Source: Armatimonadota bacterium (GTDB taxonomy: Bacteria > Armatimonadota > Zipacnadia > Zipacnadales > JABUFB01). From it: DNA of 64,000 nt. Shown here in pieces: positions 1-64,000 of this stretch. Made by a program: the position numbers and the translations under genes. The stretch spans positions 1-64,000 of the forward strand of contig JABUFB010000001.1 in the NCBI GenBank assembly GCA_013314775.1. The letters run 5' to 3'. A model generated the notes under the pieces. It was not told where the DNA came from. It made no database searches and saw only the letters and a program-made list of their open reading frames with translations. The stretch's first letter is position 1. The number at the start of each line of letters is the position of its first letter.

Positions 1-72
1 GTAGAATCCCCCGTACAGCGGTTGCAATGGGGCTGATGGCGATTCGGGTGCTAACCGGGGATTCCGGCTCAA

Positions 73-127
73 CTTAAAATCCCAGGTCCGTAAGGGCGTG
101 AGGGTTCGAGTCCCTCCTCCGGCACCA
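73..127 (+). tRNA. tRNA-Leu 3' portion (UAA loop), 5' half not adjacent
   Basis: From about 73 to 127 the sequence gives an anticodon loop CTTAAAA (anticodon UAA), a 3' anticodon strand TCCCA, a class II variable arm (GTCC-GTAA-GGGC), a T arm GAGGG-TTCGAGT-CCCTC, acceptor strand CTCCGGC, discriminator A and encoded CCA. This is tRNA-Leu from the anticodon loop to the 3' end. The expected 5' pieces are not in bases 1-72: there is no GCCGGAG acceptor strand, and CTCAA rather than TGGGA precedes the loop. It is therefore either the 3' exon of an interrupted tRNA or a fragment left at an integration site. It is not a complete tRNA gene within this window. Confidence 0.75.
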
Positions 128-143
128 GAAAGGGATATCAACG

Positions 144-184
144 ATGCCCGCAGATGGCCCGTTACGGCCTCCGCGGGCATTTTC
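144..184 (+). terminator. Rho-independent-type terminator after the tRNA
   Basis: ATGCCCGC (144-151) pairs with GCGGGCAT (173-180), and an inner TGGCC/GGCC stem forms between them. TTTCG follows. It lies 16 bases after the tRNA CCA, so it probably ends the tRNA transcript. Confidence 0.75.
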
Positions 185-222
185 GCTATCTGATCTTGCT
201 CTTGTATGTCGAGGCACGTCTA

Positions 223-246
223 TATAATTCGGCTATATGGTATACT
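223..246 (+). promoter_or_regulatory. Two candidate -10 boxes upstream of the 282 gene
   Basis: TATAAT at 223-228 has TTGTAT at 202-207 upstream, with a short 15-base gap. TATACT at 241-246 is preceded by TG at 238-239, an extended -10 arrangement. Either could start the transcript for the gene at 282. Confidence 0.5.
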
Positions 247-281
247 GTAGGCGTGGGGGTTGAAAATCGGAGGTCGATGTG

Positions 282-872
282 ATGGGTCGATATCTCATAT
301 CGCCGGTGCTCCTGTTGATTGCCGCCACGGCCTATGCCGCGCTCCCCGTGGGTAGTACGCCACCCCTTTTGTCTGTCCGTGTCCTGGCCGGGCAGGATGC
401 CGGAAAAACCATTGCCCTCGCGGAGCTCCAGGGAAGCTCCCCGTATGTGGTGGTGTTCCTCAACAAGGCGGATGCCCAGGCGGAAGCGTTCATCAAGCAG
501 TTCGACGCGCTGGTTGCCGCTCATCCCGATTGGAGACTCCGGGGCTGCGTGGTGCTGGTGGGCGAGGCCGCGTCGGAGACCGAGTGGGGCAAGGGTCTGT
601 ACGCATCGGCGAAACTTGCCAAGACGTCCCTGGCTGCGTTGCCCGATGGGGACCAGGTACGGAAGTGGGAGCCGGTGGATTCTTTCCAGGCTAACTGCTG
701 GTTCGTGTACCAGGGGAGACTACGCAAGCGCTGGGCGCTCAATGCGCCGCAGACCGGCAACCTGGTGGGCAAGCTCAATGTGGCGGTGGGTTTCGCTCTG
801 GACCCACGCTACCAGCCGAAGGACTCGGGCGACGACTGCCCGTGCCGGAACACGCAGAACCCCGGAGGATAG
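282..872 (+). CDS. Secreted thioredoxin-fold-like hypothetical protein
   Basis: A 196-residue protein with an N-terminal signal peptide (hydrophobic ISPVLLLIAATAYA, cleavage probably after AYA). The middle (residues about 45-150) has the look of a redoxin or peroxiredoxin-like fold: a strand PYVVVFLNK, then helix, then strand RGCVVLVGEA, and a late strand CWFVYQGRLRKRW. No CxxC is present at the usual active site, so thiol-disulfide activity is doubtful. The C-terminal tail has a CPC. The start is set at ATG 282 because GGAGG at 269-273 lies 8 bases upstream; GTG 279 is the alternative. It is followed 45 bases later by the DUF981-like membrane gene, so the two are probably co-transcribed. Function unknown. 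Confidence 0.75.
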   Translation: MGRYLISPVLLLIAATAYAALPVGSTPPLLSVRVLAGQDAGKTIALAELQGSSPYVVVFLNKADAQAEAFIKQFDALVAAHPDWRLRGCVVLVGEAASETEWGKGLYASAKLAKTSLAALPDGDQVRKWEPVDSFQANCWFVYQGRLRKRWALNAPQTGNLVGKLNVAVGFALDPRYQPKDSGDDCPCRNTQNPGG

Positions 873-917
873 CTGCAGTCAGGTTGGAAACCGGCCGGAC
901 GACGGGAGGGAACTGGA

Positions 918-1508
918 TTGATCGATTACCTGACACTCCTGCTGGTCAACATGAGCGCGGGCTATGCGCTTCTGGCGTGGTTCGTGCTGAAGGGGTTGGA
1001 CGCGCCCGACAAGCGCGTCTGGGCCGGGGGCTTCGCGGTTGTTGGGCTGGTAGCCACGGCCTTCGGCGGTCACCTGACTGTGAACTGGCTGTTGCCGGGC
1101 GCGTATAGCTCCATGTACGGCGAGATGTCCGTGCTTTTCGGCGCGGTCTACCTGGGCGCCGCTTTGTGCATGGCGTTGGGTTGGGACCTGACCGCGGTTG
1201 CGGGGTACGGCGTCTTGGCCGGTGCGGCCGCCGTACTGCTGGGCGTGCGGATGATCGACCTGAAAATGACCCAGATGCCGCTGCTGTCCGGTGCCGGGTT
1301 CATCCTGTCGGGTATGGGTGGGGTGTGCGCTCTGCCGGTCTGGCTCTGGTTCAGGGAGCACCGGCTGGTGCGCATCGCTGGGATGCTGGCGATGCTGGGT
1401 GCGGCGGCGATCTGGGCGTTCATCGGGTTCATGGCGTACTGGGGTCACGCGGAATCCTTCGGCGAGTGGGTGCCCCTGCTCATGCGGGGTGCCCAAGGGC
1501 CGGAGTGA
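918..1508 (+). CDS. DUF981-like integral membrane protein
   Basis: A 196-residue protein with about six or seven hydrophobic helices spread along its whole length. The pattern LPGAYSSMYGEMSVLFGAVYLG followed by GWDLTAV, then a helix ending near RMIDL and MTQMPLLSGAGFILSGM, matches what I know of the DUF981 family, whose function is unknown. It starts at a TTG (918) with GGGAGGG at 904-910, a strong ribosome-binding site that decides the start. It probably forms a pair with the secreted protein just upstream. The family assignment is from memory of the sequence pattern; no catalytic residues are recognised. Confidence 0.75.
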   Translation: MIDYLTLLLVNMSAGYALLAWFVLKGLDAPDKRVWAGGFAVVGLVATAFGGHLTVNWLLPGAYSSMYGEMSVLFGAVYLGAALCMALGWDLTAVAGYGVLAGAAAVLLGVRMIDLKMTQMPLLSGAGFILSGMGGVCALPVWLWFREHRLVRIAGMLAMLGAAAIWAFIGFMAYWGHAESFGEWVPLLMRGAQGPE

Positions 1509-1552
1509 TCTGTTGGCCGGGGTGGTACCGAGCACGGCGGGCGCGGGTTTCC

Positions 1553-1582
1553 TTGACTTGCCGTCACAGCGTCGCCTATAAT
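1553..1582 (+). promoter_or_regulatory. Sigma70-type promoter for the LapA-like gene
   Basis: TTGACT at 1553-1558 and TATAAT at 1577-1582, 18 bases apart. This would start transcription near 1589, giving a leader of about 64 bases before GTG 1653. Confidence 0.7.
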
Positions 1583-1652
1583 CCGCCTCGCGGAACAAGT
1601 GTAGTGCGCTCCACCGAGTTGGACTTTGCCACGAGCAGGGGGATGTGTTTCT

Positions 1653-2096
1653 GTGTCTGACGACGATCTTGATCTTGATCTCGACCTGGATTCGCCGCCG
1701 GATCCCCCGAAAAAGCGCGGGCTGTTCGGGCGAGCCAAGCCCCCGGACAAACCGGCTGAAGACAAGGGGGCGGAAGGCGAAGCCGAGGCCCGCAAGCCTG
1801 AGGTCGTGCCTGCGCACAAGCCCAACGTCTTCGAGCGCATCGCCACTCCGGTTGCCGAAGGCGCCGCGAAAGCGTCGCCGACGGGCTGGAGCCTGAAAAC
1901 TTTCCTGCTCGGTTTCATCGGGCTCGTTGTTCTGGTGCTGCTTGCCGAGAACTGGCCGGCAATGCGTCTGAATTTCATCGGCCTGCATGTGGATGTTCCC
2001 AAATCCGTGGTTCTGCTGGTTACATTCGGCCTGGGGTTTGGGGTAGCGTGGCTGACCTTCCGCCGTCGTGGAGAGCCCGGCCAGCCGAAGATTTGA
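1653..2096 (+). CDS. LapA-domain (DUF1049-like) membrane protein
   Basis: A 147-residue protein. The N-terminal about 75 residues are acidic and low-complexity (repeated DL pairs, then Pro/Lys/Glu-rich), predicted cytoplasmic and disordered. From about residue 80 come two membrane helices, TFLLGFIGLVVLVLLAENW and SVVLLVTFGLGFGVAWLTF, separated by MRLNFIGLHVDVP. A hairpin of two helices with this linker and a basic RRR end is the LapA (lipopolysaccharide assembly protein A) domain. GTG 1653 is chosen over the upstream TTG at 1626 because AGGGGGA lies 9 bases before it. A good sigma70-type promoter lies about 70 bases upstream. The long acidic N-terminal extension is unusual for this family; its role is unknown. 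Confidence 0.8.
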   Translation: MSDDDLDLDLDLDSPPDPPKKRGLFGRAKPPDKPAEDKGAEGEAEARKPEVVPAHKPNVFERIATPVAEGAAKASPTGWSLKTFLLGFIGLVVLVLLAENWPAMRLNFIGLHVDVPKSVVLLVTFGLGFGVAWLTFRRRGEPGQPKI

Positions 2097-2105
2097 AAGC
2101 TCGTC

Positions 2106-2789
2106 ATGCCGTGGGGGATACCCTTGAGACACCGCCGACCGCTGGGCTTGTTCACCGTCGCCGCGATCCCCTACCTCCTGCTTTCCTCATCCCAGCAGGC
2201 AGGCATTGTCACGCACCTGTACCCGGACGGTTCCGGGGAACGGGCCACGTATGCCCGCGCCGCAGCCGGTCGCGCGCCAGAAGTTGCCGGCCTGCTGCGC
2301 GACGCCATGCCCCGCGCTGACCTGGCGCGCACCGTGCGAGAGGCCGAAGGGAAGCGCGTCCTGGTCTGGCGCGACGGGCAGTTCGCAGACATGAGCAATG
2401 TCGGCGAGGTGGAGACCACAAGGACCGGCATTATCCAGTCGCCCCTGTCCATTTACAGCACTCATACGTGGAAAGAGACCCTCTCCTTTGACCGCGGCGA
2501 TGCTACGGAGATCGAGATCGAGGGCATGGACCGGGCCGAGATGACGTACATCGTGCGGATGCCCGGTACAGTGACCACCACGAGCCCGCCGGCGCAACTT
2601 GAGGGCAACAAGGCGCAGTGGACCGTGAAAGTCACGGATCAGCCGCAGACCTTCACTGCGGAATCGAAGTCAGTTCGCTGGTCGTATGTGATCTTGCTGG
2701 CCTATGTGCTCCTGTTCATTGTGGTGAAGCTGATCGTTGTGCTGCCCAGGCTACTGGCCCGCATTCCGCGCAAGCCCCGGAAGATCTGA
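2106..2789 (+). CDS. Membrane-anchored extracytoplasmic protein, unknown (LppM/DUF3153-like features)
   Basis: A 227-residue protein with an N-terminal signal or anchor helix (GLFTVAAIPYLLLSSSQQAG). A beta-rich extracytoplasmic domain carries two features seen in LppM/DUF3153-like proteins: a start like IVTHLYPDGSGE and a late segment MPGTVTTTSPPAQLEGNKAQWTV. A single C-terminal helix follows (about 195-215, SYVILLAYVLLFIVVKLIVV) with a basic cytoplasmic tail PRKPRKI. Ten bases separate it from the LapA-like gene, so they probably share a transcript. No good ribosome-binding site precedes ATG 2106, which suggests translational coupling. The family resemblance is weak and the function is not known. 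Confidence 0.65.
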   Translation: MPWGIPLRHRRPLGLFTVAAIPYLLLSSSQQAGIVTHLYPDGSGERATYARAAAGRAPEVAGLLRDAMPRADLARTVREAEGKRVLVWRDGQFADMSNVGEVETTRTGIIQSPLSIYSTHTWKETLSFDRGDATEIEIEGMDRAEMTYIVRMPGTVTTTSPPAQLEGNKAQWTVKVTDQPQTFTAESKSVRWSYVILLAYVLLFIVVKLIVVLPRLLARIPRKPRKI

Positions 2790-2836
2790 AGATCTGACGT
2801 TCAGCGCACCCGGCGCAATAGCGTCCAATGACCGTC

Positions 2837-2864
2837 ATGGCCGCGGACCACTGTCCGCGGCCAT
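2837..2864. terminator. Perfect 12-bp palindrome between genes
   Basis: ATGGCCGCGGAC (2837-2848) and GTCCGCGGCCAT (2853-2864) form a perfect 12-bp stem with a CACT loop. No T tract follows. It sits 26 bases before the threonine aldolase start, so it may be a terminator of the upstream operon or a structured leader. Confidence 0.5.
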
Positions 2865-2889
2865 TCTGCCAGATGGGAGATGCCCCGCA

Positions 2890-3915
2890 ATGATCGATCT
2901 GCGCAGCGACACCAAGACCCTCCCGACACCCGAGATGCGCCAGGCAATGATGGACGCCGTTGTGGGCGATGACGTGGCTCGCGAGGACCCGACGGTCAAC
3001 CGCCTGGAGGAGCTCTGCGCCGAGATCACCGGGAAGGAAGCCGGGCTTTTCGTCACCTCCGGCACCCAGGGCAATCTGGTGGCGATGATGGCTCACACCG
3101 TCCCGGGGCAGATGATCATCTGCCATGAGAAGGCCCACGTGCTGGTATACGAACAGGGCGGTCTCGCGCGAATCTGCGGGCTGCTGGTTCACACGCTGCC
3201 CGGGAAGTACGGGGCACTGGACCCTTGCGAGCTTGAGGCTGCAGTGCCCGAGGATGAAGTCCACAAAGCCCAGGCAGGGCTGGTGGAGCTTGAGAACACC
3301 CACAACAACTGCGGCGGCACGGTGCTCACGAAGGAGCAGATCGATTCGGTTGCCGAAGTTGCCCACGCACACGGGATTCCGGTGCACATCGACGGAGCCA
3401 GGATTTTCAACGCCGCCACCGCGCTCAACATGAGCGTGCGCGATCTCACCGCATCCGTGGACTCGCTGCAGTTCTGTTTCTCCAAAGGTCTGGGTGCGCC
3501 GGTTGGCAGCATGGTGGTGGGCAGTGAGGAGTTCATCTACAAGGCGCGACGCGCGCGCAAGGTGGTCGGCGGCGGGATGCGCCAGGCCGGGGTCATCGCG
3601 GCGGCCTGTCTCGTTGCCCTGGAACAGGGCGTGCCGCGTCTCGCCGAGGACCATGCCAACGCTCGCAAGATCGCGGAGACCCTCGCAGCGCTGCCGGGTG
3701 TGTGTATTGATCTGGACAGCGTTCAGACCAATATCATCTTCTTCGACGTGTGCCGTCCGGACATCGACGCTCCCTTGCTCTGTGACCGTCTGGCGCAGTA
3801 TGCGGTCAAGGCGTCTGCCCGGAATGCCACGAGCATTCGTTTCGTGACACATCGCGACGTCTCGGCCGCGGACACGGAAACGGTCTGCGCGGCACTGCGG
3901 GATATTCTTGGCTGA
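2890..3915 (+). CDS. ltaE: Low-specificity L-threonine aldolase
   Basis: A 341-residue fold-type I PLP enzyme that cleaves L-threonine or L-allo-threonine to glycine and acetaldehyde. Family landmarks: [16 protein letters not shown] at the start, [58 protein letters not shown] and the PLP lysine in [12 protein letters not shown] (Lys199). Length matches the family. ATG 2890 follows a GGGAGA ribosome-binding site; the open frame continues upstream to 2737 but that part overlaps the previous gene and has no family similarity. It stands alone after a perfect palindrome, and the exonuclease-like gene follows 30 bases later. Confidence 0.93.
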
Positions 3916-3945
3916 GAGGCGTTGCCCCTCCGCAGAGGGCGCCCC

Positions 3946-4704
3946 ATGCTGACACGCACCTTCGTCCACGTTCCATCCATCGGCTATGTGGTTGAGCGCC
4001 GTCTTTGGGAGGCCGGAATCGGCTCCTGGGAGGATGCGGTGGCGTGCGAGGTCTGCCCGAAGGGCTTCAGCGCCGCGCGATGGGCACTGGTGCGCGACAC
4101 CTGCGTCAGTTCCTGCGCGAGCCTGGAGGCCCGGGATCACCAGTATTTCGCGTCCCTGCTGCGCAGCCGGGACCAATGGCGGGCGTTCCCCGAGTTCCGC
4201 AATCGTGTGGCATACCTGGACATTGAGACCGACGGCATGTCGGCCTGGAGCAAGGTCACGGTCATCGGCGTGTATGACGGGCGGTCCACGCACACTTACG
4301 TTGCCGGGGATAACATGGAAGCCTTCGCCGAGGATATCCAGCGGTACGGTCTGCTGGTGACCTTCAATGGAGGCTCCTTCGACCTGCCCTTCCTGCGCCG
4401 CCGCTTCGGCCCGATTTTCGACCAGTTGCATATTGACCTGCGTTTCGCACTGGGCCGGCTGGGGCATCATGGCGGCCTGAAGAGCATCGAGCGCTCCCTG
4501 GGCATCAGCCGCGGGGACGAGATCGCCGACATCAGCGGCGACGATGCGGTGCGCCTGTGGCATGAATACCAGCGGGGCAGTCAGGAAGCGCTGGACCTGC
4601 TGGTGGCGTACAACCGGGCGGACGTGGAGAACCTGGAGAGCCTCATGGACCTTGCGTATCGGGAGCTTTGGGACCGGCTGTTGAAGACCGGCGGATCGGA
4701 GTAA
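3946..4704 (+). CDS. RNase H-like 3'-5' exonuclease (YprB/RNase_H_2 family)
   Basis: A 252-residue protein with a DEDD-type nuclease core. Motif I is VAYLDIETDG (Asp and Glu metal ligands), motif II is VTFNGGSFDLPFL, and motif III is VAYNRADVENLESL (YxxxD). About 85 residues precede motif I, with three cysteines near CEVCPKGF and TCVSSC whose role is unclear. Proteins of this type (YprB-like, PF13482) are predicted DNA or RNA exonucleases. ATG 3946 is preferred to TTG 3922 because it has GAGGG at a usable distance, but the choice is uncertain. It is followed by the MFS gene after 4 bases, so both are likely on one mRNA. Confidence 0.82.
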   Translation: MLTRTFVHVPSIGYVVERRLWEAGIGSWEDAVACEVCPKGFSAARWALVRDTCVSSCASLEARDHQYFASLLRSRDQWRAFPEFRNRVAYLDIETDGMSAWSKVTVIGVYDGRSTHTYVAGDNMEAFAEDIQRYGLLVTFNGGSFDLPFLRRRFGPIFDQLHIDLRFALGRLGHHGGLKSIERSLGISRGDEIADISGDDAVRLWHEYQRGSQEALDLLVAYNRADVENLESLMDLAYRELWDRLLKTGGSE

Positions 4705-4708
4705 GGAA

Positions 4709-5920
4709 GTGCGCAGAAGCCTGCCGGTGGCCCCGGCGATTATCCTGATCGGGTGCGGGTTCCTCGTGGACTTCTACGTCGCGATGGTGAGCCTCGCCAC
4801 CCAGAACCTGGGCATCTATGTGATGCAGGTCGTCCCGGTCATCCTGGGGCTGTTCGCGACGGTAGGCTCTATCGCGTACACCGTGGGCTGCCTGATCTCG
4901 GGGACGATTTCCGACCGGTACGGGCGGCGTCGCTGCGCGCTGATCGGTTGCGTCGGTGCGGCGGCGGCCTGGAGTCTCATGCCTCACGCGCCCGACTGGC
5001 GCTTCGTGCTGCTCCTTGTGATCGTCCCCGGCCTGTCGCTGTCCATGTTCTGGCCCTCGGTGCAGGCATGGCTGGCGGAACTGGCCGGTTCGGACCGCCG
5101 GAAGTTGAGCACGTACATCGGGCAGTTCAACATCCTGTGGTGCGCCGGGCTCATGCTTGGGCCGGTGGCCACGGGATACATCTGGGACTGGAACTGGAGC
5201 GCCACCTTCTACATCCCCGCGGCGCTCATGTTCCTGGTTGTGCTGCTGGTGGCCTTCACAGCCAGGCCATCAACCAACACCACTGAGGCCCTTCCGCCGC
5301 CCAACGGGGCGCACGAGAACACTGCGCTGTTCCTGAAACTGGCCTGGGTTGGCAATTTCGCGAGCTTTTTCTCCACCCGCACCGTTTCGGCAATGTTTCC
5401 GGCTCTCGGCGCCGAGATGCAGTTCAGCCATCCGCTGGTGGGCTGGCTGTTGTTCTCTGTTGGCGCCGGGCAGATCCTGATCTTCGCGTACACATCCTGG
5501 GAGCACCGCTGGCAGTATAAGCTCTGGCCCATGGTTGCCGCGCAGGCCGGGGCGGCGGTGGGAATGGTCCTGGCAGCTTTCGGCCGGCAGCCCATCGTAT
5601 TCGCGACGGGCTTCGCGCTGGTCGGCGTCTCGGCGGGGGTCACTTACGTGAGCAGCCTGTTCTACGCGCTCCACGGACGTAATCATGGTCGCGGGAAGAC
5701 CAGCGGGTTCCATGAAGCGGTGCTGGGCGGTGGCGTTCTGCTGGGGCCGCTACTGGGAGGCATCGCCGCGCAGGAGTTGAGTTTCCGGGCGCCCTTCGCG
5801 ATTGCGGCGGGGGTGCTGATTACGGCGTGCCTGGTCCAGGCGTGGCTGCTGGCAGCGGACCGGGCGAAGCAAACGGAAATGGCCCCCGTTGCGACGGGGA
5901 CAGAGGGGCACGAGAAGTAG
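4709..5920 (+). CDS. MFS transporter
   Basis: A 403-residue major facilitator with 12 predicted membrane helices in two halves. The loop between helices 2 and 3 has the MFS motif SDRYGRRR at about residues 70-77. The middle loop (about 190-205) is short and polar. The substrate cannot be told from sequence; general drug, sugar or metabolite exporters look like this. It starts at GTG 4709 with AAGGAA immediately upstream, 4 bases after the exonuclease-like gene. It ends 115 bases from the convergent hydrolase gene; a small GGGCG/CGCCC hairpin (5981-5993) lies between. Confidence 0.85.
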   Translation: MRRSLPVAPAIILIGCGFLVDFYVAMVSLATQNLGIYVMQVVPVILGLFATVGSIAYTVGCLISGTISDRYGRRRCALIGCVGAAAAWSLMPHAPDWRFVLLLVIVPGLSLSMFWPSVQAWLAELAGSDRRKLSTYIGQFNILWCAGLMLGPVATGYIWDWNWSATFYIPAALMFLVVLLVAFTARPSTNTTEALPPPNGAHENTALFLKLAWVGNFASFFSTRTVSAMFPALGAEMQFSHPLVGWLLFSVGAGQILIFAYTSWEHRWQYKLWPMVAAQAGAAVGMVLAAFGRQPIVFATGFALVGVSAGVTYVSSLFYALHGRNHGRGKTSGFHEAVLGGGVLLGPLLGGIAAQELSFRAPFAIAAGVLITACLVQAWLLAADRAKQTEMAPVATGTEGHEK

Positions 5921-6034
5921 GGCGACAGAACCGGGGGACGGCATCGGTGTCCGTACATTCCCCGGCGTGACAACGGCGGCGGGCGAGACGCCCACCCCAC
6001 GCGGTCAGAGGCCAACGATCCGGCGACGACGCCG

Positions 6035-8437
6035 TCAGTCCCGATGCGTCCCCATAAGGGCTTCGATGCGGCGAGCGATTTGCTCTCGTTGAGCCAGCAC
6101 ATCCCCAGGGTCGCGCGTGTACGTGGTGAGGTCCGTGGTCACGGGCAGGCACGCCTCGCGGCCAGCTTCCAGGTCCCCCTCCAGCGCCGCCAGCAGGTAC
6201 AGGTATTCATAGTCCTCGATGCCGTCCCGGATCGCCGCCAGGCGAATGGAGCCGATAGGACCGTCCTTGCCCGCATAGAGCAGTTCCCCGTCGCCGTGCA
6301 GCGTCTCCGTCCAGCCGTCCCCTGGCCTTCCCGTGGTAATGCTCCACTTGAGGTCAGGTCCGTCGCGTTCCGGATCGATAGGCCGATCATTGTGCGGTCT
6401 GCCCCAGATATTCAGCCCCCAGTAGAGCATCCCGTCCATCTTCTGGTGGAAGACCTGCCACCAGATCACCCGAGCCTCGATCAGCGGATCATCCGCGAGC
6501 CAGTTGGCATACGGGTGCCGTGGACCGCAGCAGACATAGCCCCACACCTGCAGGCCGTGGGCGCGGCACTCTTCGGCCTGCTCGAAGCGGTATGCGGCGG
6601 TGAGCGGGCAGTTCCAGTCGATGTTCAGGTCACGCATGATCTCGGGCTTCTGGGGCACGTACGCAGTGGTGAGAGTGGGAATGCCGTAACGCTCGCGGAT
6701 CATCCCGAAATACTCGCGCATCACCGGCCAGAATTCCTCGCCGCGCTCGTCGAACGTGTACACGTACGCCTTGTCCGCGAGGCCGCGCCGCTTCAGTTCC
6801 GCCACATACGGGTCCAGGCGGTCGATGAGACTCTGCTTGAACGCCGGGGTGTAGACCTCCAGCGGGCTCCAGCAGACCCAGGTGGCCTTGCCCCGGTGCT
6901 TGACCATGTTCAGCACGTTGAAGGCATTGAGGCCCCGGCTGTCGTAATGCTCCAGGTCATCCAGGTCCGGCGGGTCGGTCCGCGAGATGTCGTCGGGGTT
7001 GAGGCGGTGCCTTAGCACGTAGTCTCCGTACTGCCGCCGCAATTCGGGTGACAGCGGGCCGTACAGCTTCTCCAGGAACCCATCCATCAGCGCGAAAGCG
7101 GTCTTGATATGGGGCTGATCAGGAACGCTGAAGCCGTAGACATTGGCCGTCACCTGCACGTCGAAACCCTGCGCATTGCCGGGGCTGACTGAGACCGTGC
7201 CCGAGTACTTCCCGGCGGGCGTCCCCGGCGGCGCGTAGAGTGTGAACCACAGGCTCTGGGTCACTCCGCCGGCCACGTCGAAGTCCGGTACGGGCAACAG
7301 CGGATCCGGCCACCAGCCCGGCATGGCATCGGGGAGAGCAGGGTGCTCGTGGAGCTTGGCAAGGTGTACGAAGCCCACCTGGTGCCATTCCACGTTCTTC
7401 GCTTCAATGCGCGCGCCCCTGGGACCGGTGAGGTCGGAGATGCGCACTTCGCAGTCCTTCAGATCACGGCCCGGAGCGGCCCGCAGGCACACCTGGAAGC
7501 TCTCATACTCATTCCCGGCCAGGGAGATAGACGACGTGAGGTCAGCAGAGGGCTTCTCAGGCGCATCCTGCCTGAGCACCCGGACCAGGGCGTTTTCAGT
7601 CCACGCCACATAGCCCATGCCAGGACCGTCCGGGGTGCGCACGGGTGTCTCGTCTGTGAGGGTCTTGCCGAGGAGATCGTCAGTCGCGGTGAGGCGGACC
7701 GTGTACTCGCCGCCGGGCAGAAGCGTTCCCGAGGCATCGCGCCCGCCCCAGTTGAGACAAGCGGCGTGGCCTTCTCCGGCGGACTCGAAGACGGGCTGAC
7801 CCGCGCGCAGCACTTCGGCCTTCCACTTGGCGGGGAGGGACAGGGACGCTGAGAAGTCGATGCTGTTGCCGCCGTACAGGCCGGGGACCGCGCGCTTGCG
7901 CTGGACCTCGAAAGGCGCGAGACTCAGGGAGACGTCATCAAACCACACCTGCCCTGTGCAGCGGCGGAAGAGAATGAAGTACTGGATCTTGACGATGGGC
8001 TTCTCGGGGTGGAAGACGTACTCGATGTACTCCCAGTCATGAGTGCCCCGGGTGAAGGACTTCTGCCGGCCCCACAGGTTGGTGCCGTCGTCGTACCAGC
8101 AGTCCATGTACAGGCAGTAATCGCGGCCGTTCGCGTTCTCGGCCTTACTCCAGCCGCTCACCTTGAAGGGGTGGTTGATGGGTTCATCCAGCACGACCTC
8201 CTGCATGGCGCCGAAATATGCTTCCGGATCGTCAGACACGCAGGTGATGCACGTGCCCCCGTCCCGGCCCTGTCCGGGGGAGAGGAGGTAGCCTTTACCT
8301 GGCATGCCCCAGCCCGAGGCCTTAGCCCCGTCCGTCTGTTCGAAGCCGGGGTTCACCAGGAGATTTGCCCCCCGTTCGGGCTGCGCATATCCGAGTGCGG
8401 CTGTCAGCAGTGCAAGGGCAATCAGTGCCGGACGCAT
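6035..8437 (-). CDS. Secreted glycoside hydrolase-like protein, DUF4091/GH123-like
   Basis: An 800-residue exported protein. Signal peptide (ALIALALLTAALGYA), then a carbohydrate-binding-like jelly roll (about 25-170: LLVNPGFEQTDG ... VWFDDVSLSLAPFE), an Ig-like segment, and a C-terminal TIM-barrel-like domain typical of DUF4091 and GH123 N-acetylgalactosaminidase-like proteins. Landmarks are YVYTFDERGEEFWPV, LQVWGYVCCGPRHPYANW, MDGMLYWGLNIW, GDGELLYAG and SIRLAAIRDGIEDYEYL. The substrate is not known; GH123 acts on N-acetylgalactosamine glycosides. ATG 8437 follows GGAGGCG. It lies 37 bases downstream of the dehydrogenase gene on the same strand, suggesting an operon for uptake or oxidation of the released sugar (inference). 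Confidence 0.82.
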   Translation of the reverse strand: MRPALIALALLTAALGYAQPERGANLLVNPGFEQTDGAKASGWGMPGKGYLLSPGQGRDGGTCITCVSDDPEAYFGAMQEVVLDEPINHPFKVSGWSKAENANGRDYCLYMDCWYDDGTNLWGRQKSFTRGTHDWEYIEYVFHPEKPIVKIQYFILFRRCTGQVWFDDVSLSLAPFEVQRKRAVPGLYGGNSIDFSASLSLPAKWKAEVLRAGQPVFESAGEGHAACLNWGGRDASGTLLPGGEYTVRLTATDDLLGKTLTDETPVRTPDGPGMGYVAWTENALVRVLRQDAPEKPSADLTSSISLAGNEYESFQVCLRAAPGRDLKDCEVRISDLTGPRGARIEAKNVEWHQVGFVHLAKLHEHPALPDAMPGWWPDPLLPVPDFDVAGGVTQSLWFTLYAPPGTPAGKYSGTVSVSPGNAQGFDVQVTANVYGFSVPDQPHIKTAFALMDGFLEKLYGPLSPELRRQYGDYVLRHRLNPDDISRTDPPDLDDLEHYDSRGLNAFNVLNMVKHRGKATWVCWSPLEVYTPAFKQSLIDRLDPYVAELKRRGLADKAYVYTFDERGEEFWPVMREYFGMIRERYGIPTLTTAYVPQKPEIMRDLNIDWNCPLTAAYRFEQAEECRAHGLQVWGYVCCGPRHPYANWLADDPLIEARVIWWQVFHQKMDGMLYWGLNIWGRPHNDRPIDPERDGPDLKWSITTGRPGDGWTETLHGDGELLYAGKDGPIGSIRLAAIRDGIEDYEYLYLLAALEGDLEAGREACLPVTTDLTTYTRDPGDVLAQREQIARRIEALMGTHRD

Positions 8438-8474
8438 TCTGGTTCGCCTCCGACGAAGGGTTCTGACGCGGAAA

Positions 8475-9497
8475 TCAGCCCATGCTCACGACAACCTTGA
8501 AGGCTTCCTTGCGTTCCAGCAACTCGAAGCCCTTGGCGGCGTCCTTGAGGGGCACCACGTGAGTGTAGAAGGCGCGCAGGTTCACGATATTCTGGCGAAC
8601 CAGCCACAGCAGGTGCTCGTGGGGTTCCCATTCTCGTGGGCCGAAGAACTCGATTGCCCACGTGGACCGGCCCAGCCCGATGTCCAGGGCTCGCCGCTCC
8701 ATGTCGCCCGGTTGCCGCGTTGGCGCGATGCCGTAGATGCCCAGTCTGCCGTCGGGCGCGAGGAGTGACAGGCCGAGCTCCGCCAGAGCGTCGTCGCCGA
8801 CGGCCTCGATCACCCGGTCGGCGCCTTTGCCGCCGGTCCAGTGACGCACCACGCCGGCAGGATCATCACGTTCGGCGTTGATGACGGCATCCACGCCGAG
8901 TTTCATGGCCCGTGCCAGCGGGGCATCTCGTCTGCCCAGCACGATGACCGGATGGCACCCCAGCAGCCGCGCGAAGAATGCGAAGGACAGGCCCACCGGG
9001 CCGCTCCCCAGCACCACCACGCTTCGGCCTGGGCCGACGTCCCAGCGCTGGAGCCAGGAAAGGGTTTCCTTGAGGGTGATGAGCATGGTGGCGTCGAGTG
9101 GGTCCAGTTCGGGGGGCACGATCTGGTGCATGGGTGAGCCGCCGAGGGCCGGGTCCTTCACCTTGCCGAACTGAGCCATGCCGCCATACATGCAACTGAT
9201 CGGCACGTTGTCTTCCGGCGTATACGAGGCACCGGGGCGCAGTACGAGGTCTCCCTCTTCAAAGGTCTGGACGGCCTTGCCGCACTCCACAACTCGCCCA
9301 ACACTCTCGTGGCCTATGATCCCCGGGTAGGCGTCAGGGCCTTTATAGCGGAAATGGCCGTCCAGGATCTTCCGATCCGTGCTGTTGCAGATGGAGCATG
9401 CAAGGATTTCGACGAGACATTCCGTTTCGTCGATGGTGGGCTTAGGAACTTCGCGCACCATGAGTTCGCCGGGCTTTTCAACCACTGCTGCGAGCAT
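8475..9497 (-). CDS. Zinc-type alcohol/polyol dehydrogenase (MDR family)
   Basis: A 340-residue medium-chain dehydrogenase. Catalytic zinc site: CSICNSTD (Cys about 37) and GIIGHESVGRV. Rossmann domain: VVVLGSGPVGLSFAFFARLLG. The four-cysteine structural zinc lobe found in many relatives is absent; the region reads LRPGASYTPEDNVPISCMYGG. It probably oxidises a sugar alcohol or sugar with NAD(P), but the substrate is unknown. ATG 9497 is chosen because GGGAGG lies just upstream and the family start (LAAVVEKPGEL) fits; the frame extends back to 9566 without similarity. Its ribosome-binding site is inside a long inverted repeat. It is upstream of the DUF4091-like hydrolase in the same direction. 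Confidence 0.88.
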   Translation of the reverse strand: MLAAVVEKPGELMVREVPKPTIDETECLVEILACSICNSTDRKILDGHFRYKGPDAYPGIIGHESVGRVVECGKAVQTFEEGDLVLRPGASYTPEDNVPISCMYGGMAQFGKVKDPALGGSPMHQIVPPELDPLDATMLITLKETLSWLQRWDVGPGRSVVVLGSGPVGLSFAFFARLLGCHPVIVLGRRDAPLARAMKLGVDAVINAERDDPAGVVRHWTGGKGADRVIEAVGDDALAELGLSLLAPDGRLGIYGIAPTRQPGDMERRALDIGLGRSTWAIEFFGPREWEPHEHLLWLVRQNIVNLRAFYTHVVPLKDAAKGFELLERKEAFKVVVSMG

Positions 9498-9500
9498 GCA

Positions 9501-9558
9501 GAAAGCCTCCCTTTGTGGGCGGAGTCGGTGTGTCATTCGACCCGCAAGGGAGGCTTTC
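9501..9558 (-). promoter_or_regulatory. Leader hairpin sequestering the dehydrogenase ribosome-binding site
   Basis: GAAAGCCTCCCTT (9501-9513) is the exact reverse complement of 9546-9558, and the inner part (9515-9519 with 9541-9545) extends the stem with one bulge. On the minus-strand mRNA the 3' arm contains the GGGAGG Shine-Dalgarno, three bases before the start codon region of the 9497 gene. The folded leader would hide it. Confidence 0.7.
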
Positions 9559-9625
9559 CTTCGCAATATGACATCTGATCAGGCTTCAGGCGTGAACTCC
9601 GACCGGAGTTCGGCTATTCGCCGCC

Positions 9626-10636
9626 TCACCCAAAGGAGACGGGCGCGTCCTCGTCCCCGCTGTCCGCGCTGCAGCCGAACTCGGGGGTGGTCTCAGCCTT
9701 GCCGTAGCCTAGCTTCTCGAAGGCGTCCTGGGCTGCAGGTGACAGGAGGAAGTCCAGGAACTTACGTGCAGCTTCCGGGTTCTTGGCGTTCTTCGTAACT
9801 GCCGCCACCGCGTGCATCCCGCCGTAAAGCTCTTCGGGAACCAGCAGAACCGTATCAGCCTTTCCGATCACGCTGAGATCCTTGGCGGATTCATTCTTCT
9901 GCCATTCCTCGTTGGCGCAGGCCGCGTATGTGAAAGCGGCGTCTACCTTCTTATCGATAACCATCTGCTTGGCCTTGGCAGGCTGATCGGGCCGTACGAT
10001 CTTCCCGGCTTCCTTGAGCTTCTCCCAGACGCCGACGGCTTCGAGAGCCTTGCGCCCGTAATAGCCGATGGACAAGCCGTCGATGCAGACTGCGACTGTC
10101 TTCACTTCGGGCTTCGCCAGGTCTTCGAGCTTCTCAATCTTCAGCGGGTTGCCTTTCTGCACGGTGAGGTGCATTCGTTGTTTCAGGAAGGGCACGGTCT
10201 CGCCCTCGACGACACCTTTCTCCTCGAGGCGCTTCATCTCGATGTCGCCCAGCGCGAAGAAGACGTCCATGTCGGCCTTGTCGTCCAGGAGCTCCTTGAC
10301 CATCGGCTCCACGTTCTTGATGTGATCTACGAACTCCAGCTTCGGATTGGCTTCCTTGAGGAGCTTGCGCACTTCCAGATAAGCCATGGCCAGTCCACAG
10401 GGGGAGCCAACCACAAGCTTGCCCTCAAGGTCGGTCGGCACCTCCGCCGCCTCTTCCGTGGTGGGCGCATCTTGCGCTCTTGAGCTGTCGGTACCGGCTG
10501 CCTTCGGAGCCAGATCGGAGGAAACCGGGGGGGGCGATGAATCCGCCGTCTTCGGGCCGGGGCAACCTGTGATCACGATGAGCAGAGCTAACACCGGCAG
10601 AAGTGCCAGCGCCGCGGATTTCGTCACTAAGCTCAC
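9626..10636 (-). CDS. Periplasmic solute-binding lipoprotein (ModA-like)
   Basis: A 336-residue lipoprotein. The N-terminus is a type II signal (ALLPVLALLIVITGC, lipobox Cys), followed by a Pro/Ser/Thr linker of about 45 residues, then a type 2 periplasmic-binding fold: LVVGSPCGLAMAYLEV, VDVFFALG-like ADMDVFFALGD, HLTVQKGNPLKIEKLEDL, AAFTYAACANEEW, and PEAARKFLDFLLSPAAQDAFEKLGYG near the end. These features resemble molybdate/tungstate or similar anion-binding proteins. GTG 10636 with GGAAAGGGAT upstream is the start; the longer frame to 10789 is not plausible. No permease or ATPase gene is adjacent, so its partners are elsewhere or absent. Confidence 0.82.
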   Translation of the reverse strand: MSLVTKSAALALLPVLALLIVITGCPGPKTADSSPPPVSSDLAPKAAGTDSSRAQDAPTTEEAAEVPTDLEGKLVVGSPCGLAMAYLEVRKLLKEANPKLEFVDHIKNVEPMVKELLDDKADMDVFFALGDIEMKRLEEKGVVEGETVPFLKQRMHLTVQKGNPLKIEKLEDLAKPEVKTVAVCIDGLSIGYYGRKALEAVGVWEKLKEAGKIVRPDQPAKAKQMVIDKKVDAAFTYAACANEEWQKNESAKDLSVIGKADTVLLVPEELYGGMHAVAAVTKNAKNPEAARKFLDFLLSPAAQDAFEKLGYGKAETTPEFGCSADSGDEDAPVSFG

Positions 10637-10681
10637 ATCCCTTTCCGTGAGTCGTAACCCTATGTATGGGATTTGGGAAGC

Positions 10682-10687
10682 AGTATA
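10682..10687 (-). promoter_or_regulatory. Candidate -10 (TATACT) for the binding-protein gene
   Basis: On the minus strand TATACT lies about 46 bases before GTG 10636. The matching -35 (TTCCGC at 17 bases) is poor, so this is only a candidate. Nothing else is recognised in 10640-10924. Confidence 0.3.
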
Positions 10688-10924
10688 CAGGAAAACACAT
10701 TCCAGCGGAATACAGTGCCCGTGACGTAATAAGTCCAAAGCCCGCAAGAAAAAGGGACAACGACCGGCAGCCGGGCGCGTTCCTCGCAAACAGGGGAGTT
10801 CGGTCGAGGCGGTGCCTTATCTCCTTCCGCGGGTGTACCCCGCAACGAAAAGAGACGCCGCGGTTACCTCGACGCGCGGATGCCTGCAGAGCTGAAACGG
10901 CCCCCAGAGAGCGAGGGAGCCCGG

Positions 10925-13270
10925 CTACTCGGCCAGCGCAGTCGCGTAGACATGCACCTCAAGCGGGCCGAACTGGTCCTGAATCGCGCCGGCCTGGCAG
11001 GCCACAGCGCGATTCTCGAACAGCACCTGCATCGGGCCGTCTCCCACACCGGGCACGGGCACACGGATTGCCTGGGCTTCGTTCGCCATACTGGCGGCAA
11101 TCACGAGGGTCCGCTTGTCGCCGTGAAATACCGCCGCATACAGGTTCGGGTTCTGCTCGTCATTGGCGGCGGTGATCGTGCGCGAGGCAAGAAGTATCTC
11201 CGGACCGACGACGGCCAGTTCGCGGTTGATCTTCCCGACGGCCTCCATGAGGACCGGGTCATGCACGAGTCCCGTCACGGAGTCGTCCCACGGGTAGTAG
11301 ACAACGCCCTTCGCGCCCCAGATAAGCCCCTGATAGACCATATTGCGCTCTTCTTCGGGGGTTGGGTAACGCCCGGCGGTCTTGTCCCGATAGGCCGCGG
11401 TATTGTGCAGTTGTGGGATGATCCAGATGGGCCGGCGTTGCTGGACGGCATCCTGCGCGACGCGCATCCAATTAGAAACCATCGTTACCGAATGCGGGAT
11501 CGGATACGGGTCCACCGCGAGGATATCGGTGGTTGTGCCGAAGCGTTCAAAGGAGCCGGGATTGCACATCACGAGGTAGACCGGGTGGTACGGGTCGAGC
11601 GCCATACAGATTTCCCGTGCCTCTCGGCAACGAGACAGCATGGTCTCGCCGTCGGGCTCGTCCACCGTGTACCAGCAAAGCAGCGCCGGATGATCGCGGT
11701 AAGCCTCCACCATGCGCACAAAGTCATCTCGCCGGAACTCGTCTCCGCGCAGGAGGGTGGACATTTCCAGGAGCACTTTCAGACCGAGTTTCTGAGCTGC
11801 GTCCAGATTCTTGCCGGCGCCCTCGAGGGTCGAGCCCCAGCCCTGGAAGCTGTTGAAGCCCAGGTCGCGGATGCGCGGCAGGTGCTCAATACCCACATGG
11901 TAGATGGCAATGGGGAAGTAGGGCTCGCCGTCGATGCGCGTTGCGAGGCTGTCGTCGATGGTGACCCGGGGTGACTTCTCGGAGAAGACGGGCACTTCCA
12001 CGGTCTTCGAAGTCACCGGCTCGGCCGATCCCGCGGAGGTGAGGTCCACCTGAATTGTAACCGGTTCCCCGGTGGGCTTGCCGATCTTGAGCGAGGGCTG
12101 GAAGACGGACAGACCGGCGACATCCACGGGGTCGACCGCGAGGACGGATCGGTCGCCCTGCCGCACCCGGGCGCGAAGCTGGAGATTGGCGACGTCTTCC
12201 TTCCACGGATGCACCCGGGCGGCATACTCGATTTCGGGCGGCGGGTCGCCCTGGTAAATGGACTGCCGGTACAGGGGACGGATCAGGTCCACCGTGAGCA
12301 GGTCGGGGATCACCGGACCGCTGTGTTTGAGGCTCAGGAACTCGCCTCGCGGTCCCTTGAGGCCGGCGACGATGGTATGCGCGCCCCGCTGTTCCAGGGG
12401 CACGGTCACCGTCACGTCTGCGGTCGCGCCGGGGGCAATGTGGGCGCCGGCCGCGAAAGTTCGCGCCTGGCCCTGGGGCGGGTTGACGGTGATTTCCAGT
12501 GTGAATGGCAGGGGATCGCCGGTGATGTTCCGCACGGATGCCCGGGCCTCATTTTCCCCGAGACCGAAGCTACTGAAGTCGGGGAGTGTGGGCAGCAGCC
12601 CGGCACGATGGCATCGCAGCGTGCCCCACAGGTTCTCCAATAGCTGCCGGGAGTAGGACCAGTAGCAGGTGAGCATCATGTACCCGCGGCCGTGGGTGCG
12701 GAACAGGCCCGTGGCACGGTCCTCCTCGTCCCTGGAGATTACCTGCCAGGCATTGCCCGCCTCCATGTAAGACCACGTGCCGCCATGCGCCGGGATGCGG
12801 CTCGGGATGCTGAACACCGGGTGCGCGGCATCCCAGTACCCGACGGGGATGCCCACCTTTCCTGGGTTGTGACTGGTCACGACCCAGTCATCACCCAGGC
12901 CCTTGAGCCAGTTGACGTGCTGCTCGTAATTGGCGTCTGTCCAGACCATCGCCCCGCCGCGGTCCATGAAGGCCAGGAGCTTCTCGCGGTACTGGGAGAA
13001 GTCCTGAACGTTGGAGTAGTTGAACAGGGCGCTGCCCAGGATGATGTCGTATTCGCCCAGGCGTTCCACGAGCTTGCCGAAATCCCTGTTCTCGTACTTG
13101 TCCATGGGCCAGGCGAGATCGGCCATGCGGCCGTCGTAGTCATCGCGGTGCCGAAAGTCGCCGTAGTCGCTGTAAACCAGGGCAACCCGGGGCACACCCA
13201 TGACTTCGGCCGACCCCGAGATGCCGCAACCGAGGGCAAGGAGAAGCATGCATGCAAAGGACGGTCTCAT
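10925..13270 (-). CDS. Secreted glycoside hydrolase-like protein with N-terminal GATase/ThuA-like domain
   Basis: A 781-residue exported protein (signal peptide to about residue 20, CMLLLALGCGISGSA). Residues about 25-235 look like a class I amidotransferase/ThuA-like fold (ALVYSDYGDF ... YDIILGSALFNYSN ... MDRGGAMVWTD ... GRGYMMLTCYWSYS). Beta-sandwich domains follow (about 240-440). The C-terminal part, from about 450, resembles a GH2/cellulase-type TIM barrel: IDGEPYFPIAIYHVG, LGFNSFQGWGS, LLCWYTVDEPDG (a possible acid/base Glu), ILAVDPYPIP and WGAKGVVYYPWDD. The substrate is unknown. ATG 13270 has GGAGG 8 bases upstream. It reads away from the mreB end with 120 bases between; both are on the minus strand. 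Confidence 0.78.
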   Translation of the reverse strand: MRPSFACMLLLALGCGISGSAEVMGVPRVALVYSDYGDFRHRDDYDGRMADLAWPMDKYENRDFGKLVERLGEYDIILGSALFNYSNVQDFSQYREKLLAFMDRGGAMVWTDANYEQHVNWLKGLGDDWVVTSHNPGKVGIPVGYWDAAHPVFSIPSRIPAHGGTWSYMEAGNAWQVISRDEEDRATGLFRTHGRGYMMLTCYWSYSRQLLENLWGTLRCHRAGLLPTLPDFSSFGLGENEARASVRNITGDPLPFTLEITVNPPQGQARTFAAGAHIAPGATADVTVTVPLEQRGAHTIVAGLKGPRGEFLSLKHSGPVIPDLLTVDLIRPLYRQSIYQGDPPPEIEYAARVHPWKEDVANLQLRARVRQGDRSVLAVDPVDVAGLSVFQPSLKIGKPTGEPVTIQVDLTSAGSAEPVTSKTVEVPVFSEKSPRVTIDDSLATRIDGEPYFPIAIYHVGIEHLPRIRDLGFNSFQGWGSTLEGAGKNLDAAQKLGLKVLLEMSTLLRGDEFRRDDFVRMVEAYRDHPALLCWYTVDEPDGETMLSRCREAREICMALDPYHPVYLVMCNPGSFERFGTTTDILAVDPYPIPHSVTMVSNWMRVAQDAVQQRRPIWIIPQLHNTAAYRDKTAGRYPTPEEERNMVYQGLIWGAKGVVYYPWDDSVTGLVHDPVLMEAVGKINRELAVVGPEILLASRTITAANDEQNPNLYAAVFHGDKRTLVIAASMANEAQAIRVPVPGVGDGPMQVLFENRAVACQAGAIQDQFGPLEVHVYATALAE

Positions 13271-13390
13271 TCCATTCGCCTCCGTGGGCCGCTTCCGAAA
13301 GGCCCGTGCGTGTGGCGAGAGTGTTCGAGGCAGCTGCAGGAAGGTCCTTCCGGGGGAGGGTATGGTCTGGCGTCCACATCTCTTCCGACG

Positions 13391-14410
13391 TCAGTTGAAC
13401 AGGGAGCGGGGCCCCAGGGGGAGATTCTCCAACTCGTCCAGCACCTTGCCGGTGCCCATGGCCACTGAACTGATGGGATCGTCGGCGATCATCACCGGGA
13501 TGCCCGTTTCGAGGTGCAGCAGGTGATCCAGGCCGCGCAGCAATGCGCCGCCGCCGGTGAGAGTGATCCCGCGTTCGATGATATCGGCGGCCAGTTCGGG
13601 AGGCGTCTGCTCCAGGATGGTCTTCACCCGGCCGACCACCTGGGACACCTGCTCGGAGATGGCCGAGCGGACTTCAACTGAGCTGATCTCGATGGTTTTC
13701 GGCAGGCCGGTGATGATGTCCCGGCCCCGGACTTCCATGTCCAGTTCCTCGTCGAGATCGTACGCCGATCCGATGGTCATCTTGATGCGCTCAGCGGTAG
13801 GCTCGCCGATGTCCAGGCTGTAGACACGCTTGATGTGGCGGATGATGGCTTCGTCGAGGTGATTGCCGCCGACGCGCAGGGAGTCGCTGACCACGATGCC
13901 GCCCAGGGAGATGACAGCGACATCGGTGGTTCCGCCGCCGATATCCACCACCATGTTCCCGCCGGGGGAGGCGATGGGCAAGCCGGCACCGATGGCGGCG
14001 GCCATGGGCTCTTCGATGGGAATGGCCTCGCGCGCACCCGCTGAACGGGCGGCGTCGAGGGCTGCGCGTTTCTCGACACTCGTGGCGGCCGAGGGGACGC
14101 AGATGACCACGAGGGGTTTGAAGAACCGGCCGGGTCTGCCACAGGCGCGGCGGATGAGGTGGGCCAGCATGTCGCGGGTGATGGTGTAATCGGCGATGAC
14201 GCCATCGCGCAGGGGGCGCATGGCCACGATATTCCCGGGCGTGCGGCCCAGCATCTCGCGGGCGTCCTCGCCCACAGCCAGAACCCGACGGCTGCGGCGC
14301 TCCACCGCAACTACTGAAGGTTCGCGTATCACAATCCCGCGCTTGCGGGCGAAAACCACGATGTTCGCAGTGCCCAGGTCAATGCCCAGGCGATCGGCTA
14401 TCCCAAACAT
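13391..14410 (-). CDS. mreB: Rod shape-determining protein MreB
   Basis: A 339-residue bacterial actin homologue that forms membrane-associated filaments directing lateral cell-wall synthesis. The actin-fold ATP motifs are present: phosphate 1 LGIDLGTANIVVFA, connect 1, phosphate 2 VVDIGGGTTDVAVISLGG, and adenosine motif TLTGGGALLRGLD. Length matches MreB. The start ATG 14410 overlaps the 3' end of murA by 13 bases, so translation is coupled. mreC and mreD are not next to it. Presence of MreB suggests a rod-shaped cell, as inference. Confidence 0.95.
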   Translation of the reverse strand: MFGIADRLGIDLGTANIVVFARKRGIVIREPSVVAVERRSRRVLAVGEDAREMLGRTPGNIVAMRPLRDGVIADYTITRDMLAHLIRRACGRPGRFFKPLVVICVPSAATSVEKRAALDAARSAGAREAIPIEEPMAAAIGAGLPIASPGGNMVVDIGGGTTDVAVISLGGIVVSDSLRVGGNHLDEAIIRHIKRVYSLDIGEPTAERIKMTIGSAYDLDEELDMEVRGRDIITGLPKTIEISSVEVRSAISEQVSQVVGRVKTILEQTPPELAADIIERGITLTGGGALLRGLDHLLHLETGIPVMIADDPISSVAMGTGKVLDELENLPLGPRSLFN

Positions 14411-15690
14411 ACCGCACGCTCGCTGGCTCCCGCGCCGCGTCGCACGATTTCCGCACCCAGGCCGCGCAGCTTGCCCACGAGGTCTTCGTAGCCACGGTCC
14501 AGGAAGGTGGCGCCGGAGATCTCTGTCTGGCCTTCGGCTGCGAGAGCCGCCACAACCAGCGCGGCTCCAGCGCGGATATCGGTGGCCTCAACCGGCGCTG
14601 CGTAGAGCTTGGGCTGGCCCTTGATGATGGCTGCGCTGTCCACGATGCGGATATGTGCGCCCATGCGCGCGAGTTCGTCAGTGTAATTGTACCGGGCGTC
14701 GAAAATGGTCTCTTCGATGATAGTGGTGCCCCGCGCGATGGACGCCAGAGCGCCATGGGTTGGCTGCAGGTCGGTGGGGAACCCGGGGAACGGGGCGGTC
14801 ATGATGTCTACCGGCAAAGGCCTGCTGAGCGAACGCAGTCGGATCCAGTCTTCGCCGGTGGTGACTCCGGCGCCGGTGCGGCGCAGGACGTCCAGCACCA
14901 GCTCCAAGTCCCTCGGCACAACGGCTTCCACGGTGATATCACCCATTGCCGCAGCCGCCGCGTACAGGAAGGTTCCGGCCTCCATCCGGTCTGGGATGAC
15001 CCGAGCCGACGTCTCGTGCAGCCGTCGGGTGCCCCTGATGGTCACAGTGGGGGTGTCGATGCCCTGGATGTCCAACCCGCAGGCCTGCAACATCTTCTGG
15101 CAGGAGACCACTTCGGGCTCGCGGGAGGCGTTCTCGATGATGGTGGTGCCCTCGGCCATGGAAGCCGCGAGCATGAGGTTCACCGTGGCTCCCACGCTGC
15201 GGCTGCGAGGGTCCATGAAGATCCGGGTGCCCTTGAGTCGTGATGCCTCGGCGCGCATGACGCCGTGGCGCTCATCCACTTCGGCCCCGAGGGCTTTGAA
15301 GCCGGCGATATGGAAGTCCACCGGTCGCGAGCCGATGACACAGCCGCCCGGAAGCGGAACCTCGCACTTGCCAAACCGGGCCAGGAGCGGGCCAGCGACA
15401 TAGAAGGAGCCGCGCATCCGGCGCACGAGATCGTACGGCGCGCTCACGGAGTTGACCGTGCTTGCGTCGATCTTCAGGGTGGCCCGGTCCACGAACTCGC
15501 ACTTGGCCCCAAGCGCCCGAAGCATCTCGATCATGATGATGACATCATTGATCGTCGGGATGTTGTCCAGGACAGTTTCGCCATCGACCAGCAGGGCGGC
15601 CGCAAGGAGAGGCAGGGTCCCGTTTTTTGAGCCACTCGCCCGGACACTGCCGGTCAGAGGACGTCCACCGGTGACCACGATTTCGTCCAA
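14398..15690 (-). CDS. murA: UDP-N-acetylglucosamine 1-carboxyvinyltransferase
   Basis: A 430-residue enzyme that adds enolpyruvate from PEP to UDP-GlcNAc, the first committed step of peptidoglycan synthesis. Landmarks: GSKNGTLPLLAAALL (substrate-binding Lys/Asn), RRMRGSFYVAGPLLARFG, LPGGCVIGSRPVDFHI with catalytic Cys117 present (fosfomycin-sensitive type), and FPTDLQPTHGAL. It begins at TTG 15690 with GGGAG upstream. The gene overlaps mreB by 13 bases, so cell-wall precursor synthesis and shape determination are expressed together. Confidence 0.95.
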   Translation of the reverse strand: MDEIVVTGGRPLTGSVRASGSKNGTLPLLAAALLVDGETVLDNIPTINDVIIMIEMLRALGAKCEFVDRATLKIDASTVNSVSAPYDLVRRMRGSFYVAGPLLARFGKCEVPLPGGCVIGSRPVDFHIAGFKALGAEVDERHGVMRAEASRLKGTRIFMDPRSRSVGATVNLMLAASMAEGTTIIENASREPEVVSCQKMLQACGLDIQGIDTPTVTIRGTRRLHETSARVIPDRMEAGTFLYAAAAAMGDITVEAVVPRDLELVLDVLRRTGAGVTTGEDWIRLRSLSRPLPVDIMTAPFPGFPTDLQPTHGALASIARGTTIIEETIFDARYNYTDELARMGAHIRIVDSAAIIKGQPKLYAAPVEATDIRAGAALVVAALAAEGQTEISGATFLDRGYEDLVGKLRGLGAEIVRRGAGASERAVCLG

Positions 15691-16038
15691 GCTTGATCAC
15701 TCCCACGGAACGGTGTGCAACAGAAAGCACGAAGCATGTGGCGCAGACGGTCTTCGCGAGTCGAGGCGTCGCCACCGTGCGGCGTTCCACGGCCGCAGAG
15801 GGTGATTCGGGGGTAAACGGGCCTGACTTCATGCCCGGAAGGCCCGCCGCCCTCACTCCCGTCAATCAGCATAGCACTAAACCCGGGGGATTTCAATGGC
15901 AGCGGGGTTGTCGCGCAGGCCGACCGTCCCGATCGGCACCGACTTCCTATGCAGGTCTCAGGGCGGTCCGTCGGGAACCAAGCCCCGGCTGGCAAGCCCG
16001 GCGAAACTCGGGCATTCCTGTCAGCTGGAGGTGCTATG
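15691..16038. other. 348-base divergent intergenic region
   Basis: Between the divergent murA and GH20-like genes. It holds the murA ribosome-binding site on the minus strand, the GH20 ribosome-binding site GGAGG (16027-16031), and a copy of the dispersed motif CGCGCAGGCCGACCGTCCC at 15912-15930. No convincing promoter hexamers or further genes were found. Confidence 0.6.
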
Positions 16039-18873
16039 ATGCGCGCGCTCCTCATCATCGCGGCGATCTGTTTGGCGGTGTCCGCCTCCTATCCCGCCGA
16101 ATACCCGCGGCTGATCTTGTGGGACTTCGAGAACGATGCCCCGGACTGGTGGGCGAACCCGTGGAGCGGTGGGAAGATCATCGTCACCCGAGGCGTCGAA
16201 GGCCGGTACGGCAAGGCGATCCAGGGCACGTGGCAGGATGTTCCGGGCGCCGGGAACCTGGTGAGCGGGATGGTGCGCGACCTGCCCCACTGGCGAGACG
16301 GCAACTGGACCACCATCACCTTCTGGCTCAGGGGCGACGGTGAGCGGGGCAGTTGCACGCTGCAGGTGCTTGGCGAGCAACCGGATGGCAAGGGGCTGGT
16401 CTATTCGGCCAACGTCCCGTTGGACAGCAAGGAATGGCGGCATTTCGTCCTGGATATCCGCACCTTCTGGAACCGCGAGGGTATCCCATATAAGCCGGAA
16501 GTGCTGCGCCGGATTCTGTTCAGCAGCACCGCGAACCGCGTGATCTCGGTGGACCAGGTCGCCCTCGAGGGCCCGCAGGTGGAAGTCCCCCTGGAGATGG
16601 GGCCGGATCAGGTGAGTCTGTCGCGGTCGGCAGAGTGGCTCACGGCGCGGTGGGATCCCGGGAATACGCCGACGGACGCACTTCCCCAGGCGGTCGAACT
16701 GAAGATCACCTGGCCGTCGGGTAGCGCAGGCAGGGCCCGGCAGGAGATTACCCGGCCGCCAAGTGATGACTGCATCCTCTCGGTGCCCTATCCCCCGGAA
16801 ACGGGCATGGCCGAAGCGGTGCTCACCATGATCTGGGGAGGCGAAGCGCCGCGCGTACAGGAAACGGGTCTCCAGTTCCGTGCATCCACAACCCAGCCCG
16901 CGCCGGAGCCCGCGGAGGCCTTGCTGCCCGCGCCCAAGCGGTTCGAATATGAGCAGGGCGGCGCCACGTTCCGAACAGCGCCGCGGATGTTCCTGCACGC
17001 CGCCGGACCCGAGGAAGTGACCCAGCCGGTGCGGGAGTACCTCGCGGGACAGCTTGCCAAGCGGGTGGGCATCCCCTGCGAACTGCCTGCGCCCAGGAAA
17101 TCTCCGCCGGGCGATCCCGCGCTGGTCTGGCTGAGTGCCGAAGAAAACGCCGATCCACTCCCCGCACAGTTGGACGTGCCTGCCGACAAGGGCCCCGAAG
17201 CCTACGCGCTGCGGGTTGGCCCGAACTGCGCCACTGTCGCAGCAAGCGCCCGGCCCGGCTTGCGATTTGGGGCGATTACGCTCCTGCAGTTGCTCTGCAA
17301 TTCGGTGGCCCCGGGCGGGCACCCGGTTCCGGCGTGCAGGGTGGCCGACTGGCCATCATTGCCGGTGCGCGCCATCAGCATTCCCCTGCCCACGGACCGC
17401 TGGGGCTACCCGAATGATGCCCCGGTGGACCCGGATTTCTGGGAGCAGTACCTCCTGCGCACCTGCCTGGAGCACAAGCTGAACGCCGTGGTGATCCTGG
17501 TGCGGCAGGGGATGAAGTACCAAAGGCACCCGGAACTGGACGGTCCCGCGGCCTGGGACCAGGACACGGTGCGTCGGATCGTGGCCACCCTCAAGGCCCA
17601 TGACATCGAGCCTATCCCGCTTCTGGATTCCCTCGGGCACGCGAACTGGCTGGTCATCAATGCCAGGCAGCTCCGGGAGGACGGGGACACCAACACGCTC
17701 TGTACTCGCCACCCCGACGCGAAGCCGTATCTGCTGGACTGCTATGAAGAGGTCATCGACGTTTTTCAACCCCGGCATTTCCACATGGGGCTGGACGAGA
17801 TCCGCTGGCAGACCTACAACAAGCCCGAAGCCGAACGCTGCTCGCTGTGCAAGGGCCTGGACAAGCGCGAAGTGTTCCGCGAGTGGGTGGAGATGCTCTG
17901 CGCGTTCCTGAAGGAGCGCGATATCCGGCCCATGATGTGGGGCGACATGGTCCTGCCGCGTCACGGTGGCGGCACTCCCTTCCACCTGGAGGACACGCTC
18001 CCCGAACTGCCGAAGGAGATCATCATCACCAACTGGTCCACGACGCTGGACCCGGTCTCCAACCACACCTTCCGCAAGCTGGGCTTCGAGGTGATCCAGT
18101 CCAATTCGGAGGGCGTCACCCCGGCGCAGGCCCCGGATGTCATCGGCAATATGTTCGGCGTGTGGAACAAGCTGCCGTGGCTCACCGACAATGCAGTGGG
18201 ACCGGGGAAAGCGGTCTCATACTCCTTCCTGCCGCAACTGGTGGGTGCGGAATATGGCTGGAACATCTATCCGGACCCCACGGTGATCGGCGTCCCGGTG
18301 GCGCCCGAGTTTTTCGCGGCGCGGATGGGCGCTCTCACGCGGCTTGCGATGGACGCGCCGATCGGCAAGGTCACGGCGGTCGCGGCGTGCGCGGATGTTA
18401 TCGAGAACCCGGTTGTGGGCGAGAAGGCGGATGGCACGCGGGTGCTGGCGGCGCCGCTGTCGCCGGAGCCTGGACAAGACGAGGAGATCGCAGTGGGCCG
18501 GGCAGCGCCGGGCATCATCGCCCTGGTGGCAGCGGATGTGCCGGACGATCAGCAAGAAGCCTTCTACAAGCGCCTGCGGGACAAGCGGAGCTGGCCAGGG
18601 CTGCCGGTGGGCGAGCTTGTGGTGGGCTATGAGGACGGCTCGCAGGCGGTGCGGCCGCTCGCCTTCGGCTATGATCTGCGCGATTGCCGGGGCGTTGCCT
18701 TGCCATTCGCATGCCATGCCGTGGGTTACCACACGGACGAGTCGGGACGCACGTGGTACGGGGTGCAGTGGGTGAACCCGGAGCCGGAGAAGACTGTGGC
18801 GAGGGTGGAGTTCCGCGCCCTCGAGACTGAGGCCCGGGTAATGCTCAAGGCGCTGTCGGTATACGGCAAGTGA
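16039..18873 (+). CDS. Secreted GH20-like beta-N-acetylhexosaminidase
   Basis: A 944-residue exported protein. Signal peptide (ALLIIAAICLAVSASYPA), an N-terminal beta-sandwich of about 170 residues resembling a carbohydrate-binding module (LWDFENDAPDWW ... ISVDQVALEG), an Ig-like stretch, a GH20 domain 2-like alpha/beta region (LLPAPKRFEYEQGGATF ... LRFGAITLLQLL), and the TIM barrel beginning near PVRAISIPLP. The acid/base pair is in HFHMGLDEIRW (Asp586-Glu587), as in family 20 enzymes that cleave terminal GlcNAc/GalNAc by substrate-assisted catalysis. ATG 16039 is preferred over 16036 because GGAGG is 7 bases upstream. It ends 9 bases from the convergent AAC(3)-family gene. Confidence 0.83.
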   Translation: MRALLIIAAICLAVSASYPAEYPRLILWDFENDAPDWWANPWSGGKIIVTRGVEGRYGKAIQGTWQDVPGAGNLVSGMVRDLPHWRDGNWTTITFWLRGDGERGSCTLQVLGEQPDGKGLVYSANVPLDSKEWRHFVLDIRTFWNREGIPYKPEVLRRILFSSTANRVISVDQVALEGPQVEVPLEMGPDQVSLSRSAEWLTARWDPGNTPTDALPQAVELKITWPSGSAGRARQEITRPPSDDCILSVPYPPETGMAEAVLTMIWGGEAPRVQETGLQFRASTTQPAPEPAEALLPAPKRFEYEQGGATFRTAPRMFLHAAGPEEVTQPVREYLAGQLAKRVGIPCELPAPRKSPPGDPALVWLSAEENADPLPAQLDVPADKGPEAYALRVGPNCATVAASARPGLRFGAITLLQLLCNSVAPGGHPVPACRVADWPSLPVRAISIPLPTDRWGYPNDAPVDPDFWEQYLLRTCLEHKLNAVVILVRQGMKYQRHPELDGPAAWDQDTVRRIVATLKAHDIEPIPLLDSLGHANWLVINARQLREDGDTNTLCTRHPDAKPYLLDCYEEVIDVFQPRHFHMGLDEIRWQTYNKPEAERCSLCKGLDKREVFREWVEMLCAFLKERDIRPMMWGDMVLPRHGGGTPFHLEDTLPELPKEIIITNWSTTLDPVSNHTFRKLGFEVIQSNSEGVTPAQAPDVIGNMFGVWNKLPWLTDNAVGPGKAVSYSFLPQLVGAEYGWNIYPDPTVIGVPVAPEFFAARMGALTRLAMDAPIGKVTAVAACADVIENPVVGEKADGTRVLAAPLSPEPGQDEEIAVGRAAPGIIALVAADVPDDQQEAFYKRLRDKRSWPGLPVGELVVGYEDGSQAVRPLAFGYDLRDCRGVALPFACHAVGYHTDESGRTWYGVQWVNPEPEKTVARVEFRALETEARVMLKALSVYGK

Positions 18874-18882
18874 ATGGTCGGT

Positions 18883-19674
18883 CTACCCTGGAGGCGTATG
18901 CCCCACCAGCAAGACCGACGGGTCTTCCCGCACCCGGGGGACCATCAGGTCGCAGAAGGGTCGGGCCTGGAGGATGCGCAGTTCGGCCTGCCCTGCTTTG
19001 CCGAAGCTGAGGATGCCGCGGGCGGTAAGCTCCGGCTCAAAGCGCGTGTAATCCCGCGGGAATCCGTAGACGTGAATTCGCAGGGGTGCGGGGATTTCGG
19101 TCCCGTCGGCGAGAATCACTCGCGCACAGACAGGTTCATCCACGCATACATACGGGGCTCCGGCGAGTTCCTCCACATGATGGAAGAGGGTGCAGCAGCT
19201 CAGGTCCACCCCGATGAACAGCACCTTCCCGTAGACTTGCTGCAGCTTGTGGAAAGGCGACTCCCTTCCGCAGGGCGTGGCGCATTTCTCGTGGCCGGTG
19301 GTCAGCCACTGCGCGCGGGTGCCGATGGCGCAGACGGAGTGGGTCGGTCCCAGGCTGCGGACGGCATCGGGTCGCCTGCGCGCGGTCTCGGGGATCAGCC
19401 CGGTCCAGCAAGGAGTCTCATGGGGACGGAACACGGGCGGGTTGTCGCGGCTCAGTTCGCGGCTTCCGGTGAAGGTGGGAAAGAGTACGGTCCCCCCGGG
19501 TGATACGGACTGCACCAGCGCGTCGATGACGGTCTCAGCGCCGCCGGGCACGAACCCCAGCGAGGCAAGGGAAGAGTGCACCAGGACAATGTCGCCGGAC
19601 ACGATTCCGGCCTGGCGCAGTCCACGCATGATCTCCTCAAGGCTGGTGGGCGGGCCTGGCTGGGCCGGGATCAT
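18883..19674 (-). CDS. AAC(3)-family N-acetyltransferase-like protein
   Basis: A 263-residue protein with the fold and motifs of the aminoglycoside 3-N-acetyltransferase superfamily: SGDIVLVHSSLASLG, GGTVLFPTFTG, RRRPDAVRSLGPTHSVCAIG, and GKVLFIGVDLSCCTLFHHVEE with the His-Glu pair. Members use acetyl-CoA; many chromosomal relatives act on substrates other than antibiotics, so resistance should not be assumed. It is the last of four minus-strand genes (mnmA, GNAT, Cys-rich protein, this) and follows the Cys-rich gene by 24 bases. It ends 9 bases from the convergent GH20-like gene. Confidence 0.85.
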   Translation of the reverse strand: MIPAQPGPPTSLEEIMRGLRQAGIVSGDIVLVHSSLASLGFVPGGAETVIDALVQSVSPGGTVLFPTFTGSRELSRDNPPVFRPHETPCWTGLIPETARRRPDAVRSLGPTHSVCAIGTRAQWLTTGHEKCATPCGRESPFHKLQQVYGKVLFIGVDLSCCTLFHHVEELAGAPYVCVDEPVCARVILADGTEIPAPLRIHVYGFPRDYTRFEPELTARGILSFGKAGQAELRILQARPFCDLMVPRVREDPSVLLVGHTPPG

Positions 19675-19698
19675 TGAGACGCGCCTCGCGTGACGGGC

Positions 19699-20160
19699 TC
19701 AGTCTTCCGACACCGGGTAGATGAGCAAGGCGGAGCGTTTCGCGACGAGAACTACTTCGTGCTCCTCGCAGGCCTTGCCCGGTTCCTGGGGGTGACTGAT
19801 GACCGCGTGGGTGATGGCCATGTGGGTCCGGGCCGTGTCATTGATCATATCGCTGACCCGGGTCCCGTGGCGCGTGCAGATTTCGCCCTCGATGACAGAG
19901 CCGCCTTCCATCACCACGCGGACGCGTTCCACCCGCGCCAGTTCCCTCATGCCCGCCCCGTAGATCGGGCAGGTTTCGCAGGAATTTCGAGGCAGGTCGC
20001 AGCAAGGGGAGATGCTCATCTCCCAGCAGTTGCGGCCCATATCGGAAGCCCGGCAGCCCCGGCAGATCCCTCCCGCGCGCGGGTGAACTCCAGTGCAGAC
20101 GCAGGTGTATCCAGTGCCTGCGTAGCGGCCCTCGGGTGTCTGCTGGGCTACCATCGACAT
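19699..20160 (-). CDS. Cysteine-rich protein with DUF6812-like C-terminus
   Basis: A 153-residue protein. The N-terminal about 70 residues contain many cysteines (TCVCTGVHP, GICRGC, GRNCWE, SPCCDLPRNSCETCPIYG), suited to binding zinc or an Fe-S cluster. The C-terminal part (RVRVVMEGGSVIEGEICTRHGTRVSDMINDTA ... LVAKRSALLIYP) resembles the small DUF6812 beta domain. The start at ATG 20160 is chosen because AGGTG precedes it and the open frame upstream is only the shadow of the GNAT gene. It lies in the mnmA cluster. Function is unknown; a redox or metal sensor is one possibility, unproven. Confidence 0.7.
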   Translation of the reverse strand: MSMVAQQTPEGRYAGTGYTCVCTGVHPRAGGICRGCRASDMGRNCWEMSISPCCDLPRNSCETCPIYGAGMRELARVERVRVVMEGGSVIEGEICTRHGTRVSDMINDTARTHMAITHAVISHPQEPGKACEEHEVVLVAKRSALLIYPVSED

Positions 20161-20237
20161 CACCTGACCCGGGCCGGATGACAGGGCCCATTTTTCTCTC
20201 TCATCGGCCCCGGAAGGGGAGCTCTTGAGGGATCGGG

Positions 20238-20798
20238 TCAGATGCAGATTCTCGCCCAGCGCTCCGGGAACAGTTCGCGGTACTCGCGGTCGAGCAGCCC
20301 CATGACGTGCACATCGTGATACGCGCCATGCTTGTAGACGGCTTCGCGCATGCGGCCCTCTTCCTGAAACCCGCACTTCTCGTAACAGCGCTTGCCCCGG
20401 GCGTTGAAGTCGAACACCCGCAGCCAGATGCGGTGGAGATTCATCTGCCCGAAACCGAATCCGCAGAGGGTGAGGATGGCGTCGGTGCCGTAGCCCTGGC
20501 CCCAGTACCCCTTCTCGCCGATGGAGATGCCCATTTCGGCGCAGCGGCTCGGGGTGCCCTCGTCGCCGGCATGCAGACCACAGGTGCCGATGGGCACGCC
20601 ATCGAGAGTCTGGATCATGACCACCAGGTCCTTCAGGGGGTCGCGTTCGCTGGTGACCCACTTGCGTTCGGCGGCGAGGGTCAGCGGCATTCCCATCCCC
20701 AGGAACCGGTTGACCTCCGGATCGTTCATCCACCGGTGACAAAGCTCAGTGTCGGCTTCCTCAATGGCTCTCAGGACCACTCTGTCGCCCTGAATCAT
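20238..20798 (-). CDS. GNAT-family N-acetyltransferase (RimJ/RimL-like)
   Basis: A 186-residue acetyl-CoA-dependent transferase. Pattern: LRAIEEADTELCHRWMNDPEV at the N-terminus, IGTCGLHAGD, ISIGEKGYWGQGYGTDAIL with the Q/RxxGxG/A acetyl-CoA loop, and NLHRIWLRVFDFNARGKRCYEKCGFQEEGRMREA. This arrangement is typical of RimJ/RimL-type acetyltransferases that modify proteins or small amines; the substrate is unknown. ATG 20798 is chosen because AGGAG is 8 bases upstream; GTG 20807 would place the start inside that site. It is 5 bases from the mnmA stop, so it is very likely coupled to mnmA. Confidence 0.88.
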   Translation of the reverse strand: MIQGDRVVLRAIEEADTELCHRWMNDPEVNRFLGMGMPLTLAAERKWVTSERDPLKDLVVMIQTLDGVPIGTCGLHAGDEGTPSRCAEMGISIGEKGYWGQGYGTDAILTLCGFGFGQMNLHRIWLRVFDFNARGKRCYEKCGFQEEGRMREAVYKHGAYHDVHVMGLLDREYRELFPERWARICI

Positions 20799-20803
20799 CG
20801 CTG

Positions 20804-21922
20804 TCACTCCTTGGATTGGTCCGGTCCGCCGTAGCGGTCGGTCAACTCACTCGCGCAGATAATCCCCCCGCCCAGGCAGTACTCGCCCCGGTAGAATACC
20901 GCCGATTGCCCCGGGGTGGGCGCCCGCGCGGCTTCGAGAAACTCCACGCGCGCGCCACCGGCGTGAAGGGAGACTCGCGCCGCGACGAGGCGGCCGTTGT
21001 AGCGGGTCATGACCTGGCACTCAAGTGGATTGTCTCGTTCGCAGCCGATCAGGTTCACGTCGCGCAGGTCGCACCAGTGCACCCACAGGTCATCCTCGTC
21101 GCCCACGACAAGGCGGTTGCGGGGCACGTCAACAAACAGCACAAAACGTCTTCCCCCGGGGCCGCCGATGCCCAGCCCCTTTCTCTGGCCCACCGTGTAG
21201 CCCCACAGGCCTGAGTGCTCTCCTATGACCTGCCCGGATGCGTCCACAATCGGGCCGGGTGCAGCCTGCGAGGGAGCCGTCGCAGCCAGCCAGTCCGCGT
21301 AGTCCACGCCGCTGAGGAAGCATGCATCCTGGCTCTGCGGCGCGGGTGGCAGGTCCGGCAACTCGGCGGCTACGAGAGCCTCATTGTCGGCGCGGGTGTA
21401 CTCGCCATTCGGAAACAATGCCCGGCCAAGCTGCCGCGACGACAGGTGGTGCAGCACATACGACTGGTCCTTGTGTCGATCCGCGGCCATCAGCAGGTAA
21501 GGACACCTGCCGGGGGAGTGCTCCAGGCGCGCGTAATGCCCGGTAGCAAGACTTCTGGCTCCGAGTTCCAGCGCGGCATCCAGCAGGAGCCCGAACTTGA
21601 TGTGCTCATTGCACTGGACGCAGGGGTTGGGGGTGCGCCCGGCAAGGTACTCGGCGACAAATGGTTCCACCACCCGCTTGTGGAAAGGCTCGCGCAGGTC
21701 GACGCGATGAAAACAGATGCCCAGGCGCGCGCAGAGGGCGCGCGCACGGTCAGCGCCCTCGTTGTCGCGGTGTGGTTCGTGCAGGTCAGCGGAGATGCCG
21801 AAGACGGGAAGACCGGCTGCCATCAGGCGCAGTAGCGCCGCCGTGCTATCCACCCCACCGGACAGGGCGACTGCAACAGGGCCGAAACAGGGACGGTTGT
21901 CTTGCGTGTGTTCAGCGGGCAT
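20804..21922 (-). CDS. mnmA: tRNA-specific 2-thiouridylase MnmA
   Basis: A 372-residue enzyme that thiolates U34 of tRNA-Lys, Glu and Gln. The N-type PP-loop ATPase is ALSGGVDST (residues 20-27). The first catalytic cysteine is in NPCVQCN, the second in SQDACFL. LATGHYARL, KDQSYVL, GYTVGQRKGLGI and the C-terminal beta barrel with TRYNG are all as expected. ATG 21922 with AGAGG upstream begins the family-like sequence; the open frame runs on to 22582 but the extension is antisense to rel. It heads a four-gene minus-strand cluster and diverges from rel across 144 bases. Confidence 0.93.
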   Translation of the reverse strand: MPAEHTQDNRPCFGPVAVALSGGVDSTAALLRLMAAGLPVFGISADLHEPHRDNEGADRARALCARLGICFHRVDLREPFHKRVVEPFVAEYLAGRTPNPCVQCNEHIKFGLLLDAALELGARSLATGHYARLEHSPGRCPYLLMAADRHKDQSYVLHHLSSRQLGRALFPNGEYTRADNEALVAAELPDLPPAPQSQDACFLSGVDYADWLAATAPSQAAPGPIVDASGQVIGEHSGLWGYTVGQRKGLGIGGPGGRRFVLFVDVPRNRLVVGDEDDLWVHWCDLRDVNLIGCERDNPLECQVMTRYNGRLVAARVSLHAGGARVEFLEAARAPTPGQSAVFYRGEYCLGGGIICASELTDRYGGPDQSKE

Positions 21923-22026
21923 GGCCTCTACTCGTATCCGGGATGCTGCGTCGAACCGCGGGACCGTGGCTCTTCGTGCGGAAGGCAGACGATGCCCCAG
22001 ACCGCGCCCACGCGCCCACATGAAAG

Positions 22027-22066
22027 TTGGCGAGAGCCCGTGTCTAGTATAGAATATACTCCACTT
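22027..22066 (+). promoter_or_regulatory. rel promoter, near-leaderless, within a palindrome shared with mnmA
   Basis: TTGGCG (22027-22032), 17 bases, TAGAAT (22050-22055). Transcription would begin near 22062, five bases before ATG 22067, and no Shine-Dalgarno is present. The -10 lies in an inverted repeat AGTATA-GAA-TATACT (22046-22060). Read on the minus strand, TATACT at 22051-22046 with GTGGCA 16 bases upstream could serve mnmA. Confidence 0.65.
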
Positions 22067-24229
22067 ATGCCACTGACGATCCAGCAGGTAATTGACCGTC
22101 TCGCGGTGTACTGGCCCGATCTCGACCGCCAGTTGATCATGCGCGCCTACGAGTTCGCCGACTCTGCCCACGCCGGGCAGCGCAGGAAAAGCGGCGAGCC
22201 ATACATCGTTCACCCGCTGAATGTCGCCAACATTCTGTCGCAGATCGAAGCAGACCCCCAGTCCATTGCCGGGGGTCTGTTGCATGATACCATCGAGGAT
22301 ACCGACTGCGACCTGGAAGATATCAGACGTGAGTTCGGAGACGAGATCGCCCAGATCGTGGACGGGGTGACGAAGCTGGGGCATCTCAATTTTCGCACCG
22401 CCAAGGAAGAGCAGGTGCGCAACCTGCGCAAGATGCTCCTTGCAATGTCCCGGGACATGCGGGTGCTCATCGTCAAACTCGCCGACCGGCTGCACAACAT
22501 GCGCACCCTGGCATCCCTGCCGGAGGACCGGCAGAAGCACATCGCCGAGGAGACTCGGGCGATCTATGCGCCGCTGGCCCACCGCCTTGGTGTCTGGCGG
22601 GTGAAGTGGGAACTTGAGGATCTCTGCCTGCGGTACCTCGAGCCCGAGGCCTACTTTGAGATCGTAGACAAGCTGGGCAAGACCCGTACTGAGCGCGAAA
22701 GTGACATCGAGGCGGCGCGGTCAGCCCTGTCCAAGGGGCTGCATGCGGCCGGGGTGGAGGCTGAAGTGCAGGGGCGGGCAAAGCACATCTTCAGCATCTA
22801 CCACAAGATGAAGACGCAGCACCTGGATTTCGAGGAGATCGGCGACCTCATGGCCCTGCGGGTGCTGTGCAATTCGGTGAGCGACTGCTACGCTGCGCTG
22901 GGCGTGGTCCATGAAAAATGGATGCCCTTGACCGGGCAATTCACGGATTACATCGCTAAGCCCAAGAGCAACAACTACCGGTCCCTTCACACGAAAGTCC
23001 TCGGTCCTACCCAGCACCCCATGGAAGTCCAGATACGCACCTATGAAATGCACCGGATCGCCGAATACGGCGTGGCCGCCCATTGGCGCTACAAAGAGGG
23101 CGGGAGCGATCCTGATGTGGACAAGTACCTGTCCTGGTTCCGCCACATCGCCGAGATGGAGACGGACCTGCAGGAGAGCCATGAGTTCTGGGAGGGCCTG
23201 GAACACGAGCTGTTCGAGAGCCAGGTGTTCGTATTCACTCCACAAGGCGACGTCATCGACCTTCCCGCAGGCGCCACGCCGGTGGACTTCGCCTACCGCA
23301 TCCACACCGACGTGGGCCACCACTGCGTAGGCGCCAAGGTTGACGGGCAGCTTGTCCCGCTGGACTACGAGTTCCGCAATGGGCAGGTGGCCGAGATCAT
23401 TACCCAACGCGGAAGCCAGCCCAGCCGCGACTGGCTGCGGTTCGCCCGCAGCTCCCACGCGCGCTCGAAGATTCGCCGATTTCTCCGTCAGCAGACCCGG
23501 GATGAGAACATCGCGCGCGGCAAGGAGGCCCTCGAGCGGGAGATCGCCGGCTTGCGTGGATCGCAACGATCCCAGCTGGACATGTCGAGGATAGAGTGGG
23601 TCGCTCAGCATCTCAATTACCAGGACGTGGAAAGCCTCTACGCCGCCCTGGGATACGCCGACGTTGACCCGACGACGGTTGTCAATCACTTGCTGCAGCC
23701 GGTGGAGCCGGAATCGCTGGCTGAGGAAGTTGCGATGTTCGCACCCTCACGGGGGCCCGCAGGAGGCAACGGCCCGCAGGTGACCACCGAGGGCGTGAAA
23801 GGCTTCCGGTCCCGTCCCGCGAAATGCTGTGCGCCGATCCCGGGCGACGATATCGTGGGCTACATCACCCGTGGCGGTGGCCTGGCCATCCATCGCGCCG
23901 ACTGCAAGAATCTCATCTATCGCCAGGAGCGCGAACCTGAGCGGGTGATCCCCCTGTCGTGGGACACCGAGGACACCAAGACAGTTTCCGCGGACATCGA
24001 GGTGACCGCAGTCGACCGGGTGGGGCTGTTCAGCCACATCACCGCGGTGGTGTCGGATCTCGGCCTGAGCATCCGGGCGGCGGAAGCGCACCTCATCGAC
24101 GAACACCTCGCGCGGCTGGTGATGACCGTGGACATCAAAGACCGCCGAGATCTCAATGAGCTGATCCAGCACCTGTCGCAGTTGATCGACGTGGTGAGCG
24201 CCCGGCCGCTCACCGGCACGGCTCGATAG
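22067..24229 (+). CDS. rel: Bifunctional (p)ppGpp synthetase/hydrolase, RelA/SpoT family
   Basis: A 720-residue stringent-response enzyme making and degrading (p)ppGpp. Order: HD hydrolase with LLHDTIEDT (His73-Asp74), so hydrolase residues are present; synthetase domain with KHIFSIYHKMK, YIAKPKSNNYRSLHTKV and EVQIRTYEMHRIAEYGVAAHW; TGS domain (VFVFTPQGDVIDLPAGATPVDFAY); a helical and zinc-finger-like region (KCCAPIPGDDIVGYITRGGGLAIHRADC); and a C-terminal ACT domain (VDRVGLFSHITAVVSDLGLSI). ATG 22067 matches the family start; it has no ribosome-binding site but a promoter -10 ends 11 bases upstream, implying a leaderless message. An 82-bp repeat array begins at the stop codon. Confidence 0.94.
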   Translation: MPLTIQQVIDRLAVYWPDLDRQLIMRAYEFADSAHAGQRRKSGEPYIVHPLNVANILSQIEADPQSIAGGLLHDTIEDTDCDLEDIRREFGDEIAQIVDGVTKLGHLNFRTAKEEQVRNLRKMLLAMSRDMRVLIVKLADRLHNMRTLASLPEDRQKHIAEETRAIYAPLAHRLGVWRVKWELEDLCLRYLEPEAYFEIVDKLGKTRTERESDIEAARSALSKGLHAAGVEAEVQGRAKHIFSIYHKMKTQHLDFEEIGDLMALRVLCNSVSDCYAALGVVHEKWMPLTGQFTDYIAKPKSNNYRSLHTKVLGPTQHPMEVQIRTYEMHRIAEYGVAAHWRYKEGGSDPDVDKYLSWFRHIAEMETDLQESHEFWEGLEHELFESQVFVFTPQGDVIDLPAGATPVDFAYRIHTDVGHHCVGAKVDGQLVPLDYEFRNGQVAEIITQRGSQPSRDWLRFARSSHARSKIRRFLRQQTRDENIARGKEALEREIAGLRGSQRSQLDMSRIEWVAQHLNYQDVESLYAALGYADVDPTTVVNHLLQPVEPESLAEEVAMFAPSRGPAGGNGPQVTTEGVKGFRSRPAKCCAPIPGDDIVGYITRGGGLAIHRADCKNLIYRQEREPERVIPLSWDTEDTKTVSADIEVTAVDRVGLFSHITAVVSDLGLSIRAAEAHLIDEHLARLVMTVDIKDRRDLNELIQHLSQLIDVVSARPLTGTAR

Positions 24230-24536
24230 TGGCCCCGTGCTGAAGCACGGGTCTGAGGGCCTTCGGCCGATCGTCCCTGGGACGGGACGTAAAGGCGGAG
24301 GGGACGCGAAGTGGCCCCGTCCTGAAGCACGGGTCTGAGGGCCTTCGGCCGGTCGTCCCTGGGACGGGACGGAAAGGCGGAGGGGACGCGGAGTGGCCCC
24401 GTGCTGAAGCAAGGGTCTGAGGGCCTTCGGCCGGTCGTCCCTGGGACGGGACGGCAAGGCGGAGGGGACGCGAAGTGGCCCCGTGCTGAAGCAAGGGTCT
24501 GAGGGCCTTCGGCCGATCGTCCCTGGGACGGGACGG
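24229..24536. repeat. Tandem array 1 of an 82-bp palindromic repeat (about 3.75 units)
   Basis: Units start at 24229, 24311, 24393 and 24475, exactly 82 bases apart; the last is cut short near 24536. Each unit holds three small hairpins: CCCGTGC-tgaa-GCACGGG, GGCC-ttc-GGCC, and CGTCC-ct-GGGACG, then a G-rich spacer GGCGGAGGGGACGCG. All units here have GGGTCTGAGGG and CGTCCCTGG. The remaining intergenic bases to 24736 contain one reverse copy of the dispersed motif (24551-24572) and no gene. Open frames through the array are by-products of the repeat. Confidence 0.93.
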
Positions 24537-24550
24537 GAGCCCTTGCGCCG

Positions 24551-24572
24551 GCCGGGACGGTCGGCCTGCGCG
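24551..24572 (-). repeat. Dispersed intergenic motif, reverse copy
   Basis: The reverse complement reads CGCGCAGGCCGACCGTCCC plus GGC, sharing 19 identical bases with 15912-15930. A shorter copy (14 bases) is at 26299-26312 and a related palindromic copy at 60285-60305. Confidence 0.7.
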
Positions 24573-24736
24573 ATTTTGAGGCAGACGGCAAAGACCGGGA
24601 CGGGCGGCGCCGGGAACGAACGTCACCCAGACGCGGCAGACTGTGCATCGACCTCGCAGGAAACCCCGGCAATGGCGGCGAACCCTCCAGCAAGCGCAAG
24701 TGGCCCCTCACGATTACCGATGGGAGTGATCTCACC

Positions 24737-25783
24737 ATGCCTGAAACCATGAAAGCCGCTGTCCTGCACGGTGTGGAGGACCTCCGGGTCGAATCCACTC
24801 CGGTGCCGCCCATGCTCGGGCCGGACTTCTGTCTCGTGAAGATCGGGGCCTGTGGAATCTGTGGCTCCGACATTCACTTCTTCCGCCACGGGAAGATCGG
24901 CGATTTCGTGGTCACAAGCCCCATGAGTCTGGGGCATGAAGCTGCAGGGACTATCGTGGAAGTGGGGGAGAGCGTCAGCCACCTCAAGCCCGGCGACCGG
25001 GTGGCGATCGAGCCCGGCTATACCTGCCGCAAGTGCGAATTCTGCAAGAGCGGGCGCTATAACCTGTGCAAGGACGTCGTGTTCCTCGCCGCACCACCAT
25101 ACGACGGCGCTTTCGCGGAGTATCTCCCCTGGCCCGCGGACTTCCTGTTCAAGCTGCCCGACAATGTTTCCCTGGAGGAGGGCGCGATGATCGAGCCCTT
25201 CTCGGTCGGCCTCCACGCCGCGCGCAGGGCCCAGATCAAGGGCGGCGACTGGGTGCTTGTCACGGGCTCGGGCCCCATCGGGCTGTGTGCCCTGCAGGCT
25301 TCCCTCGCCAGCGGAGCGACGCGAGTCTTTGTGAGCGACATGGTGGCATCGCGCCTGGGCACTGCGACAGAATTGGGGGCCGCGGCCACCATCAATCTGA
25401 AGGAGGCCGATATCCAGGAAGCCGTCGCGGAACTCACTGACGGGCGCGGCGTGGATGTGGTCCTGGAATGCTCCGGCAATTCGGCAGCGGTGCGAGACGC
25501 GGTGGAGGTCGTGAAGCGCGGGGGTATGGTGCAGCTTGTGGGGAACTTCATGGAGACCAACCCGCCGATACCGATCCAGCGCATGGTGGAGCGGGAGCTT
25601 TCGGTCTCGGGCCTCTTCCGCTACTGCAACACGTACCCGACGGCAATCGACATGGTTGCCACAGGGCGGGTAGACGTGGCGGCCCTGATCACCCATCGTT
25701 ACCCGCTGGACGAGACCCCGGAAGCCATGGCGTGGGTAGACGAAAACAAGGACAAGGTCATCAAGGGCGTCATCATGCCGTAG
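24737..25783 (+). CDS. Sorbitol/polyol dehydrogenase-like zinc MDR enzyme
   Basis: A 348-residue NAD-dependent dehydrogenase. Catalytic zinc: CGICGSDIHFF (Cys about 40), GHEAAGTI, and IEPFSVGLHA. Structural zinc lobe with four cysteines: CRKCEFCKSGRYNLC. Rossmann domain: VLVTGSGPIGLCALQASLASG. The segment YTCRKCEFC...NLCKDVVFLAAPPYDGAFAEY is characteristic of sorbitol, xylitol and L-iditol dehydrogenases, so oxidation of a polyol to a ketose is likely. GGGAG lies 11 bases before ATG 24737. The gene stands alone between two arrays of the same 82-bp repeat. Confidence 0.9.
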   Translation: MPETMKAAVLHGVEDLRVESTPVPPMLGPDFCLVKIGACGICGSDIHFFRHGKIGDFVVTSPMSLGHEAAGTIVEVGESVSHLKPGDRVAIEPGYTCRKCEFCKSGRYNLCKDVVFLAAPPYDGAFAEYLPWPADFLFKLPDNVSLEEGAMIEPFSVGLHAARRAQIKGGDWVLVTGSGPIGLCALQASLASGATRVFVSDMVASRLGTATELGAAATINLKEADIQEAVAELTDGRGVDVVLECSGNSAAVRDAVEVVKRGGMVQLVGNFMETNPPIPIQRMVERELSVSGLFRYCNTYPTAIDMVATGRVDVAALITHRYPLDETPEAMAWVDENKDKVIKGVIMP

Positions 25784-25798
25784 GTATGCGGGACGCGT

Positions 25799-26208
25799 TT
25801 GGCCCCGTGCTGAAGCACGGGTCTGCGGGCCTTCGGCCGGTCGTCCGTGGCACGGGACGGCAAGGCGGAGGGGACGCGGAGTGGCCCCGTGCAGAAGCAC
25901 GGGTCTGCGGGCCTTCGGCCGGTCGTCCGTGGGACGGAACGGCAAGGCGGAGGGGACGCGGAGTGGCCCCGTGCTGAAGCACGGGTCTGAGGGCCTTCGG
26001 CCGGTCGTCCTTGGGACGGGGCGGAAAGGCGGAGGGGACGCGGAGTGGCCCCGTGCTGAAGCACGGGTCTGCGGGCCTTCGGCCGGTCGTCCTTGGGACG
26101 GAACGGCAAGGCGGAGGGGACGCGGAGTGGCCCCGTGCTGAAGCACGGGTCTGCGGGCCTTCGGCCGGTCGTCCGTGGGACGGAACGGTAAGGCGGGGTG
26201 GGATAGGG
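25799..26208. repeat. Tandem array 2 of the 82-bp palindromic repeat (5 units)
   Basis: Units start at 25799, 25881, 25963, 26045 and 26127, with exact 82-base spacing and the same orientation as array 1. Four units have GGGTCTGCGGG and CGTCCGT or CGTCCTT where array 1 has GGGTCTGAGGG and CGTCCCT; the third unit is mixed. The first unit begins 16 bases after the dehydrogenase stop codon. Bases 26209-26377 hold a short copy of the dispersed motif (26299-26312) and no gene. Confidence 0.93.
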
Positions 26209-26377
26209 GAGAGATGGGCGGGCATGCGAGTTCGCGCCTTTACGAGCGCGCCGCGTGCCCCCGGTTTGAGCAACCTGACGAAAGCCGTCGAGTGGAAAGG
26301 TCGGCCTGCGCGCGGTCGGGGATCAACGGCACAGGATCTTCGAACCATCGGCTGATCCATCAAGGAGACAGGCATAC

Positions 26378-26665
26378 ATGGAACAAGGCAACATTGGTCA
26401 GCTGCTTATCCCGCTGGCGTTCATGATCGCCATGTTGGTGATCTTCTGGATCATTGTGGTCCGCCCGACCCAGGGCCGCCAGAGAAAACACCAGGAGCTT
26501 GTGCAGGGCATCATGCCCGGTGACAGCATCATCACCGTGGGCGGGATATTCGGGAAAGTCGTATCGGTGAGGGACAAGACTATTGACCTTGAGATCGCGA
26601 AGGGCACCACGATCACCCTGGACCGCCGCGCGATCCGCCGGCTCCAGAGCCAGGAGGACTTCTGA
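26378..26665 (+). CDS. yajC: Preprotein translocase subunit YajC
   Basis: A 95-residue single-span protein that associates with SecDF and the Sec translocon. One membrane helix near the start (LLIPLAFMIAMLVIFWIIVVRP), then the family core: RPTQGRQRKHQELVQGIMPGDSIITVGGIFGKVVSV and a small beta domain ending in ITLDRRAIRRLQ. Length and order match the family. AAGGAG precedes ATG 26378. It is followed by the DUF4446 gene after one base, so they are co-translated; secD/secF are not adjacent. Confidence 0.94.
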   Translation: MEQGNIGQLLIPLAFMIAMLVIFWIIVVRPTQGRQRKHQELVQGIMPGDSIITVGGIFGKVVSVRDKTIDLEIAKGTTITLDRRAIRRLQSQEDF

Positions 26666-26666
26666 C

Positions 26667-27158
26667 GTGGAGACCGTGGCAGTCTGGGCATCCCTTGGGG
26701 TCGCCGTGCTGGCGCTCATCTGCTGTGCCTGGTGCGTGATTCAGGTCCGGAGGGCCAACCGCCGGCTCAACGAGCTCACACCGGATGTTCGCGGTCTCGC
26801 CCAACGCGTGAAGGACGCCGGTGCCGAAGAGACACTGGCCGCAATCTTCGCGCAGATCGAGGCAATGACGCGACGCGTCGAAGAGGTCAAGGTGGAGGTC
26901 AAGGACCTCAACCGCGTGGTCTCGCGATCCTTGCGCCGCGTGGGCCTTGTGCGTTACGACGCCAGCGACGACATTCGCGGGAATCTGAGCTTCGCGCTCT
27001 GCCTGCTGGACAATCGCGACAACGGCGTGCTGCTCACCTCCGTCTACAGCCTGGAAATGTGCCGGGTGTTCGTGCGCGGGATACTCAACGGCAAGACCCA
27101 GCACGACCTCATGCCCGAGGAGGCCGAGGCGCTGCAGCAGGCCCTCAACGAGCGGTAA
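26667..27158 (+). CDS. DUF4446-family membrane protein
   Basis: A 163-residue protein: an N-terminal helix in the membrane (VWASLGVAVLALICCAWCVI), a coiled-coil-like region (about 35-90, LNELTPDVRGLAQRVKDAG ... MTRRVEEVKVEVKDL), then the conserved VGLVRYDASDDIRGNLSFALCLLDNRDNGVLLTSVYSLEMCRVFVRGI and a PEEAEALQQAL end. This is the DUF4446 pattern; function unknown. GTG 26667 is chosen because AGGAGG (26652-26657) is 9 bases upstream and it starts one base after the yajC stop. It lies between yajC and xerD, suggesting a housekeeping operon. Confidence 0.88.
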   Translation: METVAVWASLGVAVLALICCAWCVIQVRRANRRLNELTPDVRGLAQRVKDAGAEETLAAIFAQIEAMTRRVEEVKVEVKDLNRVVSRSLRRVGLVRYDASDDIRGNLSFALCLLDNRDNGVLLTSVYSLEMCRVFVRGILNGKTQHDLMPEEAEALQQALNER

Positions 27159-27182
27159 TGCCGCCGCGTTCCCCGAGGACTC

Positions 27183-28133
27183 ATGACCGATCACCTGCGG
27201 CCATTCCATGCGGCCATCGACCTGCTCCTCGACCATCTCAGCGTCGAGCGCGGACTCGCGGACAAGACCATTGAGGCCTATTCCAGGGACCTCGAAGCCT
27301 GGGCGCATTTTCTCTTCGGGCGAGGGCGCGAGCATTTCGGGGAGGCGACGCGGGAGGACGTGAGCGATTACCTGTCGATCCTCTCCCGGGAGCGCCGCCT
27401 GGCACGGACCACGGTGGCACGTAACCTGTCCAGCATCCGCCGCTTGCACCGGTTCATGGTTCGCGAGAAGATGACCGATGCGGACCCCACCAGCAATGTG
27501 GAAGGCCCGCGGCTTGCCCACCCTCTGCCGAAAGTGCTCACCGTGGAACAGTGCCTGGCGCTCCTGGAAGCCCCTGATCGCACTACACCGGCGGGCCTGC
27601 GCGATGCGGCCATGTTCACCTTCCTGTATGCTACAGGTTTGCGGGTGTCGGAGCTGGTGTCGCTGAAGATGCACCAGATCGACTTCCAGCGCGGGTCGGT
27701 GCGGGTGCGCGGGAAGGGGAACAAGGACCGGGTGGTGCCCATCGCGGGCAGGGCCATGGAGCTGCTGCAATTGTACGTCGAAAAGGCGCGGGGGCAACTG
27801 GTCAGGGACCCAGCGGAAGACGGAGTGTTCCTTAGCGCCCTGGGACGCACCATGACACGGGTGCGTTTCCACCAGATCCTCAAGAGCTACCTGCCCGGCA
27901 TCGGCCTGCCCCGCGAGACATCGCCCCACACGCTGCGCCACTCTTTTGCTACCCACATGCTCGAAGGCGGCGCAGACCTGCGGGTCATCCAGGAACTGCT
28001 AGGCCACGCCAGCCTGTCCACCACCGAGATCTATACACACGTGTCCGTAGAGCATCTGCGCGAAGTGTATGAATCCCGGCACCCGCGCGCCCGCAGAAGT
28101 CGGGCGACCAAGACCGGCGGGGACGAACCCTGA
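27183..28133 (+). CDS. xerD: Tyrosine recombinase XerC/XerD
   Basis: A 316-residue site-specific recombinase, of the type that resolves chromosome dimers at dif. N-terminal SAM-like DNA-binding domain: DHLSVERGLADKTIEAYSRDL. Catalytic residues: Arg154 (ATGLRVSEL), Lys178 (RGKGNKDR), His249 and Arg252 (HTLRHSFATHML), His275 (LLGHASLS) and Tyr284 (TEIYTHVS). All six are present, so it should be active. Length is typical for XerC/D; the sequence fits XerD slightly better but the two cannot be separated here. It follows DUF4446 by 24 bases. A basic tail (PRARRSRATK) ends the protein. Confidence 0.92.
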   Translation: MTDHLRPFHAAIDLLLDHLSVERGLADKTIEAYSRDLEAWAHFLFGRGREHFGEATREDVSDYLSILSRERRLARTTVARNLSSIRRLHRFMVREKMTDADPTSNVEGPRLAHPLPKVLTVEQCLALLEAPDRTTPAGLRDAAMFTFLYATGLRVSELVSLKMHQIDFQRGSVRVRGKGNKDRVVPIAGRAMELLQLYVEKARGQLVRDPAEDGVFLSALGRTMTRVRFHQILKSYLPGIGLPRETSPHTLRHSFATHMLEGGADLRVIQELLGHASLSTTEIYTHVSVEHLREVYESRHPRARRSRATKTGGDEP

Positions 28134-28267
28134 TGCCTGCGAACTGCGCGGCGCTGCAGCTCCCCGCGCTCAATGGGCAGCAGTCCCGTGCCCGAGACCG
28201 GGCCCGCGTGTTCGCGCGGCAAGCAGCGGCCATTGCATGGGCCGGAAGGATCGATCCGACGAATGAA

Positions 28268-28307
28268 CGCGCCCCGCGGGGCCTGTGACGGCTTCTCGCG
28301 GGGCGCG
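28268..28307. terminator. Bidirectional terminator-like hairpin
   Basis: CGCGCCCCGC (28268-28277) is the reverse complement of GCGGGGCGCG (28298-28307). It lies between the convergent xerD and pseudopilin genes. TGTT follows on the plus strand. No gene is seen in 28134-28330. Confidence 0.65.
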
Positions 28308-28330
28308 TGTTGGCCTGTCCGTTCGGGGTC

Positions 28331-29065
28331 TTACCGGGTCCAGTACGCGGCTTCATTCAGGGCGCTGCGCGGCTGCACCCATTTCACATGGCCGTCAGCG
28401 AAGCCGTAGTTCTCGCCACCGTTGTGCCGGCTGGCGTTGTTGTCATTGACCGGAACGCCACCCGCACCCAGGCCATCCAGCGGGCTCGTGGTTGACCCGC
28501 CGTCGCAGCAGATATTGGACCAGATCAGCGCGCCTTTGCCGCCGAACATATGGGCGGAGTCTCCCATCATGACCGTGGTGGCAGGTGTTCTGAGTTCGGC
28601 GAGTCTTGTGGGGACCGGAGCGGTGGTGACTGCCCGGCCGAAGATGCCGTCCCAGAAGCCGTAGCCCTGAGAGGCTGGTCCCGGGAATTTCCAGTAAGTC
28701 TCGTAGGTCCCGTAGCCACCGGAGGGTGCGGCCGCACCAGAGGGGCAGACATACAACTGCAAGTTCTTGACGTAGGGGTAGATTGCCAGCGGAGGTGACT
28801 GGGGTGAGGTGCAAACCGACGGGTTCGCGAATCCATCACCGCCACTGCCGCGTGACGGATACCACCGCGCCCAGGTTGGAAAGGTCTCGTCATAGTCCTG
28901 TACGTACATGAGCACACCCAGGGACAACTGCTTGCAGTTCGACTGGCAACTCGCCTGGCGAGCTTTCTCCCGCGCCCGCGCGAAGACCGGGAACAGGATA
29001 GCTGCAAGGATGGCGATGATTGCGATCACCACCAGCAGCTCGATCAGTGTGAATCCCTTGCGCAT
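28331..29065 (-). CDS. Secreted pseudopilin, DUF1559-type (H-X9-DG)
   Basis: A 244-residue type IV pilin-like protein. Class III signal and helix: [13 protein letters not shown], cleavage after Gly4 with Glu at +5 of the mature protein, then a 20-residue hydrophobic helix and [13 protein letters not shown]. The large C-terminal region ends with [19 protein letters not shown], the signature of the DUF1559 group common in Planctomycetes and Armatimonadota. Such proteins are often present in many copies; role (surface fibre, adhesion or secretion) is not known. ATG 29065 is set by the prepilin motif with GGAG about 10 bases upstream; the frame extends to 29359 without meaning. The divergent hydrolase starts 136 bases away. 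Confidence 0.92.
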
Positions 29066-29201
29066 CGGTCGCCCACTCCTCTCAGTTGAGGTCTGATAAT
29101 GCGCTCCAGCCTTCTTCACTTCGTCAGGCAGCACGAGAATCCTTCTCCTGGTTCTTTCTTCCGCGAGGCCGGAACTCCTGAAAACCACACGGAGGCGCCC
29201 G

Positions 29202-31562
29202 ATGCCACTGACCCCCTTTCTTCTGATGATGGCGACCGTGATGAGTAACGCCCAGCCTGCTGACTGGACGCCGGAAGCCGTGGGCGCCGGGTACTCAACG
29301 GGCCGGGGCACCGTCCTGATTCCCGAAGAGGGGATTGTCAGCCGTTCCCTCGACCTCACTTTCCCCGGCAGGACGGAATCCGTGCCCGGAGACTACGCAC
29401 AGTGGTCATACCGGCTTGAGGGGCCCGCGGTGAAAGACCGCCTGCACTTCTACCTCGCCGACGATTTCACGGGTCCCACGGCCGGATACCACTTCGTCCA
29501 GGTGGTGCAGGACGGCGAGGTCCTGTGGGAGCGCGATGTGGCCGGCGGCACGCCTTTGCCAGAGGGGATCGCGATCGAACTGCCCCGGTCAGTGGGGACG
29601 CTGGCATTCCGGCTGCTCGGGAAGAAGGCTGTCACCAACTTCCCGGTGCGGGTGCGAATCGCCGGGGTCAGACTGGAAGGCAGTGGGCAACCGCGGCCGC
29701 TCCTGCCGCTCTTGCCTGTGGCCGCGAACTACACGCCCTACCCGCCGGACCTGCCCCTTCCCGCACTGCCTCCCGCGGGTGGCTGGAGCCTGAACGCTCG
29801 CATCGTCCAGCCTTGGGGCAGTACGCAGACGGTGGCGATCCGCGATGCCGCGAAGTGGTCCGTCCGCTTCGACGAGGACTTCGGTTTCAATGCCATGATT
29901 GTCCTCCCGACTGATGCCCACAATGCAATCACCGTGGGGCCGCCGGAGACGGCGAAGACCCCCGGCATCACGGACCAGGAGTTCCGCGACGCGCTGGCTC
30001 TGTATCGCGCCCATGACATGCGGATCATCATCTACACCAGCATCATGCACTGCGGGCACAGCCCCCAGTGGCAGTTCGGGGGCATTGCGAAGGAGCATCC
30101 CGAGTGGTCGATGGTCGATCCGGCGGGCAATCCGATCACACTCTACGGCCATCCGTGGCTGTGCCCATCAACGGGCGCTCTTGAGCACACTATTCGATAC
30201 ACCGAGGAGCTTGTGCGTCAGTATTCCCCTGACGCGGTCATGCTCGATAACAACGAGTTCCTCAACAGCGACGCCGGTGCGCCCACCTGCTACTGCGAGG
30301 GCTGCAAGGCCGGCTTCGCGCGATATATCCGGGAGCGCTTCACCCCCGAGCAACTGCGCGCGACAACGGGCCTGACGCCCGATCAGGTCGCGATCCCGCA
30401 GGTGGACAGCGACCCGCTCTGGGGGCTTTGGCTGTCGTGGCGAAACCGTGTCTGGGCCGAGGCGACCGAGACGTACCGGGTTCGGCTGCGCGCAATCAAG
30501 CCGGATATAGTGGTCCTGGCGAATACCCAGTACCAGTACGGATCGTGGATACTCGCGGTGGACGGCCAGTATGCCCACGAGGACGCGGTTCTGTCGGAAT
30601 CCAGGGGCCACACGCCCGAGGGCATGGCCGCGAAGATGCTGCTGGGCAGGGCCCTGGCGCAGAATCGGCCCTTGTGGAACTACATCGGGACCTTTCAGGA
30701 GCACGATTTCACCAAACTGCGCGAGCCGAGCGAAGTGGGTGGGGTGATGGCCGCGTCCAGCGCCGTGGGAGCCAACCCCTGGATTGTCTTCTACGGCTTC
30801 GAGGGCCCGGAGAACCAGGCGTCGGTGGGGGTAATCGAAAGCCAAATGCGGCTGTGGGACGACTATCCCGAATTGTTCACGGGGGAGGATCGCGGCGACG
30901 TGGCGGTGGTCATGTCTCCCTCCAGCCGAGACCACACGGGCGAGCCCATGCCCGCGCGAGTCACTGGATCGCTCATCGCGCAGGGGTATTCACTGGTCGG
31001 CATCTGGGAGCACGCGGGCGGCGGGGAACGAATAAACAGCGCTCGCGTGACTCTGGCCACTTCCTGTGCCTGCATGTCCGACGCGCTGGCGGGGGAGCTG
31101 GTGGCATGGACGCGGAACGGCGGCACGCTGATCATCCGGCCCGACACCGGCTGGCTGGATGAGTTCGGCCGCTGGCGTCCCCAGAGCGCCTTGTCCAGCG
31201 CCGCGGGAATTCACGTCAGTCGGCCAGGCAGTCAGGATCTGGGTGCCGGGCGAGTGGTGTGCGTGGCGAGTGATGCCGGGGTACCGGAGGCGGTCTCAGC
31301 CGCCGTGGCGGCGCGTGTTACCAGTGACTCGCCGGTGGGTGTGTTTCAGCGTCTCCGCCCGCAGGGAGGCACGGTTTTCGGACTGTGTGCATTGCGTCCA
31401 GAAATGTGCACCGCACGCTTGACGCTGCCCGATGGCGCGGGTTCGGCGATGCTGTACGAGCCGGGTCTCCCACCGCGCGCGGTGCCGATCACGAAGGTGG
31501 AAGGACAGCCGCAGGTGTCGGTGGAGATCGGCCGGCAGCTGGCAATTGTGACGGTGGATTAG
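29202..31562 (+). CDS. GHL6-like/GH42-like putative glycoside hydrolase
   Basis: A 786-residue protein with a probable signal peptide ([15 protein letters not shown]). Residues about 40-160 form a beta-sandwich. From about 195 a TIM barrel follows with features of the GHL6 hypothetical hydrolases: [79 protein letters not shown]. The C-terminal third ([10 protein letters not shown] ... [16 protein letters not shown]) resembles the beta-galactosidase trimerisation/GATase-like domain. A catalytic Glu or Asp could be in VMLDNNEF. Substrate unknown. GGAGG lies just before ATG 29202. It diverges from the pseudopilin. Confidence 0.78.
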
Positions 31563-31689
31563 CGGTCTTTCTCCTCCGGGAAGGTATCCGGACAGCCTCC
31601 CGCGAATAGTCAGGTTCCGGCGCTGGTGTGGCGTCCGGAACAAGCGCGGTGTCGGGATCAGGCGGCACCGTGTCCGTTCAAGGAGGACG

Positions 31690-32601
31690 ATGCCCGTGGG
31701 AATGCGGGAAGCCATTGACAGTGGTCAGTTCATCATTACCGGCGAGGTGGCGCCGCCGAAAGGCTGCCATCTCGAGCACATGGTGGAAGAAGCCGAGTTC
31801 TACCGGGGCCGCGTGGCGGGGATCAACGTGACCGACATTCAGTCCTCGGTCATGCGCGCCAGTTCGCTCGTGGGCTGCCTGAAGCTGAAGGAGGCCGGAC
31901 TGCCGCCAGTGCTGCAGATGGTCTGCCGGGACCGGAACCGGCTGGCCCTGCAGTCCGAGCTCCTCAGCGCCTGCGCCCTGGGCATCACCGATGTTCTGTG
32001 CCTCACGGGAGACTACACCACCCTCGGAGATCACCCCCAGGCGAAGCCCGTTTTCGACCTGGACTCGGTCTCGCTTCTCAAGGCTGCCCGGCGTCTCATG
32101 GAAGGCCGTGATATGGCCTACTACAAGAACGCGCGCACCGGCGAGATCGTGGACGGGGAAGCCTTGGAGGGAGACCCGCCCTCGTTCTGTCTGGGCTGCG
32201 TGGTCAATCCCGGCGCGGTGCCCATGGAGCCTCAGATCTACAAGCTGCTCAAGAAAATCGAAGCCGGGGCGGAGTTCTGCCAGACCCAGGCGGTCTACGA
32301 CCCCGCGCTCTTCGAGGAGTTCATGACCCGTCTGGGAGACGTGCCGATTCCGATTCTCGCGGGCATCGTTGTGCTGAAGAGCCCGATGATGGCCAAGTAC
32401 ATGAACGCCAACGTGGCCGGCGTGAAGGTGCCCGAATGGATGATCGCGGAGCTTGAGGACAAGGAGACGCGCGTGCAGAAGAGCATCGAGATGCACGCGA
32501 AACTCGTCCGCGACCTCAGGCCCATGTGCCAGGGCGTCCACATGATGCCCCTGGGCTGGGACAAGCACGTTCCGGCGATCCTGGACCTGGCAGGGGTGTA
32601 A
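31690..32601 (+). CDS. metF: Methylenetetrahydrofolate reductase, MetF type
   Basis: A 303-residue flavoprotein that reduces 5,10-methylene-THF to 5-methyl-THF. Features: IITGEVAPPKGCHLEHMVEEAE (catalytic Glu region), AGINVTDIQSSVMRASS, LQMVCRDRNRLALQSELLSACALGITDVLCLTGDY, FCLGCVVNPGA, and GAEFCQTQAVYD. Length and order fit MetF. ATG 31690 lies only 3 bases after AGGAGG; GTG 31696 (9 bases) would give better spacing and cannot be excluded. It is followed by metV; in acetogens the two form the MetFV core, and here they probably act in methionine or one-carbon metabolism. A stem GTTCCGG/CCGGAAC (31614-31641) precedes it. Confidence 0.9.
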   Translation: MPVGMREAIDSGQFIITGEVAPPKGCHLEHMVEEAEFYRGRVAGINVTDIQSSVMRASSLVGCLKLKEAGLPPVLQMVCRDRNRLALQSELLSACALGITDVLCLTGDYTTLGDHPQAKPVFDLDSVSLLKAARRLMEGRDMAYYKNARTGEIVDGEALEGDPPSFCLGCVVNPGAVPMEPQIYKLLKKIEAGAEFCQTQAVYDPALFEEFMTRLGDVPIPILAGIVVLKSPMMAKYMNANVAGVKVPEWMIAELEDKETRVQKSIEMHAKLVRDLRPMCQGVHMMPLGWDKHVPAILDLAGV

Positions 32602-32606
32602 ACCGC

Positions 32607-32635
32607 TTGTCCGGGTCCAATCGAAAGTATATAAT
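32607..32635 (+). promoter_or_regulatory. Strong sigma70-type promoter for metV
   Basis: TTGTCC (32607-32612), 17 bases, TATAAT (32630-32635). Transcription would begin near 32642, about 30 bases before ATG 32672. It starts six bases after the metF stop codon, so metV can be expressed without metF. Confidence 0.75.
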
Positions 32636-32671
32636 GCAGGAATACAATTCACTCCCCGTGGGGTGTTCGCG

Positions 32672-33349
32672 ATGATTGCAAGCAGCAAGAAGGCATTTGA
32701 AGAGATCCTCCGCATGCTGGAGGGGTATGAGCGGGTTTTCGTCATCGGCTGCGGTGACTGCGCGACCCAGTGCCAGACGGGCGGCGAGGTCGAGGTCGAA
32801 GAGATGAAGCAGCAGTTGGAGGCGGCAGGCAAGACCGTGACCGGCACGGCTGTCCCGGATGTGACCTGCAATGTGCTCGACACTGCCCGCGTCCTGCGCC
32901 AGCAGAAAGAAGCGGTGGAAGAGGCCGACGCGTTCCTGGTCCTCTCCTGCGGCACGGGGGTGCAGTCGGTTGCGGATTCCCAGGAGAGCAAGCCGGTCTT
33001 CCCTGGGGTCAACAGCCTCTTCTCCGCCATCACCAAGCGCAAAGGGCAGGTGTATGAACGCTGCGTCTGCTGCTCAGACTGCGTTGTCGGCGACTATGCT
33101 GGAATCTGCCCCATGGCCCGATGCCCCAAAGGGCAGCTCCATGGTCCCTGCGGCGGCTATGACGACGGCAAGTGCGAAGTGAACCCGGAACAGGACTGCG
33201 TCTGGGCGCTGATCTTCGAGCGCGCCACGAAGACCGGTCAGCTCGAACAGGTGCTGGAACACATGGGTTCCCAGGGCGCCAAGAACTGGCAGGCCGACAC
33301 GCACCCGGGCGAACTGGTCTTCGAGCCCCGCAGAGCCGGGAAGCTCTAG
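32672..33349 (+). CDS. metV: MetV-like methylenetetrahydrofolate reductase C-terminal (zinc/Fe-S) protein
   Basis: A 225-residue protein of the MTHFR_C type. Cysteine clusters: VIGCGDCATQCQTGG near residue 25, LSCGTGVQSV, and ERCVCCSDCVVGDYAGICPMARCPKGQLHGPCGG (about 130-165), suited to zinc or an iron-sulfur cluster. MetV binds MetF in the Wood-Ljungdahl enzyme and links it to other electron donors. Here only metF precedes it; no rnf or hdr genes are adjacent. ATG 32672 is preferred over GTG 32663 because GGGG lies at a suitable distance. It has its own promoter just upstream. A strong GC hairpin follows (33381-33415). Confidence 0.88.
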   Translation: MIASSKKAFEEILRMLEGYERVFVIGCGDCATQCQTGGEVEVEEMKQQLEAAGKTVTGTAVPDVTCNVLDTARVLRQQKEAVEEADAFLVLSCGTGVQSVADSQESKPVFPGVNSLFSAITKRKGQVYERCVCCSDCVVGDYAGICPMARCPKGQLHGPCGGYDDGKCEVNPEQDCVWALIFERATKTGQLEQVLEHMGSQGAKNWQADTHPGELVFEPRRAGKL

Positions 33350-33380
33350 GCCCCGGCGAGGCCGGGCACACACTGATTCA

Positions 33381-33417
33381 GGGCCGCGGAGAGTGCATCG
33401 CTCCTCCCGCGGCCCTT
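33381..33417 (+). terminator. Terminator-like hairpin after metV
   Basis: GGGCCGCGG (33381-33389) pairs with CCGCGGCCC (33407-33415), a 9-bp stem followed by TTCG. It separates metV from the CoADR-like gene. Confidence 0.6.
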
Positions 33418-33445
33418 CGCTGTTCTGGTGGAGCGATTGCGGGGC

Positions 33446-33473
33446 TTGCTTTTCATCGGAATATCTTTATAAT
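33446..33473 (+). promoter_or_regulatory. Sigma70-type promoter for the CoADR-rhodanese gene
   Basis: TTGCTT (33446-33451), 16 bases, TATAAT (33468-33473). Start of transcription is expected near 33480; the gene's AGGAGG is at 33525-33530 and ATG at 33537. Confidence 0.72.
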
Positions 33474-33536
33474 CTCATTTAGACGCTGTCCTCGGGGCAA
33501 TGAGAAAACATCACAGGGGCGTACAGGAGGCCCATC

Positions 33537-35237
33537 ATGGCCGACGCGAAGCGCATACTCATCATTGGCGGAGTTGCTGCGGGGCCCAAAGCCGCGGCGC
33601 GGGCGCGACGCCTGGACCCCGACGCCGAGATCACCATCATCGAGAAGGATGAGATCATGTCCTATGCCGGTTGTGGCCTGCCCTACTACATTTCGGGCAT
33701 GGTTGACAACCGCAACGACCTCATGGCAACCCCCATCGGCGTTCTGCGCGACCCGGCCTTCTTCGCAGACGTCAAGGGCATCACTGTCCTGAACCGCACC
33801 GAGGCCCTGTCCATCGACCGCGCCGCGCACGAGGTCGAGGTCAAAGACCTGAAGACCGGTGAGATTCGCAGGATCGGGTACGACAAGCTGATCCTGGCTA
33901 CGGGCGCCGAACCGCTCGAGCCGGCGATTCCCGGCAAGGACCTCGACAACGTCCTGCACCTCAAGCGCATTGAGGATGCGGATCGATTTCGCGAGCATAT
34001 GAGGGCAAGAGCCTGCCCTTACGTGGTCATCATCGGCGGCGGGCTTATCGGCATGGAGATGACCGAGGCGGTCACCGAGTGTGGGAGCGCGGTGACCATC
34101 GTCGAGATGCTCCCCCAATTGCTGCCGATGCTCGACTATGACATGGCTGCGCTGGTGGAAAAACACTTGCGCAGCCGGGGCGTTACCGTCCGAACCAGCA
34201 CCCGGGTGGCTCGGATTGAGGACAACGGCGACGGCAAGGTGAAGAGTGTAATTACCGGGGATGGACAAGAGATCCCCGCTCAACTGGTCCTGTTGAGCAT
34301 CGGCATCCGCCCCAATGTGGGTCTGGCGCGGGATGCCGGTCTGACTATCGGCCCGTCGGGCGGGATCCTCGTCGACGAGTTCATGCGCACATCCGACCCG
34401 GACATTTTCGCTGCCGGCGACTGCACGGAGAAGCGCTGCTTCGTGCGCGGCACCGGCTGCATTCTACCCCTTGGCTCGGTGGCGAACAAGGAAGGGCGCG
34501 TCGCCGCCAGCAACGCCCTGGGCATCGCCGACCGGTTCCACGGCGTTGCGGGAACAACTGCCCTGAAAATCTTCGACCTCAATGTGGGCCGCGCCGGGCT
34601 GACCTTCGCCCAGGCGAAGCAAATGGGCTTCAACGTATTCACCGCCACTGTCACCGCCCCAGACAAACCCCACTATTACCCGGACGCCAAACCCGTCGTG
34701 CTGAAACTCATTGCGGAACACGGCACCCACAAGGTCCTGGGCATACAGGGAGTTGGGCTCGGCGAGGTCATCAAGCGCATCGACGTCGCGGTCACTGCAA
34801 TGACCGGCAACATGACCGTCGATGAGATTGCGAACCTCGACCTCGCCTACGCTCCGCCGTACTCCGAGGCGATGGACGTTCTCATCCACGGCGCCAATGC
34901 GCTGCGCAACAAGCTCGACGGTCTCTACAGGGGCATCAACTGCACCGATCTCAAGGCGATCCTGGAATCCCGGGAGGAGGACGTCTTCCTGCTGGACGTG
35001 CGAACCCCCGACGAGCATGACGCAGCCTACATCCCGGGGTCGACGCTGCTTCCGCTTGGCAAGCTGCGCGCCCGCTATGAGGAGGTCCCGCGGGATCGCC
35101 GGGTCGTGGCCTATTGCAAGACCAGTCTGCGGGCCTACGAGGCGGCGCGGTTCCTCGCCGGAAAGGGTTACGATAACATCGAAGTGCTGGACGGCGGCAT
35201 GCTGGCGTGGCCCTTTGAGGTCGTGACGGGCTCCTGA
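33537..35237 (+). CDS. CoA-disulfide reductase-like flavoprotein fused to rhodanese
   Basis: A 566-residue fusion. Residues 1-450 are a pyridine nucleotide-disulfide oxidoreductase: FAD motif ILIIGGVAAGPKAAARARR, single active cysteine in SYAGCGLPYYISG (Cys46), NAD(P) motif VVIIGGGLIGMEMTEAV, and IFAAGDCTEKR. The rest is a rhodanese domain (DLKAILESREEDVFLLDVRTPDEH) with catalytic Cys in VVAYCKTSLRA. This is the CoADR-RHD architecture, which reduces CoA disulfide or persulfide and polysulfide with NAD(P)H. The persulfide can pass between domains. It has its own promoter and AGGAGG site; it is monocistronic by spacing. Confidence 0.9.
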   Translation: MADAKRILIIGGVAAGPKAAARARRLDPDAEITIIEKDEIMSYAGCGLPYYISGMVDNRNDLMATPIGVLRDPAFFADVKGITVLNRTEALSIDRAAHEVEVKDLKTGEIRRIGYDKLILATGAEPLEPAIPGKDLDNVLHLKRIEDADRFREHMRARACPYVVIIGGGLIGMEMTEAVTECGSAVTIVEMLPQLLPMLDYDMAALVEKHLRSRGVTVRTSTRVARIEDNGDGKVKSVITGDGQEIPAQLVLLSIGIRPNVGLARDAGLTIGPSGGILVDEFMRTSDPDIFAAGDCTEKRCFVRGTGCILPLGSVANKEGRVAASNALGIADRFHGVAGTTALKIFDLNVGRAGLTFAQAKQMGFNVFTATVTAPDKPHYYPDAKPVVLKLIAEHGTHKVLGIQGVGLGEVIKRIDVAVTAMTGNMTVDEIANLDLAYAPPYSEAMDVLIHGANALRNKLDGLYRGINCTDLKAILESREEDVFLLDVRTPDEHDAAYIPGSTLLPLGKLRARYEEVPRDRRVVAYCKTSLRAYEAARFLAGKGYDNIEVLDGGMLAWPFEVVTGS

Positions 35238-35386
35238 TCCGAAGGCCGCGGGGCTCGCCTGGATGGCCTGAATGAACTCGCGCCTGAACATTCCCGTCCG
35301 ACGCACGTCTATGCCCGAGACAGTGCGTTTGTGTGTGCGGGTTCCTGCACCGCGCGGGGCCCAGTGAGATTTCCGGGAGGTTCGCC

Positions 35387-36157
35387 ATGAAACGCGTGGC
35401 ACCCGCCGTCACCGTGGTTGTTCTGCTAGCACTTGCAGCGTCGGCATTTGCCCAGGGGAACCGGCAGGGCCACGGCAATCGGCCTGATTTCGACCCAAGC
35501 AAGAGCTTTGCTGGAACAATCGTCAAGGTCTTCAAAGACTCCAATGGTGCCCTGAAAACTATCATCGTAGAAGGTTTTCAGGGACGTCCCTTCAGACAGG
35601 GAGACCAGAATCAGACTCCGCCGGCGCGCATCACCGCCACCATCAAGGTAACCAGCAAGACCCAGTATACCAAAGGCAGGGAGCCGGCCTCGGCTTCCAT
35701 CGTGAAGGTCGGCGAGCCCGTTTTCATCCTGCTCACGGCGCCGCTATCCAACAAGACCGGGACCGCCTCCCGCATCGGCGTCATGCCCAAGTTCGAGCCC
35801 GGCAAGATGGTCTTCGGGACGGTGACGAAGGTCACTCGGAGCGCCAAGGGCAGCCTTCAGTCATTCGAGGTCAAGGTGACGCCGCCACCCATGGGGCCCC
35901 GGGGAGGAAGCTCCCAGAAGCCCCCGGCCCCGTTCACGGCGAAGATCACTGTGAACAGCGCTACCAAGTACTACGATAGCGACCGCAAGCCGACAAACTC
36001 CGCGGGAATCAAGGCCGGTGTGCTTGTTGCAGTGGCGCTTACCGCGCCATTGAAGGACAAGGCAGGGACTGCCGCGACTGTTGGCATCGCGCCGAAAGGT
36101 CGCGGTCCGGGCATGCCGGGAGGACGTGGCGGGGGCCCTCGTGGCGGCGGTCGCTGA
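35387..36157 (+). CDS. Secreted two-repeat beta protein (DUF5666-like)
   Basis: A 256-residue exported protein: signal peptide (TVVVLLALAASAFA), then two similar halves. Half one begins FAGTIVKVFKDSNGALKTIIVEG and contains ARITATIKVTSKTQYTK; half two begins VFGTVTKVTRSAKGSLQSFEVKV and contains APFTAKITVNSATKYYD. Each half ends in a KTGTASRIGV or KAGTAATVGI element. This internal duplication resembles DUF5666/OB-fold repeats. A Gly/Arg/Pro-rich tail (PGGRGGGPRGGG) follows. ATG 35387 has GGGAGG upstream; the frame from 35333 lacks a signal. A terminator follows at 36187. Function unknown. Confidence 0.78.
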   Translation: MKRVAPAVTVVVLLALAASAFAQGNRQGHGNRPDFDPSKSFAGTIVKVFKDSNGALKTIIVEGFQGRPFRQGDQNQTPPARITATIKVTSKTQYTKGREPASASIVKVGEPVFILLTAPLSNKTGTASRIGVMPKFEPGKMVFGTVTKVTRSAKGSLQSFEVKVTPPPMGPRGGSSQKPPAPFTAKITVNSATKYYDSDRKPTNSAGIKAGVLVAVALTAPLKDKAGTAATVGIAPKGRGPGMPGGRGGGPRGGGR

Positions 36158-36186
36158 TCAGTAATTCCGCAGATGACGCAGTTGAG

Positions 36187-36220
36187 AGCCGCGGGTCCAT
36201 GCGTGGAGCCGCGGCTTTTT
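36187..36220 (+). terminator. Rho-independent terminator
   Basis: AGCCGCGG (36187-36194) and CCGCGGCT (36209-36216), with an inner TCCA/TGGA stem, are followed by TTTTC. It ends the transcript of the secreted repeat protein. Confidence 0.85.
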
Positions 36221-36309
36221 CTGTATGGCCACTGGTGAAAAGCGTGCAAGGAAGATAAACTTTTGGAAGCGAACTTCTACTCGATTGCCGGCTGAATCAG
36301 ACCGGGTGA

Positions 36310-38370
<2,061 letters not shown>

Positions 38371-38395
38371 ACCGCGCGGCCGCAGAAACGCAAAT

Positions 38396-38428
38396 GCCGC
38401 CACGGATAAGGCATTCCGGGCGGCAAAA
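38396..38428. terminator. Bulged GC hairpin between convergent genes
   Basis: GCCGCC (38396-38401) pairs with GGCGGC (38419-38424), and CGGA (38403-38406) with TCCG (38415-38418), one A bulged. AAAA follows on plus; on minus ATTTG follows. It can serve both ligA and the small minus-strand gene. Confidence 0.65.
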
Positions 38429-38455
38429 TCGGATATCGGTGAATTCGCGTGGCGC

Positions 38456-38701
38456 TCAGGTCAGGTACTGGATGACTGCCACGGTGATGGTCTCGGCAAT
38501 GCCGATTATTCCACAGACAGTCCCGACCGCCAGAACAGCAGCTGTCAGAGTAATGTCAGGGCGAATCTCGTGTTTCGTGTCGCAACATTTCTCGAGCACG
38601 CGAATTATCATGCTTCGGCTCTCACTTCTCGACCCGCAGCCCAAGCGTTTCGCTCGCAGGGGGGTGCGCTTGGTGTTTCCTCCCTCATCCGCGTCAGCCA
38701 T
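38456..38701 (-). CDS. Small membrane protein, leaderless, unknown
   Basis: An 81-residue predicted protein. The first about 45 residues are polar and basic; the C-terminal part (ITLTAAVLAVGTVCGIIGIAETITVAVIQYL) is one long hydrophobic segment, enough for one or two membrane passes. There is no recognised family. A sigma70-type promoter (TTGTAC, 16 bases, TATACT) ends four bases before ATG 38701, so the message would begin at the start codon. No ribosome-binding site is present. A GC hairpin (38396-38424) follows the stop. Without the promoter it would be a weak candidate; with it I think it is real but unproven. Confidence 0.5.
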   Translation of the reverse strand: MADADEGGNTKRTPLRAKRLGCGSRSESRSMIIRVLEKCCDTKHEIRPDITLTAAVLAVGTVCGIIGIAETITVAVIQYLT

Positions 38702-38705
38702 GGTA

Positions 38706-38733
38706 AGTATAAGGATAGGTCCGACCTGTACAA
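38706..38733 (-). promoter_or_regulatory. Leaderless promoter for the small minus-strand gene
   Basis: On the minus strand TTGTAC (38733-38728), 16 bases, TATACT (38711-38706), then TACC and ATG at 38701. The predicted start of transcription coincides with the start codon. Confidence 0.6.
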
Positions 38734-38856
38734 TGGTATTGCGTGAAATATGAGCGTAATCTGAGCGCCTGTCCGCCGAAACTTGCGCTGAGAGAGCCAG
38801 GGGGGATTCAGCAGGCTATCGTTCCCTCTTATGGCAGCTGGACGTCTTCTCTTGAC

Positions 38857-38884
38857 TTGACTATGCAGCGGGAAACGATAGAAT
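38857..38884 (+). promoter_or_regulatory. Promoter for the AbrB-like gene and possibly the efflux operon
   Basis: TTGACT (38857-38862), 16 bases, TAGAAT (38879-38884). A second TTGACT overlaps at 38852-38857. Transcription would begin near 38891, about 57 bases before ATG 38948. Confidence 0.65.
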
Positions 38885-38947
38885 CGGCGGGTGAATCATA
38901 TAAATCATCCTTCCATGATGATCCGTAATTTCCGGAGGCATCTGCTC

Positions 38948-39226
38948 ATGCACATCCCAGGCATCGAGAAAGCCTTCCACGGCGCCGCCACGGTGGGGGA
39001 GCGCGGGCAGGTGGTGATACCGGCAAGTGCTCGCGAAGAGCTGCGGATTTCCGCGGGCGATAAGCTGCTGGTTTTCGTGCACCCATCCGGGTCCGGTGTG
39101 TTCTTCGTCAAACTTGCGGATCTTCAGCGGTTCGCCCAGGACCTGGCGCCGTTCGTGGAGTCGCTTGCGGCCACGACTGTCGCGACGGAGGACGATGTTT
39201 CGTCACCTCGGCAGGCAAGCGAATAA
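38948..39226 (+). CDS. AbrB/SpoVT-type DNA-binding regulator
   Basis: A 92-residue protein with a swapped-hairpin AbrB domain: ATVGERGQVVIPASAREELRISAGDKLLVFVHPSGSGVFFV (about residues 14-54). A C-terminal extension (LADLQRFAQDLAPFVESLAATTV) is helical and could give dimerisation. AbrB-like proteins bind DNA as regulators or are antitoxins; no toxin gene follows here. ATG 38948 is fixed by GGAGG (38934-38938). It is 35 bases upstream of the TolC-like gene and oriented with it, so it may control the efflux operon (inference from position). Confidence 0.85.
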   Translation: MHIPGIEKAFHGAATVGERGQVVIPASAREELRISAGDKLLVFVHPSGSGVFFVKLADLQRFAQDLAPFVESLAATTVATEDDVSSPRQASE

Positions 39227-39261
39227 GGGTACATTCGAAGGAAAGGCTGAGGAGGCACACT

Positions 39262-41265
39262 GTGCTTCGGGCATCTTCTGTCGTAAAACTCCGCGCAGCA
39301 TTGCTCTGTGCACTTCTTGCCCTGGCGCTTCCGCCGGCGGCGAATGCGGCCGGATTGAGCCGCGCGAGCCGCGGTCAGGCAGAAGCCAAGCCAACAGAGC
39401 CCGCGGGCGCGCCGTCCCAGGTCCGTTCCACGGGCGCCTTGATCAAAGCTGATGAGAGAGTGCGCATCATCGCACCGGGCACCACGGTCCCCGCCATGCT
39501 GTCGGGCCTGCCGAGGCCGGCTCTCGGACCGGTCGTTGTTTCCCCGACGGAGACGGTTCAGCCCCAGCCCGCCCAGCCCCCCCGACCGGCTGCAAGCATT
39601 AGCGCGGCGCCCGGCCCGGTAATGGCCCCCGGACAGCGCTTCGTCATCGGCGCGCCAAGGGGCGCAACGACTTCAACCGAAACCGCAACCGCCAGCACTG
39701 CCAGTGGCATCACCACGGTCGGTACCGTGGAGCCCGCCCCGGACATGAAGGCGCGCGTGGCCGCGAGGGCGCTGTACGCCGCGTCCGAGCAGACCGTGCC
39801 GGCCCAGGCACCCGTTGCCGCACCCCAACCCCAGCCTGGCGCTCCCCGCACTCGCATCGAGCCCTCTACCCAGTCGCCCGCGGAACCCGTACAAGCTCCG
39901 GTCCAGCCTGCCGCGCCCACGGGCGTCCAGTCGCTGCCGCCAACCGTGACCGATCTCCTGAAGCCCGCTCCAATGCAGCCCAATGATGCGAAACCGGGTC
40001 AGGCGACGGCGGCGGGAGCCGCCCAGCGTTTCACCCCGTCGTCGGCAGCCTCTGTCGCCGCCGCGAACAGCATTGACCTGCAGATCACCGCCGCGAACAT
40101 CGCGGATGCCGAGGCCCAGGTACGCCAGACCTTCGGCCTGGACGACTTCCGGGTCACCGCATCCGCGACCATCGGCAGGCGTGGGCCCATCGCGACGGCA
40201 ACTTTCCCCGCCGGCGAGGGCGGCAAGGACACCACGATCAAGCTGGGAGACCCCGACATCCGCACGGGCAGCATCGAACTCGTGAAACCCCTGTACACCA
40301 ACGGGCGCATCGAGCGGACCCAACAGGTAGCGCTCAAGGCCCTGGAAACCCGCAAGCTGTCCAAGGCCGTGATCGAGCGGGCGCTGGACCTGTCTGCGCG
40401 GCAGGTCGTGTACGAGATACTGCGGCTGGAACAACTGGCCACTGTTGCTCAGGAGCGTGCCAATGCGGTGGCGGCCCACGTAGACCTGAGCAAGAAGCTG
40501 ATGGCCGGCGGCGTGGTGCCGAAGTTCGAGGTGGTCCAGGCGGAAACCGAACTTGCCCGGGCGCGGGGCGAGGTGATCTCGGCGCGCACCAGCGTTGAGC
40601 AAGCCAAGTCCAGCTTGCGCCGGGTCCTGACGCTTCCCCAGGACACGCCGGTGGGAGTTGACATTGGCGAGCCCCCCCGCACGCCGCCGGGCGCGATCAC
40701 CGATCTGATCCAGCAGGCGTGGGAAAACAGGCCGGAGATCCGCGCCAGTGAGGCCGCCGTGGCTCTGGCGGAGGCGAGTCTGCGGCTGGCCTTCGCGTCG
40801 CGTAACGTGTCGGTCAATCTCGTGGGGGGGCTGACGGCGACCCAGGCCAGTTTCGGCTCCGAACCATTCGGCTGGCAAATCGCGATCAGCGCCGAGAAGC
40901 CGATCCTCGACGCCAAGCAGGAAAAGACCCAGGTTGAGCAGGCCAAGGCGCAACTCGATGCCGCAAGGCTGGAACTGGAGAAGCAGAAGCAGGAGGTGGC
41001 GCTGGAGGTCACCCAGTCGCATCTGGCTCTCGATGACGGGCAGCAGCGCCTGGCAGTGGCCCAGCAGGGGGTAATCGAGGCCCAGGAGCGCCTGCGCATA
41101 TCGCAGGTTCGCTACGAGAACGGCCTGGCACTCGGCGTCGAAGTATTGGACGCACAGACGGCGCTCACTGCGGCGCAGGCCGAGGTCGTCAACGCCCAGT
41201 ACGCTCTGTACTCGGCTATCGTAAGGCTCAGGTCGTCCCTGGGCCTGTGGAGTGGAAACGAGTGA
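39262..41265 (+). CDS. TolC-like outer membrane efflux channel with long N-terminal Pro/Ala-rich region
   Basis: A 667-residue outer-membrane factor. Signal peptide (LLCALLALALPPAANA), then about 240 residues rich in Pro, Ala, Thr and Val (many PAPQP-like runs) with no recognisable fold, then two outer-membrane-efflux-protein repeats: LEQLATVAQERANAVAAHVDLSKKLMAGGVVPKFEVVQAETELARARGEV and a later VAQQGVIEAQERLRISQVRYENGLALGVEVLDAQTALTAAQAEVVNAQYALYSA. The channel part has normal length; the extension makes the protein about 200 longer than usual. It starts at GTG 39262 with GAGGAGG. The next gene begins 11 bases after its stop. Confidence 0.88.
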   Translation: MLRASSVVKLRAALLCALLALALPPAANAAGLSRASRGQAEAKPTEPAGAPSQVRSTGALIKADERVRIIAPGTTVPAMLSGLPRPALGPVVVSPTETVQPQPAQPPRPAASISAAPGPVMAPGQRFVIGAPRGATTSTETATASTASGITTVGTVEPAPDMKARVAARALYAASEQTVPAQAPVAAPQPQPGAPRTRIEPSTQSPAEPVQAPVQPAAPTGVQSLPPTVTDLLKPAPMQPNDAKPGQATAAGAAQRFTPSSAASVAAANSIDLQITAANIADAEAQVRQTFGLDDFRVTASATIGRRGPIATATFPAGEGGKDTTIKLGDPDIRTGSIELVKPLYTNGRIERTQQVALKALETRKLSKAVIERALDLSARQVVYEILRLEQLATVAQERANAVAAHVDLSKKLMAGGVVPKFEVVQAETELARARGEVISARTSVEQAKSSLRRVLTLPQDTPVGVDIGEPPRTPPGAITDLIQQAWENRPEIRASEAAVALAEASLRLAFASRNVSVNLVGGLTATQASFGSEPFGWQIAISAEKPILDAKQEKTQVEQAKAQLDAARLELEKQKQEVALEVTQSHLALDDGQQRLAVAQQGVIEAQERLRISQVRYENGLALGVEVLDAQTALTAAQAEVVNAQYALYSAIVRLRSSLGLWSGNE

Positions 41266-41276
41266 GGAGAGCAAAG

Positions 41277-43139
41277 ATGCGGTTCTCATCCTCTGTAGCC
41301 GCACGTCTATTGCCGCGGGGGCAGACTGCTCTCGGGCTGCTGGCAGTCGCTGCGATAGTCACGAGCCTGCTGTTGAGCGGCTGCCCCAAGGGCCGGAAGG
41401 AGCCGCTCGGGGCTGCTCAGGCCCAGCAGGAATCCTCTGCCGAGACCCCTGTTTCGGTGGTCGTGGCCAAGCGAGGCTCCATCACGGAGGAACTTGAACT
41501 GACGGGCAGTTGTGAGGCTTACCAGGAAGTGGACGTGGTGCCCGAGGTCTCCGGTAAGGTCGTCTCGGTTTTCGCGGACGTGGGCGACGCCGTGACGAAG
41601 GGCCAGGTGCTGGCGCGCCTGGATTCCCAGCTCGCCTCAAAGCAGAGGGTGCAGGCCGAAAAGGGCGTGGTGTCAGCCCAGGCCCGGTACACCCAGGCGG
41701 CGAAGAGTTCAGAGCTGACCGACCACGAGACCCAGATCGCCATCCGTCAGGCTGAGCAGGGAGTGGCCGCGGCAGCCGAACAGCTCTCCAAGGCCAAGCA
41801 GGCCTACGAGCTAGCCCGGGAGCGAACAGAAAGCGCCATCGAGCAGGCCAAAGTCGGCCTTGCAAGCGCCCAGGCGCAGCAGCGCGACGTTCTCGCCGGC
41901 GCGCGTAGCCAGGAGATCACCCAGGCCGAGGCCGCCGTGCGTCAGGCCGAATCTGACCTGTCCCTCAAGAAAACCACCTATGAGCGTTACCGTCGCCTCT
42001 ATGAGCAGGGCGCTGTGGCGGAGGCCACGCTGGACCAGTACCGCACCCAGTACGAGGTGGCCCAGCAATCTCTCAGCCAGGCTCGCGAGGCCCTGAGCCT
42101 CGCCCGCGAGGGCGCACGACAGGAGCAGAAGCGCCTCGCGGAGCTCTCGGTGCAGCAGGCACGGGAGCAGCTGAACATGGCGCAATCGGGCAAGCGCGAA
42201 GTGGACATCGCGGCCCGTGACGTTGAGGCCGCGCGGGTCGGCTTGCGACAGGCAGAGGAGAACCTGCGTATGGCCCGGGCGGCCAGGCGGCGATATGACG
42301 TGGCCGTGGCCGACGTCAAGGCTGCGCGGGCGGGAATCGGCCAGGCAGCCGCGGGAGCCGACCTTGCCGCCACTACCGTGGAAAAGCACACCATCCGGGC
42401 ACCCATCTCAGGACGCATCGCCCAGCGCAACATTGATCCGGGTGAAGGCGCATCCCCGGGCATGGCCGCTTTGCGCATTGTGGACAACGATCCGATCCGC
42501 GTGAACTGCGAGGTCAGCGAGCTTGATATCTCCAAGGTGCGTGTGGGCGACGGCGGCGTGGCCACCGTCGATGGATTGCCGGGCCTGGAATTCTTCGGCA
42601 GAGTGGTTGACGTGGCCCCACAGGCGCGCGAAGGCCGGCGCAGCTACATCGCACGGGTGGAGATCGACAATCCGGAAGGGCTGATCCGCGCTGGAATGTT
42701 CGCGCGCGTGGTGCTGGTCGTCTCCGAGAAGCAGGACGTCATCGTGGTGAGCCGTGACTGCCTAGTGGAACGCGGCACGAGGAAGAATGCCTACGTGGTG
42801 GAGAACGGGGTGGTGAAAATCCGTAGGGTAAAGGTGGGGGTCACCAACCGAGACGTGGTGGAGGTGGTGAGTGGTTTGCGGGCGGGTGATCAAGTGGTTT
42901 GCGCGAGCCAGTCCATCCTGGCCGATGGCCAGAAGGTCAAAGCTGTCCGAAAAAGTTCGGGCAAGAGTTCTGCGACCAGCGAAGGCGCCCAAGGTGACGG
43001 TGCAGCAAAGGGCACCAAGCCCCCGCGCGAAGCGGGAAGGAGCAGACCCGGTGCAGACCGGGAGGAGATAATCGGCCCAATGCCCGCGCAGGATGGGAAA
43101 CAGCCGCAGTCCGACGGTTCTGCGCCGCGCGCTCGCTGA
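41277..43139 (+). CDS. RND-type periplasmic adaptor (HlyD/AcrA family), lipoprotein
   Basis: A 620-residue membrane fusion protein bridging an inner-membrane pump and the TolC channel. The N-terminus has a lipobox (LLAVAAIVTSLLLSGC), so it is lipid-anchored. Then the biotinyl-lipoyl half VVPEVSGKVVSVFADVGDAVTKGQVLARLD, a very long coiled coil (about 110-350, Ala/Gln/Glu-rich), the second lipoyl half HTIRAPISGRIAQRNIDPGEGASPGM, and beta-barrel/membrane-proximal domains. The C-terminal about 65 residues are low-complexity. ATG 41277 has GAGGAG at 8 bases, overlapping the tolC-like stop; the alternative GTG 41247 lies in that gene. Confidence 0.92.
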   Translation: MRFSSSVAARLLPRGQTALGLLAVAAIVTSLLLSGCPKGRKEPLGAAQAQQESSAETPVSVVVAKRGSITEELELTGSCEAYQEVDVVPEVSGKVVSVFADVGDAVTKGQVLARLDSQLASKQRVQAEKGVVSAQARYTQAAKSSELTDHETQIAIRQAEQGVAAAAEQLSKAKQAYELARERTESAIEQAKVGLASAQAQQRDVLAGARSQEITQAEAAVRQAESDLSLKKTTYERYRRLYEQGAVAEATLDQYRTQYEVAQQSLSQAREALSLAREGARQEQKRLAELSVQQAREQLNMAQSGKREVDIAARDVEAARVGLRQAEENLRMARAARRRYDVAVADVKAARAGIGQAAAGADLAATTVEKHTIRAPISGRIAQRNIDPGEGASPGMAALRIVDNDPIRVNCEVSELDISKVRVGDGGVATVDGLPGLEFFGRVVDVAPQAREGRRSYIARVEIDNPEGLIRAGMFARVVLVVSEKQDVIVVSRDCLVERGTRKNAYVVENGVVKIRRVKVGVTNRDVVEVVSGLRAGDQVVCASQSILADGQKVKAVRKSSGKSSATSEGAQGDGAAKGTKPPREAGRSRPGADREEIIGPMPAQDGKQPQSDGSAPRAR

Positions 43140-43257
43140 GGGGAACGCGGTGCACGCTGAGTCAGAATCCCACCCGGGAAGCCCCTCTATTTGAGCTCCC
43201 GGGCGCATACTCCCGGCGCAGCCCACAGGCCGCGCGCAATGTGAGAGCACTCGCCCT

Positions 43258-46200
43258 ATGTGGTTAACCAGACTGGCAATCAACCGCCGGGTCACGATTG
43301 CGATGGCGATTTTCGCCATCATGGTTCTCGGCCTGGTCGGGCTGTCGCGGATGCCGTGGGAAATGAACCCCGATGTGGAGATCCCTAGCGTCTCCATCAT
43401 CCTCCCCTACCCCGGGGCCGGTCCTGAGGAGATTGAGCAGCGAGTTCTGCGGCCTCTCGAAGATGAGGTCAGTGTCATCAACGGCGTGGACGAAGTCGAC
43501 GCCACCGCCTATGAGAACTTGGGCGTGTGCGTCGTTCGCTTCAACTACGAGATCGATGTTGATGTAGCCGCCGCTGATGTGCGCGACGCGTTGGCGAGGG
43601 CACGCGCTTCCTTCCCCAGCGATGTGGAAGACCCATCAGTTTATAAGATCGACATCGGCGCGCTGCCTGTTCTGACAGTAGGGATCAGCGGCGACCGGGA
43701 ACCGCGCGATCTGCGCAAGCTCGTGGAAGATGTGGTGCGCCCGCGTCTGGGTCAGATCAACGGCGTGGCATCCGTGACTATTTCCGGTGGCCAAGAACGT
43801 GAGATCCAAGTCCTGGCCCACAAGGACCGGCTCGACGCTGTCGGCCTGTCCATCGCGCAGCTCGCATCACTCCTGCGCTCCGAGAGCATCGACGTCCCCA
43901 GCGGCAATATCAAGGAAGGTGCACGGGACTACGCCATCCGGGTCATCGGCCAGTTCGAGGATCTTCAGGAGATCCGCGACCTGGAGATTGCAGTGCCCAA
44001 CGGCGGTCTAGTTCGGCTCAGCAGCCTCGCGGAGGTCTACGATACCGTCGTCGAGCCCGACGAATACGCGCGCATCGACGGGCAGCCCACCGTTCGGGTC
44101 GCCGTGATCAAACAGTCGGACGCGAACACAGTGCAGGTAGTCCGCCAGGCGCGCAAGGTGCTGACGGAGCTGGTCGGCGACCTGGAAGGCGAACAGGGGG
44201 CCGGCGAGCTGCCTGCGGACATCCGAGTAGTCGTGGCAGACGACGACTCGGAACGCGTTATTGAGGCGATCCTGGACGTACGCGACGCCATCGTCTTCGG
44301 CGCTCTGCTCGCGGCGCTCGTAGTCTTCCTGACACTGCACAACTTCCGGGGCACGATCATCGTCGCCCTGGCCATTCCCACCGCGATCATCTCCGCGTTC
44401 TTGCCGGTGAGCATCGGTTTCGGCTTCACGCTCAACCAGATGGTTCTTCTCGCGCTGTCCCTCGCGGTCGGAACGCTGGTAGACGATTCCATCGTCATCA
44501 TCGAAAACATCGACCGTCACCGCAACCGTGGTGAGCCACCCAAGGTGGCCGCACTCAATGGACGCAGTGAGATCGCCAGCGCGGCTGTGGCGGTCACCAT
44601 GGTGGACGTGGTGGTCTATGTTCCCGTGGCCCTGATGGGTGGCGTAGTGGGTCAGGTCTTCTTCTCCTTCGGGATCACCGCGGCCACCGTGGTTTCCTTC
44701 TCCCTCCTCATGTCCTTCACACTCACGCCCATGCTCGCGTCCTGGTGGTACCAGCGCGTGGACCCCGGCGCTCCCTCAGGCCGCGGACTGTGGGCGGCAT
44801 TCTTCAACCTGACTGAAGCAATTTATGGACGCTTCGAAATCTTCTACGGCGCCCTTCTGCGCCGTGCGGTAAGTCACCCTTACATTACTGTGGCTGTGGC
44901 CTACGCCGCGATGATTTTGGTGCTCGGGGCGGTGCGCCTGCCCTTTGAGTTCTTCCCCGTCACCGACGAAGGCGAGGTCTCGATTACTCTCGAGACCGGA
45001 GTGGGCACCAGGCTTGAGGAGACCGACAGCCTGGTGCGGGAGATCGAACGCCGTCTTCTGGACGAGAGCCGCTATCCGGCAATCGAGCACGTTATCTCGG
45101 TGGTCGGGTCACAGGGTTCGGGCCTGTTCGGCGCCGGCAGCGTTGGCGGCCAGTACGCCCAGATGCAGATTACCATGAAGCGCCTGCGCGAGCGTCGCAA
45201 AGCCGGCCTGGACTCAGATCAGGAACTTGCCGCCCGGCTGCGCAAGGACCTGGCCGACCTGCCCGGGGTGATCATCAAGGTCACCGCCGGCGGAGGGCTT
45301 CGTCCCGGCGGCGCAGATCTTCAACTCAACATTCTCTGCGAGGACAGCGAACAGCTGGCACGCGCCTCCACCGACCTGATGCATCGGGTTGCTCAGATAC
45401 CCGGCCTGCGCTACGTGGACCTGTCTGCAAAACCCGGACGGCCGGAGGTGCACGCGCGCATCGACCGCTGGCGTGCGGCCGACCTGGGCATGTCCGTAGC
45501 CCAGATCGGCGCGGTAGTTCGCACGGCTTTCGAAGGGGACAACTCCACCAAGTTCCGCGAAGAAGGCGACGAGTACGATATCCGCTTGCAGCTCATCGAC
45601 TTCGACCGCAAGAGCGTGTCGGATGTCGAGAACCTGTTCATCGGTTTGACGAAAGACCACCAGCCGCTGCGGCTGAGGGATGTTGCGGACGTGTACCTCA
45701 GCACCGGCCCTAGCCGGATCGAGCGCTACAACCGGCAGCGCAAGGTGACTCTCAGCGCGAGCCTCGACCAAGAGATTCTACGGTCCGGTCCGGCACAGCA
45801 GGCCGTTGACGCCGTTGTGAAGGAGTGGAAGGAGCCGGGTGTAGATGTTGCATGGACCGGGTCGCTGAAGATGCAGGGCGAGTCCTTCGGCTTCATGGGC
45901 CAGGCGCTCATGCTGGCCGTGATATTGGTCTACGTGGTCATGGCGATGCTCTATAACTCGTTGCTGCAGCCGCTCAACGTCATGCTCAACCTGCCGATCG
46001 CTCTGGTGGGCGCGCTGATTGCCTTGAAGCTCACCGGCAACGTGATCAGCATCGTCGCGATGATCGGCATCATCATGCTCATGGGAATTGTGGGCAAGAA
46101 CGCGATCCTGCTCATCGACTTTGCCAACACACTACGGGCCAGGGGGATGTCGCGGTTCGAGGCGCTCACCGAAGCGGGCCCGACGCGCATGCGCCCGATT

Positions 46201-46632
46201 CTCATGACTACAGCCTCGACGGTGCTGGGGATCCTGCCCACCGCTCTTGCAAAGAACGAGGGCAGCGAATGGCGTTCACCCATGGCCTGGGCGGTCATCG
46301 GTGGCCTGCTCCTGTCCACCATGCTTTCGTTGCTGGTGGTTCCCGCGTCTTACTGCATCTGGGACCAGGTGGAGGTTTTCGCGGGCCGGTTCGCCAGGGG
46401 TCTCGGCAGCCTGATAGCCAGCTTCCGCAACGGCCGGCGCAAGGACGGAGGCGAGGGCGAGCCGCCCGAGCCACCCGCACTGCCGGGACCGCCCGACGAG
46501 CCCGAATTGCCGCCAACAGACGGGCCGTCTGAGATGCCGCCGCCACCCCCGGCGCGACCGACGATCACTGCGCGGAGGGCTCGTCCGAAGGTCCGCAAAT
46601 CCCGAAAGGCAGGCGACAAGCATTTCCGCTAA
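43258..46632 (+). CDS. RND efflux permease (AcrB/MdtF-like)
   Basis: A 1124-residue resistance-nodulation-division pump with the usual repeat of 1+5 helices and two large periplasmic loops. Landmarks: MPWEMNPDVEIPSVSIILPYPGAGPEEIE, IDVDVAAADVRDAL, the proton-relay Asp pair in LAVGTLVDDSIVIIENIDRHR (helix 4), and FALEALTEAGPTRMRPILMTT near the end. The last about 65 residues form a Pro/Glu-rich then basic cytosolic tail (PEPPALPGPPDEPELPP ... RARPKVRKSRK) not usual in this family. Proton-driven export of drugs or metals is expected; the substrate is not clear. It is preceded by the adaptor (118 bases) and followed by the PII-like gene (37 bases). Confidence 0.93.
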   Translation: MWLTRLAINRRVTIAMAIFAIMVLGLVGLSRMPWEMNPDVEIPSVSIILPYPGAGPEEIEQRVLRPLEDEVSVINGVDEVDATAYENLGVCVVRFNYEIDVDVAAADVRDALARARASFPSDVEDPSVYKIDIGALPVLTVGISGDREPRDLRKLVEDVVRPRLGQINGVASVTISGGQEREIQVLAHKDRLDAVGLSIAQLASLLRSESIDVPSGNIKEGARDYAIRVIGQFEDLQEIRDLEIAVPNGGLVRLSSLAEVYDTVVEPDEYARIDGQPTVRVAVIKQSDANTVQVVRQARKVLTELVGDLEGEQGAGELPADIRVVVADDDSERVIEAILDVRDAIVFGALLAALVVFLTLHNFRGTIIVALAIPTAIISAFLPVSIGFGFTLNQMVLLALSLAVGTLVDDSIVIIENIDRHRNRGEPPKVAALNGRSEIASAAVAVTMVDVVVYVPVALMGGVVGQVFFSFGITAATVVSFSLLMSFTLTPMLASWWYQRVDPGAPSGRGLWAAFFNLTEAIYGRFEIFYGALLRRAVSHPYITVAVAYAAMILVLGAVRLPFEFFPVTDEGEVSITLETGVGTRLEETDSLVREIERRLLDESRYPAIEHVISVVGSQGSGLFGAGSVGGQYAQMQITMKRLRERRKAGLDSDQELAARLRKDLADLPGVIIKVTAGGGLRPGGADLQLNILCEDSEQLARASTDLMHRVAQIPGLRYVDLSAKPGRPEVHARIDRWRAADLGMSVAQIGAVVRTAFEGDNSTKFREEGDEYDIRLQLIDFDRKSVSDVENLFIGLTKDHQPLRLRDVADVYLSTGPSRIERYNRQRKVTLSASLDQEILRSGPAQQAVDAVVKEWKEPGVDVAWTGSLKMQGESFGFMGQALMLAVILVYVVMAMLYNSLLQPLNVMLNLPIALVGALIALKLTGNVISIVAMIGIIMLMGIVGKNAILLIDFANTLRARGMSRFEALTEAGPTRMRPILMTTASTVLGILPTALAKNEGSEWRSPMAWAVIGGLLLSTMLSLLVVPASYCIWDQVEVFAGRFARGLGSLIASFRNGRRKDGGEGEPPEPPALPGPPDEPELPPTDGPSEMPPPPPARPTITARRARPKVRKSRKAGDKHFR

Positions 46633-46669
46633 TCGGGCTCCGGCTCGTACAGACAGGAATGTGAGGGCC

Positions 46670-46966
46670 ATGCAGAAAGTCAAACTGGTCTATCTGATCG
46701 CCGACGATGGCCTGTCGGATGATGTGGTGAGCGCCCTGAAGGAACTCGACATCCAACACTACACGCGCTGGTCGGGCGTCGAGGGTGTGGGACGCACCGG
46801 GCCGCGCCAGGGATCACCAATATGGCCGGGCCTGAACGAGGTCTTCCTGCTGGCGCTGGAGCCCGAGCGCGTCCAGCCGCTGGTGGATACCCTGCACGCC
46901 ATACGCGACAGCTATCCGATCACGCCGGGGCTCCGCTTCATCATTACCGACGCCGAATTGATCTGA
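46670..46966 (+). CDS. PII-NG-like signalling protein associated with RND efflux
   Basis: A 98-residue protein with a ferredoxin-like PII fold. Pattern: VKLVYLIADDGLSDDVVSALKELDIQHYTRWSGVEGVGRTG ... GSPIWPGLNEVFLLALEPERVQPLVDTLHAI. The TRW...GxGRTG...WPGLNE pattern matches the PII-NG group, small relatives of GlnB found next to CusA/AcrB-like pump genes in other phyla. The T-loop tyrosine used for uridylylation in GlnB is absent. It may bind a ligand or metal and adjust pump activity (inference). ATG 46670 matches the family start; GTG 46661 is possible. It lies in line with the pump. Confidence 0.8.
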   Translation: MQKVKLVYLIADDGLSDDVVSALKELDIQHYTRWSGVEGVGRTGPRQGSPIWPGLNEVFLLALEPERVQPLVDTLHAIRDSYPITPGLRFIITDAELI

Positions 46967-47021
46967 TCGTCGGGCAACAACAGGCCTTGACCGCTTCGGG
47001 CCGGAACTGCGGGCGCCTGCT

Positions 47022-47279
47022 GTGAAACGCAATGAAAGGCAACTCGAGCTGGACCTGGAGGTCCCGCTGGTCTCCACGCGGAAACACCAGCCCGCGAGAT
47101 CGCTGCGTGCCAAGAGCGAACCGCACATTCAGCCGCGACAGTCAGGCGAGATCCCGCTGATGGACGAGCCCGAGGTTTCCGACTGCGGCTTCTGCGGCCG
47201 GCGCCCCACGATCCATGCGCAGGTCACCATTTGCCCGGACTGCGGGGGCATCGTGAGCCGGCCTGCCGTGGACGACTGA
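47022..47279 (+). CDS. Small zinc-ribbon protein
   Basis: An 85-residue protein: a basic, polar N-terminal half (MKRNERQLELDLEVPL ... RSLRAKSEPH) and a C-terminal ribbon with two CxxC pairs, DCGFCGRRPTIHAQVTICPDCGG, spaced as in zinc ribbons. No family name is recognised. It starts at GTG 47022 with only a weak ribosome-binding site, 55 bases after the PII-like gene and 45 bases before the ceramidase-like gene, all on the same strand. Because the PII-like gene, this gene and the pump are in order, it may belong to the same transcript; the role is unknown. Confidence 0.65.
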   Translation: MKRNERQLELDLEVPLVSTRKHQPARSLRAKSEPHIQPRQSGEIPLMDEPEVSDCGFCGRRPTIHAQVTICPDCGGIVSRPAVDD

Positions 47280-47324
47280 CCGCAGGCGCCGGTCCTATAC
47301 ACCCCGCAAGACGAAGGTGCTGCC

Positions 47325-48716
47325 ATGTCTGAGCTCACTGCAGGTCTGGCTTCCTGCGACATCACCCCGCCCGTGGGCAGCCCCATGGCAGGTTACGGCG
47401 CACGGGACCACGGGTGCGAGTCTGTGGAGACCCCGTTGATTGCGCGGGCGCTGGTGCTCGAGAACTCCGGGAGTTACGCGGCGCTCATCTGCGCCGATTT
47501 GATCAGCACCCACCGCGAACTGACTACCTCGATTCGCGAGTCGGTCGCTGAACAGACGGATATCCCGGCCGAGGCGATCATCGTCTGCGGGAGCCACACC
47601 CACTGGGGCCCGGAGATCCGGCCCTCCGGTTACATGCCCCGCGCCTTGCGCGAGGCGATCCCCCAGCCCTATCTGGACTGCCTGGCGCGCACCCTCGCGG
47701 GCTGCGCGGTGGAGGCGTGGCGCAGGCGACAACCCGCCTGGGCCGGCGCGGGAGCGGCACTCGCAGACGGAATCAGCTTCAGCCGCCGCCCGGTGGGCAC
47801 CGACGGCAAGGTCGTGATGAGTCTCGTCCTTCAGCCCCAGCAGGCGGCGGTCGCGGCGCGGGAGGGGCTCACCCTGTGGCGCGCCTGGCGCAAAGGAGGC
47901 GACGGGGGCCCGCGCCTGAGTCCGCCACTGAAGGAACTTGACGGGCTGCGCGCCGGTGTCTCCGACCCCGAGGCCCCGCTGCTCAAGGTGGTGGGGCCGG
48001 ACGCGAAGCCCCTCGCGGGATTGGCGAATTTCGCCTGCCACCCGGTTGTGGGCGGCGAGGGCAATTTCTACGCGATCTCTCCGGACTACCCCGGTGAGGC
48101 CCGTCGCGCTTTCGAACCGGTGGTGGGCGCTCCTTTGGTCTTCTCGCTGGGTTGCGCGGGCAATCAGGTCCCAGCATGGCGCGGGGGCGACAGCCGCGAG
48201 CGAGTGGGCAGATCACTCGGGGCGGCGCTGACCCGGGCGTGGTATCAGATTCGTGATTGCACCAGGGATGCACCCGTCGCTACAGCAGTCGAGAACGTGA
48301 CGCTCCCGCTCAAGCCCTTGCCGGATCTGGAGGAGGCGCGGGCCGCTCTCGCTGCCTGCGAGGACCCTGAAAGCCCGGCTGCCTGCGGGCACCGTCAGCA
48401 GGTCGCCATGGCCGAGAAATACCAGGGGGCGTCGGGCATCGAGACCCAGGTCTGGGCCTGCCGGATTGGCGACTGGGCGGCTGTCGCGCTGCCCGGCGAA
48501 ATCATGGTTGAGATCGGCCTGCAGATCAAGCAGCACTCGCCCTTCGTGTCCACCGCCGTGATCAGTTGCGCGTACGACTCCATCGGTTACGTGTCCACCG
48601 ACAAGGCCCATGATGAGGGCGGCTATGAGCCCGAATGGAGTCCGGCCGGCGTGGGCGCCGAAAGGGCCCTTGTGGACGCGGCAATTCGCCTCCTTTCCGT
48701 ACTCGCAAATGCGTGA
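47325..48716 (+). CDS. Neutral/alkaline ceramidase-like protein
   Basis: A 463-residue protein of the neutral/alkaline non-lysosomal ceramidase superfamily (PF04734-like). N-terminal core: LTAGLASCDITPPVGSPMAGYGARD, ALICADLISTH, and the zinc-binding style VCGSHTHWGP. Then NFACHPVVGGEGNFYAISPDYPGEARRAFEP and VFSLGCAGNQVPAWRGGDSRERVG. No signal peptide, so this copy may be cytosolic; relatives are secreted amidases on sphingolipids, but many related proteins have unknown substrates. ATG 47325 has only a poor ribosome-binding site upstream. A related gene lies at 60374-61645, minus strand. Confidence 0.82.
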   Translation: MSELTAGLASCDITPPVGSPMAGYGARDHGCESVETPLIARALVLENSGSYAALICADLISTHRELTTSIRESVAEQTDIPAEAIIVCGSHTHWGPEIRPSGYMPRALREAIPQPYLDCLARTLAGCAVEAWRRRQPAWAGAGAALADGISFSRRPVGTDGKVVMSLVLQPQQAAVAAREGLTLWRAWRKGGDGGPRLSPPLKELDGLRAGVSDPEAPLLKVVGPDAKPLAGLANFACHPVVGGEGNFYAISPDYPGEARRAFEPVVGAPLVFSLGCAGNQVPAWRGGDSRERVGRSLGAALTRAWYQIRDCTRDAPVATAVENVTLPLKPLPDLEEARAALAACEDPESPAACGHRQQVAMAEKYQGASGIETQVWACRIGDWAAVALPGEIMVEIGLQIKQHSPFVSTAVISCAYDSIGYVSTDKAHDEGGYEPEWSPAGVGAERALVDAAIRLLSVLANA

Positions 48717-48798
48717 TGGCTGTTGAACATTCTGCCGCCGCGGCTGATGTGCGGGGCAACGCACCGGCCGCACGGGCAACTTCCGGGGGGCCGTCTCC

Positions 48799-50424
48799 AT
48801 GGCCAGTTGTGTGTTCGTGAGTTTCGCCGGTTACCCCTATACGCCCAGCAGCCTTTGCCCGGACAACGGGCTGGGCGTGCTGGCTGCGATCCTGCGCGAC
48901 TCGGGCCATGATGTTCGCGTGCTGGACTTTGGCACCGTGGACACCATGCGCCGCCTCTACCCGCCGGAGCTTTCACAACGCGCGGTGCCCATCGTCATGG
49001 AGCTCGCCTCCGCATCGGGCCAGCCGTCACCGTCTCTCGTGCGCGAGCTGGCGACGCTGGATGCTGAACTCGAGTCCGTCCAGGCAAATGTGACCGGGGA
49101 GATGGCGAGACAGATCGCAGCGGAGATCAGGTCTCTCTCCCCCGCAATCGTGGGGTTCAAGCTCTGGAACGGGGACGGTTTTACGGGTTCGGTCGTCATC
49201 GCTGAGGAGGTGCGGAAGGCTCTCCCCGGTGTGCCCATCATCGCTGGCGGACCACAGGCAACCTGGGCGGGGAATGTTATCTTCCGTTATACCGACGTTT
49301 TCGACGCAATTGTCACTGGCGAGGCAGAGGACAAGATCGTGCAGCTTGTGGAGCAGGCTGCGAGCCGTGGAAGGATCGACCCGTCCGCCGGGGTGTCCAC
49401 CGGGAAGGATGTGCCCGCTGCCCCTACCACATCCGTGGACATCGGCGAGACACCGGTGGCGCTGTACGACCCCGACGTGTACCCGGCCATGGCGGGCGAC
49501 CAGAAGCTGAAAATGCTGGTGCTGGACGACAGCCGCGGCTGTCCCTTCAACTGCGCGTTTTGCATGCATTCGTATGAGAGCGGTCGCACGCTAAGGATCC
49601 GGCCGGCCGCGCGGATCGTGGATGACATCGAGCAACTCATGTCCTCCACAGGCGTTCGCGCCTTCCGGTTCGCGGGATCATCCACCCCCGGTCGCTTGAT
49701 GGGCGAAGTCTCCGATGAAATCAGTCGTCGGGGAATCGATATTGCATACACCAGCTTCGCGCATTTCAGTACCGCTGAGCCGGACCACTACCGACGCATG
49801 CGAGCATCGGGGCTGCGCGCTTTGTTCTTTGGGCTTGAGACGGGGTCGCCGGAACTGCTGAGACGTGCGTGTGGGAAGGCCGTGCGAGTTGAGGACGTGC
49901 GCCGTGCTGTGGCCCTTGCGAAGGAAGCCGGCATCAAGACGGTTTGCAGCATGATCGTGCCGATGCCCTTCGAGACCGAAGAGACCCTCGCCGAGAGCCT
50001 GCGCCTGCTTCTGGACCTGCGCCCTGACTCCGTGCCGATCCAGTTCCCGGGCCTCCTGCCGGGCACCCGCTGGTTTGATGAACCCCAAAGCTTCGGGTTC
50101 GCGGTGGACAAGGAGCACTTCATCGAACAGCACCTGGACTACAAGTTCAAGATGCTCTTCCCACCAGCCTTCTGGAAGGCGCCCGGCTACACGGTCAATG
50201 GGATGAGCTTCCAGGAGTTCACGGCAATCACGGCGCGGTTCGTTGGGCAGCTTGAGGCCGAGGGGATCCTCACCGGAGTGCCGGATGAGATGCTGCTGAT
50301 GGCGGAGCTGGCGGGCATTGCGCCGCGTCAGTTTAGAGACATGGCGCGACTGTGGTGCAGCACCGGTCAGGCTGACGCCATGCAGCAGTTCATCAGCACT
50401 TACAACCGGGCGGCGACCGTCTGA
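48799..50424 (+). CDS. B12-binding-type radical SAM protein
   Basis: A 541-residue protein. The N-terminal about 190 residues resemble the cobalamin-binding fold (LGVLAAILRDSGHDVRVLDFG, AIVGFKLWNGDGFTG, LPGVPIIAGGPQAT, DAIVTGEAEDKI) without a clear DxHxxG. The radical SAM core has the Fe-S motif DDSRGCPFNCAFCMHSY (CxxxCxxC, about residues 250-257), then FRFAGSSTPG, ALFFGLETGSPELLRRA and AGIKTVCSMIVPMPFETEE. It probably binds S-adenosylmethionine and one 4Fe-4S cluster; substrate unknown. It follows the ceramidase-like gene by 82 bases and converges with the kinase group. Confidence 0.86.
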   Translation: MASCVFVSFAGYPYTPSSLCPDNGLGVLAAILRDSGHDVRVLDFGTVDTMRRLYPPELSQRAVPIVMELASASGQPSPSLVRELATLDAELESVQANVTGEMARQIAAEIRSLSPAIVGFKLWNGDGFTGSVVIAEEVRKALPGVPIIAGGPQATWAGNVIFRYTDVFDAIVTGEAEDKIVQLVEQAASRGRIDPSAGVSTGKDVPAAPTTSVDIGETPVALYDPDVYPAMAGDQKLKMLVLDDSRGCPFNCAFCMHSYESGRTLRIRPAARIVDDIEQLMSSTGVRAFRFAGSSTPGRLMGEVSDEISRRGIDIAYTSFAHFSTAEPDHYRRMRASGLRALFFGLETGSPELLRRACGKAVRVEDVRRAVALAKEAGIKTVCSMIVPMPFETEETLAESLRLLLDLRPDSVPIQFPGLLPGTRWFDEPQSFGFAVDKEHFIEQHLDYKFKMLFPPAFWKAPGYTVNGMSFQEFTAITARFVGQLEAEGILTGVPDEMLLMAELAGIAPRQFRDMARLWCSTGQADAMQQFISTYNRAATV

Positions 50425-50449
50425 CAGGCTGTACGGCAGATTCTGCGGG

Positions 50450-52099
50450 TCACTCGCCAGGGCCCTGCTGTGCGCAGGTTCGACGTGCTTCGGACATCAA
50501 CCGTCTCACGGGATCCAGCAAGTCGCTGATATTGAAGGGCTTGGGCACCAGCACGTCCTCGGGGCCCTTTCCAGGGACACTGTATCCCGACACCAAGACA
50601 ACCGGCACCCGTGGGTCCCTGTGCTTGACCTTTTCAGCGAGCGCCCGACCGGTCATCCCGGGCATCTCGTGGTCCGTCACGACCATCAGCGGTTCGCCGT
50701 TCTGCTCTCGCAGCGCGCGATCGATGATCTCCCAAGCTTCGGTCCCGTCCCGCGCCGGGAGAACACGCAATCCCTCAGTCTCCAGCAGCCGCACGATGAT
50801 GTCGCGCATAGCCTCCTGGTCATCGGCAACCACAACGATGCCCCCCTGGACCTTGGGCTCAGGAGAAGCCGTGGTCTGCGCCGGCGTTGGTGGTACAAGG
50901 GGGATGCTCAGGCTGACAGTGGTGCCTCGGCCGGGCTCGCTGTCAATCACAAGCTCGCCTTCGTGCTTGCGGGCCACCTTCTGGGCGATACTCAGGCCCA
51001 GGCCCGTCCCGCGTTCGCTCTTTGTGGAGTAGAAGGCCTGAGTGGCCTGTGCCAGCACCTCCTCGGGCATGCCGGGCCCATCGTCCTTGACCCGGATCCA
51101 CACATGGTCCTGGGTGGCCTCGGTCTGTATCTCAATGCGCCCGGATCCCTGGAGAGCATCCAGGCTGTTCTGCACGAGATTCATGAGCACATTGCGAATC
51201 GCGATCTCGTCGCCTTTGACCACCGGCAGCGAGCGCAGGCTTGTGACCAACTCTACTTTGCCCGGGTGCGCCTCGACCTTGTCCCGGACGAGGTCCGCCA
51301 CTGCCAGGACGATGTCGTTGACCCGCACGTCCTGAGGCTCTTTGTTGATGTTGGCCCGAACGTAGTTGCGGATCTGCTGGAGCGTGGACGTACAGTCCTG
51401 GGCAGCGCGCACGATGTTGGAGGCCCAGTGGTCCACGTCCTCGCGGTTGGTCTGCTCCTGGGTGCGAACGCGCTCAAGGAGGAACTGGGCGCTGGTGAGG
51501 ATGACGGTGATCAGATTGTTCAGGTCGTGGCTGACTTCCGCCGTCACCTCACCCAGCTCGCATAGTTGCTGGAACGAGGCGATGTCGTCACCGAAGGACT
51601 GTTGGAAGCGCTGAAGTGTCGCGATCGCTTCCCCGACGCCATTGTCCTGGGAGCCCGCGATTGCGCCCGCCTGCGCAACCAGGTTCTTCGTCATTGTCTC
51701 AAGCTGTGCGGCCAGGACCTGGGCGTCGTGATCGCGTCGGCGCAGACTCAGAGCCTTCTCAACGATCTTCTCAACGTCTGACACGGAGTAAGGCTTGATC
51801 AGATAGTCCACGGCCCCCAGCCGCAGAGCAAGGCGCGCGGATTCCACCGCCGCGTAAGCGGTGATGATGGCCACCTCGACCTCGGGATGTGCAGCCTTTA
51901 TCCGCTTCATGACCTCGGTGCCTTCCATGCCCGGCATCCGCAGATCAAGAAACACGAGGTCGGGAAGCTCTCGCTCAACTTCGCGCAACCCCTCTTCTCC
52001 ACACGACGCCGTGCGCACATCATGATCCTGCTTGAGGATCTGGCGCAATGACTCGCGCGGTCCCGGCTCGTCATCGACGATCAGTATCTTACCCCGCAT
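50450..52099 (-). CDS. Hybrid response regulator-histidine kinase (REC-HisKA-HATPase-REC)
   Basis: A 549-residue cytosolic protein. REC1 at 1-120: ILIVDDE, phosphoacceptor Asp52 in VFLDLRMPG, and KPYS. HisKA-like domain with H-box AEVSHDLNNLITVI (His191). HATPase with N box IAIRNVLMNLVQNSLDAL, DDGPGMP and GTGLGLSIAQKVA: complete. REC2 at about 425-540 with VVTDHEMPG and PKPF. It is the third and most downstream gene of a minus-strand kinase operon (54101-56596, 52101-54104, this), one base after the stop of the second. It could phosphorylate or receive phosphate from the two others. Confidence 0.9.
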   Translation of the reverse strand: MRGKILIVDDEPGPRESLRQILKQDHDVRTASCGEEGLREVERELPDLVFLDLRMPGMEGTEVMKRIKAAHPEVEVAIITAYAAVESARLALRLGAVDYLIKPYSVSDVEKIVEKALSLRRRDHDAQVLAAQLETMTKNLVAQAGAIAGSQDNGVGEAIATLQRFQQSFGDDIASFQQLCELGEVTAEVSHDLNNLITVILTSAQFLLERVRTQEQTNREDVDHWASNIVRAAQDCTSTLQQIRNYVRANINKEPQDVRVNDIVLAVADLVRDKVEAHPGKVELVTSLRSLPVVKGDEIAIRNVLMNLVQNSLDALQGSGRIEIQTEATQDHVWIRVKDDGPGMPEEVLAQATQAFYSTKSERGTGLGLSIAQKVARKHEGELVIDSEPGRGTTVSLSIPLVPPTPAQTTASPEPKVQGGIVVVADDQEAMRDIIVRLLETEGLRVLPARDGTEAWEIIDRALREQNGEPLMVVTDHEMPGMTGRALAEKVKHRDPRVPVVLVSGYSVPGKGPEDVLVPKPFNISDLLDPVRRLMSEARRTCAQQGPGE

Positions 52100-52100
52100 T

Positions 52101-54104
52101 TCAACCAGGCCTCTTGTATAGCATTAGGTCGCTGCCCTGAGCGACCGGGATCAGAGAGATGCGGAAGACCATCTCGTTCTTGTCACGGTACGCGTCCAGG
52201 GCCCCTCCCTGGCTCTCAATGAGCCTCTGGCTTGCCGATGGTCCCAGGTCGATATCTGGGTGGTCGATGACGTAGGAAGGCTCCAGCACCGATCTCGGGT
52301 CCATTCCCTCGATATCTTCCATGGGTGTGCGGATGTAGATGGCCACCGGTTGCTCACCCTCGGGGCCGTCCTGTAGTTCCGCTTTCACCGTCACGTTCTG
52401 GTGGTTCGGGCCCACGCTGTATCTGAGAAGGTGAGCTATCGCCGCGGCCATCGCGTTGATGTCCACTTTGACTGGCGGCAGGGCGCCATTCGCCAGTGTC
52501 TGAATCCGCTGGGCCGCCTGTTCATCCAGGAGCAATACACGCTCCACCGCAAGTTGCAGTAGCTCGGGGACGTCCGTCAATTCGCGCTTCGTCTCGGGCG
52601 GGTCCGCAATGGAGACCAGCTTGTTCACGAGGTCATCCAGACGATGCACATCGCGCCGCACGTGCTCGGCCCAGAACTCGCGGAACTCGGGGTCCTCATA
52701 GCGGCTGGGCAGAAGTTCTGTGAAAGTGCGGATTGTGGCCAGTGGGTTCTTCAGCTCATGGGCGAACCGCGCAACGATCTGGCTGATGACTTCGTTGCGC
52801 TCCGCCTCGCGCTTCTCCTGGGCCAGAGCTTTCTCCGCCGAGATGTCCTCGACCAGCATCATGCTTCCGATGAGCTGGCTGTTCTCATCCAGCAGGCGCC
52901 GGGTCCAGATGCGCAACTCCCGGGTGCCTGCGAGAATAGTGACCTCCTCGCGGGACCGTTCCTCCCCATAGCGCAGGCAGGCATACAGGTGGTCTCCCAA
53001 GGGTGCCGGCAGCACCCGCATGTCTCGCCCGACCACATTGTCGGCGCCCAGGCCGAGCACCTCCGCCGCACTCGGATTGCAGACCACGATGGTCCCGTCC
53101 AGCTGGAGGGTAATGACCCCGCTGGCCATTGTGGACAGGACCTGATCGATGTAGTTGTTGCGCGACTGCAGCTCACTGTGGAGCTCGCTGACGCGAACGG
53201 CCGATGCGAAGCTGGCCGCCAGCATGAGCAGGGACTCCACCTCATCCATACGGTACGGGCCACCAATGGCCTTGGGTCCGAGGACGATGAGCCCCTGCAA
53301 GACCCCTCGGCTCAAGACCGGCACGGCCAGCACGCCTCCACATAGCTCGAGTTCGCGGATCGCCTCGGAGCCCTCGGGCACCCCGGCGAGGGCATCCATG
53401 GTGACAAGACCTCGCACCCGCTGCAGGTGATTGGCCAACGGCCCGGTCACCGACAGTACACAGCTGCTCTCCACCGACGGGTGCAAGCCTTCCGCCCGGA
53501 CGATCTTGAAGCCCCGACAGGTGGGGTCGTATCGCAGGAGACAGAAGCTCACGCATCCGGTGAGCTCCAACAGGGCGTCGCAGCAGGCATCATAGAGTTT
53601 GTGGATGTCCAGCGAACCCGCCATGCGCGAGACCGCACGGGAGATGGTATTCTCGCCGCGTGGCCGGTGGGCGCTGTCCATGTCCAGGACGCCGCCAAAA
53701 TGGGTCGCGCCGGTAACTGGAGGCTCAGGAGCGCGCACGGCCTTGGCCGACAGGTAGGCCAGCAGACTGTCCACCGCTGCCTGGAGACGTACATCGCTGG
53801 CGGGGATGAGGATCCACTGGTCCGGCGCTTCAATACGCTCGACCTGCACCTGGCGTGCCACGTGCTCAGACGCCACCGCGACAACCGTAGCATCCCTGAA
53901 GTTCGCGCGCACAAAACGCAGGTCGGAGACCAGATCGTCTGTGAGATGCTCCGCGTCCAGGAAGACCACATCCACCCGGGATGGCGCCGCGCCCGGCGGC
54001 ATCATTCCCGGGTCGGCGTCGAAGGTGGTTAGCCTGCTCGACACCAGCTCGCGCACCCGGGCGTAGTGCGACCCGCTACCTGTGATGAAGAGTGCTGTGG
54101 TCAT
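52101..54104 (-). CDS. GAF-PAS histidine kinase with degenerate ATPase domain and receiver-like N-terminus
   Basis: A 667-residue protein. Residues 1-120 look like a receiver fold without normal chemistry (VDVVFLDAEHLTDDLVSDL has Asp50, yet the later Lys is missing). GAF domain about 150-305, PAS about 315-420 (VLSTMASGVITLQLDGTIVVCNPSAAEVLG), HisKA with RFAHELKNPLATIRTF (His449). In the C-terminal region where a HATPase is expected, the N box is replaced by AIAHLLRYSVGPN, and no DxGxG or GxGLGL loop is seen. It probably cannot bind ATP and would be phosphorylated by another kinase or act as a scaffold. Its start overlaps the upstream kinase stop by 4 bases (ATGA). Confidence 0.85.
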   Translation of the reverse strand: MTTALFITGSGSHYARVRELVSSRLTTFDADPGMMPPGAAPSRVDVVFLDAEHLTDDLVSDLRFVRANFRDATVVAVASEHVARQVQVERIEAPDQWILIPASDVRLQAAVDSLLAYLSAKAVRAPEPPVTGATHFGGVLDMDSAHRPRGENTISRAVSRMAGSLDIHKLYDACCDALLELTGCVSFCLLRYDPTCRGFKIVRAEGLHPSVESSCVLSVTGPLANHLQRVRGLVTMDALAGVPEGSEAIRELELCGGVLAVPVLSRGVLQGLIVLGPKAIGGPYRMDEVESLLMLAASFASAVRVSELHSELQSRNNYIDQVLSTMASGVITLQLDGTIVVCNPSAAEVLGLGADNVVGRDMRVLPAPLGDHLYACLRYGEERSREEVTILAGTRELRIWTRRLLDENSQLIGSMMLVEDISAEKALAQEKREAERNEVISQIVARFAHELKNPLATIRTFTELLPSRYEDPEFREFWAEHVRRDVHRLDDLVNKLVSIADPPETKRELTDVPELLQLAVERVLLLDEQAAQRIQTLANGALPPVKVDINAMAAAIAHLLRYSVGPNHQNVTVKAELQDGPEGEQPVAIYIRTPMEDIEGMDPRSVLEPSYVIDHPDIDLGPSASQRLIESQGGALDAYRDKNEMVFRISLIPVAQGSDLMLYKRPG

Positions 54105-56596
54105 GCTGTAGTCACTGGGTGCCTTTGATGGTCCGGTGTAAGTGGCAGCAGCAAGGTGAACTCAGTGCCCGTCTGCTCGTCGGAACGCACGGCGACTTCC
54201 CCCCCGTGCTCCTCGGCAATGGTGTGACAGATGGTGAGGCCCAGACCGGTGCCGGAAGCCTTCGTCGTGAAGAATGGCTCAAACAAGGATACCATCTGCT
54301 CGGGCGGAATGTAACTGTGAGAATTCCACACGCCGATCCCAAGGCGCTCCTGTCCACCCGCAATTCGCGGCTGGACCCGGACCTCGACGCGGCCACCAGC
54401 CGGCGTTGCGTCTAGTGCATTGAGCAGAAGGTTCAAGAGAGCCTGGTGCAGGCGCGTCTCGTTCCCGCGCAGCTCAGGCAGTTCCTCGGGCAGCACCACG
54501 CTGATTCCTATCCCTCGCGATTCTGCACTGGCGCTCACCGCCGCCGCGGCCCCTTCAGCAAGCTGGCGCAGGTTCACGTTCTCCCAGGCATAGCTGGTAG
54601 GCCGCGCCAGGGTCATGAACTGTTCCACGAGATCCTCCAGGCGACCCACCTCGGACCTCGCCACATCCAGGAATGACTCGCGGAACTCAGGGTCGTCCAG
54701 ACGCCGCGGAGCCAGTTCGGCGAATGTCCGGATCGCCACCAGCGGATTGCGGATCTCGTGGGCCATGCCGGCGGAAATCGCCCGGATGAATCGCAGCCGC
54801 TCGGCCTCTTGCTGGGCCCTGCGCAGCGCATCTTCGGTACTCAAGTCATGGAAGAGCACTGCCGCTCCGTCATTGCCCCCCTCGGGGTTCGTGAGGGCAA
54901 AAGTGCTCAGTGCAACCCGCAATTCCCCGTCCGAGAAAAGTGGCAGCCCCGGGTTGTTGCTTCCGCGGCCGGTCTGCAGTGCGTCCGACAAGCTGGCTTG
55001 AAGCGAGGCCGGCAGTATGTGCAGGTGCCTGCCCACCAGGTCGGAGGATTTGCGGTGAAGCAATTCGCAGGCGGATGCGTTGACCACGCTTATGATCCCG
55101 CGTGAGTCGACAGCGACCAGCCCGCTGGCCATCTGGGAGATAATCTTCTCGGTGCGCTCCTTCTCAGCGAGTATCTGGGCCCGCAGTTCGTGGTTTTTCA
55201 GCGCAACAGCCGCATGGGCGCCCAGCGCTGCAAACATTGATGCCTCAAAGGCCGTGAAGATGTCCCTGGACAGCTTCGGACCAAGAATGAAGAAACCCAG
55301 GGGCCGCTCCTGCCAGACCATGGGGATGACAACGCTCGCGTGCAGGCTCTCCATGGCGCTCAGGCGCTCGGCAGCGTGCGGCGATGCATCAAACCGCAGG
55401 ACATCGCCCGCGTACAGGGGCTCCTGCAAGCCCTCAACGTTGAGCAGCCGCAGCGCCGGTCCGCTCAGGTTTCCGGCCGCCAGGAAGGGCGCTTGTGTCG
55501 CCACATAAGAGTGCGGGTCCACGAGCCCAACGCATTCGTACACGCTCCCTGACCGGCGCAGGTAGGCCGCGACGAAAGCGGTCCCGAAGAACTCCTCGGC
55601 AGCCTCCAGCATCGGCATGAGTAACGTCTCGTTTCCCGGTGACCGGACCACCGCAGCTTCGAGCCTGCGCAGGAGCTTGGCGGTCCGCTCTCGGTCCTCA
55701 TCGGCATTGCGTCCGAGCAGTCCCCGGAAGTACTGGTACGCGGGGGTAAAAGTGAAACCGAGAGCGGTTCCGATAACCAGCCAGAAGGCGGTCAGCCGCG
55801 CGGGGTCATCCACATAGAGCCGCATTCTGCCCAGGAGCACGCTGACTGCGAGCCCGGCCGCGATACCGAGACTGCCGACAGCGAGGACTCCCGCTGCTGC
55901 GCGCCGGCCTGCTGAGCCAAGGTCCCACAGGCTATGCTTGGCCATCGCCGCAGTAACGGTGGCGATTGTGAAGAAGTACGTGACCACGCCCCAGCGCGAG
56001 TACGTGGTATTGCCGGTGATGACCGGCAGGATCACGTTGGTGATCAACACCATGACCTGGAAGCCGATGGCGGCTGCGAGGACGTAGACCGTCTGGACCC
56101 GGGCGACGCCGTGCAGTTGGCGCGACTTGGTCCACAGCAGGCCATTGGCCACTGACAGCAACCCAATGGCGTACAGTCCCAGGAGAGCCAGCGGCCAGCC
56201 AAACTCCACATTGGGGCCCTCGGGGGTCATCTCGATGCTGCGCACGATGCCCGGCAGGCAGGCTATCCCGCCGAAGACCAGGGCCGAACCGTACAGCAAG
56301 ACCCGCTGAAGAGACCAGGAGGAGACAAGACGATCGGGGAAGAACGAGCAGAAGTCCACGAAGGTAACCAGGACGAAGGCGGAGAGCAGGTGGACCAGGC
56401 GCAGGTAGGCGACGACCACCACGGGGTCCTTGGCGACGACGATCCCGTAGTTCAGCAGAGCCCACCCGGTGACCAGCAGTGCATGCAGGCACCAGAGACG
56501 GTTTGCCGGCCGTGAAGGTGCCCGCAGGTAGATGACCAGCCCGAGCGCCGCGGAAGCGACGCCCACTGCGATCAATGCGACGGCGTTGAGGTCCAT
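54101..56596 (-). CDS. Membrane histidine kinase (7TM-GAF-PAS-HisKA-HATPase)
   Basis: An 831-residue sensor kinase. The first about 290 residues contain eight or so membrane helices resembling the 7TM histidine-kinase N-terminal region. A GAF-like domain (about 330-480), a PAS (about 495-600: IISQMASGLVAVDSRGIISVVNASACELLHR), HisKA with ISAGMAHEIRNPLVAIRTF and HATPase follow. The ATPase has N box LHQALLNLLLNALDATPAGG and TKASGTGLGLTICHTIAEEHGG but the G1 box reads IGVWNSHSYIPPEQ, so one ATP motif is unusual. ATG 56596 begins MDLNAV; GTG 56614 is possible. It overlaps the next kinase by 4 bases. Confidence 0.88.
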   Translation of the reverse strand: MDLNAVALIAVGVASAALGLVIYLRAPSRPANRLWCLHALLVTGWALLNYGIVVAKDPVVVVAYLRLVHLLSAFVLVTFVDFCSFFPDRLVSSWSLQRVLLYGSALVFGGIACLPGIVRSIEMTPEGPNVEFGWPLALLGLYAIGLLSVANGLLWTKSRQLHGVARVQTVYVLAAAIGFQVMVLITNVILPVITGNTTYSRWGVVTYFFTIATVTAAMAKHSLWDLGSAGRRAAAGVLAVGSLGIAAGLAVSVLLGRMRLYVDDPARLTAFWLVIGTALGFTFTPAYQYFRGLLGRNADEDRERTAKLLRRLEAAVVRSPGNETLLMPMLEAAEEFFGTAFVAAYLRRSGSVYECVGLVDPHSYVATQAPFLAAGNLSGPALRLLNVEGLQEPLYAGDVLRFDASPHAAERLSAMESLHASVVIPMVWQERPLGFFILGPKLSRDIFTAFEASMFAALGAHAAVALKNHELRAQILAEKERTEKIISQMASGLVAVDSRGIISVVNASACELLHRKSSDLVGRHLHILPASLQASLSDALQTGRGSNNPGLPLFSDGELRVALSTFALTNPEGGNDGAAVLFHDLSTEDALRRAQQEAERLRFIRAISAGMAHEIRNPLVAIRTFAELAPRRLDDPEFRESFLDVARSEVGRLEDLVEQFMTLARPTSYAWENVNLRQLAEGAAAAVSASAESRGIGISVVLPEELPELRGNETRLHQALLNLLLNALDATPAGGRVEVRVQPRIAGGQERLGIGVWNSHSYIPPEQMVSLFEPFFTTKASGTGLGLTICHTIAEEHGGEVAVRSDEQTGTEFTLLLPLTPDHQRHPVTTA

Positions 56597-56638
56597 CCGG
56601 CTCTCACTACACACCAGTCGTCCGGTTCGTTCGGGACG

Positions 56639-57913
56639 CTATCCCATTGTCCGCTCATCGAAACGGCGCACGATCAGGGCCGCGTGTGTACCTCCGAAAC
56701 TGTGGGCATTCAGCGCGATCGTGTCAATGCGTCCCCGCCGTGCAGTGCCCGGGACGTAGTCGAGATCGCACTCTTCGTCAGGCTCAACCAGGTTGAGCGT
56801 CGGAGGCACGGTCTCCGTCTGAAGAACCATGCAGGCCGCCACCAATTGCATCGCCGCGCCAGCCCCGAAGCACTGGCCGGGCACGGGTTTGATGGAAGTC
56901 ACCGGAATGTGGTACGCATGCTGCCCCAGCGCCTTCTTGATGCCCAGGGTGTCGCCGATGTCGTACTCTTTGTTGCCGATCCCGTGTGCGCAGACATAGT
57001 CGATATCGTTCGGTGCGAGCTTGCCCATGCGCATCGCATCGCGCAGGCAACGTGCAAGCTCATCTCCCGTGGGGATGGAGATGACCATGTGGTATGCTTC
57101 CGTGTTCACACCGTATCCCAGCAACTCGCCATAGATGCGGGCGCCGCGCTTCATGGCGTGCTCTGCGGACTCCAGCACAACCGCCGCCGCTCCCTCGCCC
57201 AGCACAAGGCCGTCGCGGTCCTTGTCAAAAGGCCGGCAAGCGCCCTTTGGGTCATCGTTCCGAGTTGACAGCACCCTCTGGCGTGCGAGCATGTGGTAGA
57301 TCGGCCTGGAAAGGCACGCTTCAGACCCACCCGCAATCATGCAGGTCGCCTGGCCGCGCCGAATCGTCTCCATCGCCTGCCCCACCGTGAGCACCGATGT
57401 GACACAACCGGTTGAGAGCGAGTACTGGGGCCCCTTCAGCCCTAGTTCGATTGAGATGTGGCTGCTCGCGGCGTGGGCTGGGATCTCGTTGATCCCGGTG
57501 GGGTCCACGCGTTGGAATTCGCTCTCCACCCAGCGTACATAATGGTCGTCGGCAATGTTCCCGTTCCCCGCGCCGCTGGTGCCGAATGCCACGCCGATGC
57601 CGAGACGGTCCTCGCGTTCGAGGTCGAGGTCGGAATCTTCGATGGCCATCTGGGCGGCCGCCAGTGAGAAGTGCACGAACCGGCCCTGCTTGGCAGCCTT
57701 CTTCGCCTCGACCCAGTCCAGCGGGTCGAAGTCGGTGATTTCTCCGGCGATCTGGGCGCGCAGGTCGCTCACATCGAACCGCGTGATGCGGCGCACGCCT
57801 GACTTGCCATCTCGCACGGCCTCCCAGAAGGCCTGCTTCCCCATTCCCGCGCAGGACACCACACCCGCACCGGTGATGACGACCCGGCGCGAAGGCGCTT
57901 CGATGGCTGACAT
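56639..57913 (-). CDS. Beta-ketoacyl-ACP synthase, FabF-type, with second catalytic His replaced by Gln
   Basis: A 424-residue condensing-enzyme fold. Nucleophile Cys170 in YSLSTGCVTSVLT; first histidine His310 in CAHGIGNKEYD; a conserved Lys in TSIKPVPGQCFGAGAA. In FabF that last segment is KSMTGHLLGAAG; here Gln347 occupies the place of the second catalytic His. The end NAHSFGGTHAALIVRRF is as in FabF. Altered decarboxylation or elongation is likely. The start at ATG 57913 has GAGGGG 8 bases upstream; the frame to 58093 is not family-like. It is on the same strand as the kinase genes, 42 bases upstream. No ACP or other fab genes are nearby. Confidence 0.88.
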   Translation of the reverse strand: MSAIEAPSRRVVITGAGVVSCAGMGKQAFWEAVRDGKSGVRRITRFDVSDLRAQIAGEITDFDPLDWVEAKKAAKQGRFVHFSLAAAQMAIEDSDLDLEREDRLGIGVAFGTSGAGNGNIADDHYVRWVESEFQRVDPTGINEIPAHAASSHISIELGLKGPQYSLSTGCVTSVLTVGQAMETIRRGQATCMIAGGSEACLSRPIYHMLARQRVLSTRNDDPKGACRPFDKDRDGLVLGEGAAAVVLESAEHAMKRGARIYGELLGYGVNTEAYHMVISIPTGDELARCLRDAMRMGKLAPNDIDYVCAHGIGNKEYDIGDTLGIKKALGQHAYHIPVTSIKPVPGQCFGAGAAMQLVAACMVLQTETVPPTLNLVEPDEECDLDYVPGTARRGRIDTIALNAHSFGGTHAALIVRRFDERTMG

Positions 57914-58025
57914 GCTCTCGTTCCCCTCAAGGCTCTTGCCGCAGGTTGGCCTGCGGCGGGAAAGCCCGACACGAACTTGTTGAAGGGTTGCCCCCTCGCC
58001 GGAACAGACCCCCGGCAGGAAGCCC

Positions 58026-59033
58026 TTACCAGCGGTACGTGGCCTGCAACCCGTGGCTGTCGGATGGCCCGAACAGTCCGGTGGCGATATCATCGTTCCA
58101 ACGGTTGATGTACGCGTAGCTCAGGTCCCAGCATCTGTCCTGGTAACCCAGACCGAAGGTCAAGCGGGAATCATTCATGCCGGCGCGCAAGGCGAACCGG
58201 TTGGAGATGTCATACTCTGCGCCCGCGTGCCAGGTGTTGAGGGTCTGTACGGTGGGCCCCTCATGGGTGGCCGAGCGCCGATATTCCACGGCTACGAGTG
58301 TTTTCGGCCCGCAGTTCCATGACACGCCCAGCGCCAGCAGGTCGGTCCAAAACACACGCTGGACCGGGCCGCCGCCGACCAGTGCACCGGTGGCAGTCGC
58401 GGTCTCCTGGTAGTAATCGTAGACGGCACCCAGGAACACGCCCGGGGCGTGCTCGTATGCAACGCCCAACCGGGCGCCCCAGTCGGCCTCGGAGGAAATG
58501 TTCAGCAGCGGCATCCCCGGTGCCATCAGGCTCAAATCGATGTCGCTGATTGCCGACACGCCGATGCCCGCCGTCAGCTTCTCATCAATCCGCCGCCCAT
58601 AGTGTACAGACAGGTCCTGTTCGGACATGCTCGCCATCGGTCCGCCCTGCATCCGTGTGGCTGCCGGGTCGCCGCTCATGTCGAAGAAACTGAACTGCAG
58701 GCCCGACTCATTGTCCGTCAGCGGAAGAATGTAATGCAGCTGGTAGGTGTCCAGATCGGGGCCTTGTGAGAAGTCGGTGGTCTGATACCGGACGGACGCG
58801 TTCGGGTCGGTCTGCATGGCCGCGAAAGCGGGGTTCGCGAAGCCGCGGTCCCAGACGCAGGAGACCGGGCCTCCCATGCCCATCAAGCGGGTGGTCGCGG
58901 CGGAAGAAAGCCCGAATGGGTGCACCAGCGCGTAACTCTCGATGCCCTGCGCCCAGGCGCTTCCTGCGCCACACGACAACATGGCCACCACAGCAAACAG
59001 TGTCACGACTGGCCAATTGCGGGCTGCGTTCAT
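58026..59033 (-). CDS. Outer membrane beta-barrel-like protein
   Basis: A 335-residue exported protein. Signal peptide: PVVTLFAVVAMLSCGAGSAWA, cleaved before QGIESY. It then has alternating beta strands throughout, such as GLQFSFFDMSG, LSVHYGRRIDEKLTAGIGVSAIS, GARLGVAYEHAPGVFLGAVYDYYQ, LGVSWNCGPKTLVAVEYRR, and ends in LQATYRW with an aromatic last residue, typical of an outer-membrane barrel. The pattern loosely recalls PorV/FadL-type proteins, but no family is secure. ATG 59033 has GGGAGG at about 9 bases; ATG 59051 would lie in that site. It precedes fabF on the minus strand, 112 bases away. Confidence 0.75.
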   Translation of the reverse strand: MNAARNWPVVTLFAVVAMLSCGAGSAWAQGIESYALVHPFGLSSAATTRLMGMGGPVSCVWDRGFANPAFAAMQTDPNASVRYQTTDFSQGPDLDTYQLHYILPLTDNESGLQFSFFDMSGDPAATRMQGGPMASMSEQDLSVHYGRRIDEKLTAGIGVSAISDIDLSLMAPGMPLLNISSEADWGARLGVAYEHAPGVFLGAVYDYYQETATATGALVGGGPVQRVFWTDLLALGVSWNCGPKTLVAVEYRRSATHEGPTVQTLNTWHAGAEYDISNRFALRAGMNDSRLTFGLGYQDRCWDLSYAYINRWNDDIATGLFGPSDSHGLQATYRW

Positions 59034-59560
59034 TGCGATATGCCCTCCCATGACATTTGCTGCATCTCGGTCCACGATGAACGGCCTGGAAAGAGGGGTG
59101 CTCCGCAAACCTCCAGTGCCCCCACATGACTTGCCCAAGCCCATGGTCCGCGGTGCGCCATGCCCACTAGTAGGGCATATTTCGTGTCTATTCTTGGCAA
59201 GATGTACTCTAGTATCGGCAGAACGTCAAGGGCTTCTTTTGGTGCGCTAAAGAACTGGGATGAATTGTCCCTCTTGGAGGTAGACGAACCGTGGTGCAGT
59301 CTGCCTCGCCTTTGCTCCTGCTATTCAGACAGGCGAAGTCTGAGCGTGCCTCAGTGAAGCTGCGAATTGCATTCCGGGTTCCTACGCAGTTCTCCCCGAA
59401 ATCGCCCCTGACGTTCAGGCGAGGGTGCATGCGGGGATTGTGCATCAGGCATATTGTGGCTGGGCGCGCAAGTCGAGGAGGTTATTTCGGGCGACCCGGG
59501 GAATAATGAGTCTCAAGGGGCATGGGGCGTACCCATCTAGACATAGCAGGAGGCAGTCAT
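59034..59560. other. 527-base divergent intergenic region
   Basis: Between the outer-membrane protein gene (-) and the frameshifted pseudopilin (+). It holds a small hairpin ATGCCC-actagta-GGGCAT (59160-59178), and on the plus strand AGGAGG (59549-59554) for the pseudopilin. Open frames here are short and look random. No convincing promoter is identified. Confidence 0.55.
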
Positions 59561-60210
59561 ATGCGAAAGGGTTTCACTCTGATTGAACTGCTCGTTGTCA
59601 TCGCCATCATCGCTATCCTTGCGGCGATCCTCTTCCCGGTCTTCGCAAGGGCCCGCGAGAAGGCACGCTCCGCCAGTTGTCTGTCAAACGTCAAGCAGAT
59701 CGGGCTCGCCGTTCTCATGTATGGTCAGGACTATGACGAGCGGTATGTGTCGGCAGCCTGGTGGGGAAGCTATTTCTGGTGTGACCGCGTCGCCCCCTAC
59801 ATGAAGAACACCCAGCTGTTTGTCTGTCCGTCCCACAAGGGTGATCTCTGCGCAACCGGTACCTGCAGCAACCACAATGCCCACGTGCGCTACCCGGACC
59901 TTGGGTACGGGTACAACCACTATCACATCAGCTATCCCTCGGGTTTCGTGGGGCTATCCAACCAGCGATGTCCGCGGTTATGTCCCCTGCCTCCGTGTTC
60001 ATGGTGATGGACTTCCAGTGTTACTACACCGCGACCACCGGGAGCGTGGACGGCAGCAAAGGTTACGCCAATAAGCACAATGGCGGGACCAACATCTGCT
60101 ATGCCGACGGCCACGCCAAGTGGCGGGGCTGGGACAGCCTGAAGTTCGGTCCTTCCACCTTCTCCGCGACCCCTCACTACTACGAGTTCGACTACCGCTT
60201 CGAAGGCTGA
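59561..60210 (+). pseudogene. Frameshifted secreted pseudopilin (DUF1559 type)
   Basis: Starts at ATG 59561 with AGGAGG 7 bases upstream and the same N-terminus as the 28331 protein ([13 protein letters not shown]). The first frame runs to a stop at 60007, but similarity ends about 59950. The H-X9-DG end (KHNGGTNICYADGHAKW) is in another frame from about 59955 to 60210. Adding one G to the G4 run near 59950-59953 would join the frames as [17 protein letters not shown] and give 216 residues. So one base is missing, by mutation or by sequencing error. Intended function as for the other pseudopilin. A terminator follows. Confidence 0.85.
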
Positions 60211-60232
60211 TTCCCCCGAGACAAGACGCCAC

Positions 60233-60266
60233 ACGGCCGCCTGGATCGCTCCGGGCGGCCGTTTCT
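60233..60266 (+). terminator. Rho-independent terminator after the pseudopilin
   Basis: ACGGCCGCC (60233-60241) pairs with GGCGGCCGT (60254-60262), followed by TTCTTT. Confidence 0.85.
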
Positions 60267-60284
60267 TTGGTGGGCTGATCGCCT

Positions 60285-60305
60285 AGGCCGACCGTCCCGG
60301 TCGGC
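60285..60305. repeat. Dispersed palindromic motif copy
   Basis: AGGCCGACCGTCCCGGTCGGC: GCCGACC and GGTCGGC form a 7-bp stem with a GTCCC loop. The left 14 bases equal part of the motif at 15912-15930. No gene is seen between the terminator and 60373. Confidence 0.6.
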
Positions 60306-60373
60306 GAATATTGCTTGCGCGTAACATCCGCGCGATCAGGTTCTCGCGCACAACGCGACGTCCGACCCGAAGG

Positions 60374-61645
60374 TTACTTCCCCCCAATCGTCTCCGCAAG
60401 GAGCGCCGCGCCTTGGGCTGCCCAGGCCTCCCCGGCTCCGGGAAGTGGGAGGGCCATCCCGTACAGCTTGCAGGCTGCGAGAGACGCGTACCCCTGCAGT
60501 TCCACGTCGCGCCGGTCCGCGATGTACCCGATGACGCCGTTGCTCGTGGCCGCGAGAAGCACGTTGTGGTCTGGCGCGGCATCCCGGATGATCCGGCCCA
60601 GCGCGGTGAAGGTCTCCGCGGAAAGCGCGATGATCGCCGCGTCCCCAAAAACGAAGCCCTGGATCTCCGCCCGCGCCTCCTCTTCGGCAATCTCTCCACC
60701 CAGATTCTCCAGCATCTTCAGGTGCCACTCCATATCCACGCGCAGCAGACCATTGTCCGGGTCCTCCTCCAGCTTCGCCTGGAGTTCCTCGAGAGATGCC
60801 TCGAGCTGGACCGGTTCGGGAATGTCACTCTGCACGGACACCGCACGCGAGAATACCTTGAGGGGGCCGGGCTTCCACGGCAGGGACTCGGCCACTGCTC
60901 TTCGGGCGCAAGCGGCAAGATCACGCCCGTAGATAGCGAGGGTCTCGCGAGCGGCCGGACCAACGCGGACCGTGTTGGCCAGAGGGTTGATGTCGCCGCA
61001 GGGGCCGCTCAGGAAAATGGCCCGGCAACCGTAAGCGTTCAGTTCGCGGATCAATGCGCCGGGGTAATCCGCGGAGTATTCGCGGTTCACGCCCATGGTC
61101 ACCGGGTGGCAGGCGTAGTTGACCACGAGGATCGGTCTCGCGCCGGGGATCACGATGTTCAGCCCCCGGACCCGGGTGTCTAGGTCCGCGCCGCCCACGC
61201 GGTTGTGCGCGAAGCCCTCGGGAAAGTCCACATCGAAGCTGTCCACGGAATCCGCGGGCTTCAGATCGGCCAATGCCGCCTGGGTAATCTGCAGGATATG
61301 CTTGCCCAGGGCGTGCATGAAATGCTCGGAGGGTCGCCCGCAGCCGAAGGTGACCCGCGCCGCCGGGCCCGAATGGGTGTGGGTGCAGTGGAGCATGAGG
61401 CAGTCGCCCGGCAACCCCAGCTTGCGCTCCACTCTCGCGCGCATTGCCGAGACCCAGTGGGCGTCGAGAGCCAGCAGGTCAAGCTGGATCACCACCGCGC
61501 GGGTCTCGCCGTCGCTGAGCGTCAGCGCCCGGGCCATGATAGGGTCGGCGGTTCCCGTCGCCCGGCGATTCAGGTAGTAGCCGTAACCTGTGAGCTCTTC
61601 CCCCGGCGGGGGGGTAATGTCGATTGCGGCGAAACCGAACTCCAT
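60374..61645 (-). CDS. Neutral/alkaline ceramidase-like protein, second copy
   Basis: A 423-residue protein related to 47325-48716. Core: GFAAIDITPPPGEELTGYGYYLNRRATG, VVIQLDLLALD, MLHCTHTHSGPAA, VVNYACHPVTMG and SADYPGALIRELNAYGCRAIFLSGPCGDINPL. These match the ceramidase superfamily, with the His-rich zinc ligands THTHSGP and ACHP. No signal peptide is seen, so the true role may differ from sphingolipid cleavage. The start at ATG 61645 is conventional. It lies 24 bases after the T2SS F gene on the same strand and may be transcribed with it. Confidence 0.82.
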   Translation of the reverse strand: MEFGFAAIDITPPPGEELTGYGYYLNRRATGTADPIMARALTLSDGETRAVVIQLDLLALDAHWVSAMRARVERKLGLPGDCLMLHCTHTHSGPAARVTFGCGRPSEHFMHALGKHILQITQAALADLKPADSVDSFDVDFPEGFAHNRVGGADLDTRVRGLNIVIPGARPILVVNYACHPVTMGVNREYSADYPGALIRELNAYGCRAIFLSGPCGDINPLANTVRVGPAARETLAIYGRDLAACARRAVAESLPWKPGPLKVFSRAVSVQSDIPEPVQLEASLEELQAKLEEDPDNGLLRVDMEWHLKMLENLGGEIAEEEARAEIQGFVFGDAAIIALSAETFTALGRIIRDAAPDHNVLLAATSNGVIGYIADRRDVELQGYASLAACKLYGMALPLPGAGEAWAAQGAALLAETIGGK

Positions 61646-61669
61646 GTGCGCGCGTCTCCTCTCGGACTT

Positions 61670-62674
61670 TCAGTCCATCATTCCCATGTAGAACCCGAGG
61701 TAGAACCGGGCGATCATGATACCGACGATGATGCCCATGATGATGATGACGACAGGCACGATCATCACCGCCGCGCGATGAATGCGCGTCCGGGATTCGT
61801 CCTCCAGATGCTGGGCGGCCTTGTCCATCATGGTGTCCACGTTGCCCGTCTGCTCGCCGGTTTCCAGCAGGCGCATGACCAGCGAGTTGGACAGACGCGT
61901 GTAGCCCAGGGCGTCGCTGAGGGGAACGCCCTGCTCAACTACGGGCGCGGCGGCGTGGAACTGCGAGGCGAGAAAACGGTTCCCGCAGGCATCCGCGGAC
62001 AGGCGCACGCATTCGGGGACGCTGATACCCGCCTCATACAGCGCTGCGAAGGCCCGACAGAACTTGGCCAGCGCAACCTGCTGGATGATGACGCCCAGTA
62101 CGGGAAGGGCCAGTTTGACCTGGTCGATGAGATTGCGGCCTGTCTGGGAAGCCGCGAACCGGCGGTAGATCAGATAGAACGCGAGGAACGGCAGGCCGCC
62201 AATGAGCAGGTAGACCATGAGCGTCTGGAACAGGATGACGACGGCGCGCCAGGCGCTTTCCAGGAGCCAGGCGATGATCGCCCGAGCCGCCGCGGGGATG
62301 AGCAGGACGGCGGAGACGAGGATCTTCGCGTAGAAGGTCTCCCGCGAGATCATATTGCGCAGTTCGAGCTCGCGCTCCAGGTACTCGGCGATGTTAGTGA
62401 GCATCTTGTCCAGGCGGCCGCTTTGCTCACCCGCTTCGATGAGCGCGACGGTGATGTCCGAGAACATGCCGGGGTGGTCGCGCATGATCACGGACAGCTT
62501 CTCGCCCTTGCCGACGCGGGCGGAGGCCCGCCGGAAGAATGCCCGGAACGGCGGCGACATGGGCCGGGAGACCTGGTGGTCCAGCGCCTGATTCAGAGTG
62601 ATGCCGGCGCTCACCAGTGTGGCGAGTTCGCGGAAGGCGTAGGCCTGTTCGCGCAGCGGGGCCTTGTAGGCCAA
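61670..62674 (-). CDS. Type II secretion/type IV pilus inner-membrane protein (GspF/PilC)
   Basis: A 334-residue platform protein with two T2SSF domains, each about 120 residues: YAFRELATLVSAGITLNQALD ... LIEAGEQSGRLDKMLTNIAEYLE and FCRAFAALYEAGISVPECVRLSAD ... LLETGEQTGNVDTMMDKAAQHLE. Membrane helices lie at about 115-140, 145-170 and 305-330. The length is shorter than classic PilC (about 400). It would assemble pilins or pseudopilins, of which two copies are coded in this window. It starts at TTG 62674 with AAGGAG 8 bases upstream. No GspE or prepilin peptidase gene is adjacent. Confidence 0.9.
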   Translation of the reverse strand: MAYKAPLREQAYAFRELATLVSAGITLNQALDHQVSRPMSPPFRAFFRRASARVGKGEKLSVIMRDHPGMFSDITVALIEAGEQSGRLDKMLTNIAEYLERELELRNMISRETFYAKILVSAVLLIPAAARAIIAWLLESAWRAVVILFQTLMVYLLIGGLPFLAFYLIYRRFAASQTGRNLIDQVKLALPVLGVIIQQVALAKFCRAFAALYEAGISVPECVRLSADACGNRFLASQFHAAAPVVEQGVPLSDALGYTRLSNSLVMRLLETGEQTGNVDTMMDKAAQHLEDESRTRIHRAAVMIVPVVIIIMGIIVGIMIARFYLGFYMGMMD

Positions 62675-62751
62675 GGATTGTCTCCTTCAGGGTAATTCAG
62701 TGTCGCGCAGGAATACCTTCGTAGTCGGCGGCCGTTGACGTTCACCTTCAA

Positions 62752-62954
62752 GGCCCCGGAGGGGCCGTTTCGCATATAGCCTGGGGCGGAAGCCCCCGGG
62801 ATCAGACCCCAACCTGATCCCTCACAAGCCCCCGAAGGGGCGGCAGAGAGCAGAGAACGACCAACGACTTCGCGAGCAAGCTCGCTCCTACAAGTCGGCT
62901 GAGACCTGGCGCGGTTTCTCGGCAAGAGCCCTTTTCGACGTCTTGCAAGAGACG
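62752..62954. repeat. Cluster of REP-like palindromes
   Basis: In order: GGCCCC-gga-GGGGCC (62752-62766), GGGGC-ggaa-GCCCC (62783-62796), CCCC-gaa-GGGG (62830-62840), GCGAG-caag-CTCGC followed by TCCTACA (62872-62892), and CGTCT/AGACG (62939-62954). The fourth closely resembles REP elements of pseudomonads; the first three resemble the CCCCGGAGGGG-type palindromes common in Planctomycetes. Bases 62675-62991 contain no gene. Confidence 0.75.
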
Positions 62955-62991
62955 ACGACGGCCGGGCCGGATGGGGCATATCGTCCCTACT

Positions 62992-64000
62992 CTACTCGTA
63001 CTCCCACTTGTGAATCCAGGGGTCGTTGGTGCGCTTCTGGAAGTCCTTGATCTTCGCGCAGAAGTGCCCCACGAGGCCCGCATAGTCCGGACGCTCGGCA
63101 AGGTTATTGGTCTCGCCCGGGTCCTGCTGGAGGTCATAGAGCTCGAACCGCGGGCGATGCAGGTACGCTTCCACCGGTCGCTGTCCGTAGTCGGAAATTC
63201 CACGGCGCAGCGAGCCTTGCCACGTGGCCGCCTCCCAAAGGTCGGAAGCGAAGGAGTAAGTCAGCGGGTGAGCGATGTTCCAGATGAACTTATGCTGCTT
63301 CGTGCGTACCACTCGCATCGGGTAGTAGTTGGTGATCTCGTGGAAGGTGTGGGCCGCGAAGGCCTCCTCGCGCCAGTCGGTTGGGCTTGCCTGGTCGATG
63401 ATCCCCCGGAAGGACCGCCCGTGGAAGGCCTCGGGATTGTCCAGGGCCCCGGCGAAGTCCAGAATCGTCGGCGTGAGATCCGCCCAGGTGACGAGAGCGT
63501 CGCAGGTCGTGCCGCGGCCGGAGTGTTCGGGGCTGCGCACGATGAGCGGCAGGTTCATGCCGGGCTCATACAGGGTGGTCTTGGCGCCCGGGAAGGCCGC
63601 ACCATTGTCGGCGATGTAGATGATCACCGTGTTGTCCCACTTGCCCTCATCGCGCAGTACCTGCAGTAGTCTGCCGATGCCCCGATCCAGCCGCGCCACG
63701 GACTGGCAGTACTGGGCCAGTTCGGCCCGGGTCTCGGGAATGTCCGGCAGGTACGGCGGCACCAGCACTTCGTCGTCGTCGAAGGGGCGCTCTTCGTCAC
63801 CGGGAAAAGACTGGGGCGGATTGCCAAATCGGTCCGGTCTGCACGGGTGCTCCGCGACCACTCCGCCGCCACGATGGGGATTGTGGGATGCCCAGTAAAG
63901 GAAGAACGGTTCGTCGCTCTGCATGAAAGGCCGGCAGGCCTCGGCCATGCAAACGTCGTCCCGCCCGAACATGCCCTCGGGGAGCCCATCCTGGAAGGGG
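62992..64000 (-). CDS. Sulfatase (heparan N-sulfatase-like), C-terminal part
   Basis: At least 336 residues of a family S1 sulfatase; the start lies beyond the end of the window, where the frame is still open. Visible: RPFMQSDEPFFLYWASHNPH, YLPDIPETRAELAQYCQSVARLDRGIGRLLQVL, NTVIIYIADNGAAFPGAKTTLYEPGMNLPLIVRSP, ALVTWADLTPTILDFAG, and a C-terminal DUF4976-like end (YDLQQDPGETNNLAERPDYAGLV). The catalytic formylglycine motif (CxPxR) must lie upstream. It would remove sulfate from a sulfated glycan such as heparan-like material. ATG 63972 is internal, not the start. Confidence 0.88.
   Translation of the reverse strand, partial: PFQDGLPEGMFGRDDVCMAEACRPFMQSDEPFFLYWASHNPHRGGGVVAEHPCRPDRFGNPPQSFPGDEERPFDDDEVLVPPYLPDIPETRAELAQYCQSVARLDRGIGRLLQVLRDEGKWDNTVIIYIADNGAAFPGAKTTLYEPGMNLPLIVRSPEHSGRGTTCDALVTWADLTPTILDFAGALDNPEAFHGRSFRGIIDQASPTDWREEAFAAHTFHEITNYYPMRVVRTKQHKFIWNIAHPLTYSFASDLWEAATWQGSLRRGISDYGQRPVEAYLHRPRFELYDLQQDPGETNNLAERPDYAGLVGHFCAKIKDFQKRTNDPWIHKWEYE

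Follow-up and report, generated by a model that had tools for sequence, protein, structure and literature searches.

A three-hairpin repeat of Armatimonadota that probably forms the ends of small Y1 transposons and is amplified into satellite-like arrays

Two arrays of an 82-bp tandem repeat lie on either side of a dehydrogenase gene in the window, the 64,000-nucleotide stretch of Armatimonadota DNA analysed here as a whole. In our reading of the sequence comparisons, the repeated unit is probably built around a non-autonomous element of ~62 bp, inverted copies of which form the ends of small transposons with a Y1 HUH transposase of the Y---Q--HH type, and which has been amplified locally to satellites. 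In the following, we describe the arrays, the element and its copies in this and other genomes, its association with Y1 genes, and the alternative explanations that have to be weighed against this one.

Two arrays with a common spacer

Both arrays run head to tail and in the same orientation (Table 1). Array 1 comprises four units, starting at 24229, 24311, 24393 and 24475 with three 20-bp spacers between them, and array 2 five units, starting at 25799, 25881, 25963, 26045 and 26127. Tandem Repeats Finder (TRF) delimits them at 24228-24536 (period 82, 3.8 copies, 96%) and 25800-26196 (period 82, 4.8 copies, 95%), and the self-identity at lag 82 is 0.96 in array 1 and 0.95 in array 2, while neighbouring lags do not exceed 0.36 and lag 82 in the rest of the window does not exceed 0.37. 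TRF and lag-82 identity thus both bear out the layout described in the first-pass annotation, i.e. four and five units with an 82-bp period around the gene at 24737-25783. The last copy is partial in each array; the left array ends at ~24537 and the right one at ~26196, slightly short of the proposed 26208.

Table 1. Positions of the arrays, of the parts of the first unit and of the neighbouring genes in the window
Feature	Position	Strand	Basis
relA/spoT-type (p)ppGpp synthetase/hydrolase gene (start codon not settled)	21902..24229	+	Pfam HD_4, RelA_SpoT, TGS, ACT
Array 1	24229..24537	+	TRF, unit register and flanks, covariance model (R1) matches
Hairpin A, unit 1 (CCCGTGC-TGAA-GCACGGG)	24234..24251	+	helix 1 covariation, DNA fold
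Hairpin B, unit 1 (GGCC-TTC-GGCC)	24258..24268	+	covariation analysis, DNA fold
Hairpin C, unit 1 (CGTCC-CTG-GGACG)	24272..24284	+	covariation analysis, DNA fold
Spacer between units 1 and 2	24291..24310	+	
Zinc-dependent medium-chain dehydrogenase gene, between the arrays	24737..25783	+	Pfam ADH_N, ADH_zinc_N; synteny
Array 2	25799..26196	+	TRF, unit register and flanks, R1 matches
yajC, downstream neighbour	26378..26665	+	Pfam YajC

Element identity is 0.96 in array 1 and 0.95 in array 2, and elements from different arrays are 0.92 identical. Their spacer is likewise common to both arrays (93.8% between arrays) and unlike the spacers of other arrays in the genome. As array 2 is preceded on its 5' side by sequence ending in GGGACGCG, which matches the end of the spacer, the spacer of both arrays probably derives from the array 2 site. 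The first base of array 1 overlaps the relA stop codon, and its last unit stops at about the 3' end of the element, without a spacer. Judging from such short matches, array 2 appears to be the older of the two and array 1 a copy that is bounded by element ends.

A non-coding element of three hairpins

Each unit consists of a 62-bp element of three hairpins (A, B and C) and a 20-bp spacer; this agrees with the first-pass description of small hairpins, three per unit, with a purine-rich spacer, the hairpins being followed by ~20 bp (GGCAAGGCGGAGGGGACGCGGA). A structure (covariance) model, R1, was built from 32 diverse units, the seed sequences having been collected through similarity to the window, and matches array 1 at 24229-24289, 24311-24371, 24393-24453 and 24475-24535. 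In hairpin A, where covariation is strong, both sides are changed in six of nine pairs, as in the variants CCCCGGGT-TGAA-ACCCGGGG, CCCCGCGC-TGAA-GCACGGGG and CGGGCAC-TGAA-GTACCCG. Hairpin B is nearly invariant among the 32 units, and hairpin C, of the general form CGTCC-n3-GGACG, has weaker pairing support, partly because of its variable loop length. The covariation score of the full structure is 0.175; shuffles score 0.085, and sliding the structure gives no more than 0.10. The proposal of a non-coding structured repeat is therefore supported by base-pair covariation as well as by intergenic location. A coding array was rejected, given that the period of 82 cannot be divided by three and that the arrays are intergenic; likewise, a CRISPR array was rejected, given that the spacers within an array are nearly identical and not unique.

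The third pair from the loop of hairpin A is unpaired in 26 of the 32 diverse rows, mostly as C.A (G.T on the opposite strand), whereas hairpin A of the window units is fully paired, an exception among the copies; the window units may therefore represent an atypical subfamily. Stem irregularities of the C.A kind matter in recognition by the E. coli TnpA_REP (PMC8266576). We found no unpaired GTAG or CGTC tag: hairpin A is preceded by different bases in different copies (GTGG, GACG, GATG, GAGG, TCGG), and the CGTC in hairpin C is base-paired. Rfam yielded no match at the gathering score, and the open-licence literature no paper on this element in Armatimonadota. The earlier statement that the repeat belongs to no named family accordingly holds for Rfam at threshold, but functionally the element groups with the palindromic repeats of Y1/HUH transposases, i.e. 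those of the REP and TIR type.

Copies throughout the genome

A search of the genome from which the window comes (G000; 6.1 Mb, 37 contigs) with the 82-bp unit returned 91 matches, which are spread over many contigs and lie in arrays that differ in period and spacer. In a survey of contigs C1 and C3 (719 kb) with R1, we found 53 copies above ~42 bits, which extrapolates, as a rough estimate, to several hundred copies across the genome. By the calls of a simple home-made codon-usage scorer, genes take up 86% of the DNA of these two contigs but contain only 7% of the element bases, and ~90% of the copies are intergenic. All 11 multi-unit clusters on them are head-to-tail, with neighbours agreeing in orientation in 38 of 38 cases, while the units occur in either orientation relative to the flanking genes. 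Periods (e.g. 75, 79, 81, 82, 113 and 143 bp) and spacers are specific to each locus. Of the 82-bp unit that had been taken as a whole, the 62-bp part thus recurs genome-wide and phylum-wide, whereas the spacer is local to the two window arrays. The first-pass annotation had also considered that these might be the only copies in the genome, with no relatives, or that the period might be an assembly artefact. The former is contradicted by copies throughout the genome and in 31 of the 251 Armatimonadota genomes. As for the latter, arrays whose periods differ are found at many loci, also in independent genomes, which speaks against an artefact; the exact number of copies per array could still be wrong.

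These data also bear on the possibility that the arrays are transcribed RNA elements, for instance an attenuator, mRNA-stabilising 3' hairpins or a small RNA, which control relA, the dehydrogenase or yajC. Consistent with such a role, both window arrays occupy gaps in a run of genes that all have the same strand, the unit folds more strongly as RNA than its shuffles do (z ~-2), and three units at 25799-26120 give weak matches to the Rfam aspS RNA. However, these matches score 26-31 bits (best 31.2) against a gathering score of 42.5 and are not repeated in the units of other genomes, for which reasons we judged them to be chance. Furthermore, other arrays run opposite to their flanking genes, and an unrelated repeat occupies both gaps in the sister genus. 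No U-tract terminator was found at the units, which led us to reject a terminator reading as well. We therefore consider control by RNA elements unlikely; neither for it nor for a function in chromosome structure, both suggested at first pass, was there positive evidence in a repeat that occurs in both orientations to flanking genes and without a U-tract terminator.

Association with Y1 transposase genes

Copies of the element (E<=0.05) occur on both sides of Y1 genes, mostly inverted, in eight genomes (G107, G102, G073, G145, G011, G049 with three such genes, G047 and G180), and Y1 genes flanked by it are found in eight families of the phylum. In the genome of the window, a Y1_Tnp gene (C9:152072-152416) is embedded in a block of these repeats. 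It is the only Y1 gene of this genome that adjoins the element, and it may be decayed, since its likely start codon is CTG.

The element is present on both sides of 11 of the 26 Y1 genes with a Y---Q--HH motif and of none of the 34 other Y1 genes (P=2e-5), and when only element-rich genomes are considered, on both sides of 10 of 21 compared with none of nine (P=0.012), where both P values are indicative only, because the Y1 genes are not phylogenetically independent. The NP-type Y1 genes that we examined are without the element. The other 15 Y---Q--HH genes do not have copies on both sides under R1, and several of them have other TGAA-loop hairpins. A generic test for inverted repeats around Y1 genes gave no separation (21 of 26 Y---Q--HH genes and 22 of 34 others; P=0.25); it does not discriminate because many Y1 genes of every kind lie amid palindromes, and only R1 separated them.

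The element-flanked proteins, of ~130-180 aa, are essentially a Y1 domain with a short tail, and have the Y---Q--HH motif instead of Y--NP, which is absent from them. In a Y1 protein alignment (A2), H55, H57, W95, Y115, Q119 and H123 are invariant, the catalytic H, H, Y and Q residues included, and H122 is conserved in at least 90% of cases, while a Q after the W is present in most rows, but not in all. The Y1 proteins match Pfam PF01797 and NCBIfam NF033573 above cut-off and stay below cut-off for NF047646 (REP_Tyr_transpos); the nearest solved structures are transposases of the IS200/IS605 type, including IS608 TnpA.

Other Y1 genes come with other repeats. A second Y1 gene in the window's genome (C16:55920-56267; L077 3409-3894) has ~300 bp of a different palindromic repeat on each side (CCACCAGCTGACGCTGGTGG, GCCCCGACAGGGGC), and Y1 genes related to it in G001 and G002 have altered versions of that repeat (CCAGGGGCTTCCGCCCCTGG, CCACCAGCTTCCGCTGGTGG), some of them in tandem. 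Contig C23 (34 kb; L086, L087) is exceptionally dense in the three-hairpin element, interleaved with palindromes like those at the C16 gene.

Insertion and tandem amplification

A copy at C15:32551 and an array at C3:73351 have no counterpart at the orthologous positions in the congener G001; at the place of the Y1 gene and arrays of the window's genome, the congener has one unit. In the C3:73351 array (L290 13330-13700; G000:C3:73330-73700), each 143-bp unit consists of the last codons of the upstream gene and the element; as each unit repeats the 3' end of this gene, the duplicated segment took in flanking DNA. Presence and absence in the congener and the co-duplicated flank suggest that copies insert and then expand by tandem duplication.

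We envisage that the transposase would recognize the folded single-stranded hairpins, i.e. an often imperfect hairpin A with its TGAA loop, B and C, and copy or move the element into intergenic DNA. The inserted element would then be duplicated head to tail along with some of its flank, giving rise to satellite-like arrays; the tandem copies themselves very probably arise through slippage or unequal recombination. In the window, one array would have formed downstream of the dehydrogenase, taking up local flank as its spacer, and part of it would subsequently have been copied, bounded by element ends and presumably in this direction, to the relA stop codon.

Slippage could in principle account for more than the tandem copies: the arrays might be plain satellite DNA, a palindrome expanded by replication slippage, with an incidental association with transposases. 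The high identity within arrays and the locus-specific periods and spacers, including the captured gene end, are in line with this, but it leaves unexplained why the element is dispersed to many intergenic sites and genomes and why inverted copies are found at both ends of Y1 genes, which makes it an improbable account.

Distribution in Armatimonadota and beyond

In searches with R1 under strict filters, the element was found in 31 of 251 Armatimonadota genomes from at least 13 families, and the other 220 gave no match. Carrier genomes often have at least 15 copies, where at most 21 candidates per genome were scored and the counts are lower bounds. Could these dispersed intergenic palindromes, whose architecture is conserved across the phylum, instead be BIME/REP-like elements of chromosome structure that selection maintains, such as gyrase, IHF or HU sites? 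Their head-to-tail layout is unlike that of the alternating BIMEs, and most genomes of the phylum are without a match, so that we regard this as very unlikely.

Outside the phylum, weaker R1 matches flank related Y1 genes in Planctomycetota (L215, L210, L238, L208), Verrucomicrobiota, Chloroflexota and Gemmatimonadota. Some of them form head-to-tail arrays; many have E values of ~0.01-0.1 and are leads only. In one planctomycete (Phycisphaerales OFTM8; L215 1300-2220), the Y1 gene lies among head-to-tail 65-bp repeats of two hairpins (CCAGGGGCTGAAGCCCCTGG and CGCCCTCCGGGCG). An exact-pattern scan of the genome contig collection with a pattern near the window unit returned no match; the unit is lineage-specific, and close relatives are possibly outside the collection.

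Relation to known systems

REP/RAYT systems (REPtrons, BIMEs, REPINs) also have high-copy intergenic, often imperfect palindromes, with copies on the flanks of a Y1 HUH tyrosine transposase, and more than one cognate family per genome. By contrast, the element described here comprises three hairpins in 62 bp, lacks a conserved GTAG or CGTC tag and is arranged head to tail in arrays, and its putative transposase has Y---Q--HH in place of the Y--NP of class 2 RAYTs. Among REPs, head-to-tail (HT) dimers are rare (PMC3733652).

In TIRtrons (TIRYT; Di Nocera 2013, PMC3733652), Y1 genes lie between terminal inverted repeats, which also form moderately abundant dispersed and sometimes clustered families. 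The eight genomes with flanked genes listed above show the arrangement by which TIRtrons are recognized, i.e. a Y1 gene between inverted copies of a repeat that is found elsewhere in the genome. Most known TIRYTs are of subclass 2.1 and have a C-terminal HTH, and a GGGGWSAS motif is common to many of their TIRs (PMC3733652, PMC6006769). In the present case, the protein is instead a short one of the Y---Q--HH type, and the terminal repeat is a conserved composite of three hairpins.

Judged by motif signature, the flanked transposases are subclass 1.2-like: with TnpA_Y1 subclass 1.2 (Quentin 2018, PMC6006769), they share the DH[IV]H, WQ and Y---Q--HH signature, the short protein and the low copy number. 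This subclass has been reported as devoid of REPs and of the usual secondary structures at its ends, and mainly from Cyanobacteria and Bacteroidetes (PMC6006769), whereas hairpin elements flank the genes here in Armatimonadota and, by weaker matches, in the four further phyla named above. The comparison with IS200/IS605 points both ways. With this group, the flanked proteins have in common the above-cut-off matches to PF01797 and NF033573 and the nearest solved structures; unlike the small single subterminal hairpins of the IS200 type (subclass 1.1), however, the ends here are inverted three-hairpin repeats with many solo copies. Subclass 1.1 is further marked by multiple, nearly identical copies and often by tnpB, while the Y1 copies here are few and diverse in most genomes.

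Lastly, the non-coding satellites of Leptospira interrogans and Methanocella conradii (PMC6749651) are likewise intergenic tandem families of long period that are dispersed in the genome. Such satellites have been reported as rare and unexplained in bacteria, and no spreading mechanism was identified for them (PMC6749651), whereas there is a candidate transposase here. More tentatively than the reading of the window itself, we propose a new HUH system, in which Y1 transposases of the subclass 1.2 type would recognize ends composed of several hairpins and, between the genes of Armatimonadota, Planctomycetota and perhaps further phyla, would seed satellite arrays that run head to tail. If true, this would be transposase-driven satellite DNA in bacteria. 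A transposase class reported as repeat-less would gain a concrete and abundant candidate substrate, and its target recognition would become testable; moreover, the system would offer a mechanism for dispersed non-coding bacterial satellites, and it may explain repeat blocks in the window's genome that are otherwise open to annotation as spurious ORFs.

Gene order around the arrays

A cassette that carried the dehydrogenase and had the arrays as its ends, whether a composite transposon or the gene-bearing duplicated unit suggested at first pass, would suit an element and spacer common to both arrays (92-94% between arrays), but has next to no plausibility: the arrays are direct rather than inverted, the order relA-dehydrogenase-yajC is kept in the sister genus G002, where an unrelated palindromic repeat and not the window element fills both gaps around the dehydrogenase, and in G003, a further genus, yajC likewise adjoins the dehydrogenase gene. 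Since the order is the same in the sister genus, the repeats did not bring the dehydrogenase, which on this synteny is an ancestral neighbour of relA and yajC that was not moved by them, and the bracketing reflects two neighbouring gaps that accept repeats.

The repeat around the same dehydrogenase in G002 (L108 3180-3690 and 4740-4920; G002:C994) has a GGGGCCCC core, and its downstream version has 44 matches across that genome. A pyrE-like gene in another genome (L124; G047:C67) provides an independent example of a single bracketed gene: it lies between two solo copies of the three-hairpin element in the same orientation.
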